DNA of 64,000 bases from contig NZ_MSZZ01000034.1 in assembly GCF_002093975.1 (NCBI RefSeq), positions 62,001 through 126,000 on the forward strand. The letters are read 5' to 3'. A model generated the notes under the pieces. The model was not told the origin of the DNA. It saw only the letters and a list, made by a program, of their open reading frames with translations, and searched no databases. Shown piece by piece: positions 1 through 64,000 of this stretch. The position numbers and the translations under genes are program-made. Each line of letters starts with the position of its first letter. Position 1 is the first letter of the stretch. This stretch comes from Thermoactinospora rubra (GTDB lineage: Bacteria > Actinomycetota > Actinomycetes > Streptosporangiales > Streptosporangiaceae).

Positions 1-631
1 TGGTCAGCCTGATCGCCTCGGCCGAGCCCTGCGCCAGCCGTACGGCCAGCTCCAGCGCCACCTCCTGGACCCGCTCGTCGTCCACGCACAGGCTGACCAG
101 GCCCATGCGCTCGGCCTGCTCGCCCGTCACCGGCTCGCACAGCAGCAGGTGGTACTTGGCCTTGGCCAGCCCGCACAGCAGCGGCCAGACGATCGCCGCG
201 TGGTCGCCGGCGGCCACGCCCAGCCGCGTGTGCCCGTCGATGATCTTCGCGGTACGGCCGGCGACGGAGATGTCGGCCAGCAGCGCCACCGCCAGCCCGG
301 CGCCCACGGCCGGTCCCCGGATGGCCGAAACGATCGGCTTGGAGCAGTTGACGACGTTGTAGACGATGTCGCGGGCCTCGGCGAAGACGCGCATCCGCGT
401 GGCGTGGTCGCGCATCATCTCCTCGATCATGGACAGGTCGCCGCCCGCGGAGAACGCCTCGCCCTCGCCCGTGACGACCACGGCGCGCACCGAGTCGTCG
501 CGGTCCACCTCGGGCCAGATCTCGGCCAGCTCCCGGTGGCCGGTCATGTCGACGGCGTTGAGCCGGCCCGGCCGGCTGATGGTGATCCTCAGCACCCCCT
601 CGGCGGGGGTGTCGGTCCTCAGCTGTCCCAC
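1..631 (-). CDS. enoyl-CoA hydratase/isomerase family protein (3' part missing)
   Basis: About 210 codons are visible and the C-terminus lies beyond position 1. The crotonase fold is clear: an N-terminal beta strand ending in [10 protein letters not shown], the oxyanion-hole segment [12 protein letters not shown], and the second CoA/oxyanion motif [18 protein letters not shown]. These proteins hydrate or isomerise acyl-CoA thioesters; the substrate cannot be read from the sequence. The GTG start at 631-629 is chosen because it overlaps the end of the upstream esterase gene by 13 nt, which suggests translational coupling. It is the third gene of a minus-strand operon with the esterase and the amidotransferase-like gene, so a role in acyl or carboxylate breakdown is plausible but inferred. 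Confidence 0.85.
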
Positions 632-1536
632 AGGGCTCCCTTCAGCCGGTCCGCGACGTACTCCCGGGCCTGGGCGGCCTGGTCGAAGAAGCCGGGCAGG
701 GCGAAGAAGCTGTGCACCGCGCCGTTGAACCGGCGCACCTCCACCGGGACGCCCGCCTGGGCCAGGCGCGTGCCGTACGCCTCGCCCTCGTCGCGCAGCA
801 CGTCGCACTCGGCGGTGACCACGGTGGCGGGCGGCAGGCCGGCGAAGGAGGCCAGCCGCAGCGGGGACAGGCGCGGGTCGGCCGGGTCGGCGCCGGCGGC
901 GTACTGGCGGACGAACCAGGCCATCTCCTCGGCGTCCAGGCCGAAGCCGCTGGCGAAGTGCCGGTAGCTGGGGGTGTCCATGGCCACGTCGGTGATCGGG
1001 TAGACCAGCACCTGGTGGGCGAGCGTGAGCCCGGCGTCCCTGGCCTGCCAGGCGGCCACCGCGGCCAGGTTGCCCCCGGCGCTGTCGCCCATCACCGCGA
1101 CCGTGCCGTTGCACTGGTAGAAGGCCGGGCGGGCGAACAGGTCGCGCACCACGCTCCAGGCGTCCTCGGCCGCGGCGGGGAAGGGGTGCTCCGGGGCGAG
1201 CCGGTAGTCCACCGACACCACCACGGCGCCGGTGCGGATGGCCAGGTCGCGGGCGAGCGCGTCGTTGCGCCGCACGCTGCCGAACACCCAGCCGCCGCCG
1301 TGGAAGTAGACGACCACCGGAAGAGCCTCCTGCCCAGGGTCGGCCCGGTAGATCCGCACCGGCACGTGCTCGACGAACTCGTCGCGGACCAGCGGCAGCC
1401 TGGGCCTGGGGCCGCGCTGCAGCGCGAACCCGTCGTGGGCGCGCATCTCGCGGATGGCGTCCAGGTCCAGCACGGACAGGTCGGTGTTGAGGTCGGAGGG
1501 GTAGCGGGCGACGAAGGCCGCTGCCTGTGGGTGCAT
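619..1536 (-). CDS. alpha/beta hydrolase, HSL-type esterase/lipase
   Basis: A 305-residue protein of the hormone-sensitive-lipase family. The oxyanion motif HGGGW is at residues 79-83, the nucleophile elbow GDSAGG at 150-155 (Ser152), and the rest of the triad is Asp245 (ECDVLRDEG) and His275 (GAVHSFF). All catalytic residues are present, so it should be an active carboxylesterase on short or medium acyl esters; its natural substrate is unknown. There is no signal peptide. The ATG has no Shine-Dalgarno sequence but a TAGATT box (1549-1544) lies 7 nt upstream, so it may also be transcribed as a leaderless mRNA. That box includes the TAG stop of the preceding gene. The 3' end overlaps the hydratase start. 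Confidence 0.9.
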
Positions 1537-1546
1537 AGCGCAAAAT

Positions 1547-2233
1547 CTAGCGGGCGGCCTCGACGAAGTGCTCGAATACCCGGGAGTCGGGATCGCGCTC
1601 GGGGTGCCACTGCACGCCCACGCCGAAGCGGTGGCCCTGCAGCTCGATGCCCTCGACGATCTGGTCGTCGGCCCAGGCCACCGCCAGCAGCCCGGCGCCC
1701 AGGCGGCGCACCGACTGCTCGTGGGGCGCCACCACCTCCACCCGGTCGCCCACGGCCTTGCCGAGCTTGCTGGAGACGCTCACCTGGATGACGTGGCGCG
1801 CGCCCGGCTCCCCGTGCCTGTCGTGGTCGACCACGTCGGGCAGCCAGGGGATGAGCGTGCCGCCCTGGGCGACGTTCAGCACGTGCATGCCGCGGCCGAT
1901 GGCCAGGATCGGCAGGCCGGCCTGGATCGCGGCGCGGGCCAGGGCCAGCTCGAACCGGTCGCGGCCGGGCTGCGGGTCCGGCAGGCGCTCGTCGTGGGGC
2001 TCGCCGTAGGTGTCGGCGCCCACCGGCGTGCCGCCCGCCAGCACCAGGCCCCGCAGGGTGCGGACGTAGTCCTCGACCGCCTTCAGGCCGATCGGCGGCA
2101 GGATCACCGGGGCGCCGCCGGCCCGCTCGACCGCCTTGGCGTACGCCGGGGGCGACAGCACCGCCTCCCTGACCCAGGTGTCCCACCTGGCGGCCTCGTG
2201 GTAGGCGGTGATACCGATCAGTGGACGGGACAT
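1547..2233 (-). CDS. class I glutamine amidotransferase-like protein (PuuD/GGH family), catalytic Cys replaced by Gly
   Basis: A 228-residue protein of the gamma-glutamyl-GABA hydrolase family (peptidase C26 fold). Family landmarks are GITAYHEAARW at the N-terminus, VLAGGTPVGADTYGE around 64-78, the nucleophile-elbow region near 107-122, and the His-Glu pair VQWHPE (His210, Glu212). The elbow reads PILAIGRGMHVLN, whereas active members have Cys where Gly113 sits (usual form ICRGMQ). The codon is GGC at 1897-1895, one base from TGC. His and Glu remain, so the protein looks like a folded pseudoenzyme rather than a decayed gene. A GGAG Shine-Dalgarno sequence supports the ATG at 2233. It is the first gene of the operon with the esterase and hydratase. 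Confidence 0.85.
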   Translation of the reverse strand: MSRPLIGITAYHEAARWDTWVREAVLSPPAYAKAVERAGGAPVILPPIGLKAVEDYVRTLRGLVLAGGTPVGADTYGEPHDERLPDPQPGRDRFELALARAAIQAGLPILAIGRGMHVLNVAQGGTLIPWLPDVVDHDRHGEPGARHVIQVSVSSKLGKAVGDRVEVVAPHEQSVRRLGAGLLAVAWADDQIVEGIELQGHRFGVGVQWHPERDPDSRVFEHFVEAAR

Positions 2234-2387
2234 GCGCTCTCCAGGCCGTGCTCTCCAGAACCGTGCGACCTCGGGTGTGCCGGCCGCCGGGCCGGAACAG
2301 GGGCACCAGGCCCATCATGGCGCACTCTATTTCGGTATTGTCACCAAAACTCGATTCCGGGGGGCGCGTATGTGAAGACGTCCCTTC

Positions 2388-3083
2388 TCACGCCTCGTGG
2401 GAGCCCTCCAGGGCGGCCAGCGCCAGGGCGTAGTCGCGCCGTGCCCGGGCCAGGCCCATGAGGTCGCCGCGGCGGCGGTTGGCCTCGATGAGCAGCCGCC
2501 AGGCCGCGTCGTGGTACTCGTCGACCTGCAGGCAGCGGGCGGCCGCCTCGGCGGCCTCGGCGAAGGCGCCGCGCTCCAGCTCCAGGGCGGCCAGGCGGGC
2601 GGCGGCGCCGGCGGCCTGGTGGCGCAGCGCCGACCGCTCGCGGGTGACCCACTCGGCCGGGCCGTCCTCGGGCAGCAGGTCCCCGGCATACAGGCGGACC
2701 GCCTCGCGCAGCGCCCCGGCGGCACGCTCCCCGCGCCCGGCCCCGGCGATCGCGGCGCGGAACAGCGCCACGTCGCAGGCGGCGCCCGGCGGCAGCTCCA
2801 GCCGGTAGGCCTCGTCCACCCGGCCGATCAGCGGGTGCCCGGTCCCGGCGGCCAGGAAGCCGCGCAGCGTGGAGACGGCGACGTGCAGCCCGCGCCGCGC
2901 GGTGGCCAGGCGCACCTCCGGCCACAACGCCTCGATCGCGCTCTCGCGGTGCACCGGCCGGCCGGCGTGCATGGCCAGCAGCCGCAGCAGCGTGCGGGCG
3001 CGCCGGCGCAGGGGCGACAGGTCGAGCGGAACGCCGTCGACCTCGATCGCGAAGTCGGCGAAGCATCTGACGTACAGGCTCAT
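2388..3083 (-). CDS. AfsR/SARP-type transcriptional activator (winged helix + BTAD)
   Basis: About 231 residues. The N-terminal part (roughly 1-95) is an OmpR-like winged helix with the family order: strand-rich start VRCFADFAIEVDG, LRRRARTLLRLLAMHAGRPV, then SAIEALWPE and a recognition helix in RRGLHVAVSTLRG. The rest is an alpha-helical bacterial transcriptional activation domain (CDVALFRAAI, RLYAGDLLPED, RLAALELERGAFAEA, YHDAAWRLLIEANRRRGD). SARPs activate clustered genes by binding near the -35 region. It lies 3' of the CHAT gene on the same strand with only about 40 nt between them, so the two are probably co-transcribed. The start at ATG 3083 is chosen by domain fit; in-frame starts at 3101 and 3119 are possible. 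Confidence 0.85.
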   Translation of the reverse strand: MSLYVRCFADFAIEVDGVPLDLSPLRRRARTLLRLLAMHAGRPVHRESAIEALWPEVRLATARRGLHVAVSTLRGFLAAGTGHPLIGRVDEAYRLELPPGAACDVALFRAAIAGAGRGERAAGALREAVRLYAGDLLPEDGPAEWVTRERSALRHQAAGAAARLAALELERGAFAEAAEAAARCLQVDEYHDAAWRLLIEANRRRGDLMGLARARRDYALALAALEGSHEA

Positions 3084-3125
3084 GCAAGCTATGAGCCGCA
3101 TCCCGCCGGTTTGATACACGGCTGC

Positions 3126-5780
3126 TCAGGCCGCCCCGATGGCGCAGAACGCCCACCCGGCGGCCTGGTGCAGCGGGTCGGGCGGCAGCGCGGCACGCGC
3201 CTTTAGCAGGGCCTCGGCCGTGTCCAGCCCGCGGCCCAGCCCCTCGTGCAGCGCGGTCATCAGCGGCACCACGGCCCGGTCCGGCACGGGCGCGGTGCTG
3301 GCCACGATCCCCGCCGTGCCCCGCGGGAGCAGGGCCGCCGCCAGCCCCAGCAGCTCCTCGCCGCCGACCGGCTCCATCCGCCCGGAGTCGCAGCCGGCCA
3401 GCACCAGCCGGTACGGCGCGCGCTCCAGCCGCTCCACGTCGTGCACGGTCAGCGGCCCGTCGTGCAGCTGCAGCGAGGAGAACATGGGGCTGTCGGCCCG
3501 GAACGCTCCATGGGCGGCGATGTGCGTCAGGGCGCTGCCGTCCATGTGCTTGAGGACCGGCGCGGTGGCGGCCTGTTCGCCCTCCAGCACCGTGGCGGTG
3601 CCGTACAGCCGGGCCAGGATCGGCACCTCGGCGCCGCCACTGCCCAGGCCGGGCCCCCTGACCAGCACGACGGGGCCGCCGGGCGGGCGGATGCGGCGGG
3701 CGCGCAGCCAGGCGGCGGCCGACGGGCACACGCTCAGCGCCCGCTCGCGCAGCGCGGGCAGCAGCGCCCAGGGGACGTGATGGAGGCGGCCGGGCGGCAC
3801 CAGGACGAGCGGGCCGTCGCCCAGGTGCGGGACGGCGGCGCCCAGCAGGGCCTCCTGCAGCCGCAGCGCGCCCTCCTCCAGGCGGCCGCCGGCCCTGCCG
3901 TACGCGGTCCTGCGCAGCAGGGACGCCGCGTGCTCGGCCTCGGCGGCGGCCCGGGCCGCCGTGCCCGCGTCGAAGGCGCGCACCCGGCCGCGCCCGCACA
4001 GCAGCACCTTCAGCCGCCCGTCGACGACCACGATCTCGGCGAGCAGCCGGTCCCCCAGCTCGCGCAGCAGCGCCGCCGGGTCGAACCGCGCCGCCGGATC
4101 GGACAGGGCCGCCGTCTCGCCCCGGCCGCGCAAGGCCAGCATGCGGTTCCTGATCGCCCGCTCCAGCCGCCGCTGCTCGCGTTCGAGGGCCGGGGCCGCC
4201 GTGCCCTCCGCGCGGGCCTCGTCGATCCTGCTGGAGATCTCGCGGAAGGCGGTCAGGTCGCGCAGCAGCTCGGGGTCCTGCGGCGGCCGGACGGGCGGCA
4301 CGGCCAGCGCGGTGGCGCGCCAGCGCTCGCTCCACGCCAGCAGGCGGCGCGCGTCGTCCAGGACGGCGCGCTGGGCCAGGGTGGCCAGCTCGGCGCCCTG
4401 CGAGCCGACCCGGGCGCGCAGCTCGGCGGCCCCCAGCGTCATGCGGTGCTCGTCCAGCAGGTCCAGGCCGCGGCGGCAGGCCGCCAGCACCCCCGCCCTG
4501 CGGCCCGCCGTCTCCGCCAGCATGGCCCGGGCGAGCCAGCCGTCGACCCGGGCGTAGGCCGGGCCCCTGGTCCTGGCGCGGGCCGCCTCGGCCAGGTAGC
4601 GCGCGGCCTCGGCGGGCCGGCCCCGGGTGGCGGCCACGCGCCCGGCCAGCAGCCAGGCGCGCGGCGCCTCGGCGGGAGCGAGCTCGCTCAGCCGCCGGGC
4701 CACGCCGACGGCTTCACGCAGCGAGACCTCGCCCTCCCCTGCATCCCCTCCTGCGCTCTCGCCTGCGCCGCCGGGGACCTGCCCCGCCCGATGGCGAGCC
4801 TGGAGGGCGATGAGGCAGGCCGCGAGTTCCTGGGCCTGGCGGTGCTGGGCGCGGAAGGAGCGAGCCGCGGCACGGGCCCGGTCGATCGCCGCCTCCCACC
4901 GGCCGCAGGCCAGCGCCGCCCGGGCCGCGACGAGCAGGAGCTCGGCCCGCAGCAGCGGCGGCCCGCCCAGCCGGTCCAGACGCTCGATCGCGGCGCGCGC
5001 CTCCTTCAGCGCCTCCGCGGCCAGCCCGGCCACCAGGAGGATGCGGCCGCGCTCGACGGCCGCCTCGTGGGAGGGCGTGCCGAACTCCGCGAACCGCCGC
5101 TCGGCCCGGTCGAACAGCGCCAGCGCCGCCGGGACGTCTCCGGACCGGGAGGCCACGATGCCCTGGCTCAGCACCGCCACAGCCTTGTCGTGCTCCTGGC
5201 CGGTCGTCCCGAACAGGGTCTCGGCCAGCTGGACGTCGCCCCTGGCGCGATCGACGGACCCCAGCGCGAGATGGACGCGCGCCCTGATCGACACGGCACG
5301 CGCGAGCCAGATCGTGTCGGCGTTCCTGCGCAGCAGCGGGACGGCTCGCCGTAAGTCCTCCAGGGCCTCCCGGTGGCGTCCCAGGACCTCCAGCACGTAG
5401 GCGCGGCGGAACAGGATCCGCGGGAGCGTCCGGCCGCCCGACGGCGCCGCGGCCTCGGCCAGCGCCACGGCCCGCGCCAGCGCCGCGAGGCTCTGCCGTA
5501 CCCGTCCCGCCCGGATGTAGGCGGCGCCCAGCGTGGCCAGGACGTCGGCCTGCCGGTCCGGCGACCCCGACAGCGCGGCGAGCCGCCGCGCCCGGCGCAG
5601 ATGCCGCAGCCCGGACGCCAGGTCGCCGAAGTCGCGCTCCCAGATGCCGATGACCTGGTGCGCGATCGACGCCTCCGCGGCGGGCGGGCCGGACTCCAGC
5701 AGCCGGCGGGCCGCGGCCAGCGCCTCGCGCGGGCGGGCGAACACCATCGGCAGCAGATCCGCGGCACTTCCCGGGATCAC
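3126..5780 (-). CDS. TPR-repeat protein with C-terminal CHAT (caspase-like) protease domain
   Basis: An 884-residue cytosolic protein. Residues about 1-450 are helical TPR-like repeats (for example RQADVLATLGAAYIRAGRVRQ, RRAYVLEVLGRHREALEDL, LSQGIVASRSGDVPAALALF), followed by a helical linker and a CHAT domain from about 590 to the end. The caspase-type dyad is intact: His757 in THIAAHGAF and Cys797 in LVLAGCDSG. CHAT proteases act on specific protein substrates or on partners in programmed-death and defence-like systems; the TPRs would serve as the sensor or docking part. The start is GTG at 5780 with a TAGCAT box 6 nt upstream and no Shine-Dalgarno sequence, that is, leaderless. It is divergent from the subtilase/sigma operon across 93 bp and is followed by the SARP gene. 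Confidence 0.9.
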   Translation of the reverse strand: MIPGSAADLLPMVFARPREALAAARRLLESGPPAAEASIAHQVIGIWERDFGDLASGLRHLRRARRLAALSGSPDRQADVLATLGAAYIRAGRVRQSLAALARAVALAEAAAPSGGRTLPRILFRRAYVLEVLGRHREALEDLRRAVPLLRRNADTIWLARAVSIRARVHLALGSVDRARGDVQLAETLFGTTGQEHDKAVAVLSQGIVASRSGDVPAALALFDRAERRFAEFGTPSHEAAVERGRILLVAGLAAEALKEARAAIERLDRLGGPPLLRAELLLVAARAALACGRWEAAIDRARAAARSFRAQHRQAQELAACLIALQARHRAGQVPGGAGESAGGDAGEGEVSLREAVGVARRLSELAPAEAPRAWLLAGRVAATRGRPAEAARYLAEAARARTRGPAYARVDGWLARAMLAETAGRRAGVLAACRRGLDLLDEHRMTLGAAELRARVGSQGAELATLAQRAVLDDARRLLAWSERWRATALAVPPVRPPQDPELLRDLTAFREISSRIDEARAEGTAAPALEREQRRLERAIRNRMLALRGRGETAALSDPAARFDPAALLRELGDRLLAEIVVVDGRLKVLLCGRGRVRAFDAGTAARAAAEAEHAASLLRRTAYGRAGGRLEEGALRLQEALLGAAVPHLGDGPLVLVPPGRLHHVPWALLPALRERALSVCPSAAAWLRARRIRPPGGPVVLVRGPGLGSGGAEVPILARLYGTATVLEGEQAATAPVLKHMDGSALTHIAAHGAFRADSPMFSSLQLHDGPLTVHDVERLERAPYRLVLAGCDSGRMEPVGGEELLGLAAALLPRGTAGIVASTAPVPDRAVVPLMTALHEGLGRGLDTAEALLKARAALPPDPLHQAAGWAFCAIGAA

Positions 5781-5786
5781 GCCTGG

Positions 5787-5792
5787 ATGCTA
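5787..5792 (-). promoter_or_regulatory. -10 box of the CHAT gene (leaderless promoter)
   Basis: On the minus strand this reads TAGCAT and ends 6 nt before the GTG start at 5780. No Shine-Dalgarno sequence is present, so transcription probably begins at the start codon. The 93-bp interval to the divergent protease gene must carry both promoters. Confidence 0.5.
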
Positions 5793-5873
5793 GATGTGGG
5801 CCAGCGGATGTATCAACCAGGGGCGGACCGGCTCGTTATCCACGACGGCTCAAGACATCCCGTGAGGAGCGCC

Positions 5874-7295
5874 ATGCCAGACCGGTTCAGGGAGCAGTTC
5901 AGGGCAGTCAGCGAGGCCTTCGCCCAGCAGCGCGGGATCGGCCTGGCGCACGGCCCGGGGCCCACGCCGTACCTCTACGAGAAAGGGTGCGTGATCGCGC
6001 GGCGGGAGGCCCGCGAGGCCGTCCTGAACGTCCTGCGGGACAACGGCCACGGCGACCCCGAGGAGCAGCCGTTAGAGGCCTCCGACGTCGTCCGCTTCCG
6101 CTTCGGCGACGGCTCCCGCGGCGGGACCGGCGGCGACCCGGACGTCGAGGAGGTGCTCAACTCGCTGCGGAGCCGCGCCGAGGCCGTACCGGTCACGAGG
6201 AACCACATCGTCGGCATCTGCACCGCCAACATCTGCCCCGGCGACGAGCCCGAACCCTATCCCCTCAGCACCGAGGAGGCGCTCAACCCCAGGCTCGCCT
6301 GCCGCGTCAGGGTGCTGGTCGTGGACACCGGCCTGGTCCAGGGCATCACGTCGGCCTACCCCTGGATGACCGGCGTCGGCCCCGTCTCAAGGGACGAGCA
6401 GGGCCAGCCGCACAAGGGCTACCTCCCCCTGTACGGCGGGCACGGCTCCTTCGTCGCCGGCATCGTCAAGGCCGTCGCCCCGCACGCCCTCGTGGAGGTC
6501 GACGACTCCCTGCCCGCCTGGCTCGCCGGGGCCGCCACCGAGGCGGAGCTCGGCGACATCCTGGCGCGGGAGCTGGACCGCGACGCGGAGGATCGGCCCG
6601 CGGTCATCAACCTGTCGGCCGGCATGGTCACCGAGGGGAACCGGGCCCCCGTGGGGCTGGGCAGGTTCATGGACCTCCTGGCCGCCTCGCAGACCGTCCT
6701 GGTCTGCGCCGCCGGGAACAACGGGCAGGACGAGCACTTCTATCCCGCCCGCTACGCGGCCGACCCCCGCTACCGCCACAAGGTCATCTCCGTCGGCGCG
6801 CTGCGCGGGGACGGCTCGGGGCTGGCGTGCTTCACCAACCGGGGCGACTGGGTGAGCGTCTACGCGCCCGGCGAGCGGGTGATAGCGGCCTTCACGCCGG
6901 GCGACGACACCCCGCCGAGGTACGTCTACCGCCACAGCACCTTCCCGGAGTGCCGCTACCGCGGCGAGTATCCCGACTGCACCTGCGTCGTGCCCCGGCG
7001 CAAGGGCGCCCTGACCCTCCAGGAGGCCGGGCAGCCCGAGAGCCACGCCAGCGAGGAGGCCTACACCGGCTTCGCCCGCTGGAGCGGCACGTCCTTCGCC
7101 ACGCCGATGGTGGCGGGCATGCTGGCCAACCACCTGCTCGCCAACCAGATCCTCGACGCGGAGGGCCGCATCGACCCGGCGCGGGCGGTGGCGGACCTGA
7201 TGGCCAAGGTCGTGCCCCTGCCGCTGCCGGACGGGACGCGCGTGCCGACCCTGGTGCCCGCGACCTGGCGCAGCGGCCCCTACGAGAACGTCTGA
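5874..7295 (+). CDS. cytosolic S8 family (subtilisin-like) serine protease
   Basis: 473 residues with no signal peptide and no obvious pro-domain, so it should act inside the cell. The catalytic set is complete: Asp151 (VLVVDTG), His190 (GGHGSFVAG), the oxyanion Asn in CAAGNNG (282-283) and Ser407 (WSGTSFATPMVAG). Residues 1-140 are family-specific. Between the usual catalytic-domain strand APGERVIAAF and the Ser motif there is an insert of about 60 residues (341-400) with Cys360, Cys369 and Cys371. The ATG at 5874 follows GAGGAG with good spacing. It is the first gene of a three-gene run with a sigma factor 13 nt downstream, and is divergent from the CHAT gene, so the two proteases are likely to work in one pathway (inference). 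Confidence 0.9.
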   Translation: MPDRFREQFRAVSEAFAQQRGIGLAHGPGPTPYLYEKGCVIARREAREAVLNVLRDNGHGDPEEQPLEASDVVRFRFGDGSRGGTGGDPDVEEVLNSLRSRAEAVPVTRNHIVGICTANICPGDEPEPYPLSTEEALNPRLACRVRVLVVDTGLVQGITSAYPWMTGVGPVSRDEQGQPHKGYLPLYGGHGSFVAGIVKAVAPHALVEVDDSLPAWLAGAATEAELGDILARELDRDAEDRPAVINLSAGMVTEGNRAPVGLGRFMDLLAASQTVLVCAAGNNGQDEHFYPARYAADPRYRHKVISVGALRGDGSGLACFTNRGDWVSVYAPGERVIAAFTPGDDTPPRYVYRHSTFPECRYRGEYPDCTCVVPRRKGALTLQEAGQPESHASEEAYTGFARWSGTSFATPMVAGMLANHLLANQILDAEGRIDPARAVADLMAKVVPLPLPDGTRVPTLVPATWRSGPYENV

Positions 7296-7308
7296 CCGGG
7301 GAGGAACC

Positions 7309-7881
7309 TTGGACCACGAGGCCATCGGCCGGCTCTTCCGGGCCGCGGCCGCCGGCGACGCGGCGGCGTGGAAGAGCTTCGTCGAGGCGCTGAGCCCCCT
7401 GGTGTGGTCGGTCGTGCGGGCCCACGGGCTGCCCGAGGCCGACGCGGGCGAGGTCTACCAGACGACGTGGTTCCGCCTGGCCCAGAACCTCGGGCGGATC
7501 CGCGAGCCCGAGAAGGTGTCCACGTGGCTGGCCACGACGGCGCGCAACGAGGCGCTGAAGGCGATCCGGGCCAGGCGGCGGCTCGTGCCGGGCGACGAGG
7601 ACGCCTTCGAGCGCGTCGCCGACGAGCGGACGCCCGAGGCGGCGGTGATCGAGGCCGAGGAGGAGGCCGCGGCGGCCGAGCGGGACCGGCGGCTGTGGCA
7701 GGCGTTCCAGGAGCTCGGCGCCAAGTGCCGGCGGCTGCTGCGCATCCTCATCGGCTCCCCTCCGCACAGCTACCAGGAGGCCGCCGCGGCCCTGGGGCTG
7801 TCGGTGGGCAGCATCGGGCCGATGCGGCAGCGGTGCCTGCGGCAGTTACGGCTGCTGCTGGCCGAGCGAGGGATGGGATGA
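7309..7881 (+). CDS. RNA polymerase ECF-type sigma factor
   Basis: 190 residues with the two-domain ECF layout: sigma region 2 at about 5-90 (LFRAAAAGDAAAWKSFVEA, EVYQTTWFRLAQN, VSTWLATTARNEALKAIR), an acidic linker rich in Glu/Ala, and region 4 at about 128-185 with helix-turn-helix SYQEAAAALGLSVGSIGPMRQRCLRQL. The start is TTG at 7309, placed correctly after a strong GGGGAGGA sequence. It begins 13 nt after the protease stop codon and is followed 7 nt later by the small 154-residue protein, so the three are one transcription unit. No recognisable zinc anti-sigma factor is nearby; the neighbouring small protein or the proteases might regulate it, which is inference. Confidence 0.9.
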   Translation: MDHEAIGRLFRAAAAGDAAAWKSFVEALSPLVWSVVRAHGLPEADAGEVYQTTWFRLAQNLGRIREPEKVSTWLATTARNEALKAIRARRRLVPGDEDAFERVADERTPEAAVIEAEEEAAAAERDRRLWQAFQELGAKCRRLLRILIGSPPHSYQEAAAALGLSVGSIGPMRQRCLRQLRLLLAERGMG

Positions 7882-7888
7882 GCCGGGG

Positions 7889-8353
7889 ATGGACGAGGAC
7901 CTGTCGCAGGACGACCTGCTCGAGGCGGAGCTGCGCCGCGCCGCGGCCGTCCTGGACCCGGTGCCGGCGCACCTGGTGCGGGCCGCCGTCGAGGCCTTCG
8001 CGCTGCGCGGGCTGGAGGCGGAGCTGGCCGAGCTCACGTTCGACTCGCTGGAGGAGGCCGCCGCGGTCCGGTCGGGGTACGGCACGCGGCTGCTGACCTT
8101 CGCGGTCGCCGGCCGTACCGTCGACGTGGAGCTGTCGGGCGGCGAGTGGCCGGGCGGGGAGGGCGTGCGGCTGCTGGGCGGGGTGCACCCGGCCGAGCCG
8201 GCCGAGGTGGTCGTGGAGGGGCCGCTCGGGTCGCTGGCCGTGCGGGCCGACGAGCTGGGGCGGTTCTCGGCCGAGGGGGTGCCGCTCGGGCCGTTCAGCC
8301 TGCGGGTGCGCTTCTCCGACGCGGTCGTCGCCACCGAATGGATCACGGTGTGA
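7889..8353 (+). CDS. small helix-plus-beta protein partnered with the sigma factor, function unknown
   Basis: 154 residues. The first 55 are helical and acidic (LSQDDLLEAELRRAAA, PAHLVRAAVEAFALRGLEAEL). The remainder alternates short strands and ends in LGRFSAEGVPLGPFSLRVRF, which resembles a prealbumin or carboxypeptidase-regulatory-like beta sandwich. It has no membrane segment and no signal peptide. It follows the sigma gene after 7 nt, and in my experience similar proteins sit next to ECF sigma factors and CHAT or S8 proteases in other actinomycetes. A role as adaptor, substrate or anti-sigma-like partner is possible but not shown by any motif. Confidence 0.75.
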   Translation: MDEDLSQDDLLEAELRRAAAVLDPVPAHLVRAAVEAFALRGLEAELAELTFDSLEEAAAVRSGYGTRLLTFAVAGRTVDVELSGGEWPGGEGVRLLGGVHPAEPAEVVVEGPLGSLAVRADELGRFSAEGVPLGPFSLRVRFSDAVVATEWITV

Positions 8354-8418
8354 GGTTTCCTGCCCATTCCCCACATCAAATGCGATGATTTTTCGCCTTT
8401 TTTCGGACAGGCTCTCAT

Positions 8419-8436
8419 CGGTAAATAACATTACCG
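8419..8436. promoter_or_regulatory. inverted repeat CGGTAA-N6-TTACCG
   Basis: Perfect 6-bp arms separated by the AT-only-but-one spacer ATAACA. It lies about 190 bp upstream of the flavohemoglobin start in the AT-rich leader. It looks like an operator half-site pair rather than a terminator. Confidence 0.4.
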
Positions 8437-8583
8437 TTACGGATAGTTATGATTGTTCGCCTTTTGGGGTGAAACGGTTGTGACGTCCGAGAGGTGGTGT
8501 AAGACTCGCAACCGAGCGATCGGCTGCGCCGGGGCCAGGCCGGGCGCTCGTCACCCGGAACGTCAGGGAGGTGGAGCGACACG

Positions 8584-8602
8584 CCCGGAATACCATTCCG
8601 GG
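8584..8602. promoter_or_regulatory. perfect palindrome CCCGGAAT-ACC-ATTCCGGG
   Basis: Arms of 8 bp at 8584-8591 and 8595-8602, 3-nt centre, 22 nt upstream of the ATG at 8625. Its position just before the ribosome-binding region suggests an operator that represses the oxidoreductase gene, or a 5' UTR hairpin. It does not look like the NsrR sites known upstream of streptomycete hmpA genes. Confidence 0.5.
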
Positions 8603-8624
8603 CAAAGGGTGGGGTCAAAGGTCT

Positions 8625-9743
8625 ATGTCGTTGAATCCGCGTCTCGTCAAGGAGAGTTTCTCCGTCGTGGAACCGGTCGCCGACAAGGCGACGGCGTACT
8701 TCTACGGCCGGCTCTTCGCCGAGAACCCGCATCTGAGGGGAATGTTCCCGCCGGCCATGGACGTGCAGCGAGACCGCCTGTTCAGCGCGCTGACCCGGAT
8801 CGTGTGGAGCCTGGACAGCCCCGACAGCATGGCCTCCTATCTCGGCCAGCTGGGCAGGGACCACCGCAAGTACGGCGTGGTCGCCGAACACTACACGGCG
8901 GTGGGCAACGCGCTGCTCGCCACCATCAGGCGGTTCGCCGGCGAGGTGTGGAGCAGCGAGATCGAGGCCGCCTGGGTCGCGGCCTACGGGGTCGCCGCGA
9001 ACCTCATGATCGAGGCCGCCGACGCCGACGCGGGCGTCTCCCCCGCGTGGTGGCTGGCCGAGGTCGTCGACCACGAGGTGCGCAGGCCCGACATCGCCGT
9101 CATCACGCTGCGGCCCACGCAACGCCTGCCGTACACGGCCGGGCAGTACGTCAACGTGCAGACCGCCCGCTGGCCGCGGGTGTGGCGGACCTTCTCCATC
9201 GCCAACGCGCCGCGCCCCGACAACACCATCCGGCTGCACGTCCGGTCCGTGCCGGGCGGGTGGGTCTCCACCTCCCTGGTGCGCCACACCCGCATCGGCG
9301 ACACGCTCATGCTGGGCCCACCCATGGGGACGATGGCGCCTCCCGAGCGCGGCGACCGGGACATCCTGTGCGTGGCGGGCGGCACCGGGCTGGCGCCGAT
9401 CAAGGCCGTCATCGAGCACGTCATCGACTCGGGGCAGCGGCCGAACATCCACCTGCTGTACGGCGCGCGCACCGCGGCCGAGCTGTACGACCTGCCGGAC
9501 CTGATCAGGATGGAGTCGTCCTTCCCGTGGCTGCGGGTGCTGCCGGTGGTCTCCGACCAGCCCTCCTACGACGGGATGCGCGGCCGGCTGCCCGAGGTGA
9601 CGCGGCGCTTCCACTCCTGGGCCGAGCACGAGGTCTACGTGTGCGGGCCGCCCGCGATGGTCAACGAGACGGTACGGCGGCTGCAGGCCGACGGGGTGCC
9701 GCTCTCGCGCATCCACCGCGACGTCGCCCACGGCGAACGCTAG
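8625..9743 (+). CDS. flavohemoglobin-like globin/ferredoxin reductase (NO dioxygenase-type)
   Basis: 372 residues from the ATG at 8625. The N-terminal 130 residues are a globin domain (VKESFSVVEPVADKATAYFYGRLFAENPHLRGMFP, with a proximal His in DHRKYGVVAEHYTAV). This is followed by an FAD domain (PYTAGQYVNVQT, RTFSIANAP) and an NAD(P) domain (CVAGGTGLAPIKAVIEHV, VYVCGPPAMV). Such fusions oxidise nitric oxide to nitrate or act as haem-flavin oxidoreductases. The domain order and length match the actinobacterial two-domain flavohemoglobins. It stands alone, converging on the SDR gene with a 10-nt gap. A longer in-frame start at 8571 would run through the palindrome and is not favoured. Confidence 0.88.
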   Translation: MSLNPRLVKESFSVVEPVADKATAYFYGRLFAENPHLRGMFPPAMDVQRDRLFSALTRIVWSLDSPDSMASYLGQLGRDHRKYGVVAEHYTAVGNALLATIRRFAGEVWSSEIEAAWVAAYGVAANLMIEAADADAGVSPAWWLAEVVDHEVRRPDIAVITLRPTQRLPYTAGQYVNVQTARWPRVWRTFSIANAPRPDNTIRLHVRSVPGGWVSTSLVRHTRIGDTLMLGPPMGTMAPPERGDRDILCVAGGTGLAPIKAVIEHVIDSGQRPNIHLLYGARTAAELYDLPDLIRMESSFPWLRVLPVVSDQPSYDGMRGRLPEVTRRFHSWAEHEVYVCGPPAMVNETVRRLQADGVPLSRIHRDVAHGER

Positions 9744-9753
9744 AACCCGCGCG

Positions 9754-10545
9754 TCACACCGTCTTGAGCATCCCGCCGTCGACGAAGTACGTGGAGCCCA
9801 CGCAGTAGCCGGCCCGCTCCGAGCACAGGAAGACCACGAAGCTCGCGATCTCCTCCGGCGTGGCGAACCGGTTGATGGGAGCGTGCTCCCCGGCGACCTC
9901 GTCCAGGTACCCCCGCCAGTCGCCGCCGCTGCCGGCGGTGAGCTCCTTGGCCGTCCGCACCCAGTCGGGGGTGAGGACCAGGCCGGGGTTGACGCAGTTC
10001 ACGCGGATGTTGTCCGCGACGAGCTCGGTGGACAGCGCCTTGGAGAACATCATCAGCGCGGCCTTGGTCACGTTGTAGATCGGCTCGTACCACAGCGGCT
10101 GCACCGCGCAGATCGAAGCGTTGTGCAGGATGACCCCGCCGCCGCGCCGCCGCATGCCGGGGACGAGGCCGCGCGCCAGCCGCACCGCCGCCATGACGTG
10201 CAGGTCCCAGTAGGCCTGCCACTTGTCGTCGGGAGCGTCCATGACGGTCTCGTTGGACCCGGCGCCCGCGTTGTTGACGAGGATGTCCGCGCCCGCGAAG
10301 GCCTCCTCGGCCGCCGAGGTCAGCCGCGCCGTCCCCTCGGCCGTCGCCACGTCGCACGCGACGGGCACGACCCGCACGCCGTACGTCTCCCTGATGGCGC
10401 GCGCCGCCTCCTCCAGGCGGCCGGCGCCGCGCGCCGCGAGCACCAGATGCGCGCCCTCGGCGGCGAGGCCGCGTGCCACCGCGAGGCCGATGCCCGCGCT
10501 GCCGCCGGTGATGACGGCGACCTTGTCTGCCAGCCCGAGTTCCAC
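9754..10545 (-). CDS. SDR family NAD(P)-dependent oxidoreductase
   Basis: 263 residues with the classical short-chain dehydrogenase signature: cofactor loop TGGSAGIG near 14-21, NNAG at about 90, catalytic Ser in LHNASICAV and YNVTK as the YxxxK motif. It reduces or oxidises a carbonyl/alcohol pair of unknown identity. The GTG start is supported by GGGGAGG 5 nt upstream. It lies 36 nt downstream of the XRE/MmyB regulator gene on the same strand, a pairing often seen where the regulator controls a neighbouring dehydrogenase. Confidence 0.9.
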   Translation of the reverse strand: MELGLADKVAVITGGSAGIGLAVARGLAAEGAHLVLAARGAGRLEEAARAIRETYGVRVVPVACDVATAEGTARLTSAAEEAFAGADILVNNAGAGSNETVMDAPDDKWQAYWDLHVMAAVRLARGLVPGMRRRGGGVILHNASICAVQPLWYEPIYNVTKAALMMFSKALSTELVADNIRVNCVNPGLVLTPDWVRTAKELTAGSGGDWRGYLDEVAGEHAPINRFATPEEIASFVVFLCSERAGYCVGSTYFVDGGMLKTV

Positions 10546-10581
10546 GAGACCTCCCCAGCTCGCTCGTCCATGGAACAGGCC

Positions 10582-11385
10582 CTACCCGGTCAGGAACGCC
10601 TGGGCGGTCTGCTCGTCGGCGGGCCACAGCGTCTCGATGGCCAGCTCCGACACCGTCACGTCCAGCGGCGAGCCGAACGTGGCGATCGTGGTGAACATCG
10701 ACAGCACCATGTCGCCGTGCCTGATCCGGATCGGCAGCAGGATGTCGCCCGGTCCCGGCACGTGCGCGACGTTGAGCTCCACACCCGGGTAGGCGTACCC
10801 GGCCAGCTCGTCGTGCAGCTCGGTCAGGCGGCCGTCGCCCGACGCCTCGGCCTGGCGGCGCAGCCGGTGCAGCAGGTGGGCGCGCACCTCGGCGAGGTTG
10901 ACCAGCCTGCGCGCCATCCCGTCGGGGTGCAGGGTGAGCCGCAGCACGTTGACCGGCTCCTTCTCCAGCAGCTCGGGGGCCACGGCGGCGCCGAAGAAGG
11001 TCCCGGCCGCGTCGTTGGCCGCCACCAGGTTCCACGCCGCGTCGACCACCACCGCCGGGTAGGGGTTGTGGGCGCCGAGGATCTTGTCGATCGCCTGCCG
11101 TACCACGCCCATCTCCGGGGCCTGCACCTCGCGCTCGCGGAAGACGGGCGCGAACCCGGCGGCCACCAGCAGCCGGTTGCGGTGCCTGAGGGGGATGTCG
11201 AGCTCCTCGGCCAGTTTCATCACCATCTCGCGGCTCGGCCGGGCGCGCCCGGTCTCCAGGAAGCTGATGTGGCGCGCCGACACCTCGGCCTCGATCGCCA
11301 GATCCAGCTGGCTCACCCGGCGCCGCTGCCGCCAGGACCGCAGCAGCTCTCCGAAGGACTCCTCATGTACGGCAAGCGCTCCCAT
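10582..11385 (-). CDS. XRE-family regulator with MmyB-like ligand-binding domain
   Basis: 267 residues from the ATG at 11385. Residues about 8-70 form an HTH_3 DNA-binding domain (FGELLRSWRQRRRVSQLDLAIEAEVSARHISFLETGRARPS). The remaining part is an MmyB-type sensor domain (NPYPAVVVDAAWNLVAANDAA, VNVLRLTLHPDGMA, LAGYAYPG, ILLPIRIRHGD). Such domains bind small hydrophobic or aromatic ligands. A TAACGT box 8 nt upstream of the ATG and no Shine-Dalgarno sequence suggest leaderless expression. It precedes the SDR gene and probably regulates it as well as itself. Confidence 0.88.
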   Translation of the reverse strand: MGALAVHEESFGELLRSWRQRRRVSQLDLAIEAEVSARHISFLETGRARPSREMVMKLAEELDIPLRHRNRLLVAAGFAPVFREREVQAPEMGVVRQAIDKILGAHNPYPAVVVDAAWNLVAANDAAGTFFGAAVAPELLEKEPVNVLRLTLHPDGMARRLVNLAEVRAHLLHRLRRQAEASGDGRLTELHDELAGYAYPGVELNVAHVPGPGDILLPIRIRHGDMVLSMFTTIATFGSPLDVTVSELAIETLWPADEQTAQAFLTG

Positions 11386-11609
11386 GTCCAGGGACGTTAC
11401 CGGGATCCCGGAACGGCCACGATTACGCGGCAGGTAAGGGCGAAGCCTCTGGAGAACCTTGGAGAGCCGGTCGAGGCTCTCCCGGGTGAGCCGTAGCCGG
11501 GCATAGGCTGGGGTACGAAGGGCGCGTCCGAAACACGCGGCTCCACAGCGAGGACGAGCAGGCATTCCGATGGGTGGGTGACTGCCCGGCCACGGGCGGG
11601 AGGGGGACC

Positions 11610-11870
11610 ATGTCTCCTCATGCACACGCCGGCGGTATGTGGCCCCGGCGGCGTTCATCCTCCGGATGGCCGACGGCCAGTGAGACCCCGGTCGAGGCGG
11701 CGCACATCCTGCTGGGCGCGATCGGCGTCTTCATCGCGATCGGGTTGGGGATCATGAGCCTGGCGGCGGGCGTCCCGCTGCTCGCCGCGGCGAGCGGCGT
11801 CGTGATCTGCCTCATCGCGGTGGATGTCTTCCGCGCCGCCCACCGTCGTTCCAAGGGCGCCGGCGGCTGA
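11610..11870 (+). CDS. small predicted membrane protein
   Basis: 86 residues from the ATG at 11610, which follows GGGAGGGGGACC. It contains two adjacent hydrophobic stretches (AAHILLGAIGVFIAIGLGIM and VPLLAAASGVVICLIAVDVF) and a basic C-terminus. I recognise no family. It lies between divergent transcription units and appears to be monocistronic. Length and codon usage are compatible with a real gene, but the evidence is modest. Confidence 0.5.
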   Translation: MSPHAHAGGMWPRRRSSSGWPTASETPVEAAHILLGAIGVFIAIGLGIMSLAAGVPLLAAASGVVICLIAVDVFRAAHRRSKGAGG

Positions 11871-11917
11871 GCCTCGGCGTCGCCGCCTTTGCCGCGAGGC
11901 GAGCCGGTCGGCTGCGG

Positions 11918-12352
11918 TCAGGAGCGGGCGTAGACGCGGTGGACGAACTCGGCCAGCTTGTTGTCCGGCAGCTCCTTGGCCAGGTCGGCCTCGCTGATGA
12001 TGCCGACCAGCCGATGCCTGTCCAGCACCGGAAGCCGCTTGATCTGGTGCTCCCCCATCTTCACCAGCGCTTCCTCGATGCTGCTGTCGGCCTCGACCCA
12101 GACCAGCCCGCGGGCGAGCTCGCCGGCGGTGACCTGGTCGAGATCCCGTCCATCGGCGCAGCAGCCGATCACGATGTCGCGATCGGTGATGATCCCCTTG
12201 AGCCGGTCGCCGTCCCCGCATACCGGCAGCGCGCCGACGTCGAGGTCACGCATCAGCTGCGCCGCGGTGTGCAGGCTCTCGTGCTCGCCGATGCACCGCA
12301 CTCCCTCGTGCATCACATCCCGCGCCGTCTTGGCGGTTCCGCTCATGTCCAT
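11918..12352 (-). CDS. tandem CBS-domain protein
   Basis: 144 residues made of two CBS motifs: ARDVMHEGVRCIGEHESLHTAAQLM with LKGIITDRDIV, and ARGLVWVEADSSIEEALVKMGEH with LVGIISEADLAK. Such stand-alone Bateman modules bind adenine nucleotides and tend to respond to energy or redox stress. The ATG at 12352 has GGGGGGACC just upstream and is preferred over a GTG at 12367. It resembles the protein at 47467-47883 in layout. Just upstream (12377-12406) a 12-bp unit, TTCCGTGTCCAG on the plus strand, is repeated about 2.5 times. Confidence 0.88.
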   Translation of the reverse strand: MDMSGTAKTARDVMHEGVRCIGEHESLHTAAQLMRDLDVGALPVCGDGDRLKGIITDRDIVIGCCADGRDLDQVTAGELARGLVWVEADSSIEEALVKMGEHQIKRLPVLDRHRLVGIISEADLAKELPDNKLAEFVHRVYARS

Positions 12353-12550
12353 CGGTCCCCCCGGCACGTTGTCCTGTTCCGTGTCCAGTTCCGTGTCCAG
12401 TTCCGTCCCTCTCCCCTACCCGACGCCGATGCCGTATTCCAGATTCCAGGTGACCGTCCCGCCATCGGATGCCCGGCGGGCGATCGCGGAAGACGCCGGA
12501 GATTGTCGGTGGGCCGTGGCACGATGACCGCAAGCGAAGGGAGCAACACC

Positions 12551-13630
12551 ATGAGCGATTCGCTGCTGGCCATCGGCACGCGCAAGGGCCTGTTCCTGGC
12601 CCGCTCCCGCGACGGCGGCCCGTTCGAGGTCGACGAGATCCAGTTCTCCACCGTGGGGGTGCCCAGCGTGGCCGTCGACACGCGCGGCGACACGCCGCGC
12701 CTGCTCGCGGGCATCGAGTACGGACACTTCGGGCCGTCGGTGGTGTATTCCGACGACCTCGGCCGCACCTGGCAGGAGGCCGACAGGCCGCCGGTCGCCT
12801 TCCCCGAGAGCACCGGCGCCACGCTGGAGAAGGTGTGGCAGCTGCTACCCTCCCCGTCCGAGCCGGGCGTCGTCTGGGCGGGCGCGGAGCCGGGCGCGCT
12901 GTTCCGGTCCGAGGACGGCGGCGTCACCTACAGCCTCGTCGAGGGCCTGTGGGAGCACCCCCACCGGGCCCAGTGGCAGCCGGGCGGCGGCGGGCTGTGC
13001 CTGCACACCGTCCTGGCCCACCCGGCCGACCCCAAGGTGCTGGGCGTGGCCGTCTCCACGGGAGGCTTCTACCGCTCCACCGACGGCGGCGCCTCGTGGG
13101 AGGCGGCCAACCAGGGCATCCGCGCGCCGTTCATGCCGGAGGGCCAGCAGTATCCGGAGTTCGGGCAGTGCGTCCACAAGGTGAGCTACCACCCGGCGCG
13201 CCCGGAGCGGCTGTTCCTCCAGCACCACTTCGGCGTCTACCGCAGCGACGACTTCGGCGGCTCGTGGACCGACATCGGCTCCTCGCTGCCCTCCGACTTC
13301 GGCTTCCCCATCGCCGTCCACCCCTCGCGGCCCGACACGGTCTACGTCATCCCGCTCAACGCCGACATGGACCGCACGCCGGTGGACCACCGCTACCGCG
13401 TCTTCCGCAGTGACGACGCCGGGGCCTCCTGGCAGCCGCGCAGCGAGGGCCTGCCCGAGGAGCCGGTCTACGGCACGGTGCTGCGTGACGCCATGACGGC
13501 CTCGGAGGCGGGCGTCTTCTTCGGCACCCGTGACGGCTTCGTGTACGGCTCCCGCGACGACGGCGACACCTGGACCGAGATCGCCCGCCACCTGCCCGAC
13601 GTGCTGACGGTGCGGGCCGCCGTGCTGTAG
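12551..13630 (+). CDS. BNR/sortilin-like beta-propeller protein (exo-alpha-sialidase-like)
   Basis: 359 residues without a signal peptide. It repeats Asp-box motifs S-x-D-x-G-x-[ST]-W: SDDLGRTWQ, SEDGGVTYS, STDGGASWE, SDDFGGSWT, SDDAGASWQ and SRDDGDTWT, so it should fold as a multi-bladed propeller. Related proteins are annotated as glycosyl hydrolase BNR-repeat or WD40/YVTN-like, usually without known substrate. The ATG at 12551 follows GAAGGGAG with 7-nt spacing; an upstream ATG at 12524 lacks this. A stem-loop terminator follows the stop codon. Confidence 0.8.
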   Translation: MSDSLLAIGTRKGLFLARSRDGGPFEVDEIQFSTVGVPSVAVDTRGDTPRLLAGIEYGHFGPSVVYSDDLGRTWQEADRPPVAFPESTGATLEKVWQLLPSPSEPGVVWAGAEPGALFRSEDGGVTYSLVEGLWEHPHRAQWQPGGGGLCLHTVLAHPADPKVLGVAVSTGGFYRSTDGGASWEAANQGIRAPFMPEGQQYPEFGQCVHKVSYHPARPERLFLQHHFGVYRSDDFGGSWTDIGSSLPSDFGFPIAVHPSRPDTVYVIPLNADMDRTPVDHRYRVFRSDDAGASWQPRSEGLPEEPVYGTVLRDAMTASEAGVFFGTRDGFVYGSRDDGDTWTEIARHLPDVLTVRAAVL

Positions 13631-13643
13631 CCCTGCTGGAGCC

Positions 13644-13672
13644 GGGGCGGCCGGGTTTCGCCTGGCCGCCCC
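13644..13672 (+). terminator. stem-loop after the BNR protein gene
   Basis: GGGGCGGCC (13644-13652) pairs perfectly with GGCCGCCCC (13664-13672) around an 11-nt loop, beginning 14 nt after the stop codon. There is no T-run, as is common in GC-rich actinomycetes. Confidence 0.55.
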
Positions 13673-13792
13673 CGGCCGACCGCCTTACCACCCGGCCGTC
13701 TCCGCCTGGCTGCCCTCCACCTGGCCGTCCTGGCGTCTCCGCCCTGCGGCCCCCACGCGGCCGCCCTCCACCCGAGTGGGCGCGAGTGGGCG

Positions 13793-14248
13793 TCAGCTCA
13801 CGCAGAACTCGTTGCCCTCCGGGTCCCGCATCGTGGCCGCGTAGTAGTCGGAGCCGCCCACATCGCTTCCCTGGACACGCACGACCGTGGCGCCCAGCTT
13901 CACCAGGCGCTCCACCTCGGCGTCGATCACCGCGCGCCGTTCGGCGACCGGAGCGCGCCGCCCTCCCGTGACGTCGAGGTCCAGGTGGACGCGATTCTTC
14001 ACCACCTTCGGCTCCGGCACCTGCTGGAACCAGATGCGCGGCCCCACGGCGCCGGGATCGACCACCGAGTCGTACCCGATCCCCTCGCCGACCTCCTCCT
14101 CGGGCACGCCCTTGCTGCGCCAGTAGTCCGCCCACGTCGCGAAGCCCTCCGGGGGCTCCTCCAGCCGGTAGTGCAGAGCCTCGGCCCAGAACCGGGCGAG
14201 CCGGTCGGGATCGGCGCAGTCGATCGTCACTTGAATCCTCGTCGCCAT
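13793..14248 (-). CDS. VOC-superfamily (glyoxalase/bleomycin-resistance fold) protein
   Basis: About 151 residues. It has the two-module VOC pattern: QVTIDCADPDRLARFWAEALHY, a middle strand RVHLDLDV, and the C-terminal YYAATMRDPEGNEFCVS. Related proteins are metal-dependent lyases, dioxygenases or drug-binding proteins; the substrate is not predictable. The ATG at 14248 is chosen by homology to the usual M-x-x-I-x-V start; in-frame starts at 14257 and 14278 exist. It is convergent with the BNR gene and lies 42 nt from the end of the thyX-like gene. Confidence 0.82.
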   Translation of the reverse strand: MATRIQVTIDCADPDRLARFWAEALHYRLEEPPEGFATWADYWRSKGVPEEEVGEGIGYDSVVDPGAVGPRIWFQQVPEPKVVKNRVHLDLDVTGGRRAPVAERRAVIDAEVERLVKLGATVVRVQGSDVGGSDYYAATMRDPEGNEFCVS

Positions 14249-14290
14249 GGCCGCCATCCTGCCCGAGGACCCCGACATTTTCCGGAGGGG

Positions 14291-15073
14291 TCAGACCTTG
14301 CGCCAGCCCGGGATCCAGGCGCCGTCCTCGACGGTGTAGTCGCCGAACAGCGCGGGCGCCTCCTTGCGCATGAGCTCGCCCACCCGGTGGAACAGCAGGC
14401 GGATCTCCTCCTCGGCCCCCGCCGCCGTGCGCGCCTCGATGGTGTGCCGGAGCGTGCGGACGTTGGCCGTCCACACCAGCCCGGTGGCCACGCCCTCGGG
14501 CGCGAAGCGGCGCATGAAGGAAGTCTTGTGCTTCTTGTCGGCGAACGGCACGCCCTCCTCGTCCAGCCCGAAGTGCTCGGCCATCCAGACCTGGAACTCC
14601 TCCAGGCGCCGCAGCATCTCGGTCGCCCTGTCCATCAGCTCCCGGTCCTCCCGCGCCCACTGCGGGAACCAGAAGGGGATCTCGGTCAACCGGACGAACC
14701 GCAGCGACTCCTGCGAGATGGCCACGCCCGGGCGGTGCCGTACCAGCTCATGAGTCAGTACACGGCTCACGTTGTGCAGCACGAAGCTGAAGCTGATGTG
14801 CTCCAGGACCGAGCCGTGCGCGCTGGCCAGGATGTTGCGCAGGTAGTCGATCTGGTCCGTCCTGATGCGCGTCACGTTGGGGTTGAGCCCGGGCTCGAAG
14901 GAGCGATAGCACAGCCGTCCGGCGAACTCGGCGAGGTTCTGCGCGTCGAGCTCGCCGCGGTCCAGCCGCTCCAGCCACCGCTCGCCGCCCACCTCACGCA
15001 GGTACCGCGCCAGCTCGTCGTAGTCCAGCTCCGGACGAGCGATCAGGAACACCTCAGGCTCAACAGCACGCAT
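14291..15073 (-). CDS. thyX: FAD-dependent thymidylate synthase-like protein with altered ThyX motif
   Basis: 260 residues. Overall layout fits ThyX: CYRSF and NVTRIRTDQIDYLRNILASAHGSVLEH in the N-terminal half, the signature region at 112-125, and NVRTLRHTIEARTAAGAEEEIRLLFHRV near the C-terminus, as in flavin-dependent thymidylate synthases, which methylate dUMP using methylene-THF, FAD and NADPH. The signature is RHRPGVAISQESLR, one residue longer between RHR and ES than the usual RHRxxSxxExSxR. It may be a divergent paralog with a changed substrate or mechanism. GGGCAGG upstream supports the ATG. Symbol is tentative. Confidence 0.75.
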   Translation of the reverse strand: MRAVEPEVFLIARPELDYDELARYLREVGGERWLERLDRGELDAQNLAEFAGRLCYRSFEPGLNPNVTRIRTDQIDYLRNILASAHGSVLEHISFSFVLHNVSRVLTHELVRHRPGVAISQESLRFVRLTEIPFWFPQWAREDRELMDRATEMLRRLEEFQVWMAEHFGLDEEGVPFADKKHKTSFMRRFAPEGVATGLVWTANVRTLRHTIEARTAAGAEEEIRLLFHRVGELMRKEAPALFGDYTVEDGAWIPGWRKV

Positions 15074-15129
15074 GACCTGCCCGTTTCTGTAGACGATGTG
15101 ACCGCCCTAGCAAATCACAGCCCACAGCC

Positions 15130-15915
15130 TCACGTGATGTCGCGCCTGACGGTGGTCAGCGACGCGACGGCGGCGAACACCAGCGCGTAGCCGAGCAGGA
15201 CGGCGGCGCCCGCCCAGGCGGGAAGCAGGTAGTCCAGGCTGACCGGCCCGAGGTCGGCCTGCGGGTTGGTCAGCGCGGAGGCCGCGCCCGCCGGGGTCCA
15301 CCGGCCCACCGGCTGCAGCGCCGGGACCGCGTTGACCAGCGGTTCGAGCACGAACATCCAGACCGCGACGGCGACGATGGCGACGATCTGGTTGCGCACC
15401 AGCGCTCCCACGCCGATGCCGAACAGCGTGTAGAGGACCAGGGTGGCCAGCACGCCGGAGACGATGCGCGGGATGCCGCCGTCCGTCACCAGCAACTCCC
15501 CGCCCGACAGCAGCACGGCCGGGACGACGGCCAGCGCGAACAGCAGCAGGATCGCCAGCCCGAAGACCAGCCCCACCAGCACGCCGGCGCCGAGCTTGGC
15601 CGCCACCACGCGGCTGCGGCGCGGGGTGACGAGGAAGGTGCCGGTGATCGTCTGGTAGCGGTATTCGGTGGTCATCATCGTCACGCCCAGCACGGCCACG
15701 AGGATGCCGCCGCCTGTGGCCTGGCCCCAGACGATGCGCTGGAACTCGGGCGTGTCCCTGGCGGGGAAGGGCGGGGCGGCGCCGCCGGACTCCATGCCGG
15801 CGAAGGCGATGACCACGCCCAGCACCATGGCCAGGTAGCCGAGCAGCACGATGAGCATGATCCACCACAGCCGGGTGGTGAAGAGCTTGAGCAGTTCGGC
15901 GCGGATCAGCTTCAT
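15130..15915 (-). CDS. ABC-2 type transporter permease
   Basis: 261 residues with six predicted membrane spans, starting MKLIRAELLKLFTTRLWWIM and containing long hydrophobic segments such as LIVLLGYLAMVLGVVIAFAG, VLVGLVFGLAILLLFALAVV, LYTLFGIGVGALVRN and VAVWMFVLEPLVN. This is the membrane partner of the ATPase encoded just upstream; the start ATG overlaps the ATPase TGA in an ATGA junction, which means translational coupling. Such pairs export drugs, lipids or peptides; the cargo is unknown. Confidence 0.88.
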   Translation of the reverse strand: MKLIRAELLKLFTTRLWWIMLIVLLGYLAMVLGVVIAFAGMESGGAAPPFPARDTPEFQRIVWGQATGGGILVAVLGVTMMTTEYRYQTITGTFLVTPRRSRVVAAKLGAGVLVGLVFGLAILLLFALAVVPAVLLSGGELLVTDGGIPRIVSGVLATLVLYTLFGIGVGALVRNQIVAIVAVAVWMFVLEPLVNAVPALQPVGRWTPAGAASALTNPQADLGPVSLDYLLPAWAGAAVLLGYALVFAAVASLTTVRRDIT

Positions 15916-16859
15916 GCGACCGTCGCCCCCTCGCTCTGCCCCGCTGTCTGCTCCACGGTCTGTCCCACCGGCTCCCCCTCGGTGAGCTCCAGGAACACGC
16001 GCTGCAGGTCGGATCGCTCCTGCGCGAGCTCGGTGACGACGACCTGCTCCTCCAGCACGATGCGCCCGATCCGCTCGGCCTCCAGGCCGCGCACCCGCAG
16101 CAGGCCGTCGGCGGCGGGCTCCACCTCGCCGCCCGCGCGTTCCAGGGCGGGCCCCAGCCTGCCGGGGTCGAGGGTGCGGACCCGGATGGGCGTCTGGCCG
16201 CCGGAGGTCAGTTCGGCGAGGCTGCCCTGCCGTACCAGACGGCCCCTGGCGATGATGACCACGTTGTCGACGGTCTGCTCGACCTCGGCCAGCACGTGGC
16301 TGGAGACCAGGACGGCGGCGCCCTGTTCGTGGGCGAGGAAGCGCAGGAAGCCGCGCAGCCACTGGATGCCCGCCGGGTCCAGGCCGTTGGCCGGCTCGTC
16401 GAGGATGAACACCTTGGGGTGGCCGAGCAGCGCCGCGGCCAGGCCCAGCCGCTGGCGCATGCCCAGGGAGAAGCCTCCCACCCGCTTGCCGGCCACGTCG
16501 GCCAGGCCCACCTGTTCCAGCGCCTCGGCGGCCCGCTGGAGCGGCAGGCCGGCGGCGGTGCACATGATGCGCAGGTGGTTCAGCGCCGTGCGGTCGGGGT
16601 GGAAGCCGGTGGCCTCCAGCACCGCGCCGACCTCGGTCAGCGGGTGTCCCAGGTCGGCGTAGCGGCGGCCGTTCACCAGCGCGGTCCCGGCGGTGGGCGT
16701 GACCAGGCCGAGCAGGCAGCGCAGCGTGGTGGTCTTCCCGGCGCCGTTCGGGCCGAGGTAGCCGGTGACCGTGCCGGCCTCCACGGTGAACGACACGCCG
16801 TCGACGGCCTTGACGGTCCCGAACGATTTGCGTAAGTCGCTTACCTCGATGGCGCTCAT
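15912..16859 (-). CDS. ABC transporter ATP-binding protein
   Basis: 315 residues. The nucleotide-binding domain is complete: Walker A GPNGAGKTT, Q-loop region, signature FSLGMRQRLGLA, Walker B VFILDEPANGLDP and H-loop VLVSSHVLAE. A C-terminal extension of about 90 residues carries a substrate-specificity region typical of the DrrA/CcmA family (RTLDPGRLGPALERAG, IVLEEQVVVTELAQERSDLQRVFLELTEGE). The ATG at 16859 lies 9 nt after a CATAAT box, so the transcript may be leaderless. It overlaps the permease gene by 4 nt and is transcribed in the same direction as the amidohydrolase gene upstream. Confidence 0.92.
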   Translation of the reverse strand: MSAIEVSDLRKSFGTVKAVDGVSFTVEAGTVTGYLGPNGAGKTTTLRCLLGLVTPTAGTALVNGRRYADLGHPLTEVGAVLEATGFHPDRTALNHLRIMCTAAGLPLQRAAEALEQVGLADVAGKRVGGFSLGMRQRLGLAAALLGHPKVFILDEPANGLDPAGIQWLRGFLRFLAHEQGAAVLVSSHVLAEVEQTVDNVVIIARGRLVRQGSLAELTSGGQTPIRVRTLDPGRLGPALERAGGEVEPAADGLLRVRGLEAERIGRIVLEEQVVVTELAQERSDLQRVFLELTEGEPVGQTVEQTAGQSEGATVA

Positions 16860-16910
16860 GGTGCGATCATTATGGCCCACTTGTGGCTCAGGGCGTATGC
16901 GCGTCCGGTC

Positions 16911-18056
16911 TCAGATCCGGTAGATCCGCCGCGCGTTTCCCGAGCCGATCATGTGGGCGATCCTGGCGGCGTCGGCGGCGTTCCACTCCCCGTCCTCCAG
17001 GCGGCGTGCCAGCACCCTGGCCAGGCCGTGCCGGTGGTAGAGGGCGCCCAGGTGGCAGGTCTCGGCCACGCCGTAGCAGTCGGAGCTGAACAGCATCTTG
17101 TGGAAGGGCGCCAGCTCCAGCGTCTGCGCCAGCACGGCGGCCGAGCCCGCGGCGGTGTGGGTGAGCGACAGCCCCAGGTCCACGTAGACGTGGGGGTAGA
17201 CGCCGGCCAGGTAGGCGGCCTGGCGGTGGTAGGGGTAGCAGTGCAGCAGCACCACCGGCACGCCGAGCGGCTGCAGCTCCCGGATGAAGCCGGTCAGCAG
17301 CGACGGGTCGGCGCGGTGCAGGTCCAGGTCGGGGTCGCCGAACCCGGTGTGGACCTGGAGCGGCAGCCCGCGCTCGCGGGCCACCTCGACGCCGGACCAC
17401 AGCAGGTGGCGCAGCAGCACCGGGTCGGTCAGCCGCTCCTTGGGGTCGGCCAGCCGCCGGTTGGCCGCCGCGATGACCGCTCCGCGGCTGGGCCTGGCGG
17501 GGTCGAAGTCGAGGCCGGCCCGGTAGGCGATGATCGTCTTGAGCGCCACCGCCCGCGCCGCCCGGGCGGCCAGCTCCTCGGCGAGGTTGTCCATGTAGTC
17601 GACCGCGAGGGGGGCGATCTCCGCGACGTCCTGCTCGATCTGCTCGATGCGGACGATCTCGTCGGCCGCCGCCCCGCCGTGCCTGCCCATCTCGGCGGCG
17701 GTGAGCACGCCCGGCTCCTCCAGCCCGGTGTCGACGAGGAAGGCGACCACGCCCGCGGCGCGCAGCAGCCGCCGGTTGACCTCCTCCGCGCCGAGCTCCT
17801 GCCGCCTGGCCAGGTAGACGGCGGGCGGCGCGTGCGGCTCCAGGTCCAGGACGGGGGCGCACCAGCGGCGGATGGCCGCGCCGAGGGGCGTGTCGAAGTG
17901 CGTGGTGCCGGGCGGCGCCGGGCCGGCCCCCTCGGTGATCAGCAGCTCGAACCGGGCGCGGCTGAGGTCGTCGCGGCGCACCCCGTGGCAGTGGTGATCG
18001 ACGAGGGGGGCCAGCAGGGCGTCACGCACCGCATCGGGCAGGTCTACGGGGAGCAT
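16911..18056 (-). CDS. amidohydrolase-2 family metal-dependent hydrolase
   Basis: 381 residues. A TIM-barrel amidohydrolase pattern is visible: the first metal-binding motif LVDHHCHG near residue 19-24, LPLQVHTGFGDPDLD, VVLLHCYPYHRQAA, VYVDLGLS and LFSSDCYG with the metal-binding Asp near the C-terminus. It resembles the FluG/metal-dependent TIM-barrel group rather than dihydroorotases. Substrate unknown. A TAAAGT box (18069-18064) lies 7 nt before the ATG, so the transcript is probably leaderless. Confidence 0.82.
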   Translation of the reverse strand: MLPVDLPDAVRDALLAPLVDHHCHGVRRDDLSRARFELLITEGAGPAPPGTTHFDTPLGAAIRRWCAPVLDLEPHAPPAVYLARRQELGAEEVNRRLLRAAGVVAFLVDTGLEEPGVLTAAEMGRHGGAAADEIVRIEQIEQDVAEIAPLAVDYMDNLAEELAARAARAVALKTIIAYRAGLDFDPARPSRGAVIAAANRRLADPKERLTDPVLLRHLLWSGVEVARERGLPLQVHTGFGDPDLDLHRADPSLLTGFIRELQPLGVPVVLLHCYPYHRQAAYLAGVYPHVYVDLGLSLTHTAAGSAAVLAQTLELAPFHKMLFSSDCYGVAETCHLGALYHRHGLARVLARRLEDGEWNAADAARIAHMIGSGNARRIYRI

Positions 18057-18180
18057 GCGCCAGACTTTAGGGGCTCTTCCCGCCCCGCGTCTGTGCCTTG
18101 GCGGATAGTGCGGATTGTCGCCTCTGTGCCCCCAGATTGCCGCCTCTGTGTCCCCTCTGGGCCCCTCTCATGCCCTCTCA

Positions 18181-18211
18181 GCGGTACGGCGGCGGGGCTC
18201 CGCCGTACCGC
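18181..18211 (-). terminator. stem-loop after the anthranilate synthase gene
   Basis: GCGGTACGGCGG (18181-18192) pairs perfectly with CCGCCGTACCGC (18200-18211), 12-bp stem and 7-nt loop. It starts 6 nt beyond the stop codon at 18218 in the direction of transcription. Confidence 0.7.
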
Positions 18212-18217
18212 GTCGGC

Positions 18218-20356
18218 CTAGCGGCGGGCCAGGCGCAGCACGTTGCCGATGATCTTCGCGCCCGCGCCGCCCTCGACGGTGAGGATCGACTCGGGGTGGA
18301 ATTGGACGGCGAAGCGGCGGTTGGCCACGTCCTCGATGGCCATGACGTTGCCGTCGGGCGTCACGGCGGTCGCGGCGAAGCCGGTCACGCCGTCGCGCTT
18401 GGCGTGCAGGGAGTGGTAGCGGGCGGCGGTGAAGACCTCGGGCAGCCCCTCCAGCAGCGCCGAGTCGCCCTGCCGCGTCACCTGCCCGCGCTTGCCGTGC
18501 TCGGGGTAGTCCAGCAGCTCCAGCCGGCCGCCCGCGTGCTCGACCATGGCCTGCAGGCCCAGGCACACGCCGAACACGGGCAGGCCGCGGGCGTAGATCT
18601 CGTCGATGAGCGCCGCCATGCCGAAGTCCGAGGGCCAGCCGGGGCCGGGCGACAGCACGACCAGGTCGGGCGCCAGGGAGTCGAGCATCTCGGCCGGGAA
18701 GCCGTGGCGCAGCGTGGTGACCTCGGCGCCCTGCTGGCGGAAGTAGTCGGCCAGGGTGTTGACGAAGGAGTCCTCGTGGTCGACCAGCAGCACCTTCATG
18801 CCGACGCCCGCCCGCTCGATCTTCGGCGCCTCGGCGACGGCCGCCGGCCGGTTGACCGCCTCCAGGGCGGCGAGCAGGGCGCTGGCCTTCAGCTCGGTCT
18901 CGCGCTCCTCGGCGGCGGGGTCGGAGTCGAACAGCAGCGTCGCCCCGGCCCGCACGGTGGCCACGCCGTCCTTGATCTGGGCGGTGCGCAGGGTCAGGCC
19001 GGTGTTCATGGAGCCGTTGAAACCGATGAAGCCGACGGCTCCGCCGTACCAGCGCCGCGTGGTCTCCTCGTGGTCCTCGATGAACTGCATCGCCCACGCC
19101 TTGGGCGCGCCGGTGACGGTGACGGCCCACATGTGGGTGAGGAAGGCGTCCAGCGCGTCGAACTCCGGGCGCAGCCGGCCCTCGACGTGGTCGACGGTGT
19201 GGATGAGGCGGGAGTACAGCTCGATCTGGCGGCGGCCGATGACCTGCACCGAGCCGGGGACGCAGATGCGGGACTTGTCGTTGCGGTCCACGTCGGTGCA
19301 CATCGTCAGCTCCGACTCCTCCTTGACGGAGGTCAGCAGCGTGCGGATGGCCTCGGCGTCCTCGACCGGGTTGGCGCCGCGGGCGATGGTGCCGGAGATG
19401 GGGCAGGTCTCGACCCGGTCGCCGGTGACGCGGACGTACATCTCGGGCGAGGCGCCCACCAGGTGCTCGCCCTCGCCCAGGGAGATGAGGAACTCGTACG
19501 GCGCGGGGTTGGTCTGGCGCAGCGACCGGTAGAAGGCGGGCGGGTCGGTGCACACGCCGTGGAAGGCCTGGCCGGGGACGACCTCGAACAGGTCGCCGCG
19601 CTTGAACTTCTCCTTGGCCGCCGCGACGACCTTCGCGTAGGCGCCTTTTTCCGGGTTCTTCGGGATCTCGGCGGGTACGGCCCGCGGCAGCGTCTCGCCG
19701 GTGCGGGGCAGGCCGCGCGTGGAGACGCCGTCGACCGTGAACTCGTAGCGGTACTCGAGGCTGGTCTCGCGCTGCCGGTCGATGACCACGAGCCGGTCGG
19801 GCAGGTGCAGCACGAGGTCGCGCTGGTCGGCCGGCCGGGTCAGCGCCAGGCGGATCGGCTCGAACTGGAAGGCCAGGTCGTAGCCGAAGGCGCCGTACAG
19901 GCCCAGGTGCGGGTCCTCGCCCTTGAAGGCGGCGATGACCTCGCGGATCGCGGTGAAGACGGTGGGCCTGCGGCTGCGCATCTCCTCCGGCAGGAGCTCC
20001 TCGGACTCGGGGATGTGGACCTCGACGAACGTCGCGGCCGGCTCCGAGACCGGCTTGCCGGCGGCCAGCAGGCAGGAGGCGACCGCGGGCAGCACCACCC
20101 GGCCGCGGTCGTTGAGGGCCCTGGCGTGGATCGTGCGGCCCTTCGCGACCAGCTCCAGGCAGGGGTCGACGTAGCCGAAGGCCCATCGGCTGTAGCGGCC
20201 GGGGTAGTCCATGCCCGAGGAGAACGCGCCCCCGCGCCGGCTCCCCAAGGCGCTGACGATCTCCTCGAGCGCGGCCTCCGGCACCTCGCGTGCCTCGCGC
20301 TCGACGCCGATGCCGCCGGCTGTCGTGTAGCCGGTGGTATATCCGGTGGTCTCCAC
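18218..20356 (-). CDS. trpE: anthranilate synthase, fused TrpE-TrpG
   Basis: 712 residues. The first ~510 form the chorismate-binding TrpE part (CPISGTIARGANPVEDAE, SELTMCTDVDRNDKSRI, VTVTGAPKAWAM, GAVGFIGFNGSMNTGLTLRT). The remainder is a class I glutamine amidotransferase (VLLVDHEDSFVNTLADYF, LSPGPGWPSDFG, VFGVCLGLQAM with the nucleophile Cys, VQFHPESI). It makes anthranilate from chorismate using glutamine-derived ammonia, the first step of tryptophan synthesis. The GTG at 20356 follows AAAGGGG with 7-nt spacing. A trp leader peptide and attenuator lie just upstream, so expression should fall when charged tRNA-Trp is plentiful. No other trp gene is in the window. A longer start at 20413 would run into the attenuator hairpin and is rejected. 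Confidence 0.92.
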   Translation of the reverse strand: METTGYTTGYTTAGGIGVEREAREVPEAALEEIVSALGSRRGGAFSSGMDYPGRYSRWAFGYVDPCLELVAKGRTIHARALNDRGRVVLPAVASCLLAAGKPVSEPAATFVEVHIPESEELLPEEMRSRRPTVFTAIREVIAAFKGEDPHLGLYGAFGYDLAFQFEPIRLALTRPADQRDLVLHLPDRLVVIDRQRETSLEYRYEFTVDGVSTRGLPRTGETLPRAVPAEIPKNPEKGAYAKVVAAAKEKFKRGDLFEVVPGQAFHGVCTDPPAFYRSLRQTNPAPYEFLISLGEGEHLVGASPEMYVRVTGDRVETCPISGTIARGANPVEDAEAIRTLLTSVKEESELTMCTDVDRNDKSRICVPGSVQVIGRRQIELYSRLIHTVDHVEGRLRPEFDALDAFLTHMWAVTVTGAPKAWAMQFIEDHEETTRRWYGGAVGFIGFNGSMNTGLTLRTAQIKDGVATVRAGATLLFDSDPAAEERETELKASALLAALEAVNRPAAVAEAPKIERAGVGMKVLLVDHEDSFVNTLADYFRQQGAEVTTLRHGFPAEMLDSLAPDLVVLSPGPGWPSDFGMAALIDEIYARGLPVFGVCLGLQAMVEHAGGRLELLDYPEHGKRGQVTRQGDSALLEGLPEVFTAARYHSLHAKRDGVTGFAATAVTPDGNVMAIEDVANRRFAVQFHPESILTVEGGAGAKIIGNVLRLARR

Positions 20357-20404
20357 TGCTGCCCCTTTGTCACCTGGTGAGCCCCGGGGGCGGAGAACAC
20401 GAAA

Positions 20405-20424
20405 GGCCGCCATCCGGGGCGGCC
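20405..20424 (-). terminator. trp attenuator terminator hairpin
   Basis: On the minus strand GGCCGCC-N6-GGCGGCC is followed at once by TTTCGTGTT. Seven perfect GC pairs and a short T-rich tail place an intrinsic terminator between the leader peptide and the anthranilate synthase start. Confidence 0.8.
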
Positions 20425-20440
20425 GTCCGTTTGTCAGGAT

Positions 20441-20500
20441 ATGCGAACCACGCGCCGCCTAGGAGCGGCGCCACCACTGAAGCTGCAGGTCGGTTCGCAT
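20441..20500 (-). promoter_or_regulatory. trp leader secondary structure (nested hairpins)
   Basis: Minus-strand ATGCGAACC (20500-20492, the leader start codon region) pairs perfectly with GGTTCGCAT (20449-20441), and inside it GCGCCGC (20471-20465) pairs with GCGGCGC (20458-20452). The inner stem lies directly after the tandem Trp codons, as expected for the ribosome-responsive part of an attenuator. Confidence 0.65.
20459..20500 (-). CDS. trpL: trp operon leader peptide MRTDLQLQWWRRS
   Basis: A 13-residue open frame with two adjacent TGG codons (residues 9-10) and a TAG stop, ending 102 nt before the anthranilate synthase start. Ribosome stalling at the Trp codons would favour the antiterminated structure. 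There is no Shine-Dalgarno sequence; a TACCCT box ends 7 nt before the ATG, so the leader is most likely translated from a leaderless transcript. Confidence 0.88.
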   Translation of the reverse strand: MRTDLQLQWWRRS

Positions 20501-20507
20501 GCAGACC

Positions 20508-20536
20508 AGGGTAGCCGCCCCGCCAAGATCGCGCAA
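20508..20536 (-). promoter_or_regulatory. promoter of the trp leader
   Basis: Minus-strand -35 TTGCGC (20536-20531), 17-nt spacer and -10 TACCCT (20513-20508). The predicted start point coincides with the leader ATG at 20500. The -35 box lies 7 nt downstream of the SGNH hydrolase stop codon. Confidence 0.6.
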
Positions 20537-20543
20537 CGACCGG

Positions 20544-21302
20544 TCAGCACAGCGGGGCGAGCTGGGGCCGCTTGGGGTCCAGGCCGTCGCCCGAGGAGCG
20601 GCCCTGCACGCGCCGGGTGATCCACGGCGCGAGGTGGTGGCGTGCCCAGCGCAGGTCGGCGCGGCGCGCATGGGTCCACACCGGCGGCGGCAGATAGGGG
20701 TACGGCTCCCGCCAGTCCTCGGCCACCGGCACGCCCAGCACCTCGGCCGCGCGCAGGGCGACCCGGCGGTGGCCGTCGGGGCTCAGGTGCAGCCGGTCCT
20801 CGCTCCACGCGCGCGGGTCGCGGAAGATCCGCATGGGCCACAGGTCGACCAGGAACGTGTCGTGGCGGCGGGCGATGTCGTGGATGTGCAGGTTGTACTG
20901 CTCGATCTTGCCGTGCGCCAGCCGCATGACCGGCACGTGCCGCACGTCGAAGCCGGTGAACAGCAGCACCTGCGCGCCCGCCTCGCGCAGCCGGGCCACG
21001 CCCTCCTCCAGGCGCCGGGCGACCGCCTCGACGCGCGCGCCGGGACGCAGGATGTCGTTGCCTCCCGCGCACAGCGACACCAGCTCGGGCCGGAAGGAGA
21101 CCGCCCGCGGCACCTGCTCGCGCACGATCTGGTCGATGAGCCGGCCGCGGACGGCCAGGTTGGCGTAGCGCAGCCCGGGCTGGTCGGCCTCGATGTGCTC
21201 GGCCAGCCGGTCGGCCCAGCCGCGGAAGCCCGCCGGGCCGGGATCGTCGAGCCCTTCGGTGAAGCTGTCCCCCAGAGCCACATACGATCGGATTCGTCCC
21301 AT
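20544..21302 (-). CDS. SGNH/GDSL-family hydrolase
   Basis: 252 residues. The blocks of SGNH esterases are present: block I GDSFTEG (nucleophile Ser13), block II Gly in NLAVRGR, block III CAGGNDI (Asn) and block V EDRLHLSPDGH (Asp/His). No signal peptide, so an intracellular esterase or acyl-hydrolase; the substrate is not known. ATG 21302 is chosen because it places the GDS motif at the usual distance from the N-terminus and a CAGTAT box lies 6 nt upstream. Another ATG at 21320 is in frame. Confidence 0.88.
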   Translation of the reverse strand: MGRIRSYVALGDSFTEGLDDPGPAGFRGWADRLAEHIEADQPGLRYANLAVRGRLIDQIVREQVPRAVSFRPELVSLCAGGNDILRPGARVEAVARRLEEGVARLREAGAQVLLFTGFDVRHVPVMRLAHGKIEQYNLHIHDIARRHDTFLVDLWPMRIFRDPRAWSEDRLHLSPDGHRRVALRAAEVLGVPVAEDWREPYPYLPPPVWTHARRADLRWARHHLAPWITRRVQGRSSGDGLDPKRPQLAPLC

Positions 21303-21397
21303 GACCCGATACTGTGCCAAGGCGACGTCACCCTACGCGACCGTAACAATGCGCCCCCGGTCTACCCCCCCTCGGCGCGATCTGTTACTCGTTGGTA

Positions 21398-22981
21398 ATG
21401 GCGTATCGCGTCCGGGTCCACCGTGACCTCCCCGTCCCCATGCCCGACGGCGTGGTCCTGCTCGCCGACCGCTACGAGCCGGTCGGCGCCGGGCGCGCGC
21501 CGGTCGTCCTCATCCGCTCGCCGTACGGCAGGCGCGGCGCGTTCGGCTGGGCCTACGGGCGCGGCTTCGCCCGGCACGGCTTCCAGGTGGTGCTGCAGAG
21601 CTGCCGCGGCGGCTTCGGCTCCGGCGGGCGCCTGGACCCCCTGGGCGACGAGCACGACGACGGCCTCGCGACCCTGGAGTGGATGCGAGGCCAGAGCTGG
21701 TACGGCGGGGCCTTCGCCATGCACGGCCCCTCCTACCTCGGCTACACGCAGTGGGCGGTCGCGCCGTGGGCCGGGCCGGACCTGAGGGCGATGGCGGTGC
21801 AGATCAGCGCCTCGCAGTTCCGCGACGCCGCCTACGTGGGCGGGGCGTTCGCGCTGGAGTCGACGCTGAGCTGGACGACGCTCACCGACGGGCTGGCCGG
21901 CCGGTTCGGGGCCGCCGCCCCGCTCACCGCGCCCCGCATGACCCGGCGCGCCGTGCTGTCGGGGCGGCCGGTGGCCGAGCTGGACCTGGTGGCGGCCGGC
22001 AAGCCGCTGCCGTTCTTCCGCGACCTGGTCGCCCACCACGCCGATCCGGCCACGCCGTACTGGGGCAAGAGGGACTTCTCCGCGGCGGTGGCCGAGGTGG
22101 AGGCGCCGGTGAGCATGCTGGGCGGCTGGTACGACGTGTTCCTGCCCTGGCAGCTGAAGGACTACCTGACGCTGCGGCGGGCGGGACGGCGCCCGCGGCT
22201 GACGATCGGGCCCTGGTACCACGTGGACGTACGGCACGGGCGGCACTCCTTCGCCGACGCGCTGACGTGGTTTCGCGCCCACCTGCTGGGCGACCCCTCG
22301 GGCCTGCGGGAGCCGCCGGTGCGGCTGCACGTCACCGGGGCCGGGGAGTGGCGGGACTACCCGGACTGGCCGGTGCCGGGCATGCGGGCCGAGCGCTGGC
22401 ACCTGCAGCCCGGCTTCGGCCTGAGCGCCGCGCCGCCGGAGCCGGCCGGGCCGGACCGCTACCGCTACCATCCGGCCCATCCCACGCCGGTGATCGGCGG
22501 GCCGGCGCTGCTGTCCGCCTCGCGGCCCCGCGACCAGCGTCGCCTGGAGGCCCGGCGGGACGTGCTGGTCTACAGCAGCGAGCCGCTGCGCGCGGAGGTG
22601 GAGGCGATCGGGCCGGTCTCGGCGCAGCTGTACGTCGGGTCCAGCACGCCGTACGTGGACGTGGTCGTCCGGGTGTGCGACGTGCACCCGGACGGGCGGT
22701 CGATGAACGTGTGCGAGGGGGTGCGGCGGCTGTCGCCCGCCGACGGGAGCGGGCATCCGCGCAGGGTCGAGGTGGAGCTGTGGCCGATCGGGCACCGGTT
22801 CGGGCGGGGGCACCGGATCAGGGTCCACGTGGCCAGCGGCGCCTATCCCACCATCGCCCGGAATTTCGGGACCGGGGGGTTGATGGAGGCCGACATGGGG
22901 GCCGGCATGGTCCCGGCGGACGTGGAGGTGTTCCACTCCCCCGCCCATCCTTCCGCGATCGTGCTGCCGCGCGTGGCCTGA
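21398..22981 (+). CDS. CocE/NonD family hydrolase (X-Pro dipeptidyl-peptidase S15 fold)
   Basis: 527 residues. The alpha/beta-hydrolase part has the S15 motif GPSYLG with Ser112 (usual form G-x-S-Y-x-G), Asp in GGWYDVFLPWQ and His in GPWYHVD. The C-terminal third (from about 370) is the jelly-roll domain of the family (LSASRPRDQRRLEARRDVLVYSSEPL, PYVDVVVRVCDVHPDGRSMNVCEGVRRL, IRVHVASGAYPTIARNFGTGG). Such enzymes hydrolyse esters or amides such as cocaine or beta-lactam esters. No signal peptide. ATG 21398 has no Shine-Dalgarno sequence; an in-frame TTG lies at 21392. Confidence 0.88.
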   Translation: MAYRVRVHRDLPVPMPDGVVLLADRYEPVGAGRAPVVLIRSPYGRRGAFGWAYGRGFARHGFQVVLQSCRGGFGSGGRLDPLGDEHDDGLATLEWMRGQSWYGGAFAMHGPSYLGYTQWAVAPWAGPDLRAMAVQISASQFRDAAYVGGAFALESTLSWTTLTDGLAGRFGAAAPLTAPRMTRRAVLSGRPVAELDLVAAGKPLPFFRDLVAHHADPATPYWGKRDFSAAVAEVEAPVSMLGGWYDVFLPWQLKDYLTLRRAGRRPRLTIGPWYHVDVRHGRHSFADALTWFRAHLLGDPSGLREPPVRLHVTGAGEWRDYPDWPVPGMRAERWHLQPGFGLSAAPPEPAGPDRYRYHPAHPTPVIGGPALLSASRPRDQRRLEARRDVLVYSSEPLRAEVEAIGPVSAQLYVGSSTPYVDVVVRVCDVHPDGRSMNVCEGVRRLSPADGSGHPRRVEVELWPIGHRFGRGHRIRVHVASGAYPTIARNFGTGGLMEADMGAGMVPADVEVFHSPAHPSAIVLPRVA

Positions 22982-23108
22982 GACCCCGGGTCCGCGACCT
23001 GCGGGGACGATGCTGCCGTTCACCGACGAGACCTGACCGTTCGCCGATAGACGTTCCCCATCCGCAGGCCGGCCAGTTTAGGGTGCTGCCGGAGGCGTCT
23101 GCCCGTCC

Positions 23109-23128
23109 ACATATTGGGACAAATATGT
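23109..23128. promoter_or_regulatory. AT-rich operator-like dyad upstream of the symporter operon
   Basis: ACATATT (23109-23115) and AATATGT (23122-23128) form a perfect 7-bp inverted repeat around a 6-nt centre, and a second dyad, GGACA-AATA-TGTCC (23117-23130), overlaps it. It is 118 bp upstream of the DUF3311 gene in a 264-bp interval that otherwise shows no gene. The regulator is unknown. Confidence 0.45.
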
Positions 23129-23245
23129 CCAAACCGTAATACGGGTGACGCTGTGGCGTGAATCACGGAGCGGTTACCCTCCCAAACCATTGATGCCTCA
23201 CCAGGGCCGGACCCCGCCGGCCTCGGACACGTATCGGAGGGGTCG

Positions 23246-23449
23246 ATGACCACCCGGGAAACCCGGACGACCGATCGCAACCCGTGGAACTGGCTGCTGC
23301 TGGTGCCCGTCGTGGTGCCGCTGCTGACCTTCCTGTTCAACGCCGACGAGCCCCGCCTGTTCGGCTTCCCGCTGTTCTACTGGCTCCAGCTCGCCTTCAT
23401 CGCGCTGGGCGTGGCCACGACGACGATCGTCTACAGGATGACCAAATGA
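23246..23449 (+). CDS. DUF3311 small membrane subunit of a sodium/solute symporter
   Basis: 67 residues with two transmembrane segments (WNWLLLVPVVVPLLTFLFN and YWLQLAFIALGVATTTIVYRM). DUF3311 proteins are found directly upstream of SSS-family symporters and are thought to be accessory subunits. GGAGGGG precedes the ATG. The stop codon overlaps the symporter start in an ATGA junction, so the two are translationally coupled. Confidence 0.88.
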   Translation: MTTRETRTTDRNPWNWLLLVPVVVPLLTFLFNADEPRLFGFPLFYWLQLAFIALGVATTTIVYRMTK

Positions 23450-25047
23450 CCACCGAGCTGATCATCTTTGTCCTGCTCTTCCTAGTCGTCAGCGGCATGG
23501 GATTCGTGGCCGCCCGCTGGCGCAAGCCCGAGACGATCGACAGCCTGCACGAGTGGGGCCTGGGCGGGCGCAACTTCGGCAGCTGGATCACCTGGTTCCT
23601 CGTCGGCGGCGACCTGTACACCGCCTACACCTTCGTCGCGGTCCCGGCGCTGGTGTTCGGCGCGGGCGCGATGGGCTTCTTCGCCGTGCCGTACACGGTG
23701 ATCATCTACCCGATGGTCTTCCTCATCCTGTGCCGGATGTGGTCGATCTCGCACGTGCACGGGTTCGTCACGCCCGCCGACTTCGTCCGCGCCCGCTTCG
23801 GCTCCCCGACGCTGGCGCTGGCCGTCGCGATCACCGGCCTGGTGGCCACGATGCCCTACATCGCGCTGCAGCTGGTGGGCATCGAGGCCGTACTGCAGTC
23901 GATGGGCGTCACCGGCCACCTGCCGATCATCATCGCCTTCGCCATCCTGGCCGCCTACACCTACCAGTCGGGCCTGCGCGCCCCCGCGCTGATCGCGTTC
24001 GTCAAGGACACGCTCATCTACGTGGTCATCCTGGCGGCGGTCATCTACATCCCGATCAAGCTGGGCGGCTGGGGCACGATCTTCGACGCGGCCGGCAAGA
24101 AGTTCGCCGCCACCCCCGCGCAGAACGACGGGCTGTTCCTCAACGCCGGCAACCAGCTGCAGTACGCCACGCTGGCCTTCGGCTCGGCGCTGGCGCTGTT
24201 CCTGTACCCGCACAGCCTCACCGGCGTGCTGGCCTCCAAGAACCGCAACGTCATCAAGCGGAACATGTCGGCGCTGCCCGCCTACAGCCTGCTGCTGGGC
24301 CTGATCGCCCTGCTCGGCTACATGGCCATCGCCGCGGGCACCAAGCCCACGGTCGGCTCGAACGGCAAGCCGATCAGCAACACGGTCGTGCCCAACCTGT
24401 TCGACCAGATGTTCCCCGACTGGTTCACCGGCATCGCCTTCGCCGCCATCGGCATCGGCGCGCTGGTGCCCGCCGCCATCATGTCGATCGCCGCGGCGAA
24501 CCTGTTCACCCGCAACATCTACCGCGAGTACATCAACAAGAACGCCACCGACGCCCAGGAGGCCCAGGTCTCCAAGGTCGTCTCGCTGGTGGTCAAGGTC
24601 GGCGCGGTGCTGTGCATCCTGCTGCTGGACCCGCAGTTCTCCATCGACCTGCAGCTCATCGGCGGCGTGATCATCCTGCAGACGCTGCCCTCGGTGGCGC
24701 TGGGCCTGTACACGCGGTGGTTCCACAAGGGCGGCCTCATCGCCGGCTGGGCCGCGGGCCTGGCGGCGGGCATGTGGATGCTCTACACCATCCCCAACCC
24801 CGCCACCGGCAAGGCCCACTTCGGCGGCTCGGCCTTCTCGCTGGCCAACCTCGGCCTGGACACCAAGACGACCGTCTACGCGGGCATCCTCGCGCTGGCC
24901 GTCAACCTCATCGTCGCGGCGATCGGCACGGTCGTGCTGCGCGCCATGAACGTGGCCGACGGCGAGGACGCCACCAAGCGCTCGGAGTACTTCGCCGACG
25001 AGGGCGACCCGCGCGTGAAGGACCTGGACCTGTCGGCTCCTCACTGA
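23446..25047 (+). CDS. sodium:solute symporter (SSS family), monocarboxylate-type
   Basis: 533 residues with about 13 transmembrane segments. Characteristic stretches are EWGLGGRNFGSWITWFLVGGDLYTAYTFVAVPALVFG, HGFVTPADFVRARFGS, IALQLVGIEAVLQSMGV, SGLRAPALIAFVKDTLIYVVILA and PHSLTGVLASKNRNVIKRNM. With its DUF3311 partner it resembles actinobacterial importers of acetate, propionate or pyruvate, but the substrate is inferred. It is the last gene of a two-gene operon; a 16-bp hairpin follows the stop codon. Confidence 0.9.
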   Translation: MTTELIIFVLLFLVVSGMGFVAARWRKPETIDSLHEWGLGGRNFGSWITWFLVGGDLYTAYTFVAVPALVFGAGAMGFFAVPYTVIIYPMVFLILCRMWSISHVHGFVTPADFVRARFGSPTLALAVAITGLVATMPYIALQLVGIEAVLQSMGVTGHLPIIIAFAILAAYTYQSGLRAPALIAFVKDTLIYVVILAAVIYIPIKLGGWGTIFDAAGKKFAATPAQNDGLFLNAGNQLQYATLAFGSALALFLYPHSLTGVLASKNRNVIKRNMSALPAYSLLLGLIALLGYMAIAAGTKPTVGSNGKPISNTVVPNLFDQMFPDWFTGIAFAAIGIGALVPAAIMSIAAANLFTRNIYREYINKNATDAQEAQVSKVVSLVVKVGAVLCILLLDPQFSIDLQLIGGVIILQTLPSVALGLYTRWFHKGGLIAGWAAGLAAGMWMLYTIPNPATGKAHFGGSAFSLANLGLDTKTTVYAGILALAVNLIVAAIGTVVLRAMNVADGEDATKRSEYFADEGDPRVKDLDLSAPH

Positions 25048-25065
25048 TCCGCCGGTCCGCATCCC

Positions 25066-25110
25066 GTACGGCGAAGCCCGCTCCCGAGCCGGGGGCGGGC
25101 TTCGCCGTAC
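25066..25110. terminator. bidirectional terminator between symporter and TetR genes
   Basis: Two 16-bp arms, 25066-25081 (GTACGGCGAAGCCCGC) and 25095-25110, pair perfectly around a 13-nt loop. It sits between convergent genes that end at 25047 and 25135. No T-run is present. Confidence 0.75.
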
Positions 25111-25134
25111 CGCCCCCGGAAATCACCGGAGGAC

Positions 25135-25716
25135 TCAGCGGCGGACCACCGCGAACGCGGCGGCGATGACCTCCACCAGGCTCTCCACGACGGCCGAGCG
25201 GTGCACCTCCGGGTGCTCCAGCCACCAGTCGCCGGTCGTCTGCACCATGCCGACGAAGGCGTGCCCCAGCACCTGGGCCCTGACCGGGTCGGGCACCACG
25301 CCCTCGGCCGCCAGGACCTGCCCCAGCTCCTCCCCCAGCCCGCGCACCAGCGACGTCATGTGGGAGCGCATGCGCGAGTCCTCGGCGCTGGCCCGGTGGA
25401 ACAGGAAGCGGTAGAGGTTGCGGTTGGCGGTGATGAGGTCCAGGTACACCTCGATGGTGGCCCTGGTACGGCCCCGCACGTCGGCCGAGGGCTTGGCGAA
25501 CTCCGGCCGCAGCTGCGCGATGACCCTGCGGACGTGCCGGTCGGCCAGCGCCTCGTACAGGCCGCTCTTGTCGCCGAAGTGGCGGTAGAGGATGGGCTTG
25601 GTGATGCCCGCCTCGGCGGCGATGGCGGCCATCGACGCCTCCGGCCCCTCGCGCCGGATGACCCGGTCGGCGGCGTCCAGGATGGCCCTGCGCCGATCAG
25701 GACTCCTCCCACTCAC
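25135..25716 (-). CDS. TetR-family transcriptional regulator
   Basis: 193 residues from GTG 25716. The N-terminal HTH is clear (RRRAILDAADRVIRREGPEASMAAIAAEAGITKPILYRHFGDKSGLYEALADRHV); the rest is a variable helical ligand domain ending in WWLEHPEVHRSAVVESLVEVIAAAFAVVRR, similar to fatty-acid or lipid-related TetR regulators. A TATGCT box (25728-25723) lies 6 nt before the GTG, so it is probably leaderless. It is divergent from the methyltransferase gene over 37 bp and may control it. Confidence 0.9.
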   Translation of the reverse strand: MSGRSPDRRRAILDAADRVIRREGPEASMAAIAAEAGITKPILYRHFGDKSGLYEALADRHVRRVIAQLRPEFAKPSADVRGRTRATIEVYLDLITANRNLYRFLFHRASAEDSRMRSHMTSLVRGLGEELGQVLAAEGVVPDPVRAQVLGHAFVGMVQTTGDWWLEHPEVHRSAVVESLVEVIAAAFAVVRR

Positions 25717-25756
25717 GCCGCAAGCATAGGCCGGGGCCCGTAGATTCCACCTTATG
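25714..25756. promoter_or_regulatory. divergent overlapping leaderless promoters, TetR / methyltransferase
   Basis: Minus strand: TATGCT (25728-25723), 6 nt, GTG 25716. Plus strand: TAGATT (25741-25746), 7 nt, ATG 25754. Only 37 bp separate the two start codons, so one bound regulator could block both polymerases. Confidence 0.5.
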
Positions 25757-26443
25757 GAGATCACACCCAACAGCGGCACAGGTCCCGGCGCGATCACGCC
25801 CGACGGTTCCCCGGTGGAGTTCTACCGGCTGCTCGGCGCCGAGGAGGAGGCCGACGTCGTCGCGGGCGTCGTGCCGGCGGGCGGCACGATCCTGGAGCTC
25901 GGCTCGGGCACGGGTCGGGTGACCCACGCCCTGGTGGAGCGCGGTTTCCGGGTGGTGGCGGTGGACGAGTCGCCTGAGATGCTGGCCCACGTGCGCGGGG
26001 CGGAGACGGTCTGCGCCCGGGTGCAGGAGCTGGACCTGGGCCGCCGCTTCGACGGCGTGCTGCTGAGCTCGTACCTGGTCAACGTCCCCGACGACGCGCT
26101 GCGCCACGACTTCCTGGCCGCCTGCGCCCGGCACGTGGCCCCCGGCGGGTCGGTGCTGGTGCAGTGGCAGCCGGCCGAGGCGCACGAGCGCTGGCAGGCC
26201 GGGCGGGGCCGCACCATGGGCGACATCGGCATCCACATGGTGGCCCTGGAGCGGGTCGCGCCCACCCTCTTCAGCGCGACCATGGAGTACCGGCACAGGG
26301 ACCGGGTCTGGACGCAGTCGTTCACCTCCCGCCAGCTGACCGACGAGGAGCTCGCCGCCGAGCTGGCCCGGGCGGGGCTGGCCCTGGACCGCTTCCTCAC
26401 CGAGGACCGCACCTGGGTGCGCGTCGTACCCGTCAGTGAGTAG
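25754..26443 (+). CDS. class I SAM-dependent methyltransferase
   Basis: 229 residues. Motif I is ILELGSGTGRVTHALVERG, followed by the acidic loop VVAVDESPEMLAHVRG, motif II LDLGRRFDGVLLSSYLVN and motif III HVAPGGSVLVQWQ. It transfers a methyl group from SAM to an unknown small molecule. The ATG lies 7 nt after a TAGATT box and has no Shine-Dalgarno sequence. It is divergent from the TetR gene. Confidence 0.88.
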   Translation: MEITPNSGTGPGAITPDGSPVEFYRLLGAEEEADVVAGVVPAGGTILELGSGTGRVTHALVERGFRVVAVDESPEMLAHVRGAETVCARVQELDLGRRFDGVLLSSYLVNVPDDALRHDFLAACARHVAPGGSVLVQWQPAEAHERWQAGRGRTMGDIGIHMVALERVAPTLFSATMEYRHRDRVWTQSFTSRQLTDEELAAELARAGLALDRFLTEDRTWVRVVPVSE

Positions 26444-26494
26444 GCCGCCGGGCCCGCGACCGGCGGCCGAACTTCATTCGGTACCCTGCTGGTC

Positions 26495-26929
26495 GTGACC
26501 GTGACCGGAGCAGACTTCCTACGCGCCATCGCCGCCGGGACCGTCGAGTCCTCCCCGCACCTGGCCCACCTCGGCCTGCGGCTCACGCACGTCGAGCCGG
26601 GCCGCGTCACGCTGGAGTGGCGGCCGGGCGCCGAGCTGACCAACCGCTCCGGCGTGGTCCACGGCGGCTTCATCGCCACCGCGCTCGACGACGCCTGCGG
26701 CATGGCGAGCGGCAGCGCGGCCGAGCGGCCCACGCTGCACCTGACCATGAACCTCAACGTCGACTACCTGCGCCCGGTGCACGCCGGGCGCGCCTACGCG
26801 GTGACGGGCGAGGTCACCCACGGCGGGCGGACCAGGGTGCTGACCCGCGCCGCGGTGACGGACGAGGAGGGACGGCTGTGCGCGCAGGCCACCTCCAGCC
26901 TCACGCCCAACCGTGCCGTCACGCCGTAG
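26495..26929 (+). CDS. PaaI-family hotdog-fold thioesterase
   Basis: 144 residues. The hotdog signature is visible: GAELTNRSGVVHGGFIATALDDACGMAS (HGG with catalytic Asp nearby), LHLTMNLNVDYLRPVHAG and YAVTGEVTHGGRTRVLTRAAVTDEEGRLCAQATS. These enzymes hydrolyse acyl- or aryl-CoA thioesters. A TACCCT box (26482-26487) lies 7 nt before the GTG start, so the transcript is leaderless. The gene ends 2 nt from the convergent GNAT gene. Confidence 0.88.
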   Translation: MTVTGADFLRAIAAGTVESSPHLAHLGLRLTHVEPGRVTLEWRPGAELTNRSGVVHGGFIATALDDACGMASGSAAERPTLHLTMNLNVDYLRPVHAGRAYAVTGEVTHGGRTRVLTRAAVTDEEGRLCAQATSSLTPNRAVTP

Positions 26930-26931
26930 CG

Positions 26932-27873
26932 TCACACGGGGAGGCGGCGCCGCCACACGTCGATCGCCAGCACCTGCCGCATGCCCGCGGAGGTGTACAG
27001 GCCGAGCGCCGGGGTGACGTTGTTGGCATCGACGTGCAGGATGGTGCCCTTCCTGCCCCGGGCGGCGTCGCGGGCGAAGGCCGTGCGCAGCAGCAGGCGC
27101 GCCAGCCCCCTGCCGCGGAAGCGGGGCAGCACGCCGAGCATGGCCACGTAGCCGCAGTCCTCGTCGGCGGCGAACTGGTTGCCGGCCAGCAACGCCGCGG
27201 CCGGCTCGCCGTCCACCCTCGCCACCAGGCCCTGCGTCCAGTCGTGGGTGCTGGAGGCCTCGCGCCGCTCGTGCCAGCCGGCGTAGGAGGAGGGCACGAA
27301 GCCGAAGTGGTCGGCGAAGGATTCCTCGTGGATGGCGTGGGCCTGCCTGCGTGCCTCGTCGGTGAGGGTGGGGTGCAGGGTCACGCCGGGCGGCGGGTCC
27401 GGCTCGGGCACCGGGCCGTCGAAGTCGATGCGCATCCGGTGGAAGCCGGTCGCCGGGGCGAAGCCGTGCGCGCGGGCCCGCTCCTGCTGGGCGGTGTCGG
27501 CGCGGTAGACGCCGACGTCGAGCGTGACGGCCTGGTGTCCCAGCTCGCGGGCGATCTCGCGGGCCCGCCCGATCACCGTCGCCCACAGCTGTTCGGCGAG
27601 GTCCTCGCCGCCCGGCCGGACGATCACGTCGATGTCGACGTTGTCGCTGTCGCCCTTGCGGCAGGCCCACGCCCAGCCGGCCGGGCGCCCGTCGGCGTCG
27701 TGAGCCAGCCAGCCGTCCCTGTCGAGGTCGAAGCCGGGCTCGGCCAGCTCGTCGGCGATGTCGTCCAGGGTGGCGTCGACGAAGCCGAGGACGGCTGTGT
27801 GGGCGGCCGTGACGAGCCGGAAGATCTCCGCCGCGTCGCCGGGGGCGGGGCGGCGGAGCGTGTAGACGGACAT
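26932..27873 (-). CDS. tandem GNAT acetyltransferase (mycothiol-synthase-like layout)
   Basis: 313 residues with two GNAT modules: residues about 1-155 (LRRPAPGDAAEIFRLVTAA, RPAGWAWACRKGDSDNVDIDVIVRPG) and 165-313 (TLTDEARRQAHAIHEESF, GYVAMLGVLPRFRGRGLARLLLRTAF, TILHVDANNVTPALGLYTSAGM). The second has the full acetyl-CoA pyrophosphate-binding loop (RFRGRGLA) and the xNxxAxxLYxxxGF-like ending. The layout is like MshD, but the sequence is not clearly that enzyme. ATG 27873 fits the domain start; a GACAAT box is 7 nt upstream. MFS transporter gene lies 89 nt upstream on the same strand. Confidence 0.85.
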   Translation of the reverse strand: MSVYTLRRPAPGDAAEIFRLVTAAHTAVLGFVDATLDDIADELAEPGFDLDRDGWLAHDADGRPAGWAWACRKGDSDNVDIDVIVRPGGEDLAEQLWATVIGRAREIARELGHQAVTLDVGVYRADTAQQERARAHGFAPATGFHRMRIDFDGPVPEPDPPPGVTLHPTLTDEARRQAHAIHEESFADHFGFVPSSYAGWHERREASSTHDWTQGLVARVDGEPAAALLAGNQFAADEDCGYVAMLGVLPRFRGRGLARLLLRTAFARDAARGRKGTILHVDANNVTPALGLYTSAGMRQVLAIDVWRRRLPV

Positions 27874-27962
27874 GAGCGCGATTGTCCTGGATCGCGGGCG
27901 ATCGCCGCCTCTGGTTTTCCGGCCCGGCTGTTGGTTTTCCGCCCGGCTGTCTTCCGGCCCGC

Positions 27963-29489
27963 TCACCCCGCGACGGGAGCCGCCTCCTCCTGCTGCTGCG
28001 CGGGCCGCCCGTCGCGCAGCGGCACCTCCTTGACGAACACCGCCAACAGGGCGACCAGCGCGGCGAAGAAGATCGCGCAGAAGAACACGGCCGAGATGGC
28101 CGAGGCCAGCGACTCCAGCAGCCCGGTGCGGATCCCGGCCGGCAGCCGGCCGATCGCGGCGGGGTCCATCTGCCCGCCGCCTCCGGCCAGCCGCTCGGCG
28201 GCCTGGGCGCCGAAGTGGCCGGTCAGCCCGGTCTCGAAGCGGTTGTTGAAGATCGCCCCGAAGGCCGAGACGCCGAACGAGCCGCCGATGGAGCGGAAGA
28301 ACGTCGCGCTGCTGGAGGCCACGCCCATGTCCTTGGGCTCGACGCTGTTCTGGGCGATGAGCATGGTCATCTGCATGAGGAAGCCCATGCCGGCGCCCAG
28401 CACGGCGATGAACAGGCCGGTCTGCCAGGAGGGGGTGGTCACGTCCATGAGCGACAGCAGCCCCATGCCGAGCGTCATGCCGACGCCCCCGGCGATCGGG
28501 TAGATCCTGTAGCGGCCGGTCGCGGTGACGGCCTTGCCGACGACCAGGGAGATGCCCATGGCGGCGCCCATCATGGGCAGCAGGAGCAGGCCGGAGTTGG
28601 TGGCGCTGGCGCCCTGGACGGTCTGCTGGAACAGCGGCAGGAAGTTGATCGCGCCGAACATGGCGAAGCCCAGCAGGAAGCCGATGGCCGAGACCAGCGT
28701 GAAGTTGCGGTTGCGGAACAGCCCCAGCGGGATGATCGGGTCGGCGGCCCGGCGCTCGACCGGCACGAAGACGGCCAGCGACACCAGGGCCAGGGCGATG
28801 AGGCCGAGGATCTGCCAGGATCCCCAGGCGTACTCGTTGCCGCCCCAGGTGGTGATGAGGACCAGCGCGGTGATGCCGACGGTCAGCACGATCGCGCCCA
28901 GCCAGTCGATCTTCACCCGGGTCTCGCGCCTGGGCAGGTGCAGCCGCAGCGCCAGCAGGACCAGGGCGACCGCGCCGACCGGCAGGTTGACGTAGAAGGC
29001 CCAGCGCCAGTCCATGGAGTCGGTGATGAACCCGCCCACCAGCGGCCCGGCGATCATGGCGAGGGCCATCACGCCCGCCATCATGCCCTGGTACTGCCCG
29101 CGCTCGCGGGGCGGGACGAGGTCGCCGATGATCGCCATGACGTTCACGATCAGGCCGCCGGCGCCCAGGCCCTGGACGGCGCGGAAGGCGATCAGCTGGC
29201 CCATGTCCTGGCTCATCCCGCACAGCGCGGAGCCGGCCATGAACAGCACGATGGAGACCAGGAAGATCGTCTTGCGTCCGAAGAGGTCGCCGATCTTGCC
29301 CCAGATCGGGGTCGACACCGTGGTGCCGAGCACGTAGGCGGTGACCACCCACGACAGGTGCTCCAGGCCGCCCAGCTCGCCGACGATGCGCGGCATCGCC
29401 GTACCGACGATCATGTTGTCCAGCATGGCCAGGACCATGGCGAGCATGAGCCCGGGCAGGACCACCATCACTTCCCGCCGCCGTGTCAC
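27963..29489 (-). CDS. MFS drug-efflux transporter, DHA2 (EmrB/QacA) family
   Basis: 508 residues and 14 predicted membrane segments. Motifs typical of DHA2 proton/drug antiporters are present: LDNMIVGTAMPRI near TM1, WVVTAYVLGTTVSTPIWGKIGDLFGRK (motif A), FRAVQGLGAGGLIVNVMAIIGDLVPPRERGQYQG (motif B/D) and GPLVGGFITDSMDWRWAFYVNLPVG (motif C). It probably exports a toxic compound. Start GTG 29489 has GGGGG 7 nt upstream. The gene is divergent from a TetR gene across an 87-bp region with two tandem operators, so the TetR protein almost certainly represses it. Confidence 0.93.
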   Translation of the reverse strand: MTRRREVMVVLPGLMLAMVLAMLDNMIVGTAMPRIVGELGGLEHLSWVVTAYVLGTTVSTPIWGKIGDLFGRKTIFLVSIVLFMAGSALCGMSQDMGQLIAFRAVQGLGAGGLIVNVMAIIGDLVPPRERGQYQGMMAGVMALAMIAGPLVGGFITDSMDWRWAFYVNLPVGAVALVLLALRLHLPRRETRVKIDWLGAIVLTVGITALVLITTWGGNEYAWGSWQILGLIALALVSLAVFVPVERRAADPIIPLGLFRNRNFTLVSAIGFLLGFAMFGAINFLPLFQQTVQGASATNSGLLLLPMMGAAMGISLVVGKAVTATGRYRIYPIAGGVGMTLGMGLLSLMDVTTPSWQTGLFIAVLGAGMGFLMQMTMLIAQNSVEPKDMGVASSSATFFRSIGGSFGVSAFGAIFNNRFETGLTGHFGAQAAERLAGGGGQMDPAAIGRLPAGIRTGLLESLASAISAVFFCAIFFAALVALLAVFVKEVPLRDGRPAQQQEEAAPVAG

Positions 29490-29514
29490 GACATACCCCC
29501 GCGAAGCTTGCTTA

Positions 29515-29530
29515 CTTGCCGACCGGCAAG
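29515..29530. promoter_or_regulatory. TetR operator 1
   Basis: CTTGCCG-AC-CGGCAAG, a perfect 7-2-7 palindrome, followed by GATAAT (29531-29536). It is 25 bp upstream of the MFS start and 30 bp from operator 2. Confidence 0.7.
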
Positions 29531-29544
29531 GATAATCATGCTTA

Positions 29545-29560
29545 CTTGCCGGCCGTCAAG
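29545..29560. promoter_or_regulatory. TetR operator 2
   Basis: CTTGCCGGCCGTCAAG, the same palindrome with one mismatch, also preceded by TTA and followed shortly by GATAAT (29563-29568). That GATAAT box is 8 nt before the TetR GTG, so repressor binding here would block its own gene. Confidence 0.7.
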
Positions 29561-29576
29561 TAGATAATGGGTGCCT

Positions 29577-30122
29577 GTGCGGGAAGACACCAGGACGAAG
29601 ATCCAGCAGGTAGCGCTGCGGCTGTTCATCGACAAGGGCTACGAGGCGACCTCGCTGCGGGAGATCGCCGAGGAGCTCGGCGTGACCAAGGCCGCGCTCT
29701 ACTACCACTTCAAGACCAAGGACGACATCGTCGCCGGCCTCGCCGAGGACCGGGTGGAGGCGATCGCGGCCCTCGTGCGGTGGGCGCGCGAGCAGCCCAA
29801 GACCCGCCGGATGCGGGTGGAGCTGATCACCCGCTACGCCGAGCAGCTGGCCGGCCAGCACCACCACGAGATCATGCGCTTCCTGGAGCGCAACCAGACC
29901 TCGCTGCGCGACCATCCGGCGATCCTGCGGATGCGCGAGACGATGCTGGAGCTGGTGGGCGAGCTCAGCGAGCCGCAGGATCCGCTGGCCGTACGGCTGC
30001 GCCGGGCGATGGCGCTGTTCTCCCTGCACGCCGGGGAGTGGCTGACCCAGCACTACGGCGCCTCGCCGGAGGAGCGCCGGGCCGCGGCCCTGGAGGTCGC
30101 CCTCGAACTCGTCGAGCGGTGA
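29577..30122 (+). CDS. TetR-family repressor of the adjacent MFS transporter
   Basis: 181 residues from GTG 29577. The DNA-binding domain is TKIQQVALRLFIDKGYEATSLREIAEELGVTKAALYYHFKTKDDIVAGL; the rest is the ligand-binding helical domain (RMRVELITRYAEQLAGQ, MALFSLHAGEWLTQHYGAS). Two operator palindromes overlap its own promoter and that of the MFS gene. The GTG at 29577 lies 8 nt after GATAAT (leaderless); GTG 29571 is also possible. The likely inducer is the MFS substrate. Confidence 0.92.
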   Translation: MREDTRTKIQQVALRLFIDKGYEATSLREIAEELGVTKAALYYHFKTKDDIVAGLAEDRVEAIAALVRWAREQPKTRRMRVELITRYAEQLAGQHHHEIMRFLERNQTSLRDHPAILRMRETMLELVGELSEPQDPLAVRLRRAMALFSLHAGEWLTQHYGASPEERRAAALEVALELVER

Positions 30123-30159
30123 CGGGCATGCCCGCGCGGCGGCTGGGCACGGAAACAGC

Positions 30160-30561
30160 ATGGAGGCCACGATCGCCGTGCGACTGCCACGAGATGCCGC
30201 GAGCGTCCCGCTCATCCGCCAGACGCTGGAAGCGACCCTGTCCTGCCTGGGAGTCCTCCCGCGCATCAGGGAGGACATCGAGCTGATGCTGACGGAGGCG
30301 TGCACCAACGTCATCAAGCACGCCGACCCCGCCGACGAGTACACCGTCAGCGCCTCGATCCACCGCGACCTGTGCGTGATCCGGGTGAAGGACACCGGTC
30401 GCGGCTTCGACCCGCGCCAGGTCCGCCCTGCCTCCTCCGACTCCGAGAGCGGCCGGGGGCTGCAGATCATGCGGGCGCTGGCCGACAACGTGCGGTTCAT
30501 CAACCGGCGGGAAGACGGCGCGCTCGTATGCCTGGAGAAGAAGCTCGCCTACGCCCCCTGA
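30160..30561 (+). CDS. RsbW/SpoIIAB-like anti-sigma ATP-binding protein
   Basis: 133 residues of the GHKL fold: N-box EACTNVIKHA, G1 box DTGRGFD, G2 box GRGLQIMRALADNV. Such short HATPase_c proteins are serine kinases of anti-sigma antagonists or direct anti-sigma factors. No anti-anti-sigma (STAS) gene or sigma-B-type gene is adjacent, so the partner is elsewhere or absent. It ends overlapping the convergent small membrane ORF. Confidence 0.87.
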   Translation: MEATIAVRLPRDAASVPLIRQTLEATLSCLGVLPRIREDIELMLTEACTNVIKHADPADEYTVSASIHRDLCVIRVKDTGRGFDPRQVRPASSDSESGRGLQIMRALADNVRFINRREDGALVCLEKKLAYAP

Positions 30562-30698
30562 AACCTCTCGCCGCGCCTGGTGGCGACGGCCAGCACGCCC
30601 AGCGTCACCAGCACCACGACGGACAGGAGGAAGACGGCGAGAACGATCATGACCCCGACGATGGCGAACGTCGCGAGCACACCCAGCAGCGTCCACAT
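30549..30698 (-). CDS. 49-residue predicted membrane protein
   Basis: MWTLLGVLATFAIVGVMIVL begins a frame that is almost entirely hydrophobic for 40 residues and ends in a basic tail TRRGERFQGA. The ATG at 30698 follows GGGCGAGATGGC, which gives a weak ribosome-binding site. Its end overlaps the anti-sigma gene by 13 bp. No family recognised; the hydrophobic pattern and placement make it plausible but unproven. Confidence 0.42.
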   Translation of the reverse strand: MWTLLGVLATFAIVGVMIVLAVFLLSVVVLVTLGVLAVATRRGERFQGA

Positions 30699-30769
30699 GC
30701 CATCTCGCCCTGCCCCCGGCAAGGCGACCTAATCCGACTGATCCGGCAATCCTCCCAGAGTGCCCTGTA

Positions 30770-31708
30770 TCAGGTCACATGGTCCGGCAGCATGTCCAGC
30801 CTGCGCAGGATCACACCCTCCCGCAGGGCCCACGGGCACACGTCCAGCCGGTCGACCTCGAACAGGTCCATGGCCGCGTCGGCCACGATCGCCCCGGCGG
30901 CCAGCTGCAGCGCCCGCCCGGCCGACACGCCCGCCAGCTGGGTGCGCTCCTTGGCCGCCATCTCGGGCAGCCGGGCCGCCCACTCCGCCATGGCCTCGCG
31001 CGACAGCGACCGGGGCACATACAGCCCCTCGCTGGAGGGCGCCGCCCCGGCGATCCTGGCCAGCTGCTTGAACGTCTTGGAGGTGGCCACCGCCCGGTCG
31101 GGCCGGCCGTAGCGGGCGACGCCGCCGACCGTGCGGGCGATCTCCGCGCGCACGTGCTTGCGCAGCTTGCGCACCTCCTCGGCGGAGGGCGGGTCGGAGG
31201 TGAACCAGTCGCGGGTCAGCCGGCCAGCGCCCAGCGGCAGCGAGACGGCCACGTCCGGCTCCTCGTCCACGCCCGCCGCGATCTCCAGCGAGCCGCCGCC
31301 GATGTCCACGGCCAGCAGCCGGCCGGAGGACCAGCCGAACCAGCGCCGCACGGCCAGGAACGTCAGCCTGGCCTCCTCCTCCCCCGCCAGCACCTGGATG
31401 TCGATGTCGCAGCGGGAGTTGATCTCGGCCAGGACCTCCTCCCCGTTGGCCGCCTCCCGCACCGCCGAGGTCGCGAAGGCCATGACCTCCTCCACGCCCT
31501 TGTCCTCGGCGATCTGCAGCGCCTCGGCCACGAAGGCGGCGAGCCGTTCGACGGCCCGCTCGGCCAGCCGGTTGCCGTCGTCCAGCAGCTCGGCCAGGCG
31601 CAGCTCGTCCTTGTGCGAGTAGGCGGGCAGCGGCCGGGCGCCCCGGTGCGCGTCCACGACCAGCAGGTGCACGGTGTTGGAGCCGATGTCGAGTACGCCG
31701 AGTCGCAT
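30770..31708 (-). CDS. Ppx/GppA exopolyphosphatase-type phosphatase
   Basis: 312 residues of the actin-like ASKHA fold: phosphate loop 1 [60 protein letters not shown] and phosphate loop 2 [16 protein letters not shown]. Members hydrolyse polyphosphate or the 5'-phosphate of pppGpp. ATG 31708 is preceded by TAGCGT 6 nt upstream, hence leaderless. The 9-nt gap to the P450 gene upstream suggests possible read-through. Confidence 0.9.
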
Positions 31709-31717
31709 GCCCGCACG

Positions 31718-33550
31718 CTATCGCCCGGCCGGCCGTACGGCGAAGCGCAGGGCGAAGTGGTCCAGCGTCCCCGGCGGCGGGTCGGGCAGGCGGCGGGGGT
31801 GGACCAGGGCGACCCGGCGCTCCCGGAGCAGGGTCTCCAGCAGGCACGTGCCGGCGAGCATCGCGAGCTCCATGCCGGGACAGCGGGCGTGCCCGGCGCT
31901 GAACGGCACTCCGGCGGTCAGGCCCGGCCGGAAGCCGTCGGCCGCCTGGCGGTTGGCGTAGGGGCTGTGGACGGCCACCGTCGCGCCCTTCGGGCTGTCG
32001 CGCAGGATCGCCAGCGTGGTGGGCCACAGCCGTACCGACTCCAGCAGGGTGTCGCGGATCGGCGCGCCCGGGTGGGCGGCCAGCAGCGCCAGCGCGCGGA
32101 AGGCGGCGGCGCCCACCGCGTCGAAGGCGAACAGCCAGTGCGGCACCTGCCCTTCGCGGTGGACGCCGGGGTCGGCGGGCGTCTCGTGGACGAGCGCGGC
32201 CAGGCTGCCTGGCTCGGCCCGGCTCAGGTGTCCCTCCAGCTTCCGCTGGAAGCGGGCCTGCACGTCGGTGCGGCGGCCGCGCAGGTGAACCCAGTTGGCG
32301 TCGCCGCGCAGCCGGTTGAGCAGCCAGGTCAGCTCCTCGTCGGCGCGTGCGCCGTCGCCCAGCACGATGCGGCGGACGATCCGCTGGTGCACCGGGGAGA
32401 AGTCGTCCCAGGTGAGCCGTCCCTCCCGGGGCAGCGCCGCGACCTCCTCCTCGATCACCGCGCGGAACCGGCCGGCCAGCCGGTGCTCGGGCCGTCCGGT
32501 GTCGAGCACGGCCTCGTTGAACCGGCGGCGGCGCGCCCGCAGGTCGGGGTCCCGGGTGATGAGCACGCCGTCGGGCTGGAAGCAGGCCAGCGCGGCGCGC
32601 TTGTCCCTGGTGGCCGGGTGGAAGCCGGGGTCCTCCAGCACGCGGCGGACGTCCCGGTCGGTCAGGGGGAGCACGAACCAGCCGCGCAGCGGCACCCGCA
32701 CCAGCAGGGGGCCGTCGCCGTGCTTGGCGCGCAGGGCGCGCAGCAGCCTGGTGGCGCGGCCGTCGGCGTCGATCAGCGCGGCCAGGCGGACGCCGAGGCG
32801 GCGGCGCAGGACCACGCCCTGCAGGAGCGTGGGCAGCAGCAGCTCCAGGGCCAGGCGGGCGCGGTCCAGGACCGTGGCGTGGGGCAGCCGGCCCGGCTCG
32901 CCCCCGGCCCGGGCTCCGGATCGAGCCTCCGCCCCGGCAGCCCCGGGAGCCCCGGCGGCCTTGCGGCGGCCGCGGCGGGAGGCGGCGTAGGCGGCCTTGC
33001 GCAGCCGCTGGATCAGCCCGCGCGGCCGGATGGCCGGGTGGTAGTTGACCGTGGGGTCGAAGTCGGCCTCGCCCTCGGCGGGTTCCAGGACGCGCAGCAG
33101 CGCGATGCGCGTGCGCCCGGCCTTGATGGCGAAGGCCAGGGGCGGATGGACCGCCGCCGGATCGGCGGGCCGCGCGGGACCGGCCGAGCCTGTGCCGGTC
33201 GGTTCTGTGCCGGTCAGCAGCGGCTCGGCGGTGAGGCGCGGCCGCAGGATGGTGGAGTAGCGGCGCCTGGCGAAGTCGCGGCCGGGCAGCGAGGACAGCA
33301 GCAGGTCCAGGTCACGCCCGCCGGCCCCGCCGCCGGGGATCTTGACGGCCAGTCCGAGCACGTCGGGCAGCCGGCCCGGCAGGGAGGCTCCCTTCGACAG
33401 CCGCACCAGCACCCGGTGCCTGCCGCTGTCGAGCACGGGGACGCCGAGCGGCGGGTGGTGCAGCACTTCCAGCTCGCCGGTGAACAGCCGGCCGGAGGTG
33501 TGCAGGGCCCGCCCGCGCCTCAGCTCAGCAATGCGGGCGATCGCGGACAT
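31718..33550 (-). CDS. catalase-like domain fused to a cytochrome P450
   Basis: About 610 residues in one uninterrupted frame. Residues about 10-180 resemble a shortened catalase core: RALHTSGRLFTGELEV matches the catalase R-x-V-H-x-x-G-x-G-A-x-G pattern (His17 would be the distal His), and RLSKGASLPGRLPDVLGLAVKIPG matches the R-F-S...D-x-R-G-F-A-V-K block. After a basic Ala/Gly-rich linker (about 185-225) comes a P450: ESVRLWP (ExxR, 504-507) and FSAGHARCPG (haem Cys557). The I-helix FAFDAVGAAAF lacks the usual acid-Thr pair, so oxygen activation may be unusual; a peroxide-using or isomerase-like reaction is possible. ATG 33550 fits the domain start; 33601 is also in frame. Confidence 0.78.
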   Translation of the reverse strand: MSAIARIAELRRGRALHTSGRLFTGELEVLHHPPLGVPVLDSGRHRVLVRLSKGASLPGRLPDVLGLAVKIPGGGAGGRDLDLLLSSLPGRDFARRRYSTILRPRLTAEPLLTGTEPTGTGSAGPARPADPAAVHPPLAFAIKAGRTRIALLRVLEPAEGEADFDPTVNYHPAIRPRGLIQRLRKAAYAASRRGRRKAAGAPGAAGAEARSGARAGGEPGRLPHATVLDRARLALELLLPTLLQGVVLRRRLGVRLAALIDADGRATRLLRALRAKHGDGPLLVRVPLRGWFVLPLTDRDVRRVLEDPGFHPATRDKRAALACFQPDGVLITRDPDLRARRRRFNEAVLDTGRPEHRLAGRFRAVIEEEVAALPREGRLTWDDFSPVHQRIVRRIVLGDGARADEELTWLLNRLRGDANWVHLRGRRTDVQARFQRKLEGHLSRAEPGSLAALVHETPADPGVHREGQVPHWLFAFDAVGAAAFRALALLAAHPGAPIRDTLLESVRLWPTTLAILRDSPKGATVAVHSPYANRQAADGFRPGLTAGVPFSAGHARCPGMELAMLAGTCLLETLLRERRVALVHPRRLPDPPPGTLDHFALRFAVRPAGR

Positions 33551-33612
33551 AAGCCCCGAACTACCCGCGCCGGAAGTCACGACACCCCGCCGCGCGGCCA
33601 TAATCTGATCGC

Positions 33613-34737
33613 ATGCGACTGCTCATCACAGGCGGGGGCACCGGAGGCCACACCTATCCGGCCCTCACGACGCTGGCGGCCCTCCAAAGACGCGGGATCC
33701 CGCACGACGTCCTGTGGGTGGGCACGGCGAACGGGCTGGAGGCCAGGATCACCGCCGAGCACGGCATCCCGTTCAAGGCGATCACGACCGGCAAGCTGCG
33801 CAGGCGGCCCAACCTGCGCGAGCTCGGCACCAACATCGCCGACCTGTTCCGCATCCCGCTGGGGGTGTGCCAGGCGATCGGGCACGCCGCCCGCTACCTG
33901 CCCGACGTGGTGCTGTCCACGGGCGGGTACGTGGCGGTGCCGATCGGCGTCGCCGCCAAGATCATCCGCCGGCCGCTGGTCATGCACGAGCAGACCACGG
34001 TGGTCGGCCTGGCCAACCGCATCCTGGCGCGGCTGGCCACGCGCATCGCGCTGAGCCACGAGTCGTCCATCGAGCACCTGCCGGCCTCGGTGCGCGACCG
34101 GGTGGTGATCACCGGCAACCCGGTCCGGCCCGAGCTGCTCCACGGCAACAAGGCGGCCGCCTACGACTTCTTCGGGCTCACCTTCGAGGTGCCGGTGGTC
34201 TACGTGACCGGCGGCGCGACCGGCAGCCTCCAGATCAACACGCTGATCTCCGAACTGCTGCCCCGGCTGCTCCCCCACGCGCAGGTCGTCCACCAGTGCG
34301 GCCCGGCCTGGATCGACCAGATGCGGGCGATCGAGCTGCCGCCCGAGCTGGCCGAGCGCTACCACCCGCTGCCCTACGTCGGCAAGGAGCTGCCCGACCT
34401 GCTGGCCGCCGCCGACGTGGTGGTCTCACGCAGCGGCGCGGGAACGGTCTCGGAGCTCACGGCCGTCGGCAAGCCGGCGGTGCTGATCCCGCTGATCCCC
34501 ACCGGCGGCGACGAGCAGCGCAGGAACGCCGCCTACCTGGCCGAGCACGGCGCCGCCCGCGCCCTGCTGGAGCCCAAACCGACCGCCGACATGCTGCTGG
34601 CCGAGCTGATGCCGCTGCTGTCGGACCCGGGCCTGCGCGCCACGATGGCCGAGGCCGCGCGCAAGCTGGGCCGGGTCGACGCCGCCGACGCGCTGTGCGA
34701 GGTGCTGCTGGAGACCGCGCGGGCGATCGGCAAGTAA
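33613..34737 (+). CDS. MurG-like UDP-GlcNAc glycosyltransferase, stand-alone paralog
   Basis: 374 residues, GT-B fold of GT28. The N-terminal GGGTGGHTYPAL loop and the C-terminal donor site SRSGAGTVSELTAVGKPAVLIPLIPTGGDEQ are as in MurG. Two conserved MurG motifs differ: HEQT in place of HEQN (followed by VVGLANR) and GGATGSLQIN in place of GGSxGA. It is not in a division/cell-wall cluster. It may transfer a sugar to another lipid or to a natural product. A TAATCT box 6 nt upstream of the ATG shows a leaderless promoter. Confidence 0.82.
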   Translation: MRLLITGGGTGGHTYPALTTLAALQRRGIPHDVLWVGTANGLEARITAEHGIPFKAITTGKLRRRPNLRELGTNIADLFRIPLGVCQAIGHAARYLPDVVLSTGGYVAVPIGVAAKIIRRPLVMHEQTTVVGLANRILARLATRIALSHESSIEHLPASVRDRVVITGNPVRPELLHGNKAAAYDFFGLTFEVPVVYVTGGATGSLQINTLISELLPRLLPHAQVVHQCGPAWIDQMRAIELPPELAERYHPLPYVGKELPDLLAAADVVVSRSGAGTVSELTAVGKPAVLIPLIPTGGDEQRRNAAYLAEHGAARALLEPKPTADMLLAELMPLLSDPGLRATMAEAARKLGRVDAADALCEVLLETARAIGK

Positions 34738-34743
34738 AGCCGG

Positions 34744-35613
34744 TCAAGGCGCCAGGTGGCGGAACGCCTCGTGCGCCGAGCGCAGGCTGCGCCGCAGCGC
34801 CCGCTCCAGGTCCCCGGCGTCCTCGGCGAGCCTGCCCAGTTCCGGTACGGCCAGCGCGTCGGCCCCCGACTCGGCCACCAGCTCCTCGTACTGGGGCAGG
34901 CGGCTGCGCAGCTGCTCGATCTGGTGGCGGGCGCGGTAGGCGCGCTCGGCCTCGGCCACGTGGGCGGCGTAGGTCTCCAGCGCCTCCACCCGGGCCACCA
35001 CCGCCGCCTCGCTGCTGTCCAGCGCCCTGGCCAGCGGCTCGGCCACGGCCGCCACCTCGGGGGTGATCTCGCCCGCCACCAGCTCGCGGTGCTCGGTGCG
35101 CAGGCCGGACAGCTTGGCCAGCAGCCGGGCGATCTCCCACTCGTGCGCGGGGAGCGTCACGGCGTTGCGCGCGCCGTCCAGCAGCCCCTCGGTGTTGACA
35201 TCCGACTCGGTGATCGCGCGGATCGCGCGCTGGGCGCGGCGCAGCAGCCGCCGCGAGGCCTCGTCGAGGTCCTCGACCAGCACGTAGCGGCCCTCGTGCC
35301 AGCGGGCCTGCTGGTAGACGGCTCGCCCGGTCTCGGTCTCGTCGTGGTAGGAGTCCCTGGCGAAGATCAGCGCGAAGGCGGCCAGGGCCGCGCCCGCCAC
35401 GAGCAGCGAGCCGACGCCCGCGACCGCCATGCCCGTCAGGACGAGGATCCCGCACACGAACAGCGCCACGCCGAGGTCGGGGATCCGGCTCGCGAGGTGC
35501 CGGCTCCGGGGCTCGGGCACCCACCCGTCGCGGACACGCGCCAGCAGGCTGGCGTTCTCGCGGAGCAGCCGAGCCTCGTCCTCCGGCACTTCCGGATCAA
35601 CCACGACATCCAT
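34744..35613 (-). CDS. membrane-anchored coiled-coil protein, paralog A
   Basis: 289 residues of no family I recognise. It starts with a short cytosolic segment containing DPEVPEDEARLLRENASLLARVRDGWVPEP, then two membrane spans (GVALFVCGILVLTGMAVAGVGSLL / VAGAALAAFALIFA) and a long helical C-terminus rich in Arg/Glu with alternating heptads, likely a coiled coil. It is 55 nt downstream of paralog B on the same strand, and residues around 157-228 are encoded by DNA identical to that in paralog B. It ends 7 nt from the convergent MurG-like gene. Confidence 0.75.
   Translation of the reverse strand: MDVVVDPEVPEDEARLLRENASLLARVRDGWVPEPRSRHLASRIPDLGVALFVCGILVLTGMAVAGVGSLLVAGAALAAFALIFARDSYHDETETGRAVYQQARWHEGRYVLVEDLDEASRRLLRRAQRAIRAITESDVNTEGLLDGARNAVTLPAHEWEIARLLAKLSGLRTEHRELVAGEITPEVAAVAEPLARALDSSEAAVVARVEALETYAAHVAEAERAYRARHQIEQLRSRLPQYEELVAESGADALAVPELGRLAEDAGDLERALRRSLRSAHEAFRHLAP
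34929..35142. repeat. 214-bp perfect direct repeat, copy 1
   Basis: Identical base for base to 35854-36067, at an offset of 925 bp, while the flanking parts of the two paralogous genes differ at many positions. It encodes the segment from EWEIARLLAKLSGLR to EAERAYRAR. Confidence 0.95.
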
Positions 35614-35668
35614 TACTGCGCGATCCTATGGCGGGGCATGTCCGCCTGCCAGCGCTCCGGCCAAGCGG

Positions 35669-36583
35669 TCATCTCTCGAGATAGCGGAAGGCGTCGCGGG
35701 CCGACAGCACGCTGCGCCGCAGGGCCTGCTCCAGGCGGTCGGCGTCCTGCGAGAGCCGTTCGATCTCCGGGCCGATGTAGTCCTGGGCGCCGGACTCGGC
35801 CAGCAGTTCCTCATAGCGCGGCAGCTTGGCGCGCAGCTGCTCGATCTGGTGCTGGGCGCGGTAGGCGCGCTCGGCCTCGGCCACGTGGGCGGCGTAGGTC
35901 TCCAGCGCCTCCACCCGGGCCACCACCGCCGCCTCGCTGCTGTCCAGCGCCCTGGCCAGCGGCTCGGCCACGGCCGCCACCTCGGGGGTGATCTCGCCCG
36001 CCACCAGCTCGCGGTGCTCGGTGCGCAGGCCGGACAGCTTGGCCAGCAGCCGGGCGATCTCCCACTCCTGCTCGGGCAGGATCACCGTGTTGCGCGCCTC
36101 GTCGAGCAAGCCCTCCTGGTTGACCTGGGAGCTCATCACCGAGTCCACCGCGGCCTGCGCCCGCCGCATGAGGCGCATGGACGCCTCGTCGAAGCGGTCG
36201 AGCAGCACGTAGCGGCCCTCGTTGGCGCGCGCCTGCTCGTACACCCGCCGCTCGGCCTCGGCGCGGCGTTCGGCGTCGCTCATCGGGTCCCCCCTGACCA
36301 GCGAGCCGAAGAACAGCAGCGACAAGCCCAGCATGACCAGCGCGAAGGGCGCCAGGATCTCGGCGTCGAACAGCATCAGCGCCATCACCAGCGAGGTGAG
36401 CGCCGCCAGCGCCCGGGCGGCCTGGTAGCCGGTCCTCGCGATGGCCCGCCGGCGGTCCCGGGGCGGGACCCAGCCGTTGCGCATGCGTACTAATAGCGGA
36501 GCGTTGGCACGCAGGATCGTCGCGACCTCCGGAGCGACTTCCGGACTCACTACCACACTCGAGCCACGTCCCGCCACGCGCAC
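35669..36583 (-). CDS. membrane-anchored coiled-coil protein, paralog B
   Basis: 304 residues, same layout as paralog A: VVVSPEVAPEVATILRANAPLLVRMRNGWVPP, two membrane spans (LAALTSLVMALMLF / ILAPFALVMLGLSLLFFGSLV), a helical region with RRAQAAVDSVMSSQVNQEG, then the EWEIARLLAKLSGLRTEHRE segment shared exactly with A. Start is GTG at 36583; GTG 36556 would align better with the start of paralog A. A good promoter lies upstream (36609-36638). Function unknown; the shape suggests a membrane sensor or scaffold. Confidence 0.75.
   Translation of the reverse strand: MRVAGRGSSVVVSPEVAPEVATILRANAPLLVRMRNGWVPPRDRRRAIARTGYQAARALAALTSLVMALMLFDAEILAPFALVMLGLSLLFFGSLVRGDPMSDAERRAEAERRVYEQARANEGRYVLLDRFDEASMRLMRRAQAAVDSVMSSQVNQEGLLDEARNTVILPEQEWEIARLLAKLSGLRTEHRELVAGEITPEVAAVAEPLARALDSSEAAVVARVEALETYAAHVAEAERAYRAQHQIEQLRAKLPRYEELLAESGAQDYIGPEIERLSQDADRLEQALRRSVLSARDAFRYLER
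35854..36067. repeat. 214-bp perfect direct repeat, copy 2
   Basis: The second copy of the sequence at 34929-35142. The sharp ends of identity inside the two reading frames point to recent gene conversion rather than simple tandem duplication. Confidence 0.95.
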
Positions 36584-36608
36584 GCCCCCAACGTTCCGGG
36601 TATTTCGG

Positions 36609-36638
36609 ATACTACGGATACATATGGGCGAATGTCAG
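36609..36638 (-). promoter_or_regulatory. promoter of paralog B and probably paralog A
   Basis: Minus-strand -35 CTGACA (36638-36633), 18-nt spacer, -10 TAGTAT (36614-36609). Expected start point is near 36602, giving a 5' UTR of about 20 nt to GTG 36583. The region is locally AT-rich. Confidence 0.55.
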
Positions 36639-36709
36639 CCATTTATATCCCGGTACGCCGGGGAGAAACCTCGCCGGAGCGGCAATGCTCGCCGTACCAG
36701 GAAACCGGC

Positions 36710-37624
36710 TCAGCGGCGGGAGATCGCCACGCCGGCCAGGCACAGCGCCCCGCCCGCGAAGGTGAGCCAGCCGGGCAGCTCGCCCAGCAGCGCCCACGAC
36801 ATCAGCACCACCAGCGCGGGCACGGCGTAGGTCGTGGCGCCCATGTTCCCGGCGGTGGTCCTGGCCAGCGCGTAGGCCCAGGTGGTGAAGGCCAGCGCGG
36901 TCGGGAAGACGCCGAGGTAGACCACGTTCAGCGTGGCAGTCAGGGGTGCGGAGGCGGCCTCGGCGACCAGCTGCCCGGCGAACGGCAGGCACGCCAGCGC
37001 GCCGATGGCGCAGCCGAACGTCGTCACCTGCAACGCCGAGGCGTGCCGCAGGGCGGGCTTCTGCACCAGGATGGCCACCGCCCAGGAGGCGGCGGCCACG
37101 ACGCACAGCACGACGCCCAGGATCGAGGAGGCCCCGCCCTCCGACATGGAGGCACCGACGACCACCGCGCCGGCGAAGGACACGCCCATGCCGGCCAGCA
37201 GCCTGCGCGGGAAGCCCTCGCCCAGGAACAGCCCGGCCAGCAGGGCGATGAGGATCGGCCCGATGTTGACGATCATGGCGGCGGTGCCCGCGTCGACCTT
37301 CGTCTCGCCCCAGTTCAGCGCCACCATGTAGACGCCGAACCACAGCACGCCGGAGATCGCGATGCCCGGCCAGGCGCGCCGGTCCGGCCAGCCCTCGCCG
37401 CGCAGCACCAGGATGACGCCCAGGGTGAGCGCCCCGGCCAGCAGCCGGCCGAGCGCCAGCGCGCCGGGCGAGTAGTGCTCGACGGCGGCGCGGATGGCGA
37501 CGAACGCCGACGCCCACAGCAGGACCGTCACCGCGGCGGCGGCCAGGGCCCGGCGGTCGGCGCGCCCGGCCCTCCCAGCGGTTTCGGCGATCTCGGCGCC
37601 CTCGGCGGCGGGGAAAGAGCTCAT
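36710..37624 (-). CDS. EamA/DMT-superfamily transporter
   Basis: 304 residues with ten membrane segments arranged as two EamA repeats, for example AAAAVTVLLWASAFVAIRAAVEHYSPGALALGRLLAGA and VVCVVAAASWAVAILVQKPALR. Such proteins export amino acids or metabolites. The ATG is preceded by TAGCGT 6 nt upstream, so it is leaderless. It is not obviously linked to its neighbours. Confidence 0.9.
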   Translation of the reverse strand: MSSFPAAEGAEIAETAGRAGRADRRALAAAAVTVLLWASAFVAIRAAVEHYSPGALALGRLLAGALTLGVILVLRGEGWPDRRAWPGIAISGVLWFGVYMVALNWGETKVDAGTAAMIVNIGPILIALLAGLFLGEGFPRRLLAGMGVSFAGAVVVGASMSEGGASSILGVVLCVVAAASWAVAILVQKPALRHASALQVTTFGCAIGALACLPFAGQLVAEAASAPLTATLNVVYLGVFPTALAFTTWAYALARTTAGNMGATTYAVPALVVLMSWALLGELPGWLTFAGGALCLAGVAISRR

Positions 37625-37697
37625 GGGCCGACGCTAGCGTGAGCAAGGTTTGACGCTCATCTAAATATCCGAGGGCGGCCGGGGCACCGGACGGGTC

Positions 37698-37898
37698 TCA
37701 CGTCTCGTACTTGAACGACAGCGAGAGCTTCGTGCGGTAGGTGAGGGTGCCGTCCTCCAGGTGGAGGTCCTGCTTGACCACCTCGGCGACGCGGAGGTCG
37801 CGCACGGTCTGCCCGGCCTGCTTGACCGCGTTGGCCGCCGCGTCCTCCCAGGAGGTCGTGCTCGTGCCGATGACTTCGATCACCTTGTAGACGCTCAT
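37698..37898 (-). CDS. dodecin family flavin-binding protein
   Basis: 66 residues: MSVYKVIEVIGTSTTSWEDA, then AANAVKQAGQTVRDLRVAEVVKQDL and a final strand TYRTKLSLSFKYE. This is the complete length and strand-helix-strand pattern of dodecin, a dodecameric flavin-storage protein that buffers free FMN, FAD or CoA. ATG 37898 follows AGGTGGG; an in-frame upstream ATG at 37907 is less likely. Confidence 0.92.
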   Translation of the reverse strand: MSVYKVIEVIGTSTTSWEDAAANAVKQAGQTVRDLRVAEVVKQDLHLEDGTLTYRTKLSLSFKYET

Positions 37899-37926
37899 GC
37901 GGCCCACCTGCCCGGGGGCGGAACGG

Positions 37927-39786
37927 CTAACCCACGTGGACGTGCGGCCTGCGGCGCAGGTCCGGCTCGGCCTGCCGGATCACCTCACGGGTCAGCGGCG
38001 GCACGTCGCCGCTGCCGAGCACCAGGTAGCGCAGCAGTGCCCCGATCGGGTTGCCCTCCGCCCAGTGGAAGTAGACGTGGGGTCGCCGCCCGGTCAGGTC
38101 GCGCAGGTGGAGCAGGATGGCGGCGATGGTGTTGGCGATCGCGGGACTGTGCGCTTTGAGGATCTTGTAGCCGTGCCGCTCCTCCCCCTGGACCTGCACG
38201 TCGTGCTCGAACTCCGACGCGTCGCCGAGCGTGACCTCGAGGAAGACCATCGGCTCGTCATTCGGCAGATGATGATAGTCCCGCATTTCACGGTCCTTCT
38301 CGCGATACTCCGCCGGGTCGCGGGCGTCGGGCTCGTTCGCGATGATGCGCAGCTCCCCCGGCGGCAGCGAGGCGAGGATGCGCTCGGCCTCCTCGTCCAG
38401 GTCGACCTTGGTCACGCGCAGCTCCGTGGACCGGGTGGCGCGCGAGACCAGCGAGGTGGCGACGGTCGCGATGACGAAGAAGATCGCGATGCCCAGGCCG
38501 TCGGGGCGTTCGATCACGTTCGCCACGAACGCGTAGGCGAGCACCACCGCGATGACGCCGAACACCACCGAACGCCGGGAGATCGTCACGGCCACCGCGG
38601 CGGACAGGATGAGCGCGAGCACACCGGTGGCGTAGGCGCCGCCCTGCGCCTCGACTCCGGCGCCGAAGCGGATTGTGACGAGGAAGGAGACGGCGGTGAA
38701 GACGAGCACCAGCGGCCGGATCGCGCGGGCCCAGTCGGGCGCCATGCCGTAACGGGGCAGATAGCGCGGCACGATGTTGAGCAGCCCCGTCATGGCGGAG
38801 GCGCCGGCGAACCACAGGATGGCGATCGTGCTGATGTCGTAGGCGGTGCCGAACCAGTCGCCCAGGTACTCGTGGGCCAGATACGCCAGGGCGCGGCCGG
38901 ATGCCTTGCCGCCCTCCTCGAACTCCTGGTGCGGGATGAGCATGACCGTGACGACGCTGCTGCTCATGAGGAACAGGCTCATGATGAGCGCCGCGGTGGT
39001 CAGCAGCTTCCTGGTGCCCTTGATCCGCTGCTCGAGATCGCCCTCGACCTGCGGCATGACGGCCACGCCGGTCTCGAACCCCGACAGGCCCAGCGCCAGC
39101 TTCGGCAGCACGAGAGCCGAGGCCGCGATCATGGCCAGCGGCGTGGAGTGCCCGGCGGTCAGCGCGTCCTGCCAGTCGCCCACGAAGCGCGGGTGGGCGG
39201 CGATCTCCGCCAGGGCGCGGCCGATCACCACGAGGTTCAGCGCGAGGTAGACGGCGACCAGCGCGATGGCCAGGCCGATGGCCTCGCTGAAGCCGCGCAG
39301 GAAGATGGCGCCGAGGGCGGCGATGAGCACCAGCGTGATGATCACCTGCTGGCCGCGCAGCGCCTCGGGGAAGAACGGGTTCTCCAGGATGTGGGCCGTG
39401 GCGTCGGAGGCCGACAGGGTGATGGTGAAGACGAACGCGGTCGCCACGAACCCCAGCAGGACCAGGACCAGGAGCTTGCCCCACCAGCTGGGCAGCAGCC
39501 GCTCCAGCATGGCGATGGAGCCCATGCCGTTGGGGGACTCGGCCGCGACGGCCCGGTAGGTGGGCAGCGCGCCGAACAGCGTCAGGGCGACCAGCAGCAG
39601 CGTCGCGATCGGCGACAGTGCTCCGGCGGCCAGTGCCGCGATGCCGGGCTGGTAGCCGAGGGTGGAGAAGTAGTCGACGCCTGTCAGGCACATCACCTGC
39701 CACCAGGCGTGCCGTTTCCCCGGATGCTCATCGTGCATCCCGGACTTAGGCTGCATCCCGTGCAGCAGCCACCCACTCAGCGACAT
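37927..39786 (-). CDS. APC-superfamily amino acid/cation permease with cytosolic C-terminal domain
   Basis: 619 residues. About 12 membrane segments from residue 35 to 475 ([76 protein letters not shown]), then a soluble region of about 140 residues ([39 protein letters not shown] ... [34 protein letters not shown]). The [10 protein letters not shown] start resembles KUP-like and 'amino acid transporter' entries; substrate unknown. GAGGTGGG precedes ATG 39786. It is divergent from the first nucleotidyltransferase gene with 42 bp between starts. Confidence 0.85.
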
Positions 39787-39828
39787 CAACCCACCTCTAT
39801 CGAAATCAGGCAGAACCCTACTCCCGCC

Positions 39829-40569
39829 TTGCCCGGCTGGCTCGCCGACGTCCCGGCCGGCCAGCCGTACCCGCCGGTCTTCGCCACCGTGAGCGGCGCC
39901 CACCTGTACGGGTTCCCCTCGGCCGACTCCGACGTCGACCTGCGCGGCGTGCACTTGCTGCCGGTCGAGCGCGTGGTCGGCCTGCGCGAGCCGGAGGAGA
40001 CGGTGAGCCGGTCGTGGCGGCGCGAGGGCGTGGAGGTCGACCTGGTCACCCACGACCTGGCCAAGTTCTGCCGCCTGCTGCTGCGGCGCAACGGCTACGT
40101 GCTGGAGCAGCTGCTCTCCCCGCTGGTGGTGGCCACCTCGGCGGTGCACGAGGAGCTCATCGCGCTGGCCCCCGGCTGCCTGACGCGCCACCACGCCCAC
40201 CACTACCTGGGCTTCTCGCGCACCCAGTGGCGGCTGTTTCAGCGCACCGGCGAGCTCAAGCCGCTGCTGTACACCTTCCGGGTGCTGCTGACCGGCACGC
40301 ACCTCATGCGGACCGGCGAGGTGGTGGCCGACCTGACCGCGCTGCTGCCGTACGGCCCGCCGTACCTGGAGGAGCTGATCGAGGCCAAGCGCGCGGCCGA
40401 GCACGGCGCGCTGCCCGCCGACGCCCCCGATCGGGTACGGCTGGCGCGGGACGTCGCCGCGCTGACCGCGACGCTGGAGCAGGCCATGGCGGACTCGCGC
40501 CTCCCCGAGAGCTCCGGCGCCTTCGACGCGGTCGAGGACCTGGTGGTACGCACCCGGTTAGGCCGATAA
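39829..40569 (+). CDS. minimal nucleotidyltransferase A (Pol beta superfamily)
   Basis: About 246 residues. The motif G-x-x-x-Y-G-x(4)-D-S-D-x-D reads [23 protein letters not shown], with both catalytic acids present; a third carboxylate is in [13 protein letters not shown]. The second half is helical (RKLL-like [19 protein letters not shown], ...LVRTRLGR). It resembles predicted nucleotidyltransferases of the COG3541 type, which may modify RNA ends or small molecules. The start is uncertain: TTG 39829 fits the domain beginning. It is directly followed by a paralogous gene, with a 64-nt gap. Confidence 0.7.
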
Positions 40570-40633
40570 CCCGATGACATCTCATGATCTGTTCGGGTAG
40601 CGTGGCGCGGCCGAGCCGTACGACGAGGAGGCG

Positions 40634-41308
40634 GTGGAGCTGGCGGCGCTCATCCACGACGACCTGATCCTGTCGGTCGTGACCGGCTCGCGCGCCTACG
40701 GCCTGCAGACCGACGCCTCCGACACCGACCGGCGCGGGGTGTTCGTCGTGCCGACCGAGGCGCTCTGGCGGCTGGACAAGCCGCCTGCGCACCGCGACGG
40801 GCCGCTGCCCGAGCAGTTCTCCTGGGAGGTGGAGCGCTTCTGCGTCCTGGCCCTGGAGGCCAACCCCACCGTGCTGGAGTGCCTGTGGTCGCCGCTGGTG
40901 GAGGTCGCCACGCCGTTCGGCGAGGAGCTGCTCGGCCTGCGCGGGGCGTTCCTGTCCCGGCGCGCCCACGAGACGTTCGCCCGCTACGCGGAGGCGCAGT
41001 TCCGCCGCCTGGATCCCGACCGGCCGCGCTGGAAGCAGGCCATGCACATGATCAGGCTGCTGATGAGCGGGCTGCACCTGGTCAGGCACGGCGTGCCGCT
41101 GGTGGACGTGAGCCACGAGCGCGAACGGCTGCTGGCGGTCAGGCGGGGCGAGCTGTCCTGGGAGGAGGTCGCGCGGTGGCGGGCCCGGCTGTCGGCGGAG
41201 CTGGCCGACGCGCTGCCCGCCGGGGTGCTGCCCGCCGTACCGGATCGGGGTCGCGTGGAGGACTTCCTCATCCGGGTACGGCGGGCGCACCTGCCGGCCG
41301 ACGGCTGA
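40634..41308 (+). CDS. minimal nucleotidyltransferase B (Pol beta superfamily)
   Basis: 224 residues. The signature is VTGSRAYGLQTDASDTDRRGVFVVP, and the second acidic patch is FSWEVERFCVLALEANPTVLECLWSPLVE. Layout is the same as the preceding gene but sequence identity is limited. GTG 40634 follows GAGGAGGC closely. Because two such enzymes lie side by side, a two-component or RNA-repair type role is possible; no partner ligase, RtcB or HEPN gene is visible nearby. Confidence 0.78.
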   Translation: MELAALIHDDLILSVVTGSRAYGLQTDASDTDRRGVFVVPTEALWRLDKPPAHRDGPLPEQFSWEVERFCVLALEANPTVLECLWSPLVEVATPFGEELLGLRGAFLSRRAHETFARYAEAQFRRLDPDRPRWKQAMHMIRLLMSGLHLVRHGVPLVDVSHERERLLAVRRGELSWEEVARWRARLSAELADALPAGVLPAVPDRGRVEDFLIRVRRAHLPADG

Positions 41309-41342
41309 CGGCACCGGCACAGCCGCGGCCGGCGGCTCCGGC

Positions 41343-42269
41343 TCACTCCTCGGCGGACAGCACCAGCCGCACCGAGGTGTTGACGTAGCCGGCCCGCTCG
41401 AACGCCCTGGCCATCGGCGTGTTGCCGAAGTCGGTGTCGGCGCGGACGACCTCCGCGCCGCGTCCGGCGTGGAAGCGGGTGATCTCGTTCAGCAGGTCGA
41501 CGACGTAGCCCTTGCCGCGGTGCTCGGGCACCACGCCGAGGTAGCCGACGACGGGGCCGGAGTTGTTGGCCGAGGGTACGGCCACGCCCACCAGCTCGCC
41601 GCCGGGGGTGAACGCCAGGCGCCACCAGTCGCGCTCGCCCCGCATGGACTTGTAGTCCTCGACGTCCTCACGCGCCTGCGCGACCGGGTCCATGACGGCC
41701 AGGGCGCGGCGCGTGTAGGAGTCGAGCGTGCCCTCGGCGACGCGGCGGAAGGCGTCCACGACCACCTCGTCGTCGGGCTCCGGCCGGAACACCAGCCGGG
41801 CGGACGGCGCCGGGACGCCCGCCCGCGGCGTCCACTCGTAGCGGTAACGCTCCAGCTCGTGGGTCATGCCGAGGCGGGAGACCGCCCCGGCGCGCCACGC
41901 GACGGCGGCGGCCGCTTCGGGCCTCTCACGCCAGCCGTTGGGCAGGAACAGGTGGTACTCGGGCTTCGTGCCGAACTCCTCGAACGCCGCGGCCAGCAGG
42001 GCGGAGGCCAGCCCCACCCGGTCGGGGACGGACGGGTCGACCCACAGGCAGTCCATCGACTCGGGGACCTCGCGGGAGGCCAGGCCCCAGAAGACGGCGC
42101 GGGCGCGGATCCCGCCGTCGTCCTCGGCGATCCACATCCACTCGGGACGGTAACTCCCCAAGGCGGACTCGCGGCGGATGCGGGCCGAGTCGGCCCAGCT
42201 GACGGGCTCGTCGACGGCGACGGCGAGCAGGCGGTCGAGGTCAGCCCCGACCGTCGGGCGGAAAAGCAT
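41343..42269 (-). CDS. GNAT family N-acetyltransferase (Eis-like two-domain layout)
   Basis: 308 residues from ATG 42269, which follows GGAGG with 5-nt spacing. The C-terminal module has the acetyl-CoA loop VVGYLGVVPEHRGKGYVVDLLNEITRF and ADTDFGNTPMARAFERAGYV; the N-terminal module (FRPTVGADLDRLLAVAVDEPVSWA, AVFWGLASREVPESMDCLWVDPSVPDRVGLASALLAAAFEEF) is weaker. Substrate unknown. It ends 35 nt from the convergent nucleotidyltransferase gene. Confidence 0.85.
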   Translation of the reverse strand: MLFRPTVGADLDRLLAVAVDEPVSWADSARIRRESALGSYRPEWMWIAEDDGGIRARAVFWGLASREVPESMDCLWVDPSVPDRVGLASALLAAAFEEFGTKPEYHLFLPNGWRERPEAAAAVAWRAGAVSRLGMTHELERYRYEWTPRAGVPAPSARLVFRPEPDDEVVVDAFRRVAEGTLDSYTRRALAVMDPVAQAREDVEDYKSMRGERDWWRLAFTPGGELVGVAVPSANNSGPVVGYLGVVPEHRGKGYVVDLLNEITRFHAGRGAEVVRADTDFGNTPMARAFERAGYVNTSVRLVLSAEE

Positions 42270-42435
42270 TGATCCTCCGAAAGGCGACAACAGAGGCGCA
42301 GGGCGCCGGGTACAGGACAGCGAACATGAGGGCGCCTCCTTTCTTCCGGATGATCGGATCGTCCGGGTGACTCTAGCACCGCCCCTTGGGATCCGCATGC
42401 CCCCTTCCGGCCGGGATTCGGGCCAAGATGGAGCC

Positions 42436-43452
42436 GTGCACACCTTCGACGACATCGTCCTGCCCCTGCTGCCGCCGATTCACCTGCCGCCGGACAGCCG
42501 GCTCGCCGCCGCCGTGCGCGCCACCCCGCTGGCGGCCGACTTCCTGAACCTGCGGGGGCCCCGGGAGCTGGCCGCCCAGGCAGGGCTGGCCGCCGCCGAC
42601 GGCGGGGCGGGGCCCGAGCTTGAGGTGCTGCGCTCGGGGTCCGACGAGGAGGTGCTGCGCCTGTGGTCCGAGGTGTGCTTCCTGGCCGTGCACCCCGACG
42701 AGCTGGGCAGCCGGGACAGCGCCGTGTGGCTGGTGGAGCTGTTCCTGGCCGGTGAGCCGCTGCGCGGGCGCGCCGAGACGCTGGAGCCGCTGGGGCTGGT
42801 GGAGCAGCGGGGTGAGCGGGTCACGCTGACGCCGCTGGGCCGCTGGGCGGCGCGCCACCTCATCGCCGGGCTGTTCGGCCAGGACGTGCCCGTCTTCGGC
42901 TCGCTGGCCGGCCGGGACGCCGCCGCGTTGCTCCACGCGCTGCGCTCCTACCCCGAGGACGAGCGCCGCCAGGAGCTGGCGGGCTGGCTGGAGGGCCGGG
43001 ACCCGGCCAAGGCGGCCCAGGAGATCGCCGGCGCCCTGGCGGAGGCGACCCCGCTGGCGCGCACCGTGGGCATCCAGCTGCTGCACTCGGAGCTGGGGCC
43101 GGAGGGGCGGGGGGCGCTGCGCGGGCTGCTGTCGGCCCCGCGCATCGGCGCTCTGGTGGCGGCGCGGCTCGGCGAGGACCGCGGCTCCTCGGCCGAGGAG
43201 ATCGCGTGGGTGCTGGTGGACATGGCGGCGTCGATCCTGGAGTACGGCGGGGACAGCGAGCAGGTGGCGGAGGCCATGTCGCTCGGCATGGACCCGGGGG
43301 AACTGGCCGAGACCATCCCGATCGTGGCCTTCGGCGGCCATCCGGAGACCGAGCGGGTGCTGCTGGCCCTGCTGGACCGGCATACCGACCCGCGCATCCT
43401 GTCGGCCGCGCGCAAGGCCCTGCGCCGCTTCCGCGGCCTGTCCGAGCGCTGA
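42436..43452 (+). CDS. helical protein of unknown function (possible wHTH plus helical repeats)
   Basis: 338 residues, no membrane segment. The central part (about 95-150: LEPLGLVEQRGERVTLTPLGRWAARHLIAGLFG) looks like a winged-helix unit with a T-x-L-G-x-W segment. The C-terminal half is a series of helices of HEAT-like character (TERVLLALLDRHTDPRILSAARKALRRFRG). Start GTG 42436 follows CAAGAT 6 nt upstream, giving a leaderless layout, and is opposite the GNAT gene. I do not recognise a family. Confidence 0.65.
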   Translation: MHTFDDIVLPLLPPIHLPPDSRLAAAVRATPLAADFLNLRGPRELAAQAGLAAADGGAGPELEVLRSGSDEEVLRLWSEVCFLAVHPDELGSRDSAVWLVELFLAGEPLRGRAETLEPLGLVEQRGERVTLTPLGRWAARHLIAGLFGQDVPVFGSLAGRDAAALLHALRSYPEDERRQELAGWLEGRDPAKAAQEIAGALAEATPLARTVGIQLLHSELGPEGRGALRGLLSAPRIGALVAARLGEDRGSSAEEIAWVLVDMAASILEYGGDSEQVAEAMSLGMDPGELAETIPIVAFGGHPETERVLLALLDRHTDPRILSAARKALRRFRGLSER

Positions 43453-43468
43453 ACTTCGCGGCTCCTCA

Positions 43469-43611
43469 CCGACGTCCCACCCCTTCTCACCCGAGGCTGA
43501 CCACCTCAGGGGTGCGGGAAAGGGAAGGGCGGGCTACTCGCCGACGTCCCCACTCCTCCCACGCGAGGCTGACCACCTCAAGAGTGCGGGAAGACAGGAA
43601 GGGGGCGGGCT
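43469..43611. repeat. about 70-bp imperfect tandem repeat, two copies
   Basis: Copy 1 is 43469-43535 and copy 2 is 43541-43611. Both read CCGACGTCCC..., then GAGGCTGACCACCTCA, GTGCGGGAA and end in GGGCGGGCT, with small indels between. Confidence 0.8.
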
Positions 43612-43632
43612 GCCCGCCTGGCGAGGGCTGCA

Positions 43633-43704
43633 GTGCGAGGCCGGGCCGTAGCGCGAGGCGAGACCGCAGCGCGAGGCGAGAGCGCGGGGCGAGGCGAGAG
43701 CGCG
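43633..43704. repeat. 18-bp tandem repeat, four copies
   Basis: Units 43633-43650, 43651-43668, 43669-43686 and 43687-43704 share the core GCGAGGC; the middle copies read GCGCGAGGCGAGA plus 5 nt. Confidence 0.7.
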
Positions 43705-43770
43705 GGGCGAGGTCGTGCCGAAGGCCCCGCGGCCGTGCGCCGAAGCGAGCAGCCGAAGCCCTACCCCTCT

Positions 43771-43823
43771 TTCCCTCATTGGTTTCCCCCTTCCGCAATG
43801 GTTTCCCCTTTCCCGCATTGGTG
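43771..43823. repeat. 19-20 bp tandem repeat, three copies
   Basis: CATTGGTTTCCCC at 43777-43789 and CAATGGTTTCCCC at 43796-43808, with a truncated copy CATTGGTG from 43816. They are pyrimidine-rich and lie just upstream of the promoter for the gene at 43900. Confidence 0.7.
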
Positions 43824-43899
43824 AGGTGGGGACCTAGGGGGCGGCGGGGTGAGGAAACGGCGAGGCTACGATTCCGCAGATCCCGGTAGGTTGGTCCCC

Positions 43900-44421
43900 A
43901 TGCACGCCATCACCCCGCGCGCCGACGCGGTCCTCGGCGACGTCTTCGGCTGCGAGTGCGGCGCCGTCCTCGCCGATCGCATGGCCGCGGAGCTGCACGC
44001 CGCGGAGAACCACCGCTGCACCACCTGCCTGGGCACCGCGCGAGAGGAACTGGCCGCCGGGCTGGTCCGCGGGTGTTCGGCCTGCGCGGGCACGGGACGG
44101 CGGCGCGAGCAGATCATGTGGCAGCTCGCCCACGAGGAGGCCGAGCAGCGCATCACCGTCACCCTGGTCCGCGACGTGATCGCCGGGTTCGGCGGCCCGT
44201 TCCGCCTGTCGGAGGCGGCCGACGAGGTCCGCGCCAGGCTCGGCCTGCCGGTGGGGCGGCTGCCGGTCGGCCCGCGCGTGCGCGATCTGCTCCTGCAGCT
44301 GCAGATGTGGGGCGAGATCGTCATGGTCTCCGCCCCCGACTTGCTGATCGACGACGTGCCGACCTTCCTGTACGAGGATCCCAGCTGGCAGGTGGTCAGG
44401 ACGCTGCGACCCGGCAGATGA
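43900..44421 (+). CDS. Cys-rich zinc-ribbon-like protein, function unknown
   Basis: 173 residues. The N-terminal 65 contain three Cys pairs: Cys18-x-Cys20 (FGCECG), Cys40-x2-Cys43 (CTTCLGTA) and Cys59-x2-Cys62 (CSACAGTGRR), which recall DnaJ-type CxxCxGxG zinc fingers. The C-terminal part may be a small winged helix (FRLSEAADEVRARLGLPVGRLPVGPRVRDLLLQLQ). TAGGTT is 7 nt before ATG 43900. Its 3' end overlaps the convergent methyltransferase gene by 26 bp. Possibly a nucleic-acid-binding regulator. Confidence 0.7.
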   Translation: MHAITPRADAVLGDVFGCECGAVLADRMAAELHAAENHRCTTCLGTAREELAAGLVRGCSACAGTGRRREQIMWQLAHEEAEQRITVTLVRDVIAGFGGPFRLSEAADEVRARLGLPVGRLPVGPRVRDLLLQLQMWGEIVMVSAPDLLIDDVPTFLYEDPSWQVVRTLRPGR

Positions 44422-45187
44422 CCTCGCCGTGGAGGACGCTCAGCCAGCCGTCCTCCGCCTCGGCCCAGGCCAGCCAGCCCCGCGAGATCCGCCGCAGGTC
44501 GGCCTCGGTGGCCATCCCCATGGCCAGCGCCTGCCCCGCCATGTCGGAGTGCAGGATGCGCTCGGCCCACATCCCACCCCACCACGCCCTGTCCTGCGGC
44601 GTGGCGAAGCACCACGTCGACGACGTGGCCCGCACGTCGGCGAACCCCGCCTCCCGCGCCCACGACAGCAGCCTGCGCCCCGCGTCCGGTTCTCCGCCGT
44701 TGGCGCGGGCCACCCGCTGGTAGAGCGCCATCCACTCCGCCAGCTCGGGCAGGAGCGGATACCACGCGAAGGCGGCGTAGTCGCTGTCGCGCACGGCCAC
44801 GATCCGCCGCGCCACGCGCCCCATCTCCCGCAGCGCCCCCACGGGGTCGGCCACGTGCTGCAGCACCTGGTGGGCGTGGACCACGTCGTAGGAGCCGTCG
44901 GGGAAGCCGAGCGCGTGGACATCGGCCACCGCGAAGTCCACGTTGGCCACGCCCCGCCGTACCGCCTCGGCCCTGGCCAGGTCGAGCGCGTCCGCCTTGA
45001 CCTCCGAGGCGGTCACGTGACGGACCAGGCCCGCCAGGTCGGCCGTGATCGTGCCGGGGCCGCTGCCGACGTCCAGGAGCGTGTCGTCCGGGCGCAGGTG
45101 CGGCAGCAGGTGGGCGGCCGAGTTCTCCGCCGTGCGCCAGCGGTGGGAGCGCAGCACCGACTCGTGGTGCCCGTGGGTGTAGGTCAT
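44396..45187 (-). CDS. class I SAM-dependent methyltransferase (UbiE-like)
   Basis: 263 residues. Motif I TLLDVGSGPGTITADLAGLV, motif post-I VTASEVKADALDLARAEAVR, motif II DFAVADVHALGFPDGSYDVVHAHQVLQHVADP and motif III MGRVARRIVAVRDSD. TAGGGT lies 6 nt before ATG 45187, so leaderless. Substrate unknown. Confidence 0.9.
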   Translation of the reverse strand: MTYTHGHHESVLRSHRWRTAENSAAHLLPHLRPDDTLLDVGSGPGTITADLAGLVRHVTASEVKADALDLARAEAVRRGVANVDFAVADVHALGFPDGSYDVVHAHQVLQHVADPVGALREMGRVARRIVAVRDSDYAAFAWYPLLPELAEWMALYQRVARANGGEPDAGRRLLSWAREAGFADVRATSSTWCFATPQDRAWWGGMWAERILHSDMAGQALAMGMATEADLRRISRGWLAWAEAEDGWLSVLHGEVICRVAAS

Positions 45188-45276
45188 GACCGCACCCTAT
45201 CGCCAATCCCACCATGTGAGCAGAATCGTCTCATTTTGCGAGACATTAATGGCGCCTCCGTGGGCAGGGGCGCGGA

Positions 45277-45696
45277 ATGATACGCAACCTGCTGCGAGGG
45301 GCCGCCGCCGGCAGCATGGCCACCACCGCGATGAGCACCGTCATGCTCGCCGGCGACCGGCTGGGGCTGATGAAGGACCAGCCGCCCCGGCGCATCGTGC
45401 GCCGGGTCTGGGGCCGGACCGGGGAGAAGCCGCTGGCCGCCGCCGCCCACCTCGGGTTCGGCTCGGCGGGCGGCGCGCTGCTGAGCGCGGTGACGCGCGG
45501 CCGCGGCGTGCCCGCGCCCGTCGGCGCCGCCTACGGGCTGGCCATCTGGCTGGCCTCCTACCAGGGCTGGGTGCCGGCCATCGGCGCCATGCCCCCGGCC
45601 CACCGCGACCGTCCCGGCCGTCAGGCCGTCATGATCGCCGCTCACATCGTCTACGGGATCGTGCTCGCGCGATCCTTGAGGAGGGACCGCTCGTGA
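45277..45696 (+). CDS. predicted integral membrane protein, function unknown
   Basis: 139 residues with about three or four hydrophobic segments (LRGAAAGSMATTAMSTVML, AAHLGFGSAGGALLSAV, VGAAYGLAIWLASYQGWVPAI, VMIAAHIVYGIVLARSL). The TGA overlaps the GTG start of the alcohol dehydrogenase gene (GTGA), so the two are translationally coupled. Family not recognised with certainty. Confidence 0.75.
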   Translation: MIRNLLRGAAAGSMATTAMSTVMLAGDRLGLMKDQPPRRIVRRVWGRTGEKPLAAAAHLGFGSAGGALLSAVTRGRGVPAPVGAAYGLAIWLASYQGWVPAIGAMPPAHRDRPGRQAVMIAAHIVYGIVLARSLRRDRS

Positions 45697-46874
45697 AGGC
45701 GCTCACCTGGCACGGAAGACGCGACGTCCGGGTCGAGGAGGTGTCCGACCCGGCCATCAAGGAACCCACCGACGCGATCGTCAAGGTCACCACGTCCGCC
45801 ATCTGCGGCTCCGACCTGCACCTGTACGAGGTGCTGGGGCCGTTCCTGCACGAGGGCGACATCCTGGGCCACGAGGTCATCGGCGTCGTGGAGGAGGTCG
45901 GCTCCGACGTCGGCCAGATCAAGCCCGGCGACCGCGTGGTCGTGCCGTTCAACATCGCCTGCGGCCACTGCTTCATGTGCCAGAAGGAACTGTACGCGCA
46001 GTGCGAGACCACCCAGGTCAAGGAGCACGGCACGGGAGCCGCCCTGTTCGGCTACACCGAGCTCTACGGCTCGGTGCCCGGCGGGCAGGCCGAGTACCTG
46101 CGGGTGCCGCAGGCCCAGTTCGGCCCCGTCAGCGTGCCCGCCGAGGGCCCGGACGAGCGCTTCGTCTACCTGTCGGACGTGCTGCCGACCGCCTGGCAGG
46201 CGGTGGAGTACGCCGACCTGCCGCCCGAGGGCGGCAGCGTCACGGTCTTCGGCCTGGGGCCGATCGGGCAGATGAGCACCCGCATCGCCCGCCACCGGGG
46301 CCACCGCGTCATCGGCGTCGACGGCGTCGACGAACGGCTGGAGATGGCCCGCCGGCACGGCATCGAGGTGCTGGACGCCCGCGAGAGCGGCGTCGCCGAA
46401 CGGATCAAGGACCTCACCGGCGGCCGCGGCACCGACTCGGTCATCGACGCGGTCGGCATGGAGGCCCACGGCTCGCCGGTCGCCAAGCTCGGCCACGCCG
46501 TCACCGGCCTGCTGCCCGACGCGCTGGCCGCGCCGCTCATGCGCACCGCGGGCGTCGACCGGCTGGCCGCGCTGCTGGAGTCCATCGACGCGGTACGGCG
46601 GGGCGGCACGATCTCCGTCGTGGGCGTCTACGGCGGCATGGCCGACCCGCTGCCCATGCTGCGGATCTTCGACAAGGGCATCACGCTGCGCATGGGCCAG
46701 GCCCACGTGCGCCGCTGGATCCCGCACCTGATGCCGCTGGTGCTCGACGAGGCCGACCCGCTGGGCGTCATGGACCTGGCCACGCACAAGCTTCCGCTGG
46801 AGGAGGCGCCGCACGGTTACGAGATCTTCCAGAAGAAGCGCGACGGCGCGATCAAGGTTCTGCTCACCCCGTAG
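45693..46874 (+). CDS. zinc-dependent alcohol dehydrogenase (formaldehyde-dehydrogenase-like MDR)
   Basis: 393 residues. Catalytic zinc ligands are Cys38 (AICGSDLH), His60 and Glu61 (GHEV); structural zinc ligands are Cys90, 93, 96 and 104 (CGHCFMC...C). The NAD-binding loop is VFGLGPIGQMSTRIA, followed by Asp (GVDGVDERLEMARRHG). The extra segment AHGSPVAKLGHAVTGLL is typical of the glutathione-independent formaldehyde dehydrogenase/threonine-dehydrogenase-like branch. It is coupled to the membrane protein upstream. Confidence 0.9.
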   Translation: MKALTWHGRRDVRVEEVSDPAIKEPTDAIVKVTTSAICGSDLHLYEVLGPFLHEGDILGHEVIGVVEEVGSDVGQIKPGDRVVVPFNIACGHCFMCQKELYAQCETTQVKEHGTGAALFGYTELYGSVPGGQAEYLRVPQAQFGPVSVPAEGPDERFVYLSDVLPTAWQAVEYADLPPEGGSVTVFGLGPIGQMSTRIARHRGHRVIGVDGVDERLEMARRHGIEVLDARESGVAERIKDLTGGRGTDSVIDAVGMEAHGSPVAKLGHAVTGLLPDALAAPLMRTAGVDRLAALLESIDAVRRGGTISVVGVYGGMADPLPMLRIFDKGITLRMGQAHVRRWIPHLMPLVLDEADPLGVMDLATHKLPLEEAPHGYEIFQKKRDGAIKVLLTP

Positions 46875-46933
46875 GAAGGTGACAGATTCGTCACCGTGGG
46901 TAGAGGACAGGCCCATCACCTCAAGGAGGCGAC

Positions 46934-47374
46934 ATGACTCCTCCCGCCGCGATGACCAGAAGCCCCATGCAGCTGGCGGCCCTGGTCGTGGGCCTGGCCT
47001 TCCTCCTCGTCGGCGTCCTGGGCTTCATCCCGGGCGTGACCTCCAACATCGGCGAGCTGGAGTTCGCCGGTCACCGGTCCGACGCCATGCTCCTGGGCGT
47101 CTTCGAGGTCTCCATCCTGCACAACATCGTCCACCTCCTGTTCGGCGTGGCGGGCGTCCTGCTGGCCAGGACCTGGGGCGGCGCGCGCGCCTTCCTCGTC
47201 GGAGGCGGCGCGATCTACCTGGTCCTGTGGCTGTACGGCCTGCTGATCCCGCACGACAGCGCGGCCAACTTCGTCCCGGTCAACACGGCCGACAACTGGC
47301 TGCACTTCGCGCTGGGCGCGGTCATGGTCGTGCTCGGCCTGGCGCTCGCGCGCCGCAGGACCGGCGTGCTGTGA
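46934..47374 (+). CDS. DUF4383 domain membrane protein
   Basis: 146 residues with four membrane segments. Typical DUF4383 sequence is LAALVVGLAFLLVGVLGFIPGVT, VFEVSILHNIVHLLFGVAGVLLAR and NTADNWLHFALGAVMVVLGL. The family is common in actinobacteria and has no known function. AAGGAGG precedes the ATG. A hairpin terminator follows. Confidence 0.9.
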   Translation: MTPPAAMTRSPMQLAALVVGLAFLLVGVLGFIPGVTSNIGELEFAGHRSDAMLLGVFEVSILHNIVHLLFGVAGVLLARTWGGARAFLVGGGAIYLVLWLYGLLIPHDSAANFVPVNTADNWLHFALGAVMVVLGLALARRRTGVL

Positions 47375-47392
47375 GCACGCCCGCCCATCACC

Positions 47393-47425
47393 CCGGCCCC
47401 GGGAGGCTCCGCCGACCGGGGCCGG
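47393..47425 (+). terminator. stem-loop after the DUF4383 gene
   Basis: CCGGCCCCGG (47393-47402) pairs perfectly with CCGGGGCCGG (47416-47425) around a 13-nt loop, 19 nt past the stop codon. Confidence 0.6.
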
Positions 47426-47466
47426 CTCCCATGTGCGTGGCTCCCGTATCCGGGTAGCGGGAGGGC

Positions 47467-47883
47467 ATGGCCAAAACCGTAGCGGACATCATGACCGCGC
47501 ATCCCGCGAGCGTCGAGGCCGGCCAGCCGGTCTCCGTCGCCGCGGCGCTCATGCGCGACAACGACACCGGCGCCGTCGTCGTCACCGACAACGGGCGCCT
47601 CAGCGGCATCATCACCGACCGCGACATCGCCGTGCGCGTCGTCGCCGACGATCGCGGTCCCGACACGCCGGTAAGTGAGGCGTGCAGTACCGACCTGGAG
47701 ACCGTCGGCCCCGACACCAGCATCGAGCAGGCCGTCCAGCTCATGCGCGGGCACGCCCTGCGCCGGCTGGTCGTCGTCGAGGAGGGCCGCCCGGCCGGCG
47801 TCGTCAGCCTCGGCGACCTCGCGATCGAGCGCGATCCGGACTCGGCCCTGGCCGACATCTCGGTCGCCGAGGGCAACCAGTGA
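47467..47883 (+). CDS. tandem CBS-domain protein
   Basis: 138 residues: first CBS VADIMTAHPASVEAGQPVSVAAALM with LSGIITDRDIAVRVVADD, second CBS ACSTDLETVGPDTSIEQAVQLM with PAGVVSLGDLAIERDPDS. The architecture is the same as that of 11918-12352; each is a free-standing Bateman module. It is followed closely by an MmcQ/YjbR gene. Confidence 0.9.
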   Translation: MAKTVADIMTAHPASVEAGQPVSVAAALMRDNDTGAVVVTDNGRLSGIITDRDIAVRVVADDRGPDTPVSEACSTDLETVGPDTSIEQAVQLMRGHALRRLVVVEEGRPAGVVSLGDLAIERDPDSALADISVAEGNQ

Positions 47884-47914
47884 TCCTGTCGGACTCGGGG
47901 GCTAGGGTGAGCGC

Positions 47915-48259
47915 ATGGTCACCGTCGAGGACGTGCGGCGGCTGTGCTCCACCCTCCCCCGCTCCTCCGAGCACCTGATCAGGGACAGGGTGAAGTTCCG
48001 CGTCGGCCGCATCGTCTATGTCGCCTTCTCCCGTGACGAGACGATCATGGGCTTCGGCTTCCCCAAGGAGGAGCGCGAGGCGCTGGTCGCCGCCGAGCCG
48101 GAGAAGTTCCTCATGCCCGGCCAGTCCGACCTGCGCTACAACTGGGTGCTGGCCCGGCTGGCCGCCCTGGAGGAGCCGGAGATGCGCGAGCTCGTGGTCG
48201 AGGCCTGGCGGATGTGCGTGCCCAAGAAGGTCTACGCCGACTACGCCAGCCGCCTGTAG
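47915..48259 (+). CDS. MmcQ/YjbR family DNA-binding-fold protein
   Basis: 114 residues typical of the family: TVEDVRRLCSTLPRSSEH, KFRVGRIVYVAFSRDETIMGF, FLMPGQSDLRYNWVLARL and the C-terminal helix ELVVEAWRMCVPKKVYADYA. Function unknown; the fold resembles the C-terminal part of LysR-like nucleic-acid binders. TAGGGT ends 6 nt before the ATG, a clear leaderless promoter. Its 3' end overlaps the convergent serine hydrolase gene by 19 bp. Confidence 0.88.
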   Translation: MVTVEDVRRLCSTLPRSSEHLIRDRVKFRVGRIVYVAFSRDETIMGFGFPKEEREALVAAEPEKFLMPGQSDLRYNWVLARLAALEEPEMRELVVEAWRMCVPKKVYADYASRL

Positions 48260-49092
48260 AGCGCCGCCGTCAGCCGGTTGATCCGCCGGACCGAGTCGTT
48301 CCAGCCGCCGCCCGCGGGGTGGGCGGTCAGCAGCGCCATGATGTAGCGCTCGCCGCGGCCGACCAGCCCCGTGGTGTGCAGCACGGGACGGCCGAGGTCG
48401 GGCACGCGCTCCCGGGCGGCCTTGAGCGCCACCTGGCTGATCGATCCGCCGGCTCCCGCCGCGTCGCCGCCGCAGCGGGCGGGCGGCACGGTGCCGAAGC
48501 CGGACCAGCCCTGCTTGACGGCCCACGGCCGCGGCACGGCGCTGGGGATGCCGAAGGACTGGTCGAACCCGTCGGTGCCGCACTTCGTGGCCGCCCGCAG
48601 GTGGCCGAGGATCGGCTCGCGCACGCGCGGGGCGGCGGCGTCCAGCAGGTAGCGGTAGGTCCGCACCACGTCGGAGGCGCTCAGCGAGCTGTAGCCCCAA
48701 AAGCCCGGCTTGGTGGCGGGCGGCGGGGTGGTGTCGGTCAGGCCCAGCTTGCGAGCCATCCGCGTGACGATCCGCCCCTCGCCGCCCCGGTCCCACAAGG
48801 CCGAGGCGGCGTCGTCGTCGCTGGAGCGCAGCATGGCCTTCAGCAGCCTGGCGTCCGCGGCGGGCACGGTGGGGTGCCGCTCCAGGTAGTCGACGGCGAT
48901 GAGGATCTTGATGACGGAGGCGGAGCGGAACCTGCGGTGCGCGTTGCCGTGCGTCACGATCTTGCCGGTCTGGCGGTCGAAGACCACGTACCCGGCCGTG
49001 GTGCCCGGCGGTGCGGCCGTCGCCGCGCCGGGCTGGAGTGCGGTCAGCAGGGGTACGGCGGCCGCCGCGGCGGCCCAGGTCGTGCGGCGCAT
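48241..49092 (-). CDS. secreted serine hydrolase of the beta-lactamase class A fold
   Basis: 283 residues with an N-terminal signal peptide (MRRTTWAAAAAAVPLLTALQ, Ala-rich cleavage region near ATAAPP). The SxxK motif is SVIK (Ser59-Lys62). The SDN position reads SDD (91-93) and the KTG position reads KQG (AVKQGWSGFG). The altered second and third motifs make a true penicillinase less likely; a cell-wall-associated esterase or DD-peptidase-like role is possible. Confidence 0.85.
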   Translation of the reverse strand: MRRTTWAAAAAAVPLLTALQPGAATAAPPGTTAGYVVFDRQTGKIVTHGNAHRRFRSASVIKILIAVDYLERHPTVPAADARLLKAMLRSSDDDAASALWDRGGEGRIVTRMARKLGLTDTTPPPATKPGFWGYSSLSASDVVRTYRYLLDAAAPRVREPILGHLRAATKCGTDGFDQSFGIPSAVPRPWAVKQGWSGFGTVPPARCGGDAAGAGGSISQVALKAARERVPDLGRPVLHTTGLVGRGERYIMALLTAHPAGGGWNDSVRRINRLTAALYRRLA

Positions 49093-49175
49093 CCCGCTTT
49101 CTTACCAGATTTGGCGATCAGTCCGGCAGCACACCCGGTGCCTTCCGGCTCAGGGCCGCGGCCGACAATGGGACG

Positions 49176-49865
49176 ATGAGCGAGTTTCCCGAGGCGCCGT
49201 CGCCCGCGTTCCTGTTCGACCTCGACGGCACGCTGATCGACAGCGTCTACCAGCACGTCATCGCCTGGCGCGCCGCGCTGTCCGGGCTGGGCATCGACCT
49301 GTCGGTGTGGCGCATCCACCGGCGCATCGGCATGAGCGGCGGGCTGTTCGTCACCGCGCTGCTGCGGGAGACCGGGCTCAAGCTGACCCCCGAGCAGATC
49401 GAGGACCTGCAGGCCGCCCACGCCGACGCCTACCTGGAGCAGGCCGGCTCGGTCCGCCCGCTGCCCGGCGCGAGCGAGCTGCTGGCCGAGCTGAGCGACA
49501 GGGGCGTGCCGTGGGCGATCGCCACCAGCGGGTATGCGCGGACCGCCCGGCTGGCCCTGGACATGCTGGGCCTGCCGGAGGACACCCCGATGATCACCCG
49601 GGACCTGGTCCGGCGGGCCAAGCCCGACCCCGACCTGTTCCTGGCCGGCGCGGCGCTGTTGCGCGTCGATCCGCGTGCGTCCATGGTGGTCGGCGACAGC
49701 GTGTGGGACCTGCTGGCCGCCCGCCGCGCCGGGGCGCTGGGCGTCGGCCTGCTGTCGGGCGGCTACGGGCGGGACGAACTCGAACGGTCGGGGGCGTTCC
49801 GGGTCTATGCCGACCCGGCCGACATGTTGCGCCGGCTGGACGAGCTGGGCGTGCGTTTCGAGTGA
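49176..49865 (+). CDS. HAD-superfamily phosphatase (CbbY/phosphoglycolate-like)
   Basis: 229 residues. Motif I FLFDLDGTLID, motif II AIATSGYART, motif III K in RRAKPDPDLFL and motif IV SMVVGDSVWDLLAA are all present, with a helical cap between I and II. Such enzymes hydrolyse phosphoesters or act as phosphoglucomutases. GACAAT lies 6 nt before ATG 49176. It precedes the gnd-like gene by 44 nt on the same strand. Confidence 0.9.
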   Translation: MSEFPEAPSPAFLFDLDGTLIDSVYQHVIAWRAALSGLGIDLSVWRIHRRIGMSGGLFVTALLRETGLKLTPEQIEDLQAAHADAYLEQAGSVRPLPGASELLAELSDRGVPWAIATSGYARTARLALDMLGLPEDTPMITRDLVRRAKPDPDLFLAGAALLRVDPRASMVVGDSVWDLLAARRAGALGVGLLSGGYGRDELERSGAFRVYADPADMLRRLDELGVRFE

Positions 49866-49909
49866 CGTTTTGCGTGAACTCCTGACCGACGGACTGCGTA
49901 GGAGCAGAC

Positions 49910-51334
49910 ATGGACCTTGCTGACATCGGCGTGACCGGCCTGGCCACCATGGGCCGGAACCTGGCGCGCAACCTGGCCAGGCACGGGTACGCCGTGGCGG
50001 TGCACAACCGCACGGCCGGCCGTACCGAGGAACTGGTGGCGCAGTTCGGCGGGGAGGGCACCTTCCTGCCCGCCACCGACCTGAAGAGCTTCGTCGCCTC
50101 GCTCAAGCGCCCCCGGCGGGCGATCGTCATGGTGAAGGCCGGGCCGGGGACCGACGCGGTGATCGACCAGCTCGCCGAGCTCATGGAGCCGGGCGACATG
50201 ATCGTCGACGGCGGCAACGCGCTGTTCACCGACACGCGGCGGCGGGAGGCGGCGCTGCGCGAGAAGGGCATCCACTTCGTCGGCACGGGCATCTCCGGCG
50301 GCGAGGAGGGGGCGCTGCACGGGCCCTCGATCATGCCGGGCGGGTCGCGTGAGTCCTACGAGGCGCTCGGCCCGATCCTGGAGGACATCGCGGCCAAGGT
50401 GGACGGCGTGCCGTGCGCGACCTACGTGGGGCCCGACGGCGCCGGGCACTTCGTGAAGATGGTGCACAACGGCATCGAGTACGCCGACATGCAGCTCATC
50501 GCCGAGTCCTACGACCTGCTGCGGCAGGCCCTGGGCGCCACCCCGGCGGAGCTCGCCGAGATCTTCCGCGAGTGGAACGCCGGCGAGCTGGAGTCCTACC
50601 TCATCGAGATCACCGCCGAGGTGCTCGCCCACGTGGACGCCGAGACCGGCAAGCCGTTCGTGGACGTGGTGCTGGACCAGGCCGAGCAGAAGGGCACCGG
50701 CCGGTGGACCGTGCAGAGCGCGCTCGACCTGGGCGTGCCGGTCACGGGCATCGCGGAGGCGGTGTTCGCGCGCAGCCTGTCGGGGCACCCCGAGCAGCGT
50801 GCGGCCGCCCGGGCGCTGGCGGGGCCGGCGGTGAGCGGCGTCGCGGACCGGTCCTTCGTCGAGGACGTACGGCAGGCGCTCTACGCATCCAAGATCGTCG
50901 CCTACGCGCAGGGGTTCGACCAGATCACGGCCGCGTCGCAGGAGTTCGGCTGGGACATCGACCGCGGGGCGATGGCGACGATCTGGCGCGGCGGATGCAT
51001 CATCAGGGCCCGGTTCCTGGACCGCATCCGGCAGGCGTTCGACGCCGACCCGTCGCTGGCGACGCTGCTGGTGGACCGGTACTTCGCCGACGCCCTGGCG
51101 CTCGCCCAGGACGCCTGGCGGCGGGTGGTGAGCACGGCGGCGTCGATCGGCGTGCCCACGCCGGGCTTCTCCTCGGCGCTGGCCTACTACGACGCGCTGC
51201 GGCGCGACCGGCTGCCTGCCGCGCTCATCCAGGGCCAGCGCGACTTCTTCGGGGCGCACACGTACCGGCGTGTGGACCGGGAGGGCGCCTTCCACACGGA
51301 CTGGTCGGGCGACCGCGCGGAGCGGCCCGCCTGA
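49910..51334 (+). CDS. gnd: 6-phosphogluconate dehydrogenase (NADP-dependent, decarboxylating)
   Basis: 474 residues, the length of the long 6PGDH group. N-terminal Rossmann loop GVTGLATMGRNLARNLARHGYAVAVHNRT; the substrate signature IMPGGSRESYEALGPIL; catalytic GPDGAGHFVKMVHNGIEYADMQLI with Lys and Asn; and GTGRWTVQSALDLGVPVT. It catalyses oxidative decarboxylation of 6-phosphogluconate to ribulose 5-phosphate and NADPH. AGGAG 5 nt before the ATG. A terminator hairpin follows. Confidence 0.97.
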   Translation: MDLADIGVTGLATMGRNLARNLARHGYAVAVHNRTAGRTEELVAQFGGEGTFLPATDLKSFVASLKRPRRAIVMVKAGPGTDAVIDQLAELMEPGDMIVDGGNALFTDTRRREAALREKGIHFVGTGISGGEEGALHGPSIMPGGSRESYEALGPILEDIAAKVDGVPCATYVGPDGAGHFVKMVHNGIEYADMQLIAESYDLLRQALGATPAELAEIFREWNAGELESYLIEITAEVLAHVDAETGKPFVDVVLDQAEQKGTGRWTVQSALDLGVPVTGIAEAVFARSLSGHPEQRAAARALAGPAVSGVADRSFVEDVRQALYASKIVAYAQGFDQITAASQEFGWDIDRGAMATIWRGGCIIRARFLDRIRQAFDADPSLATLLVDRYFADALALAQDAWRRVVSTAASIGVPTPGFSSALAYYDALRRDRLPAALIQGQRDFFGAHTYRRVDREGAFHTDWSGDRAERPA

Positions 51335-51347
51335 CGGGGCCCTCGCT

Positions 51348-51389
51348 CCGGGGCCGGCGGTCCCAGGTCCCTTCTTCCGCCGGCCCCGG
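51348..51389. terminator. bidirectional terminator between gnd and sialidase genes
   Basis: Left arm CCGGGGCCGGCGG (51348-51360) pairs perfectly with right arm CCGCCGGCCCCGG (51377-51389), 13-bp stem and 16-nt loop, between convergent genes. Confidence 0.75.
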
Positions 51390-51411
51390 CCGTTCCCGCC
51401 CCTGCCGGGTC

Positions 51412-53355
51412 TCAGGGCGAGAGCGTCGCGGTCACCACGCTCCAGCGGATGCGCGCCGCCGCGGCGTTCCCGCCCGGCGTGCCCGTCACCCAATGCGAGG
51501 CGTGCGGCTCCTCCCCGCTGTCCTGCACCACCCACGTCGCCCCCGTGTCGCGGCCATCGCGGTACAGCCGCGCCGTGCCCGCGCTGTCCACGGTCACCTT
51601 CCAGACGGCCGCGCCGCCCGGATGCGCATGCACCTGCCTCCAGCGGGCCGAACCCTTGACGAGCGCCCACACGGTCCCCCGCTGGACGGTCATCATCAGC
51701 CGTTTGGCCCCGTTGGCCGCCTTGACGCCCAGGCTCACCCCGTGGCCTGTGACAGGATTCAGCGCGCTGTCGTCCAGCACCTCCCCCAGGAACTCCACCG
51801 TCACGTCGCGCGGCTCGATCGGCAGCCGGATCCCGTCGGGCCGGGCGTCCGCGCTGCGCAGCCGTACCTCCTGGGTCCACGCCGCCAGCAGGTCGCCGAC
51901 CTCCAGCCGGTCGACCAGCGCCGGGCCGGGGCCGAAGACGCGGATGCGCGGCGGGCCGCCGTCCCGGGGGACGGCCAGGCGGGTCCCGTCGTGCAGGAAC
52001 GTCGCGCGGCCGTCCGCCGTCACGGCCACCCGCACCGGCCCCCGCACGTCCAGGGTGAGACGCCGCTCCCCCGTCGCCACCTCCAGCGCGTAGCCGCCGC
52101 CGGAGGCGGTCACCAGGAACGCCCCGCGCGGCGCCTGGGCCTGCGTCGCCACGCCCGGCAGGCGGATCCCGTTCCCGTCGCACACCGCTCCCTCCGCCGG
52201 CTCCCAGCCGCCCGCGTCCGCGCGGGCTCCGGTGAACGACCGCCGGACGTCCAGCGTGGCGACCTTGATGGCCGTCTGGTTGTGCTCCCACACCACGAAG
52301 AAGCGGCCGGGCGCGTACTCCTCCGCGCTGGGGTACACGTCCCAGCCCCGCGCCGCCCCGCGCGTCAGCCGTCCTCCGTCGGCGAACAGCCGGCCCGGGC
52401 CCCACGGCGAGCCGGGACGCTTGACCTTGTAGTGCAGCACCTCCCGGTACCGGTCGGGGCGCTCGCCCTGGAAGGGACCGCCCAGGGTGTTGTAGATCGC
52501 GACGTAGCGGCCTTCGCCGTCCCGGGCGAGGAGCCCCTTGACGTAGTAGTTCGGGATGTCCCGGTCGACGGCCATGGGCGACCAGGTCAGCCCGCCGTCG
52601 GCGCTCGTGGCGATCGCCGCGTACACCGCGTGCGTCCGGTAGTACGCGTCCTTCTCCCGCGGTGTCGTGCCGCCGCGCAGGTCGAGGGTCCGCGCCACCA
52701 TCAGCAGCGTCGCCGGGTCGTCGTGCGAGACGACCACCTGGGGTTCCTCGACGGCCATGCCGCGCGGCGGCCGCGCGAGCCCGCCGCGCCGCCAGGCCCG
52801 CAGGTCGGCCGAGCGCAGCACCCCGGCCCCGCCCTGCTGCCAGTACGGCAGGAGCCACACGTCCCCGTGCCTGATCGGCCGGGCGGCCAGCACCACCCCG
52901 CGCGAGTTGCGCGGCACGTCGACGGTGATCGGGAAGTCCTCCCAGGTCCGGCCGCGGTCGCGGCTGCGCTTGGCGGTCAGCTCCACGGGGAAGCCGTCGA
53001 CCTCGCCCTCGGCGTCGCGGTCCTCGGCGACCGTGATCCGCCCCAGGAACGCCAGCAGCGTGCCCGAGTCGTGGAGCAGGATCGCGTAGTGGTACCGGTG
53101 GGTCGCCGTCGCCTCGGCCAGCACCCCGGTCAGCCACGTCCGGCCCCCGTCGGCCGAACGGGCGTACAGGATGGACCCGCCGTCGGTCGGCGTGTCGTCG
53201 TGGGGGTCGGCCACCCCGGCCCGCCAGGCCACCACCAGCGTGTCCCGGTCGAGGACCGCGATGTCGGGCACCCGGTTGCCCTCGTGCGCCAGCTCGCCGT
53301 CCGGCCGCGTGGCCGCCTTCGCGTAGACGGTGACAGGCCTGCCCACCTCGCCCAT
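51412..53355 (-). CDS. sialidase-like protein with C-terminal beta-sandwich domain
   Basis: 647 residues. The N-terminal ~430 are a sialidase propeller: an RIP-like motif NRVPDIAV, Asp boxes SADGGRTW and SADGGLTW (with degenerate SRDRGRTW), and a late VYPSAEEYAPGRFFVVWEHN region with an acidic residue where the Tyr/Glu pair of sialidases is expected. The last ~120 residues (from ALNPVTGHGVSLGVKAANGAK to WSVVTATLSP) form a separate beta-rich domain. There is no signal peptide, and upstream codons in frame reach a stop without one, so it appears to be cytosolic, unlike most bacterial sialidases. Confidence 0.78.
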   Translation of the reverse strand: MGEVGRPVTVYAKAATRPDGELAHEGNRVPDIAVLDRDTLVVAWRAGVADPHDDTPTDGGSILYARSADGGRTWLTGVLAEATATHRYHYAILLHDSGTLLAFLGRITVAEDRDAEGEVDGFPVELTAKRSRDRGRTWEDFPITVDVPRNSRGVVLAARPIRHGDVWLLPYWQQGGAGVLRSADLRAWRRGGLARPPRGMAVEEPQVVVSHDDPATLLMVARTLDLRGGTTPREKDAYYRTHAVYAAIATSADGGLTWSPMAVDRDIPNYYVKGLLARDGEGRYVAIYNTLGGPFQGERPDRYREVLHYKVKRPGSPWGPGRLFADGGRLTRGAARGWDVYPSAEEYAPGRFFVVWEHNQTAIKVATLDVRRSFTGARADAGGWEPAEGAVCDGNGIRLPGVATQAQAPRGAFLVTASGGGYALEVATGERRLTLDVRGPVRVAVTADGRATFLHDGTRLAVPRDGGPPRIRVFGPGPALVDRLEVGDLLAAWTQEVRLRSADARPDGIRLPIEPRDVTVEFLGEVLDDSALNPVTGHGVSLGVKAANGAKRLMMTVQRGTVWALVKGSARWRQVHAHPGGAAVWKVTVDSAGTARLYRDGRDTGATWVVQDSGEEPHASHWVTGTPGGNAAAARIRWSVVTATLSP

Positions 53356-53429
53356 GCGGCCCAGCGAAGCCGAGGACGATCTCGCGCGGCAAGGCCTGTC
53401 ACCCGATGTTCACCGCCCGATAACCCAGC

Positions 53430-53777
53430 TCAACCCTCCATGACGCAGAACAGGTGGCCCTCGGGGTCCCTGAGCACGACCCAGTCGTCGCCGCCCGGCT
53501 GCTCGGCGGGCCTGGTGGCGCCGAGGGCGAGCAGTTCCTTGACGGCGGTGTCGAGGTTGTCCACGGCCAGGTCGAGGTGGACCTGCTTGGTGCCGTGGGG
53601 CCAGGCGGGCGGCTGGTAGCCGGGCACCCGCTGGAAGCTGAGACCGACGGGGCCGCCGCTGAGGGTGGCGAAGCCGGGGTCGTCGCCCGAGATGTCCCCG
53701 CCCAGGGCCTTCTGGTAGAAGGTGGCGAGCTCGGCGGGGTTGGCGCAGTCGATGACGATGCCGGAGATCCTGTTCAT
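53430..53777 (-). CDS. VOC-superfamily (glyoxalase-like) protein
   Basis: 115 residues: MNRISGIVIDCANPAELATFYQ begins the first module, then QVHLDLAVDNLDTAVKELLALGA, and the end reads VLRDPEGHLFCVM. It is of the same general type as the protein at 13793-14248. The ATG at 53777 is the usual family start; a GTG-initiated longer form exists to 53849. Function unknown, possibly a lyase or resistance protein. Confidence 0.85.
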   Translation of the reverse strand: MNRISGIVIDCANPAELATFYQKALGGDISGDDPGFATLSGGPVGLSFQRVPGYQPPAWPHGTKQVHLDLAVDNLDTAVKELLALGATRPAEQPGGDDWVVLRDPEGHLFCVMEG

Positions 53778-53912
53778 GGGCCCAGCCTGGCTCCCCGGCC
53801 CCGGGGCGGTCTTGAACATCCTTGCGCGCCGCCGATGTCCGGCCGGCACGAGCCGCGCGTCCCCGTCGCGCCGGCCCGGAACTGTCGGGGGCCTGCCGTA
53901 CCGTTCGGTGGC

Positions 53913-54782
53913 GTGCGGACCTCAGTGTGCCTGTCGAGAGGGGCGGGCTTCGCCGTCCACTCGGTGACGTGCCGGGACGACCATCGCGGGTGGTCGTCGG
54001 CGGAGGCCGTGCGGGGGTATCAGGTGGTGCTGGTACGGCGCGGCCGCTTCCGGCGGCTGGCCGACGGACGGGCCGACGACCTGGACCCGACGCTGGGCTA
54101 TGTGAGCGCGCCCGGCATGGAGGAGCGCTTCGCCCATCCGGCGGGCGGCGACGTGTGCACCTCGCTTCAGCTGTCGCCGTCGCTGTGGCGGAGCCTGGCG
54201 GGCGAGGCCCGGCCCGGCTCCGGCCTCTACGTCGACGCGCGGCTGGAGCTGGCGCACCGCCGCCTGCTGGCCGCCGCCGCGACGGGCGATTCCGGCTACG
54301 CGGTCGCCGAGTCGCTGCTCGGCCTCGTCGCCGCCGCGCTCTCGCGCGCCACCGGCGCCGCCGCGCGCCCGTCGTCCCCCTCGTCCCCACGCTCCCTCTC
54401 CTCCCCACGCTTCCCGTCCTCACCGGCTTCCCCGGCGTCCCGGGCCGCCTCGGTGTCGCTGGTGTCCCGGGCCCGGGAGGCGATCGCCGCCCGCCATCCG
54501 GCCGCCGACGGGCTGGTGCCGCTGGCCGCCCTGCTGGGCGCCTCGCCGTACCAGCTCAGCCGCGCCTTCACCCGCGAGCTGGGCGTCTCGCTCACCCACT
54601 ACCGCAACCGGGTGCGGGTCGGGTGGGCGCTGGACCGCCTGGAGGACGGCGAGACGAGCCTGGCGCTGCTCGCCGCCGACCTCGGCTTCGCCGACCAGGC
54701 CCACCTCACCAGGACCATGCGCCACCACCTCGGCCACACCCCCACCGCGCTCCGCCGCCTGCTGTCCCGCTCCCCGGCCTGA
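53913..54782 (+). CDS. AraC-family transcriptional regulator
   Basis: 289 residues from GTG 53913. The C-terminal ~100 form two HTH motifs (LVPLAALLGASPYQLSRAFTRELGVSLTHYRNRVRVGWALDRL and TSLALLAADLGFADQAHLTRTMRHHLGHTPTALRRLL). The N-terminal part is a cupin-like sensing domain. A Ser/Pro linker encoded by CCTC-rich DNA (54364-54440) separates them. A TACCGT box lies 8 nt upstream (leaderless). It is divergent from the VOC gene, a possible target. Confidence 0.88.
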   Translation: MRTSVCLSRGAGFAVHSVTCRDDHRGWSSAEAVRGYQVVLVRRGRFRRLADGRADDLDPTLGYVSAPGMEERFAHPAGGDVCTSLQLSPSLWRSLAGEARPGSGLYVDARLELAHRRLLAAAATGDSGYAVAESLLGLVAAALSRATGAAARPSSPSSPRSLSSPRFPSSPASPASRAASVSLVSRAREAIAARHPAADGLVPLAALLGASPYQLSRAFTRELGVSLTHYRNRVRVGWALDRLEDGETSLALLAADLGFADQAHLTRTMRHHLGHTPTALRRLLSRSPA

Positions 54783-54818
54783 GCGCCGCGCACGGCGCCG
54801 CCTCGCTAGGCTGTCCGC

Positions 54819-55250
54819 GTGCGTGATCTCGAAGGATGCCCACGGCCCCCGCGCGGCGCGGTGCGGGAGATCTACTCCGTCGACCGGGCCGCCACCCTCG
54901 GCTACGCCCCCGATCTGGACGGCCTGGCCGACCCCGGCGAGATCGTCTGGGCCTGGGTGCCGTACGAGGAGGACCCCGGCTGGGGCAAGGACCGCCCGCT
55001 GCTGGTCGTCGGCAGGACGGGGCGGCGGCTGCTGGGCATGATGCTGTCCAGCCGCGGCGACGACGGGCCGGAATGGCTCAGGCTGGGCGCGTGGGACCGC
55101 GACGGCCGCGTCTCGTTCGTGCGGATGGACCGGGTGTTCGTGCTGGAGGAGGACGACCTGCGCCGGGAGGGCGCGGTGCTGCCCGCCGACCGGTTCGCCG
55201 CGGTGGCCGCCCGGCTCAGGAGGACGTACGGCTGGGCCGCCGACGGCTGA
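54819..55250 (+). CDS. PemK/MazF-like protein without an adjacent antitoxin
   Basis: 143 residues. The central strand pattern GEIVWAWVPYEEDPGWGKDRPLLVVGR, then LLGMMLSSRGD and VSFVRMDRVFVL, matches the PemK/MazF SH3-like barrel that forms endoribonuclease toxins. Characteristic residues K-D-R-P-x-x-V are present. Proteins of this stand-alone kind are common in actinomycetes and may not be toxic. TAGGCT ends 6 nt before GTG 54819, so it is leaderless and monocistronic. No antitoxin gene precedes or follows it. Confidence 0.7.
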   Translation: MRDLEGCPRPPRGAVREIYSVDRAATLGYAPDLDGLADPGEIVWAWVPYEEDPGWGKDRPLLVVGRTGRRLLGMMLSSRGDDGPEWLRLGAWDRDGRVSFVRMDRVFVLEEDDLRREGAVLPADRFAAVAARLRRTYGWAADG

Positions 55251-55344
55251 CAACGGCCCCTGAGCACGTGTAACGGGCCACGCACGGCCGACGGGATCGT
55301 TATCATCGTGCCGCTCCCCCGCAGTGATCAACCGGGGGACTCTC

Positions 55345-56046
55345 GTGCGTGGACTCGTGTCGCCGGGCCTTGCGCTGTGCCTGGCCCTGCTCGCCGGCTG
55401 CTCGGCCGTTCCCGCGCCGCCCGTCGCCCGCGCGCCGGAGCCGCCCGCCGTATCGGACCAAGAGAAACAAGACAGACACGAGAAGGCCCCGAAGCCGCGC
55501 AAGAAGGTGCCCATGCTCGCCTCCGGCCGCTACAGGGTGGTCGGGGGCCACGCCCCGCCGAGGCCGGGTGCCGGGCCGGTGGTGCGCTACCTGGTGGAGG
55601 TGGAGCGCGGGCTGCCCTTCCGCGGCCGGGAGTTCGCCGCCGAGGTGCACCGCATCCTCAACGACCCGCGGGGCTGGGGGCGCTTCCGCCGGGTGGATCA
55701 CGGGCCGGTACGGCTGAGCGTCGCCCTGTCGAGCCCGCAGCTCACCGACCGGCAGTGCAGCCCCCTGCGCACCGGGGGCGAGCTGTCGTGCTGGAACGGC
55801 ACCCGGTCGGTGATCAACGCGCTGCGGTGGGCGCGGGGCGTGCGGCAGTACCGCGGCGACCTGGCCGCCTACCGCGAGTACGTGATCAGCCACGAGGTGG
55901 GGCACGGGCTGGGCCACTCGCACCGGTACTGCCCCGGCCGCGACCGCCTCGCGCCCGTCATGGCACAGCAGTCCAAGTCGCTCGCGGGCTGCCGCCCCAA
56001 CCCCTGGCCGCATCCGGGGAACACCCGCGAGCCCTCCGGGAGTTGA
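55345..56046 (+). CDS. DUF3152 lipoprotein, zinc-metalloprotease-like
   Basis: 233 residues from GTG 55345, which follows GGGGGA. A lipoprotein signal peptide (RGLVSPGLALCLALLAGC, lipobox LAGC) is followed by a Pro-rich linker. The DUF3152 domain contains SHEVGHGLGHSH, the HExxHxxGH zinc motif of metzincin-like proteases, so zinc-dependent proteolysis at the cell surface is likely but untested. The gene starts a run with the MBL gene 36 nt downstream. Confidence 0.85.
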   Translation: MRGLVSPGLALCLALLAGCSAVPAPPVARAPEPPAVSDQEKQDRHEKAPKPRKKVPMLASGRYRVVGGHAPPRPGAGPVVRYLVEVERGLPFRGREFAAEVHRILNDPRGWGRFRRVDHGPVRLSVALSSPQLTDRQCSPLRTGGELSCWNGTRSVINALRWARGVRQYRGDLAAYREYVISHEVGHGLGHSHRYCPGRDRLAPVMAQQSKSLAGCRPNPWPHPGNTREPSGS

Positions 56047-56082
56047 TCCCGGTGGAGTCCAACAGTCACGAGTGGGGGCCAC

Positions 56083-57213
56083 ATGGCGGGGATGCGGACG
56101 GTGCGGCGGCTGATCGCGGGTGGCGCAGCGCTGGCGGCCGCGGGCTGGGCGGTGCGGGAGGTCCCGGCGGAGCTGGGCGTGCGGCCCCTCCAGTCAGGAC
56201 CCGAGCGGGTCAAGAGGGTCATGCGCTCGCCGCAGTTCAGGGACGGGGCGTTCGTCAACCCGATGCCGGAGCCCACGAGCGTCGCCCCGCCGCCGCCCGG
56301 CCTGGTGCGTGAGCTGCTGCGCGACCGGGACAGCAGGCGCCCGGCCGGTCCGGTGCCGCTGCGCGTGCCGCCTGCCCGCGACCCCTCGCCCACGGGGGTG
56401 GGCGTGGTGTGGTACGGCCATGCGTCCACGCTGGTGGAGATCGAGGGCAGGCGGGTGCTGTTCGACCCGGTGTGGAGCCGCCGCGTCTCGCCCTCCCAGC
56501 TGGTCGGCCCCAAGCGGCACCACCCCCTGCCGGTGGCACTCAACGAGCTGCCCCAGGTCGACGCGATCGCCATCTCCCACGACCACTACGACCACCTCGA
56601 CATGGCGACCGTCAAGACGCTGACCCGCACCCAGAAGGCGCCGTTCGTCGTGCCGCTGGGCATCGGGGCGCACCTGGAGCGCTGGGGCGTGCCGCTGTAC
56701 CGGATCATCGAGCTGGACTGGGAGGAGGAGGCGGTCGTGGGCGGGCTGCGCTTCGTGTCCACCGCCGCCCGCCACTTCTCCGGCCGCTCGCTGCGGCGCA
56801 ACGACACGCTGTGGGGGTCCTGGGTGGTCGCGGGACGCCGGCGCAGGGTCTTCTACGCCGGCGACTCCGGCTACTTCGAGGGCTACAAGGGCATCGGCGC
56901 CGCGCACGGGCCGTTCGACCTGACGCTCATGCCGGTGGGCGCCTACAGCCCGGCCTGGCCCGACATCCACATGAACCCCGAGGAGGCCGTCACCGCCCAC
57001 CTCGACCTCGGCGGCAAGCTGCTGTTGCCGGTGCACTGGGCGACCTTCACGCTGGCGCTGCACCCGTGGTCGGAGCCGGTGGACCGGCTGTGGCGGGAGG
57101 CCAAGGCGCGCGACGTGGCGATCGTCGTGCCCAGGCCGGGCGAGGCGGTGGACGTGGACGACGCGCCCGCGGTCGACGGGTGGTGGGAGACCCTGGGGTG
57201 GGCGCGCCGGTGA
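56083..57213 (+). CDS. MBL-fold metallohydrolase (NAPE-PLD/UlaG-like)
   Basis: 376 residues. A basic/hydrophobic N-terminus (RRLIAGGAALAAAGWAV) suggests a signal or anchor. The metal-binding motifs are GHASTLVEIEGRRVLFDPVW, ISHDHYDHLDMATV (HxHxDH), the His in STAARHFSGRS, the Asp in VFYAGDSGYFEGY, and LLPVHWATF. The pattern is that of the NAPE-hydrolysing phospholipase D/lactonase branch. GTGGGGGCC precedes the ATG. Confidence 0.88.
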   Translation: MAGMRTVRRLIAGGAALAAAGWAVREVPAELGVRPLQSGPERVKRVMRSPQFRDGAFVNPMPEPTSVAPPPPGLVRELLRDRDSRRPAGPVPLRVPPARDPSPTGVGVVWYGHASTLVEIEGRRVLFDPVWSRRVSPSQLVGPKRHHPLPVALNELPQVDAIAISHDHYDHLDMATVKTLTRTQKAPFVVPLGIGAHLERWGVPLYRIIELDWEEEAVVGGLRFVSTAARHFSGRSLRRNDTLWGSWVVAGRRRRVFYAGDSGYFEGYKGIGAAHGPFDLTLMPVGAYSPAWPDIHMNPEEAVTAHLDLGGKLLLPVHWATFTLALHPWSEPVDRLWREAKARDVAIVVPRPGEAVDVDDAPAVDGWWETLGWARR

Positions 57214-57293
57214 AGCCCGCCGGTGAAGCGCCGCTGAGCTCGACCGGTGAGCTCGGCCGGTGGGCTCGCCGCGACGGGCGGTAGTGTCGCCTC

Positions 57294-58184
57294 GTGAGCA
57301 ACCTGGAGCGGCATCCGCGTGAGGTCGTCTGCGGCGGCGCGGACCGGCACGCGAGCGAGGTGCTGACCGGCCATCCGGTGGCGCTGGGCGGCCCCCGCGC
57401 CATGACCGTCCACCGCCTGCTGCCCGGCCGGCAGCGCCGGATGATCGGCCCGTGGTGCTTCCTGGACGCCTACGGGCCCGAGGTGACCGCCATGCGGGTG
57501 CCGCCGCACCCGCACACCGGCCTGCAGACCGTCACCTGGCTGGTCGAGGGCGAGGTGCTGCACCGCGACAGCCTGGGCAGCCAGCAGGCGGTACGGCCCG
57601 GCCAGCTCAACCTGATGACGGCCGGGCGGGGCATCTCGCATTCGGAGGAGTCGGCCGAGACGCTGCTGCACGGCGTGCAGCTGTGGGTGGCGCTGCCCGG
57701 GGAGCACCGGCACGTCGCCCCGGGTTTCGAGCACCACGCCGGCCTGCCGGAGGAGGGCGGGATCCGGGTGGTCATGGGCTCGCTGGCCGGGATGGCCTCC
57801 CCGGCGACGTGCCACAGCCCGCTGGTCTGCGCCGAGATCTCGGTCGCGGGCGGGCTCGAGGTGCCCGTCGACCCGGCGTTCGAGCACGGCGTCCTGTGGC
57901 TGTCCTCGGGCGAGGAGCCGTCGGTGGCGTACCTGCCGCCGGGCCGTACCACGATCACCCTGTCCGGCCACGGCCGGGCGCTGCTGATCGGCGGGGAGCC
58001 GTTCGGCGAGGAGATCGTCATGTGGTGGAACTTCGTCGGCCGCACCCACGAGGAGATCGCCGCCTACCGCAAGGAGTGGGCCGAGGGCGAGGGCTTCGGC
58101 CGCGTCGCGGGCTTCGCCGGGGCGCCCCTGCCCGCCCCGGCGCTGCCCACGGTACGGCTCAAGCCGCGCGGGCGGGTGCGCTAG
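57294..58184 (+). CDS. pirin family protein
   Basis: 296 residues of the bicupin pirin family: VHRLLPGRQRRMIGPWCFLDAYGP, metal-binding PPHPHTGLQTVTWLVEGEVLHRDSLG (His pair and Glu) and LMTAGRGISHSEES (third His). Members act as quercetinases or redox regulators. TAGTGT lies 6 nt before GTG 57294 (leaderless). It ends 3 nt from the convergent kinase gene. Confidence 0.92.
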   Translation: MSNLERHPREVVCGGADRHASEVLTGHPVALGGPRAMTVHRLLPGRQRRMIGPWCFLDAYGPEVTAMRVPPHPHTGLQTVTWLVEGEVLHRDSLGSQQAVRPGQLNLMTAGRGISHSEESAETLLHGVQLWVALPGEHRHVAPGFEHHAGLPEEGGIRVVMGSLAGMASPATCHSPLVCAEISVAGGLEVPVDPAFEHGVLWLSSGEEPSVAYLPPGRTTITLSGHGRALLIGGEPFGEEIVMWWNFVGRTHEEIAAYRKEWAEGEGFGRVAGFAGAPLPAPALPTVRLKPRGRVR

Positions 58185-58187
58185 CTC

Positions 58188-60542
58188 TCACCGGTGGGTG
58201 TAGAAGACGGTCACCCGGTTGTCGCCGGCCGGGACCGTCGCCAGGCGCCGCACCCTCGCCCCGGTGAAGTCGATCACCACGATCTCCGAGGAGTCGCCCT
58301 GGCTCAGGCGCGCCCAGCAGATCAGGTGCGCCTCGTCGTACCACCAGGAGTCGCCGGTGCAGGAGGACTCGAAGCGCCTGACCTCCCTGCCGGTGGCGGT
58401 GTCGTAGACGCAGTGGTTGCCCGAGTCGAGCCCCGCGCAGGTGGTCTGGAAGAGCCGGCCCGACGGGGAGAACAGGAAGGACGGGATCGCGGCGCCGACG
58501 TTCGGGACGCGCCGGACGCGCTCGCCGGTCTCGGTGAAGAAGCGCATCGCCTGCTGGGTGGAGCCGGGGGCGAGCGCGACGACGCCCTTGTCCTCGTGGT
58601 CGAAGCCGTAGCGGACGTCGCGCAGCGCGCTCTCCCGCAGGGTGACGACCGAGGCGCGCCGGGCGGCCACGTCCACGATGGCGAACCCGGTGGACTGCCA
58701 GCCCTCGCCCGCCGGCTTGCCGACGTTGACCAGGACACGGCTGCTGTCGCGCGACCAGGCCTCGATGTAGGCGCTCAGCGGCTGCCTGCTGGTCTCGATG
58801 ACGAAGCTCTCGCCGGAGGTCTTGTCGGTGATCCGCACGCTGTCGTAGCCGGTCTCGGTGAAGCGCTTGGCGCGCGCGGCCAGGTACCTGCCGTCGGGCG
58901 ACAGCAGGCTCTCCCAGAAGTCGTCCTGGCGGGTGAACGAGCCGGTCAGGGAGTCGCGCGGGTAGTAGACCGAGGCCTTCAGGCCCTCGTCCCAGACCGT
59001 GTAGGTGGTCAGCCGGACGGCGTCCGTGGGGTGCTCGTAGATCGTGACGCCGGTGTCGGGCAGGCGCACGGTCGCCAGGCCCGTGGTGGCGATGGGCGTG
59101 GTGCTGGGGGTGGGCGTGGGCGAGGTCGTCGGGGTGGTCTGGCTGGTCGCGGCCTGGCCGCCGGTCGGGGTGGTGACGGGCGGGGTGCCGGAGGAGCCGC
59201 GCAGCGCGACCACGACGGCCACCGCCGTGGCGATGACCGCCAGCCCGGCGGCGATCCCGGCGATCAGGGGGCCGCGTCTCTTCGGCTGGGGGTACGGCTG
59301 GGCCGTACCGGGAGCGCCGTGGGGCGGCGCCCAGGGCTGCTGCGAGGCGGCCTGGGGGGTGGCCCACGGCTGCTGGGGCACGGTCCCGCTCTGGCCGGGC
59401 ACCGGCGGCTGGGCGCCCCACGGCTGGTTCGGCCCGGCGGGGGTCTGGGGCTGCTGCGGGCCCGAGCCGCCCGGGATCCACGGCTGCTGACCCGAGCCGC
59501 CCGGCGTCCACGGCTGCTGACCCGAGCCGCCCGGGGTCCACGGCTGCTGGGGGCCCGAGGCGGGAGGGTGCCCGTGGGGTGGCGCGCCGGGGTCGGACCA
59601 GGCCTGGCCCTGCGGCGCCTGGAAGCCCGGCGCACCCTGCGGCGCGTGAAACCCGGGCGCACCCTGTGGCGCCTGCCGGCCGCCGGCCGCCGCCGGGCCC
59701 TGGCCTCCGGCGACCGAGGCCGCCTCGTGCAGGGGCACGGGCTGGCCGACCAGCCCCATGATCGCCTGCTCGGCCGTCGGCCGCCGGGCCGGGTCCTTCG
59801 CCAGGCACGCCGCCACCAGGTCGCGCAGCGGCCCGCCGAGCCCCGACAGGTCCGCCTCGGCGTGCAGGACCCGGTGGATGACGGTCGGCACGGAGTCCCC
59901 GGCGAACGGCGGGCGCCCGGTCGCGGCGAAGATCATCGTGCACGCCCACGAGAACATGTCCGCGGGCGGCCCCGCCGGATGGCCGAGGATCTGCTCCGGC
60001 GACATGTACGACGGCGTCCCGATCGGCGTGGAGGTGATCGAGGTCATGTCCAGCGCCCTGGCGATGCCGAAGTCGACGACGCGCGGCCCGTCGTCGGCCA
60101 GCAGTACGTTGGCCGGGCTGAAGTCGCGGTGGACGATGCCCGCCTGGTGGATGGCCGCCAGGGCGGTGACGGTCCCGATCGCCAGGCGGTGCAGCGCGGC
60201 GTCGGCGCGCGGGCCCCGCTCGGTGACCACCTGGTACAGGGACGGGCCGTCGACGTACTCGCTGACGATGAACGGCCGCTCGTCCTGCACGCCCGTCGCC
60301 ACGCAGCGGGCGGTGCAGAAGGGCGCGACCCGCTGCGCCACCGCCGCCTCCCGGGCGAAGCGCTCGGCCGCCGTGGCGTCTCCGGCCAGGTGAGGGCGCA
60401 GCCATTTGATGGCGTACAGCAGGCCCTGCTCGTCGGCGCCGAGGTAGACCACCCCCTGGCCGCCCTCCCCCAAGCGGCCGCGGAGCACGTAGCCCCCGAG
60501 ACGTTCTGGATCTTCCGGCCTCAGCTGCGCAATCGACGGCAT
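58188..60542 (-). CDS. Ser/Thr protein kinase with repeat linker, membrane span and extracellular propeller
   Basis: 784 residues. Kinase domain 1-270: GRLGEGGQGVVYLG (glycine loop), Lys46, HRDFSPANVLL (Asp140, Asn145; the usual Lys of HRDxKxxN is Ser here), DFG 157-159 and an activation loop TSITSTPIGTPSYMSPEQ. A Pro/Gln/Trp-rich linker (about 290-420) has 9-residue and 10-residue repeats. TM span about 424-447. Residues 485-784 form an extracellular beta-propeller-like region. CATAAT lies 6 nt before ATG 60542. A Hanks-type sensor kinase, ligand unknown. Confidence 0.9.
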   Translation of the reverse strand: MPSIAQLRPEDPERLGGYVLRGRLGEGGQGVVYLGADEQGLLYAIKWLRPHLAGDATAAERFAREAAVAQRVAPFCTARCVATGVQDERPFIVSEYVDGPSLYQVVTERGPRADAALHRLAIGTVTALAAIHQAGIVHRDFSPANVLLADDGPRVVDFGIARALDMTSITSTPIGTPSYMSPEQILGHPAGPPADMFSWACTMIFAATGRPPFAGDSVPTVIHRVLHAEADLSGLGGPLRDLVAACLAKDPARRPTAEQAIMGLVGQPVPLHEAASVAGGQGPAAAGGRQAPQGAPGFHAPQGAPGFQAPQGQAWSDPGAPPHGHPPASGPQQPWTPGGSGQQPWTPGGSGQQPWIPGGSGPQQPQTPAGPNQPWGAQPPVPGQSGTVPQQPWATPQAASQQPWAPPHGAPGTAQPYPQPKRRGPLIAGIAAGLAVIATAVAVVVALRGSSGTPPVTTPTGGQAATSQTTPTTSPTPTPSTTPIATTGLATVRLPDTGVTIYEHPTDAVRLTTYTVWDEGLKASVYYPRDSLTGSFTRQDDFWESLLSPDGRYLAARAKRFTETGYDSVRITDKTSGESFVIETSRQPLSAYIEAWSRDSSRVLVNVGKPAGEGWQSTGFAIVDVAARRASVVTLRESALRDVRYGFDHEDKGVVALAPGSTQQAMRFFTETGERVRRVPNVGAAIPSFLFSPSGRLFQTTCAGLDSGNHCVYDTATGREVRRFESSCTGDSWWYDEAHLICWARLSQGDSSEIVVIDFTGARVRRLATVPAGDNRVTVFYTHR
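59461..59550. repeat. 30-bp minisatellite in the kinase linker, three copies
   Basis: Units 59461-59490, 59491-59520 and 59521-59550 differ at only two or three positions; on the minus strand each encodes a version of QQPWTPGGSG. Confidence 0.9.
59608..59673. repeat. 27-bp repeat in the kinase linker
   Basis: Two full units (59608-59634, 59635-59661) and a partial third; they encode the 9-residue repeat APQGAPGF(H/Q). Confidence 0.75.
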
Positions 60543-60602
60543 GCGGGGATTATGCCGGTTAATCCTTGCACCTCGCTTACACCCGTGATTGCCGGTGCAT
60601 CG

Positions 60603-61622
60603 TCAGTAGACGGAGACGTGCGGGTGGTCGTAGTGGTTGGCGGTGGTGCCGCCGCGGTCGGACATCCACCGCCACGAGCCGGTCCTGACGTGCCAGATCC
60701 GCTGGCGGTAGATGACGTACATGATGCCGAGGCGCCGGGCGTTCTTGACCACCCACGCCGCGATCTTGTGGCCGCGTTCCACCTGCTCCCTGGACGGCAT
60801 GCGCCCGCCGCTGCTCAGCATGAAGTCGCAGGCCCGGCCCAGCGGGTGCTCGCCGCCGTCGTTGATGGGGCGGTAGCACCCGACGCCGAAGCCCTTCCCG
60901 AAGCGCTCCACGATCAGGTCGCGGACCAGGCGCATGCGCGGAGTGATGTGGTCGGGGCCGCCGGGCAGCTCGGGCACCCAGGTGCCGTCGGAGCGGCGGA
61001 ACCCGGGGGCCTCGTGCGCCAGGTCGATCTTGTCCCTGATCCGCTCGATGAGCTTCTCGGCGCGCTTCTTGCGGCGTTCGAGGTCGCCCAGGGTGGTGCG
61101 CAGCTCCTCGGCGCGCCGCCCGGCCTCCGCCCGGGCCTGCGCGCGCTGGTCGCGGACGGCGGCGAACCCGCTCAGCCGGGCGCCCTCCTGCTCCACGAGG
61201 TACTGGTTGAGGGAGATGCGCCGCAGCAGCGCTTCGGGCTCGAAGCCGCCGTTGAGCATGGTGAGCGTCTGCTCCTCGGCGCCGGTGTAGCGCTCGACGG
61301 CCAGCCGCCTGAGCCACTCGGACTCCCTCGCGAACACCGCGTCCGCCTCGGCGAGCCGTTCCCTGGCCGTCTTGTCGGCCTTCTCGGCCTTCTCCAGGGC
61401 GATGCGGGAGCTGTAGTACTCGGCGATGACCTTGTCGGACTCCTTCTGGAGCTCGGACAGCTCGCGCCGCAGCTGCTTGAGCGACGGCTTGGGGTCGGCG
61501 TGGGCGGGCGCCGCGAGCAGCAGGACCGCCGTGGCCGCCGCGAGGAGGGCTCGGACCGACCCTTGCGCCACGCTCCTCCTTCGCCCGATCCTCCGCGGCG
61601 TCGTCCCGCCGGGGACGCTCAT
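60603..61622 (-). CDS. secreted coiled-coil protein with C-terminal M15-like domain
   Basis: 339 residues from ATG 61622. Signal peptide (VRALLAAATAVLLLAAPAHA), then a long coiled coil (about 45-220, rich in EKAEKADKTARERLAEADAVF and ERRKKRAEKLIERIRDKID) as in NlpC/PcsB-type hydrolase activators. The C-terminal domain has EHPLGRACDFM (H-x6-D) and NHYDHPHVSVY (HxH), like the SxHxxGxAxD...HxH zinc site of M15 DD-peptidases or ARB-07466-like proteins. Probably a cell-wall-linked protein. Confidence 0.85.
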   Translation of the reverse strand: MSVPGGTTPRRIGRRRSVAQGSVRALLAAATAVLLLAAPAHADPKPSLKQLRRELSELQKESDKVIAEYYSSRIALEKAEKADKTARERLAEADAVFARESEWLRRLAVERYTGAEEQTLTMLNGGFEPEALLRRISLNQYLVEQEGARLSGFAAVRDQRAQARAEAGRRAEELRTTLGDLERRKKRAEKLIERIRDKIDLAHEAPGFRRSDGTWVPELPGGPDHITPRMRLVRDLIVERFGKGFGVGCYRPINDGGEHPLGRACDFMLSSGGRMPSREQVERGHKIAAWVVKNARRLGIMYVIYRQRIWHVRTGSWRWMSDRGGTTANHYDHPHVSVY

Positions 61623-61712
61623 CGCCGGCACGTCCGATGGACGATCGTAGCGGTGCGCCGGCCGCCCCATGACCACGATGCCCGAATCGCCCTCCAGCAT
61701 CGCCATTTGGTC

Positions 61713-61731
61713 TATACCCTAGTGGGGTATA
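61713..61731. promoter_or_regulatory. CsoR-type copper operator
   Basis: TATACCC-TAGTG-GGGTATA, perfect 7-bp arms (61713-61719, 61725-61731). It matches the general form of actinobacterial CsoR sites (TATACCCC..GGGGTATA). It lies between a TTGGTC -35-like box (61707-61712) and TATATG (61728-61733), 44 bp before the DUF4396 start, so a bound repressor would block initiation. Confidence 0.65.
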
Positions 61732-61775
61732 TGGTGGGCAGCACTGGAATTGGCACACATCGGGAGTGAACGGGT

Positions 61776-62288
61776 ATGGCCTCGCACCACGGACATGATG
61801 GGCATGGCGGCCACGGGATGGCTCACGGGATGACTCATGGAGCGGCTCGCGGAGCGGCCACGTGGGGCATGGCGGCGTCGGCGACCCTGCACTGCCTCAC
61901 GGGGTGCGCCATCGGCGAGGTGCTGGGCATGGTCATCGGCACGGCCCTGGGCCTGTCGAACCTGGCCACCATCGCCCTGGCCGTCGCCCTGGCCTTCGTC
62001 TTCGGTTACGCCCTCACCATGCGCGGCGTGCTCAAGGCCGGGCTGACCTTCGGCCGGGCGCTCAAGGTGGCGCTGGCGGCCGACACGATCTCCATCACGA
62101 TCATGGAGATCACCGACAACGCGGTCATGGTGGTCATCCCCGGCGCGATGGACGCGGGCCTGGCCTCGGTGCTGTTCTGGGGCGCGCTGGCGTTCTCGTT
62201 CGTCGTCGCCTTCCTCGTCACCTGGCCGATCAACAAGTGGATCATCGGCAGGGGCAAGGGCCACGCCGTCGTCCACTCCTACCACTGA
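61776..62288 (+). CDS. DUF4396 His-rich membrane protein, probably copper-responsive
   Basis: 170 residues. The N-terminus is a His-rich metal-binding tail (MASHHGHDGHGGHGMAHGM), followed by four membrane segments containing CLTGCAIGEVLGMVIGTALGL and ISITIMEITDNAVMVVIPGAMD. DUF4396 proteins have no established function. A CsoR-like box overlaps its promoter, so copper import, export or sequestration is likely. GGGAG is 10 nt upstream of the ATG. It abuts the convergent monooxygenase gene. Confidence 0.85.
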   Translation: MASHHGHDGHGGHGMAHGMTHGAARGAATWGMAASATLHCLTGCAIGEVLGMVIGTALGLSNLATIALAVALAFVFGYALTMRGVLKAGLTFGRALKVALAADTISITIMEITDNAVMVVIPGAMDAGLASVLFWGALAFSFVVAFLVTWPINKWIIGRGKGHAVVHSYH

Positions 62289-63353
62289 TCAAGCCACTGA
62301 TCGAGCCGCGGCCCGGCCGTCCAGGAGGTCCCTGATCGCCCGTGCGGCCGCGCGCCCGGCCCGGTTGGCGCCCACCGTGCTCGCCGAGGGTCCGTAGCCG
62401 ACCAGGTGCAGCCGCGGCTCCCGCACCACCAGGGTGCCCTCGACCTTGATGCCCCCGCCGGGTTCGCGCAGCTTCAGCGGCGCGAGGTGGTCCAGCGCCG
62501 AGCGGAACCCGGTCGCCCAGACGATCGCGTCGGCCTCGGCCATACGCCCGTCGGCCCAGGCCACGCCGTCCTCCGTGAGCCTGGAGAACATCGGCAGGCG
62601 GCGAAGGACGCCCTTGGCCAGCGCCTCCTCCACGACGGCGGTGGCGCGCAGGCCGGTGACCTCGACCACGCTCTGCGGCGGCAGCCCGGCCCGCACCCGG
62701 GCCTCGACCATGGCCACCGCGGCCCGCCGTTCCTCCTCGCTGAAGTCGCCGGAGCGGAACACCGGCGGCCTGCGGGTCACCCACAGCACGCCGGCGGCGA
62801 CGTCGGCCACCTCCGACAGCACGTGCATGGCGGAGGCCCCGCCGCCCACGACGACCACCCGGGCGCCCGCGAACTCGCCCGGCCCGCGATAGCCCGCGTA
62901 GTGCAGTTGCCTGCCCCGGAAGCCGGCCGCGCCCGGATAGAAGGGCCAGTGGGGGCGCGTCCAGGTCCCGGTCGCGTTGACCACGGCGCGCGCCGCCCAC
63001 TCCCCCGCGTCCGAGGCGACCAGCAGCCTGTCCCCCGCGCGGCTGACGCGGGTGACCCTGACCGGCCGCAGCACCTCCAGCCCGGTGCGCCGCTCGTAGT
63101 CGGCGTAGTAGGCGGGCACGACCTCGGCGGCGGGCGCGCCGCCGTCGGCGACCGGCTGCCGCCGAAGGCCCGGCAGGTCGAAGATGCCGTGGATCTTGTC
63201 CATCGTCAGCGACGGCGACCGCTCCCGCCACGCCCCGCCGGGGCCTTCGGCGGCGTCCAGCACGACGTACGGCACGCCGAGCCGCCCCAGGTGGTAGGCG
63301 CTGGACAGGCCCGCCTGCCCGGCCCCGATGACCACGGCGTCGATCCGCTTCAC
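62289..63353 (-). CDS. FAD/NAD(P)-binding flavoprotein monooxygenase
   Basis: 354 residues. FAD motif VVIGAGQAGLSSAYHLGRLGVPYVVLDA, NADPH motif VVVVGGGASAMHVLSEVADVAA, the link ATGTWTRPHWP and the ATG motif VWATGFRSALDHL. The organisation is that of class B/YUC-like N- or S-monooxygenases and 'flavoprotein involved in K+ transport' entries. Substrate unknown. The next gene upstream starts 26 nt beyond. Confidence 0.9.
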   Translation of the reverse strand: MKRIDAVVIGAGQAGLSSAYHLGRLGVPYVVLDAAEGPGGAWRERSPSLTMDKIHGIFDLPGLRRQPVADGGAPAAEVVPAYYADYERRTGLEVLRPVRVTRVSRAGDRLLVASDAGEWAARAVVNATGTWTRPHWPFYPGAAGFRGRQLHYAGYRGPGEFAGARVVVVGGGASAMHVLSEVADVAAGVLWVTRRPPVFRSGDFSEEERRAAVAMVEARVRAGLPPQSVVEVTGLRATAVVEEALAKGVLRRLPMFSRLTEDGVAWADGRMAEADAIVWATGFRSALDHLAPLKLREPGGGIKVEGTLVVREPRLHLVGYGPSASTVGANRAGRAAARAIRDLLDGRAAARSVA

Positions 63354-63378
63354 ATGCTGCTGAAACCCCGGCGCGGGC

Positions 63379-64000
63379 TCAGCTCTTCCCCGCCGGCAGC
63401 CGCAGGTCGGCGAAGACGGCGCGGTGGTCGGTGCCGGGCACGTCGTAGACCTCCACGCCGGCCACGCCGACCCGGCGGTCGGCGAGCACGTGGTCGATCG
63501 TGATGAGCGGCGGCAGGCGGCGGCCGTTCGGCCAGGTGGGGACCAGGCCCTTGCCGGCCTCGGCGGCGGCGTCGAGGTAGCCGCGGCCGAGCAGGTCGCG
63601 CAGCGCCCGGTGGTCGAGGCTGGCGTTGAAGTCGCCCGCCAGCACCCGGATGTGGTCGGGCGAGGCCGGCGGCAGCGCGGCCAGCGAGGCGTACCACTCG
63701 GCGGTCATCCGGCCCAGCGGCGGGTTGGGGTGGACCGCCACGACCTGGACCGAGCCGCCCCGGGGCAGGGACAGGGTGGCGGCGGGCATGTTGTGCCCGA
63801 TCGGGGTGAACAGCCCCGTCAGCTCGGTCAGGGGGTGGGCGGCGTACAGGCCGCTGCCCGTCGCGCCGTACTCGGGCTGCAGGACTCGGTACGGCAGCAG
63901 CTCGCGCAGCCCGGCCGCGTCGAGCCGTTCCACCGCGCCCGGGGTGAGCTCCAGCACGCTGAGCACGTCCACGTCGTGGCGCCGCACGAGGCCGGCGACG
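63379..64000 (-). CDS. endonuclease/exonuclease/phosphatase family protein (5' end missing)
   Basis: About 207 codons are visible; the N-terminus lies beyond position 64000. The EEP fold is shown by VDVLSVLEL (metal-binding Glu), HPNPPL, the catalytic GDFNAS, and the terminal motifs TIDHVLADRR and GTDHRAVFADL. Members cleave phosphodiesters in nucleic acids or lipids. It is followed by the monooxygenase gene on the same strand, 25 nt further on. Confidence 0.88.
   Translation of the reverse strand, partial: VAGLVRRHDVDVLSVLELTPGAVERLDAAGLRELLPYRVLQPEYGATGSGLYAAHPLTELTGLFTPIGHNMPAATLSLPRGGSVQVVAVHPNPPLGRMTAEWYASLAALPPASPDHIRVLAGDFNASLDHRALRDLLGRGYLDAAAEAGKGLVPTWPNGRRLPPLITIDHVLADRRVGVAGVEVYDVPGTDHRAVFADLRLPAGKS

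Follow-up and report, generated by a model that had tools for sequence, protein, structure and literature searches.

Gene content of the locus

The window, by which we mean the whole analysed stretch of 64,000 nucleotides from the Thermoactinospora rubra genome, carries five genes and several promoter-like elements between positions 2388 and 8353:

2388 to 3119 as called, minus strand: SARP-type regulator with Trans_reg_C and BTAD domains; the true start is probably ATG 3083, giving 231 aa
3093 to 3118, minus strand: predicted ECF promoter of the SARP gene, TGTATCA-N14-GGCTC, ending 9 nt upstream of ATG 3083
3126 to 5780, minus strand: TPR-CHAT protease of 884 aa, with His757/Cys797
5787 to 5792, minus strand: -10-like box TAGCAT, 6 nt upstream of the CHAT GTG, in a putative leaderless, housekeeping-like promoter
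5809 to 5834, plus strand: predicted ECF promoter of the S8-sigma-small operon, TGTATCA-N14-GGCTC
5874 to 7295, plus strand, start ATG 5874: cytosolic subtilase (S8) of 473 aa, with Asp151/His190/Ser407
7309 to 7881, plus strand, TTG start 13 nt past the S8 stop: ECF sigma factor of 190 aa
7889 to 8353, plus strand: small protein of 154 aa, whose helical N-terminal region is followed by a beta domain of weak CarboxypepD_reg similarity

The genes lie where a preliminary description of this DNA had placed them, and its numbering of the catalytic residues, which both proteases retain, is correct. The TTG start of the sigma gene at 7309 is preceded by GGGGAGGA, and the small gene begins 7 nt downstream of the sigma gene. 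Pfam scanning covered eight proteins between window positions 622 and 9740 (the cassette and three flanking genes) and recovered CHAT (E = 4.6e-29) plus TPRs in the first protease, Peptidase_S8 (5.2e-19) in the second, Sigma70_r2 in the sigma factor (3.1e-13; NCBIfam sigma70-ECF, 1.4e-23), and both Trans_reg_C (4.2e-07) and BTAD (4.3e-07), above their cut-offs, in the SARP. In the alignment of subtilases His190 is present in 39/39 sequences and Asp151 and Ser407 in 38/39 each, the exception at both positions (a gap at Asp151) being a broken copy at locus L063. Likewise, His757 and Cys797 occur in all 33 CHAT sequences that reach those columns, with 7/40 truncated. None of the five proteins has a membrane-like segment (top 19-residue hydropathy 1.54). 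Among solved chains a sequence search with the CHAT protein returned nothing at E<=0.01, and a structure prediction of the S8 protease from two sequences reached a pLDDT of 37, too low to use. The five cassette profiles were also run as a control on positions 10001 to 64000 of the window, with no matches. Directly 3' of the small gene is a flavohaemoglobin-like gene (Globin-FAD-NAD, 8571 to 9740), and farther downstream, at 34747 to 36583, are two adjoining, similar-looking genes of 289 and 304 aa, Pfam giving nothing at E<=0.001 for the first.

Conservation of the gene set

Relatives of the S8 protease were searched for in 98 related genomes, giving 27 genomes at E<=1e-20 and 30 places, and in 396 genomes of the phylum, giving 8 genomes of which 6 places were new. 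The loci were fetched with about 9 kb per side where the contig allowed and were examined by six-frame profile searches seeded with the window proteins; the profiles were iterated on the same loci that they describe, and several loci end at contig ends. The genome searches scored the best few candidates per genome (e.g., 2 or 9), so that absences are soft, and the start codons of relatives were assigned by script.

All 36 S8-selected loci, the window included, have a CHAT gene nearby, and 33 of them combine CHAT, S8, sigma factor and small protein, which bears out the earlier proposal that these genes belong together. Sigma factor and small protein are missing from the other three, namely L074, L076 and the broken L063. 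The four core genes are also found in Knoellia koreensis, at a locus reached through the small protein (L004), and at a second S8 locus of T. rubra itself (L042, C24:101000-119000), where a CHAT-small-sigma-S8 set without a SARP occupies 5468 to 10797. A third CHAT protein of this genome is encoded near 8684 to 9502 of L077 (C13), with no S8, sigma factor or small protein found in the fetched 19.5 kb.

Searching the same 396 genomes with the small protein yielded 49 places in 41 genomes; loci collected earlier account for 8 of these places. Among 41 small-protein matches in 38 loci, a sigma gene lies within 700 nt of 35, a CHAT gene within 10 kb of 28 and an S8 gene within 10 kb of 25, all three being present at 22. 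A further 10/41 have the sigma factor and neither protease within 10 kb, 3/41 have both proteases and no sigma gene within 700 nt, 3/41 have CHAT with no S8 found, and 3/41 have none of the three. The small protein can thus pair with the sigma factor without the proteases and with the proteases without the sigma factor, which makes it a candidate link between the two halves of the cassette. Gene order and strand differ widely among these loci, suggesting that the linkage is functional and not purely positional.

Co-occurrence extends to whole genomes. The 22 genomes with a cassette-type CHAT (E<=1e-40) all fall among the 41/396 with the small protein, where 2.3 would be expected (p = 3.5e-25; 13/13 by genus, p = 2.3e-14, both values ignoring relatedness). 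In genus g25, for example, six genomes have both CHAT and small protein, and the small protein is likewise absent from the four genomes listed as having no CHAT. Eight genomes were tested from the ten loci with a sigma-small pair and no nearby CHAT: six have such a cassette-type CHAT gene elsewhere, and two (G477 and G473) have none, which counts against the switch proposed below. As judged from gene neighbourhoods, these data show that the TPR-CHAT protease, the S8 protease, the ECF sigma factor and the small protein travel together and that their grouping is not due to chance.

Two classes of promoter-like sites

Among the 31 divergent CHAT/S8 gaps the heptamer TGTATCA recurs on the S8 side, and S(G/A)CTC stands at a constant 14 bases from it; the strict pattern is found in 16/39 S8 upstream regions against 0.01 in block shuffles, which in all site tests moved two-base units. 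Only two exact copies of TGTATCA-N14-S(G/A)CTC exist in the 8.2-Mb genome of T. rubra, one ahead of S8 (5809 to 5834) and one ahead of the SARP (3093 to 3118). In short, the same bipartite promoter-like site stands before the S8-sigma-small operon and before the SARP gene, which is separate from it. Across the 22 cassette genomes the exact pattern gave 45 matches versus 21 for the reversed pattern, and in T. rubra the one-mismatch pattern gave 18 versus 51. A wider regulon was rejected, since distant exact or one-mismatch sites stand near or below the reversed-pattern control; these near-chance numbers away from the cassettes also count against the switch.

A matrix was then trained on 21 of the sites upstream of S8. 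At scores of at least 18 it found 46 sites, 20 of them from the training set, in the 670 kb of S8-type loci, against 1 in the reversed control and 0.4 in block shuffles. The corresponding figures for 646 kb of small-protein loci were 18, 3 and 0.4, and there was no such site in positions 14001 to 64000 of the window. Sites precede the S8, sigma or small gene in 25/38 S8-type loci. For the small-protein loci these numbers fall to 5/38 at a score of at least 18 and 10/38 at 15 or more; thus the motif is not phylum-wide, a point against the proposed switch. At L113, where no protease was found within 10 kb, a site scoring 23.2 lies 85 nt before the sigma domain, so that the site follows the sigma factor and not the proteases, the SARP or the LAL gene. 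The second cassette of T. rubra (L042) has no site scoring 18 or more, likewise a point against the switch, and probably uses another promoter. At L072 (3927 to 9119) two facing S8-sigma-small sets surround a matrixin-type metalloprotease gene with a site of its own.

We also considered the site as the -35 element of the divergent CHAT promoter, the other strand reading TTGATACA. This was rejected because the distance to the CHAT -10 box varies widely between loci while that to S(G/A)CTC stays at 14, and because the site also precedes SARP and LAL genes. The CHAT genes have a different signal: TANN[AT]T stands 5-8 nt ahead of a start codon in 21/38 of them, compared with 0.4 in single-base shuffles. 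Such a motif just before the start codon is the layout of a leaderless housekeeping promoter. On this sequence evidence the CHAT promoter is leaderless and housekeeping-like and differs from the ECF-type site, and the CHAT protein should consequently be present before the sigma factor is active. The existence of two promoter classes suggests an order, with the sensor protease first, the sigma operon second and the regulator last.

The predicted output regulator: SARP and LAL

The SARP was called from GTG 3119. Its true start is probably ATG 3083, given that the closest orthologue (L043) starts there and that the promoter-like site overlaps GTG 3119; the agreement with the orthologue suggests that the SARP mRNA may be leaderless. 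The untrained site before the SARP scores 23.5 in the window and 20.9 in L043, where it lies 8 nt upstream of the ATG. At L044 the SARP site is degenerate (10.5), which again counts against the switch. In 53 other genomes of the genus close SARP orthologues number two (G029, 75% identity; G050, 66%), both beside the cassette, the next-best matches having 33-38% identity. A SARP is found in just 3/36 S8-selected loci and lies near 0/41 small-protein matches. The association of this regulator with the cassette, as advanced in the preliminary description, is hence upheld by its own copy of the site and by the position of its close orthologues, and its standing there as a core component is not.

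In relatives the slot of the SARP is filled by a predicted LAL-type LuxR regulator (AAA-LuxR). Proteins of the LuxR type, about 600 or 920-1030 aa long, are encoded beside the cassette in L046, L047, L048 and L050, and also in the same-genus loci L052, L053, L060, L061 and L062. The untrained site before the LAL gene scores at least 18 in 8/9 loci with a full adjoining LAL gene, and 15.6 in L061. Pfam analysis of eight of the nine regulators placed GerE above cut-off in 8/8; AAA_16 was above cut-off in L052, L053, L060 and L061 and below it in L046, L047, L048 and L050. In L075 a GerE protein of 242 aa has a site at its start. Elsewhere L054 retains pieces only of a LAL-type gene (7631 to 8710), and L057 and L058 have sites (at 10525 and 11793) without a regulator downstream. 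These are probably remnants, and the output regulator seems to have been lost repeatedly. Both SARP and LAL regulators commonly govern secondary metabolism in actinomycetes.

The presence of a sigma-type site ahead of the SARP itself makes a transcriptional output more likely than release by cleavage: the sigma factor probably turns on the SARP gene, rather than proteolysis freeing the SARP protein. The protease-gated output of the preliminary description is consequently retained for the sigma factor, where it also agrees with the accessible ECF54 literature, and abandoned for the SARP, which it had supposed to be freed as well.

A proposed protease-sigma switch

We put forward, with rather more confidence than doubt, that the locus encodes an ECF54-type switch, in which the CHAT protease inactivates the small protein and frees the sigma factor, which drives its own operon and the SARP. 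The bipartite site would be read by this sigma factor; if so, the operon is autoregulated and the SARP is an output of the sigma factor. The small protein would hold the sigma factor inactive; the CHAT protease, made steadily, would be activated by a signal that its TPRs sense, and would then cut the small protein. Free sigma factor would direct the synthesis of more S8, sigma factor and small protein (a feedback) and of the SARP, which may relay the signal to further genes. The S8 protease, lying under the predicted sigma promoter, might be a second-step protease that either clears the cut small protein, as an amplifier, or ends the response; this is the least certain step.

Central to the switch is the proposal that the small protein is an anti-sigma-like substrate. 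Its similarity to CarboxypepD_reg is below the curated cut-off (E = 0.029), and 19 of 34 family members match this domain at E<=0.1 (best 3.7e-4). Pfam matches of the 34 small proteins include no anti-sigma family, so that we describe the protein as working like a class I anti-sigma factor rather than as a member, a role that we infer. A model built from two sequences (pLDDT 69) has helices at 7-21 and 27-62 and eight strands, residues 45-63 falling below a pLDDT of 50. Two structural comparisons count against the switch: the small-protein profile reached a best E of 0.079 against solved structures, and the model had no PDB fold match at E<=0.001. The near-invariant Arg61 of the linker was tried as the CHAT cut site and rejected, Arg being present in 55/64 proteins with CHAT nearby and in 11/13 without; in L072 one of the small proteins is missing the linker.

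A different logic has been stated for ECF54 in section 3.3 of PMC8999054, as far as its accessible text goes, by analogy with AntA/ClpXP: there is no anti-sigma factor, the proteases degrade the sigma factor, and a signal brings this to a halt. In that case the small protein would serve as an adaptor or scaffold. The lack of a recognised anti-sigma domain in the small protein agrees with this, as does the position of S8 at the head of the sigma operon, an arrangement in keeping with negative feedback. Nevertheless, degradation leaves unexplained why the small protein pairs with the sigma factor at 35/41 matches, the 10 with neither protease within 10 kb among them, and it sits poorly with a CHAT promoter that is separate from the sigma operon. 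We regard it as unlikely, if a serious alternative.

That only 3/36 S8-selected loci have a SARP, and that the L044 site is degenerate, could also mean that the S8-sigma-small-CHAT group is real while the SARP stands beside it by chance and the site in front of the SARP is coincidental. We find this most unlikely, as that site is one of two exact copies in 8.2 Mb, on the right strand and 9 nt from the start, the L043 SARP and the analogous LAL genes have it too, and the only two close SARP orthologues in the 53 other genomes of the genus are adjacent to cassettes. A conflict or programmed-death system, of the kind that the preliminary description had raised as suicide or defence, would have an invader signal activate CHAT and S8, many cell proteins being cut and the sigma factor and SARP being accessory. 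The accessible part of PMC8195603 discusses conflict systems made up of CHAT, caspase-like and TPR/ECF sets, and PADLOC returned matches for the S8 protease (subtilase, 4.6e-7) and the CHAT protein (BovA, 0.0039). These matches are weak, however; there is no toxin, pore gene or suicide effector among the cassette and the three flanking genes scanned, and no S8 relative at E<=1e-30 in 72,556 plasmid records. What stays constant on the output side is a set of promoter sites and regulators rather than effectors, and a conflict role thus appears to us very improbable.

Relationship to known systems

According to the accessible part of PMC8999054, the conserved context of ECF54 comprises carboxypeptidase, subtilase and CHAT proteins, and proteolytic control without an anti-sigma factor has been proposed. 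The core of the window matches this published context in its conserved subtilase at 5874 to 7295 and in its CHAT protein at 3126 to 5780, which recurs at 36/36 S8-selected loci, and is therefore of a kind already described. Our own reading is that the carboxypeptidase of ECF54 corresponds to the small protein with its weak CarboxypepD_reg similarity. The likeness to ECF54 is one of gene neighbourhood. That review has no anti-sigma factor, which counts against the switch, whereas we propose here that the small protein acts like one; nor does its accessible text describe a role for the small protein, a promoter site or a SARP/LAL output. In the accessible literature we found only this paper on ECF54 with subtilase and CHAT, nothing on the SARP/LAL link or the site, and no paper combining SARP with a CHAT domain, S8 and sigma factor; subscription papers lay outside this scope and may describe the SARP link or the motif. 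The novelty entertained for the gene combination in the preliminary description is accordingly reduced to two additions, namely a control site, as predicted here, and the tie between the core and the neighbouring regulator. As ECF54 had been known, in the text available to us, from gene neighbourhoods only, the site and the regulator slot turn it into a testable circuit with two promoters, one partner protein and, in this genome, one output gene.

In logic alone, the proposed switch resembles Craspase without CRISPR. There Csx29, a TPR-CHAT protein, cuts Csx30, an inhibitor of an ECF-type sigma factor, and so relieves the sigma factor (PMC10028731, accessible part). Type III-E Craspase employs Cas7-11 and a crRNA, whereas there is no Cas-like protein among the eight scanned between 622 and 9740; conversely, the cassette has an additional S8 protease, and its partner protein has 154 aa compared with the 565 aa of Csx30. 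Conflict systems of the EACC2/caspase type, which include ECF sigma and TPR proteins, differ from the cassette in gene set, and the Pfam scan of the cassette found no EACC or TRADD-N domain. If the switch is right, cytosolic caspase-like proteases control the pathway regulators SARP and LAL, which become predicted outputs of a protease-controlled sigma factor, and the logic of Craspase exists without CRISPR. More broadly, and as a possibility that we hold to be rather doubtful, Actinomycetota might possess a general caspase-to-sigma relay that works without CRISPR. A constitutive TPR-CHAT sensor protease would cut a small cytosolic anti-sigma protein of a new family, and the ECF sigma factor thus released would boost its own production and switch on a master regulator particular to the lineage, which is the SARP in this genome and a LAL protein in others. 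On this view Craspase would be an RNA-guided variant of a more widespread protease-sigma logic.

Genes next to sites and cassettes at other loci

Strong sites stand just behind the CHAT stop, as with the SARP in the window, in L115 (4958), L133 (18238) and L135 (5218), where no convincing downstream output gene was found; nor was one found for the single sites in L071, L073, L004, L057 and L058. In L052 the region 3' of CHAT (13516 to 15730) encodes a terpene-synthase-like protein (Terpene_syn_C_2, 4e-8) together with two proteins recognised by eye, one resembling a small GTPase and the other an Lrp/AsnC regulator. Similar genes follow CHAT in the same-genus loci L054, L055, L057-L060 and L062. 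Finally, L138, where the sigma factor and small protein occur but neither CHAT nor S8 was detected within 10 kb, carries sites at 2837, 2874 and 9508. The genes behind them resemble, by eye, those for a sugar-nucleotide dehydrogenase, a chain-length (Wzz-like) protein and an aminotransferase, and the output at this locus is perhaps an exopolysaccharide.
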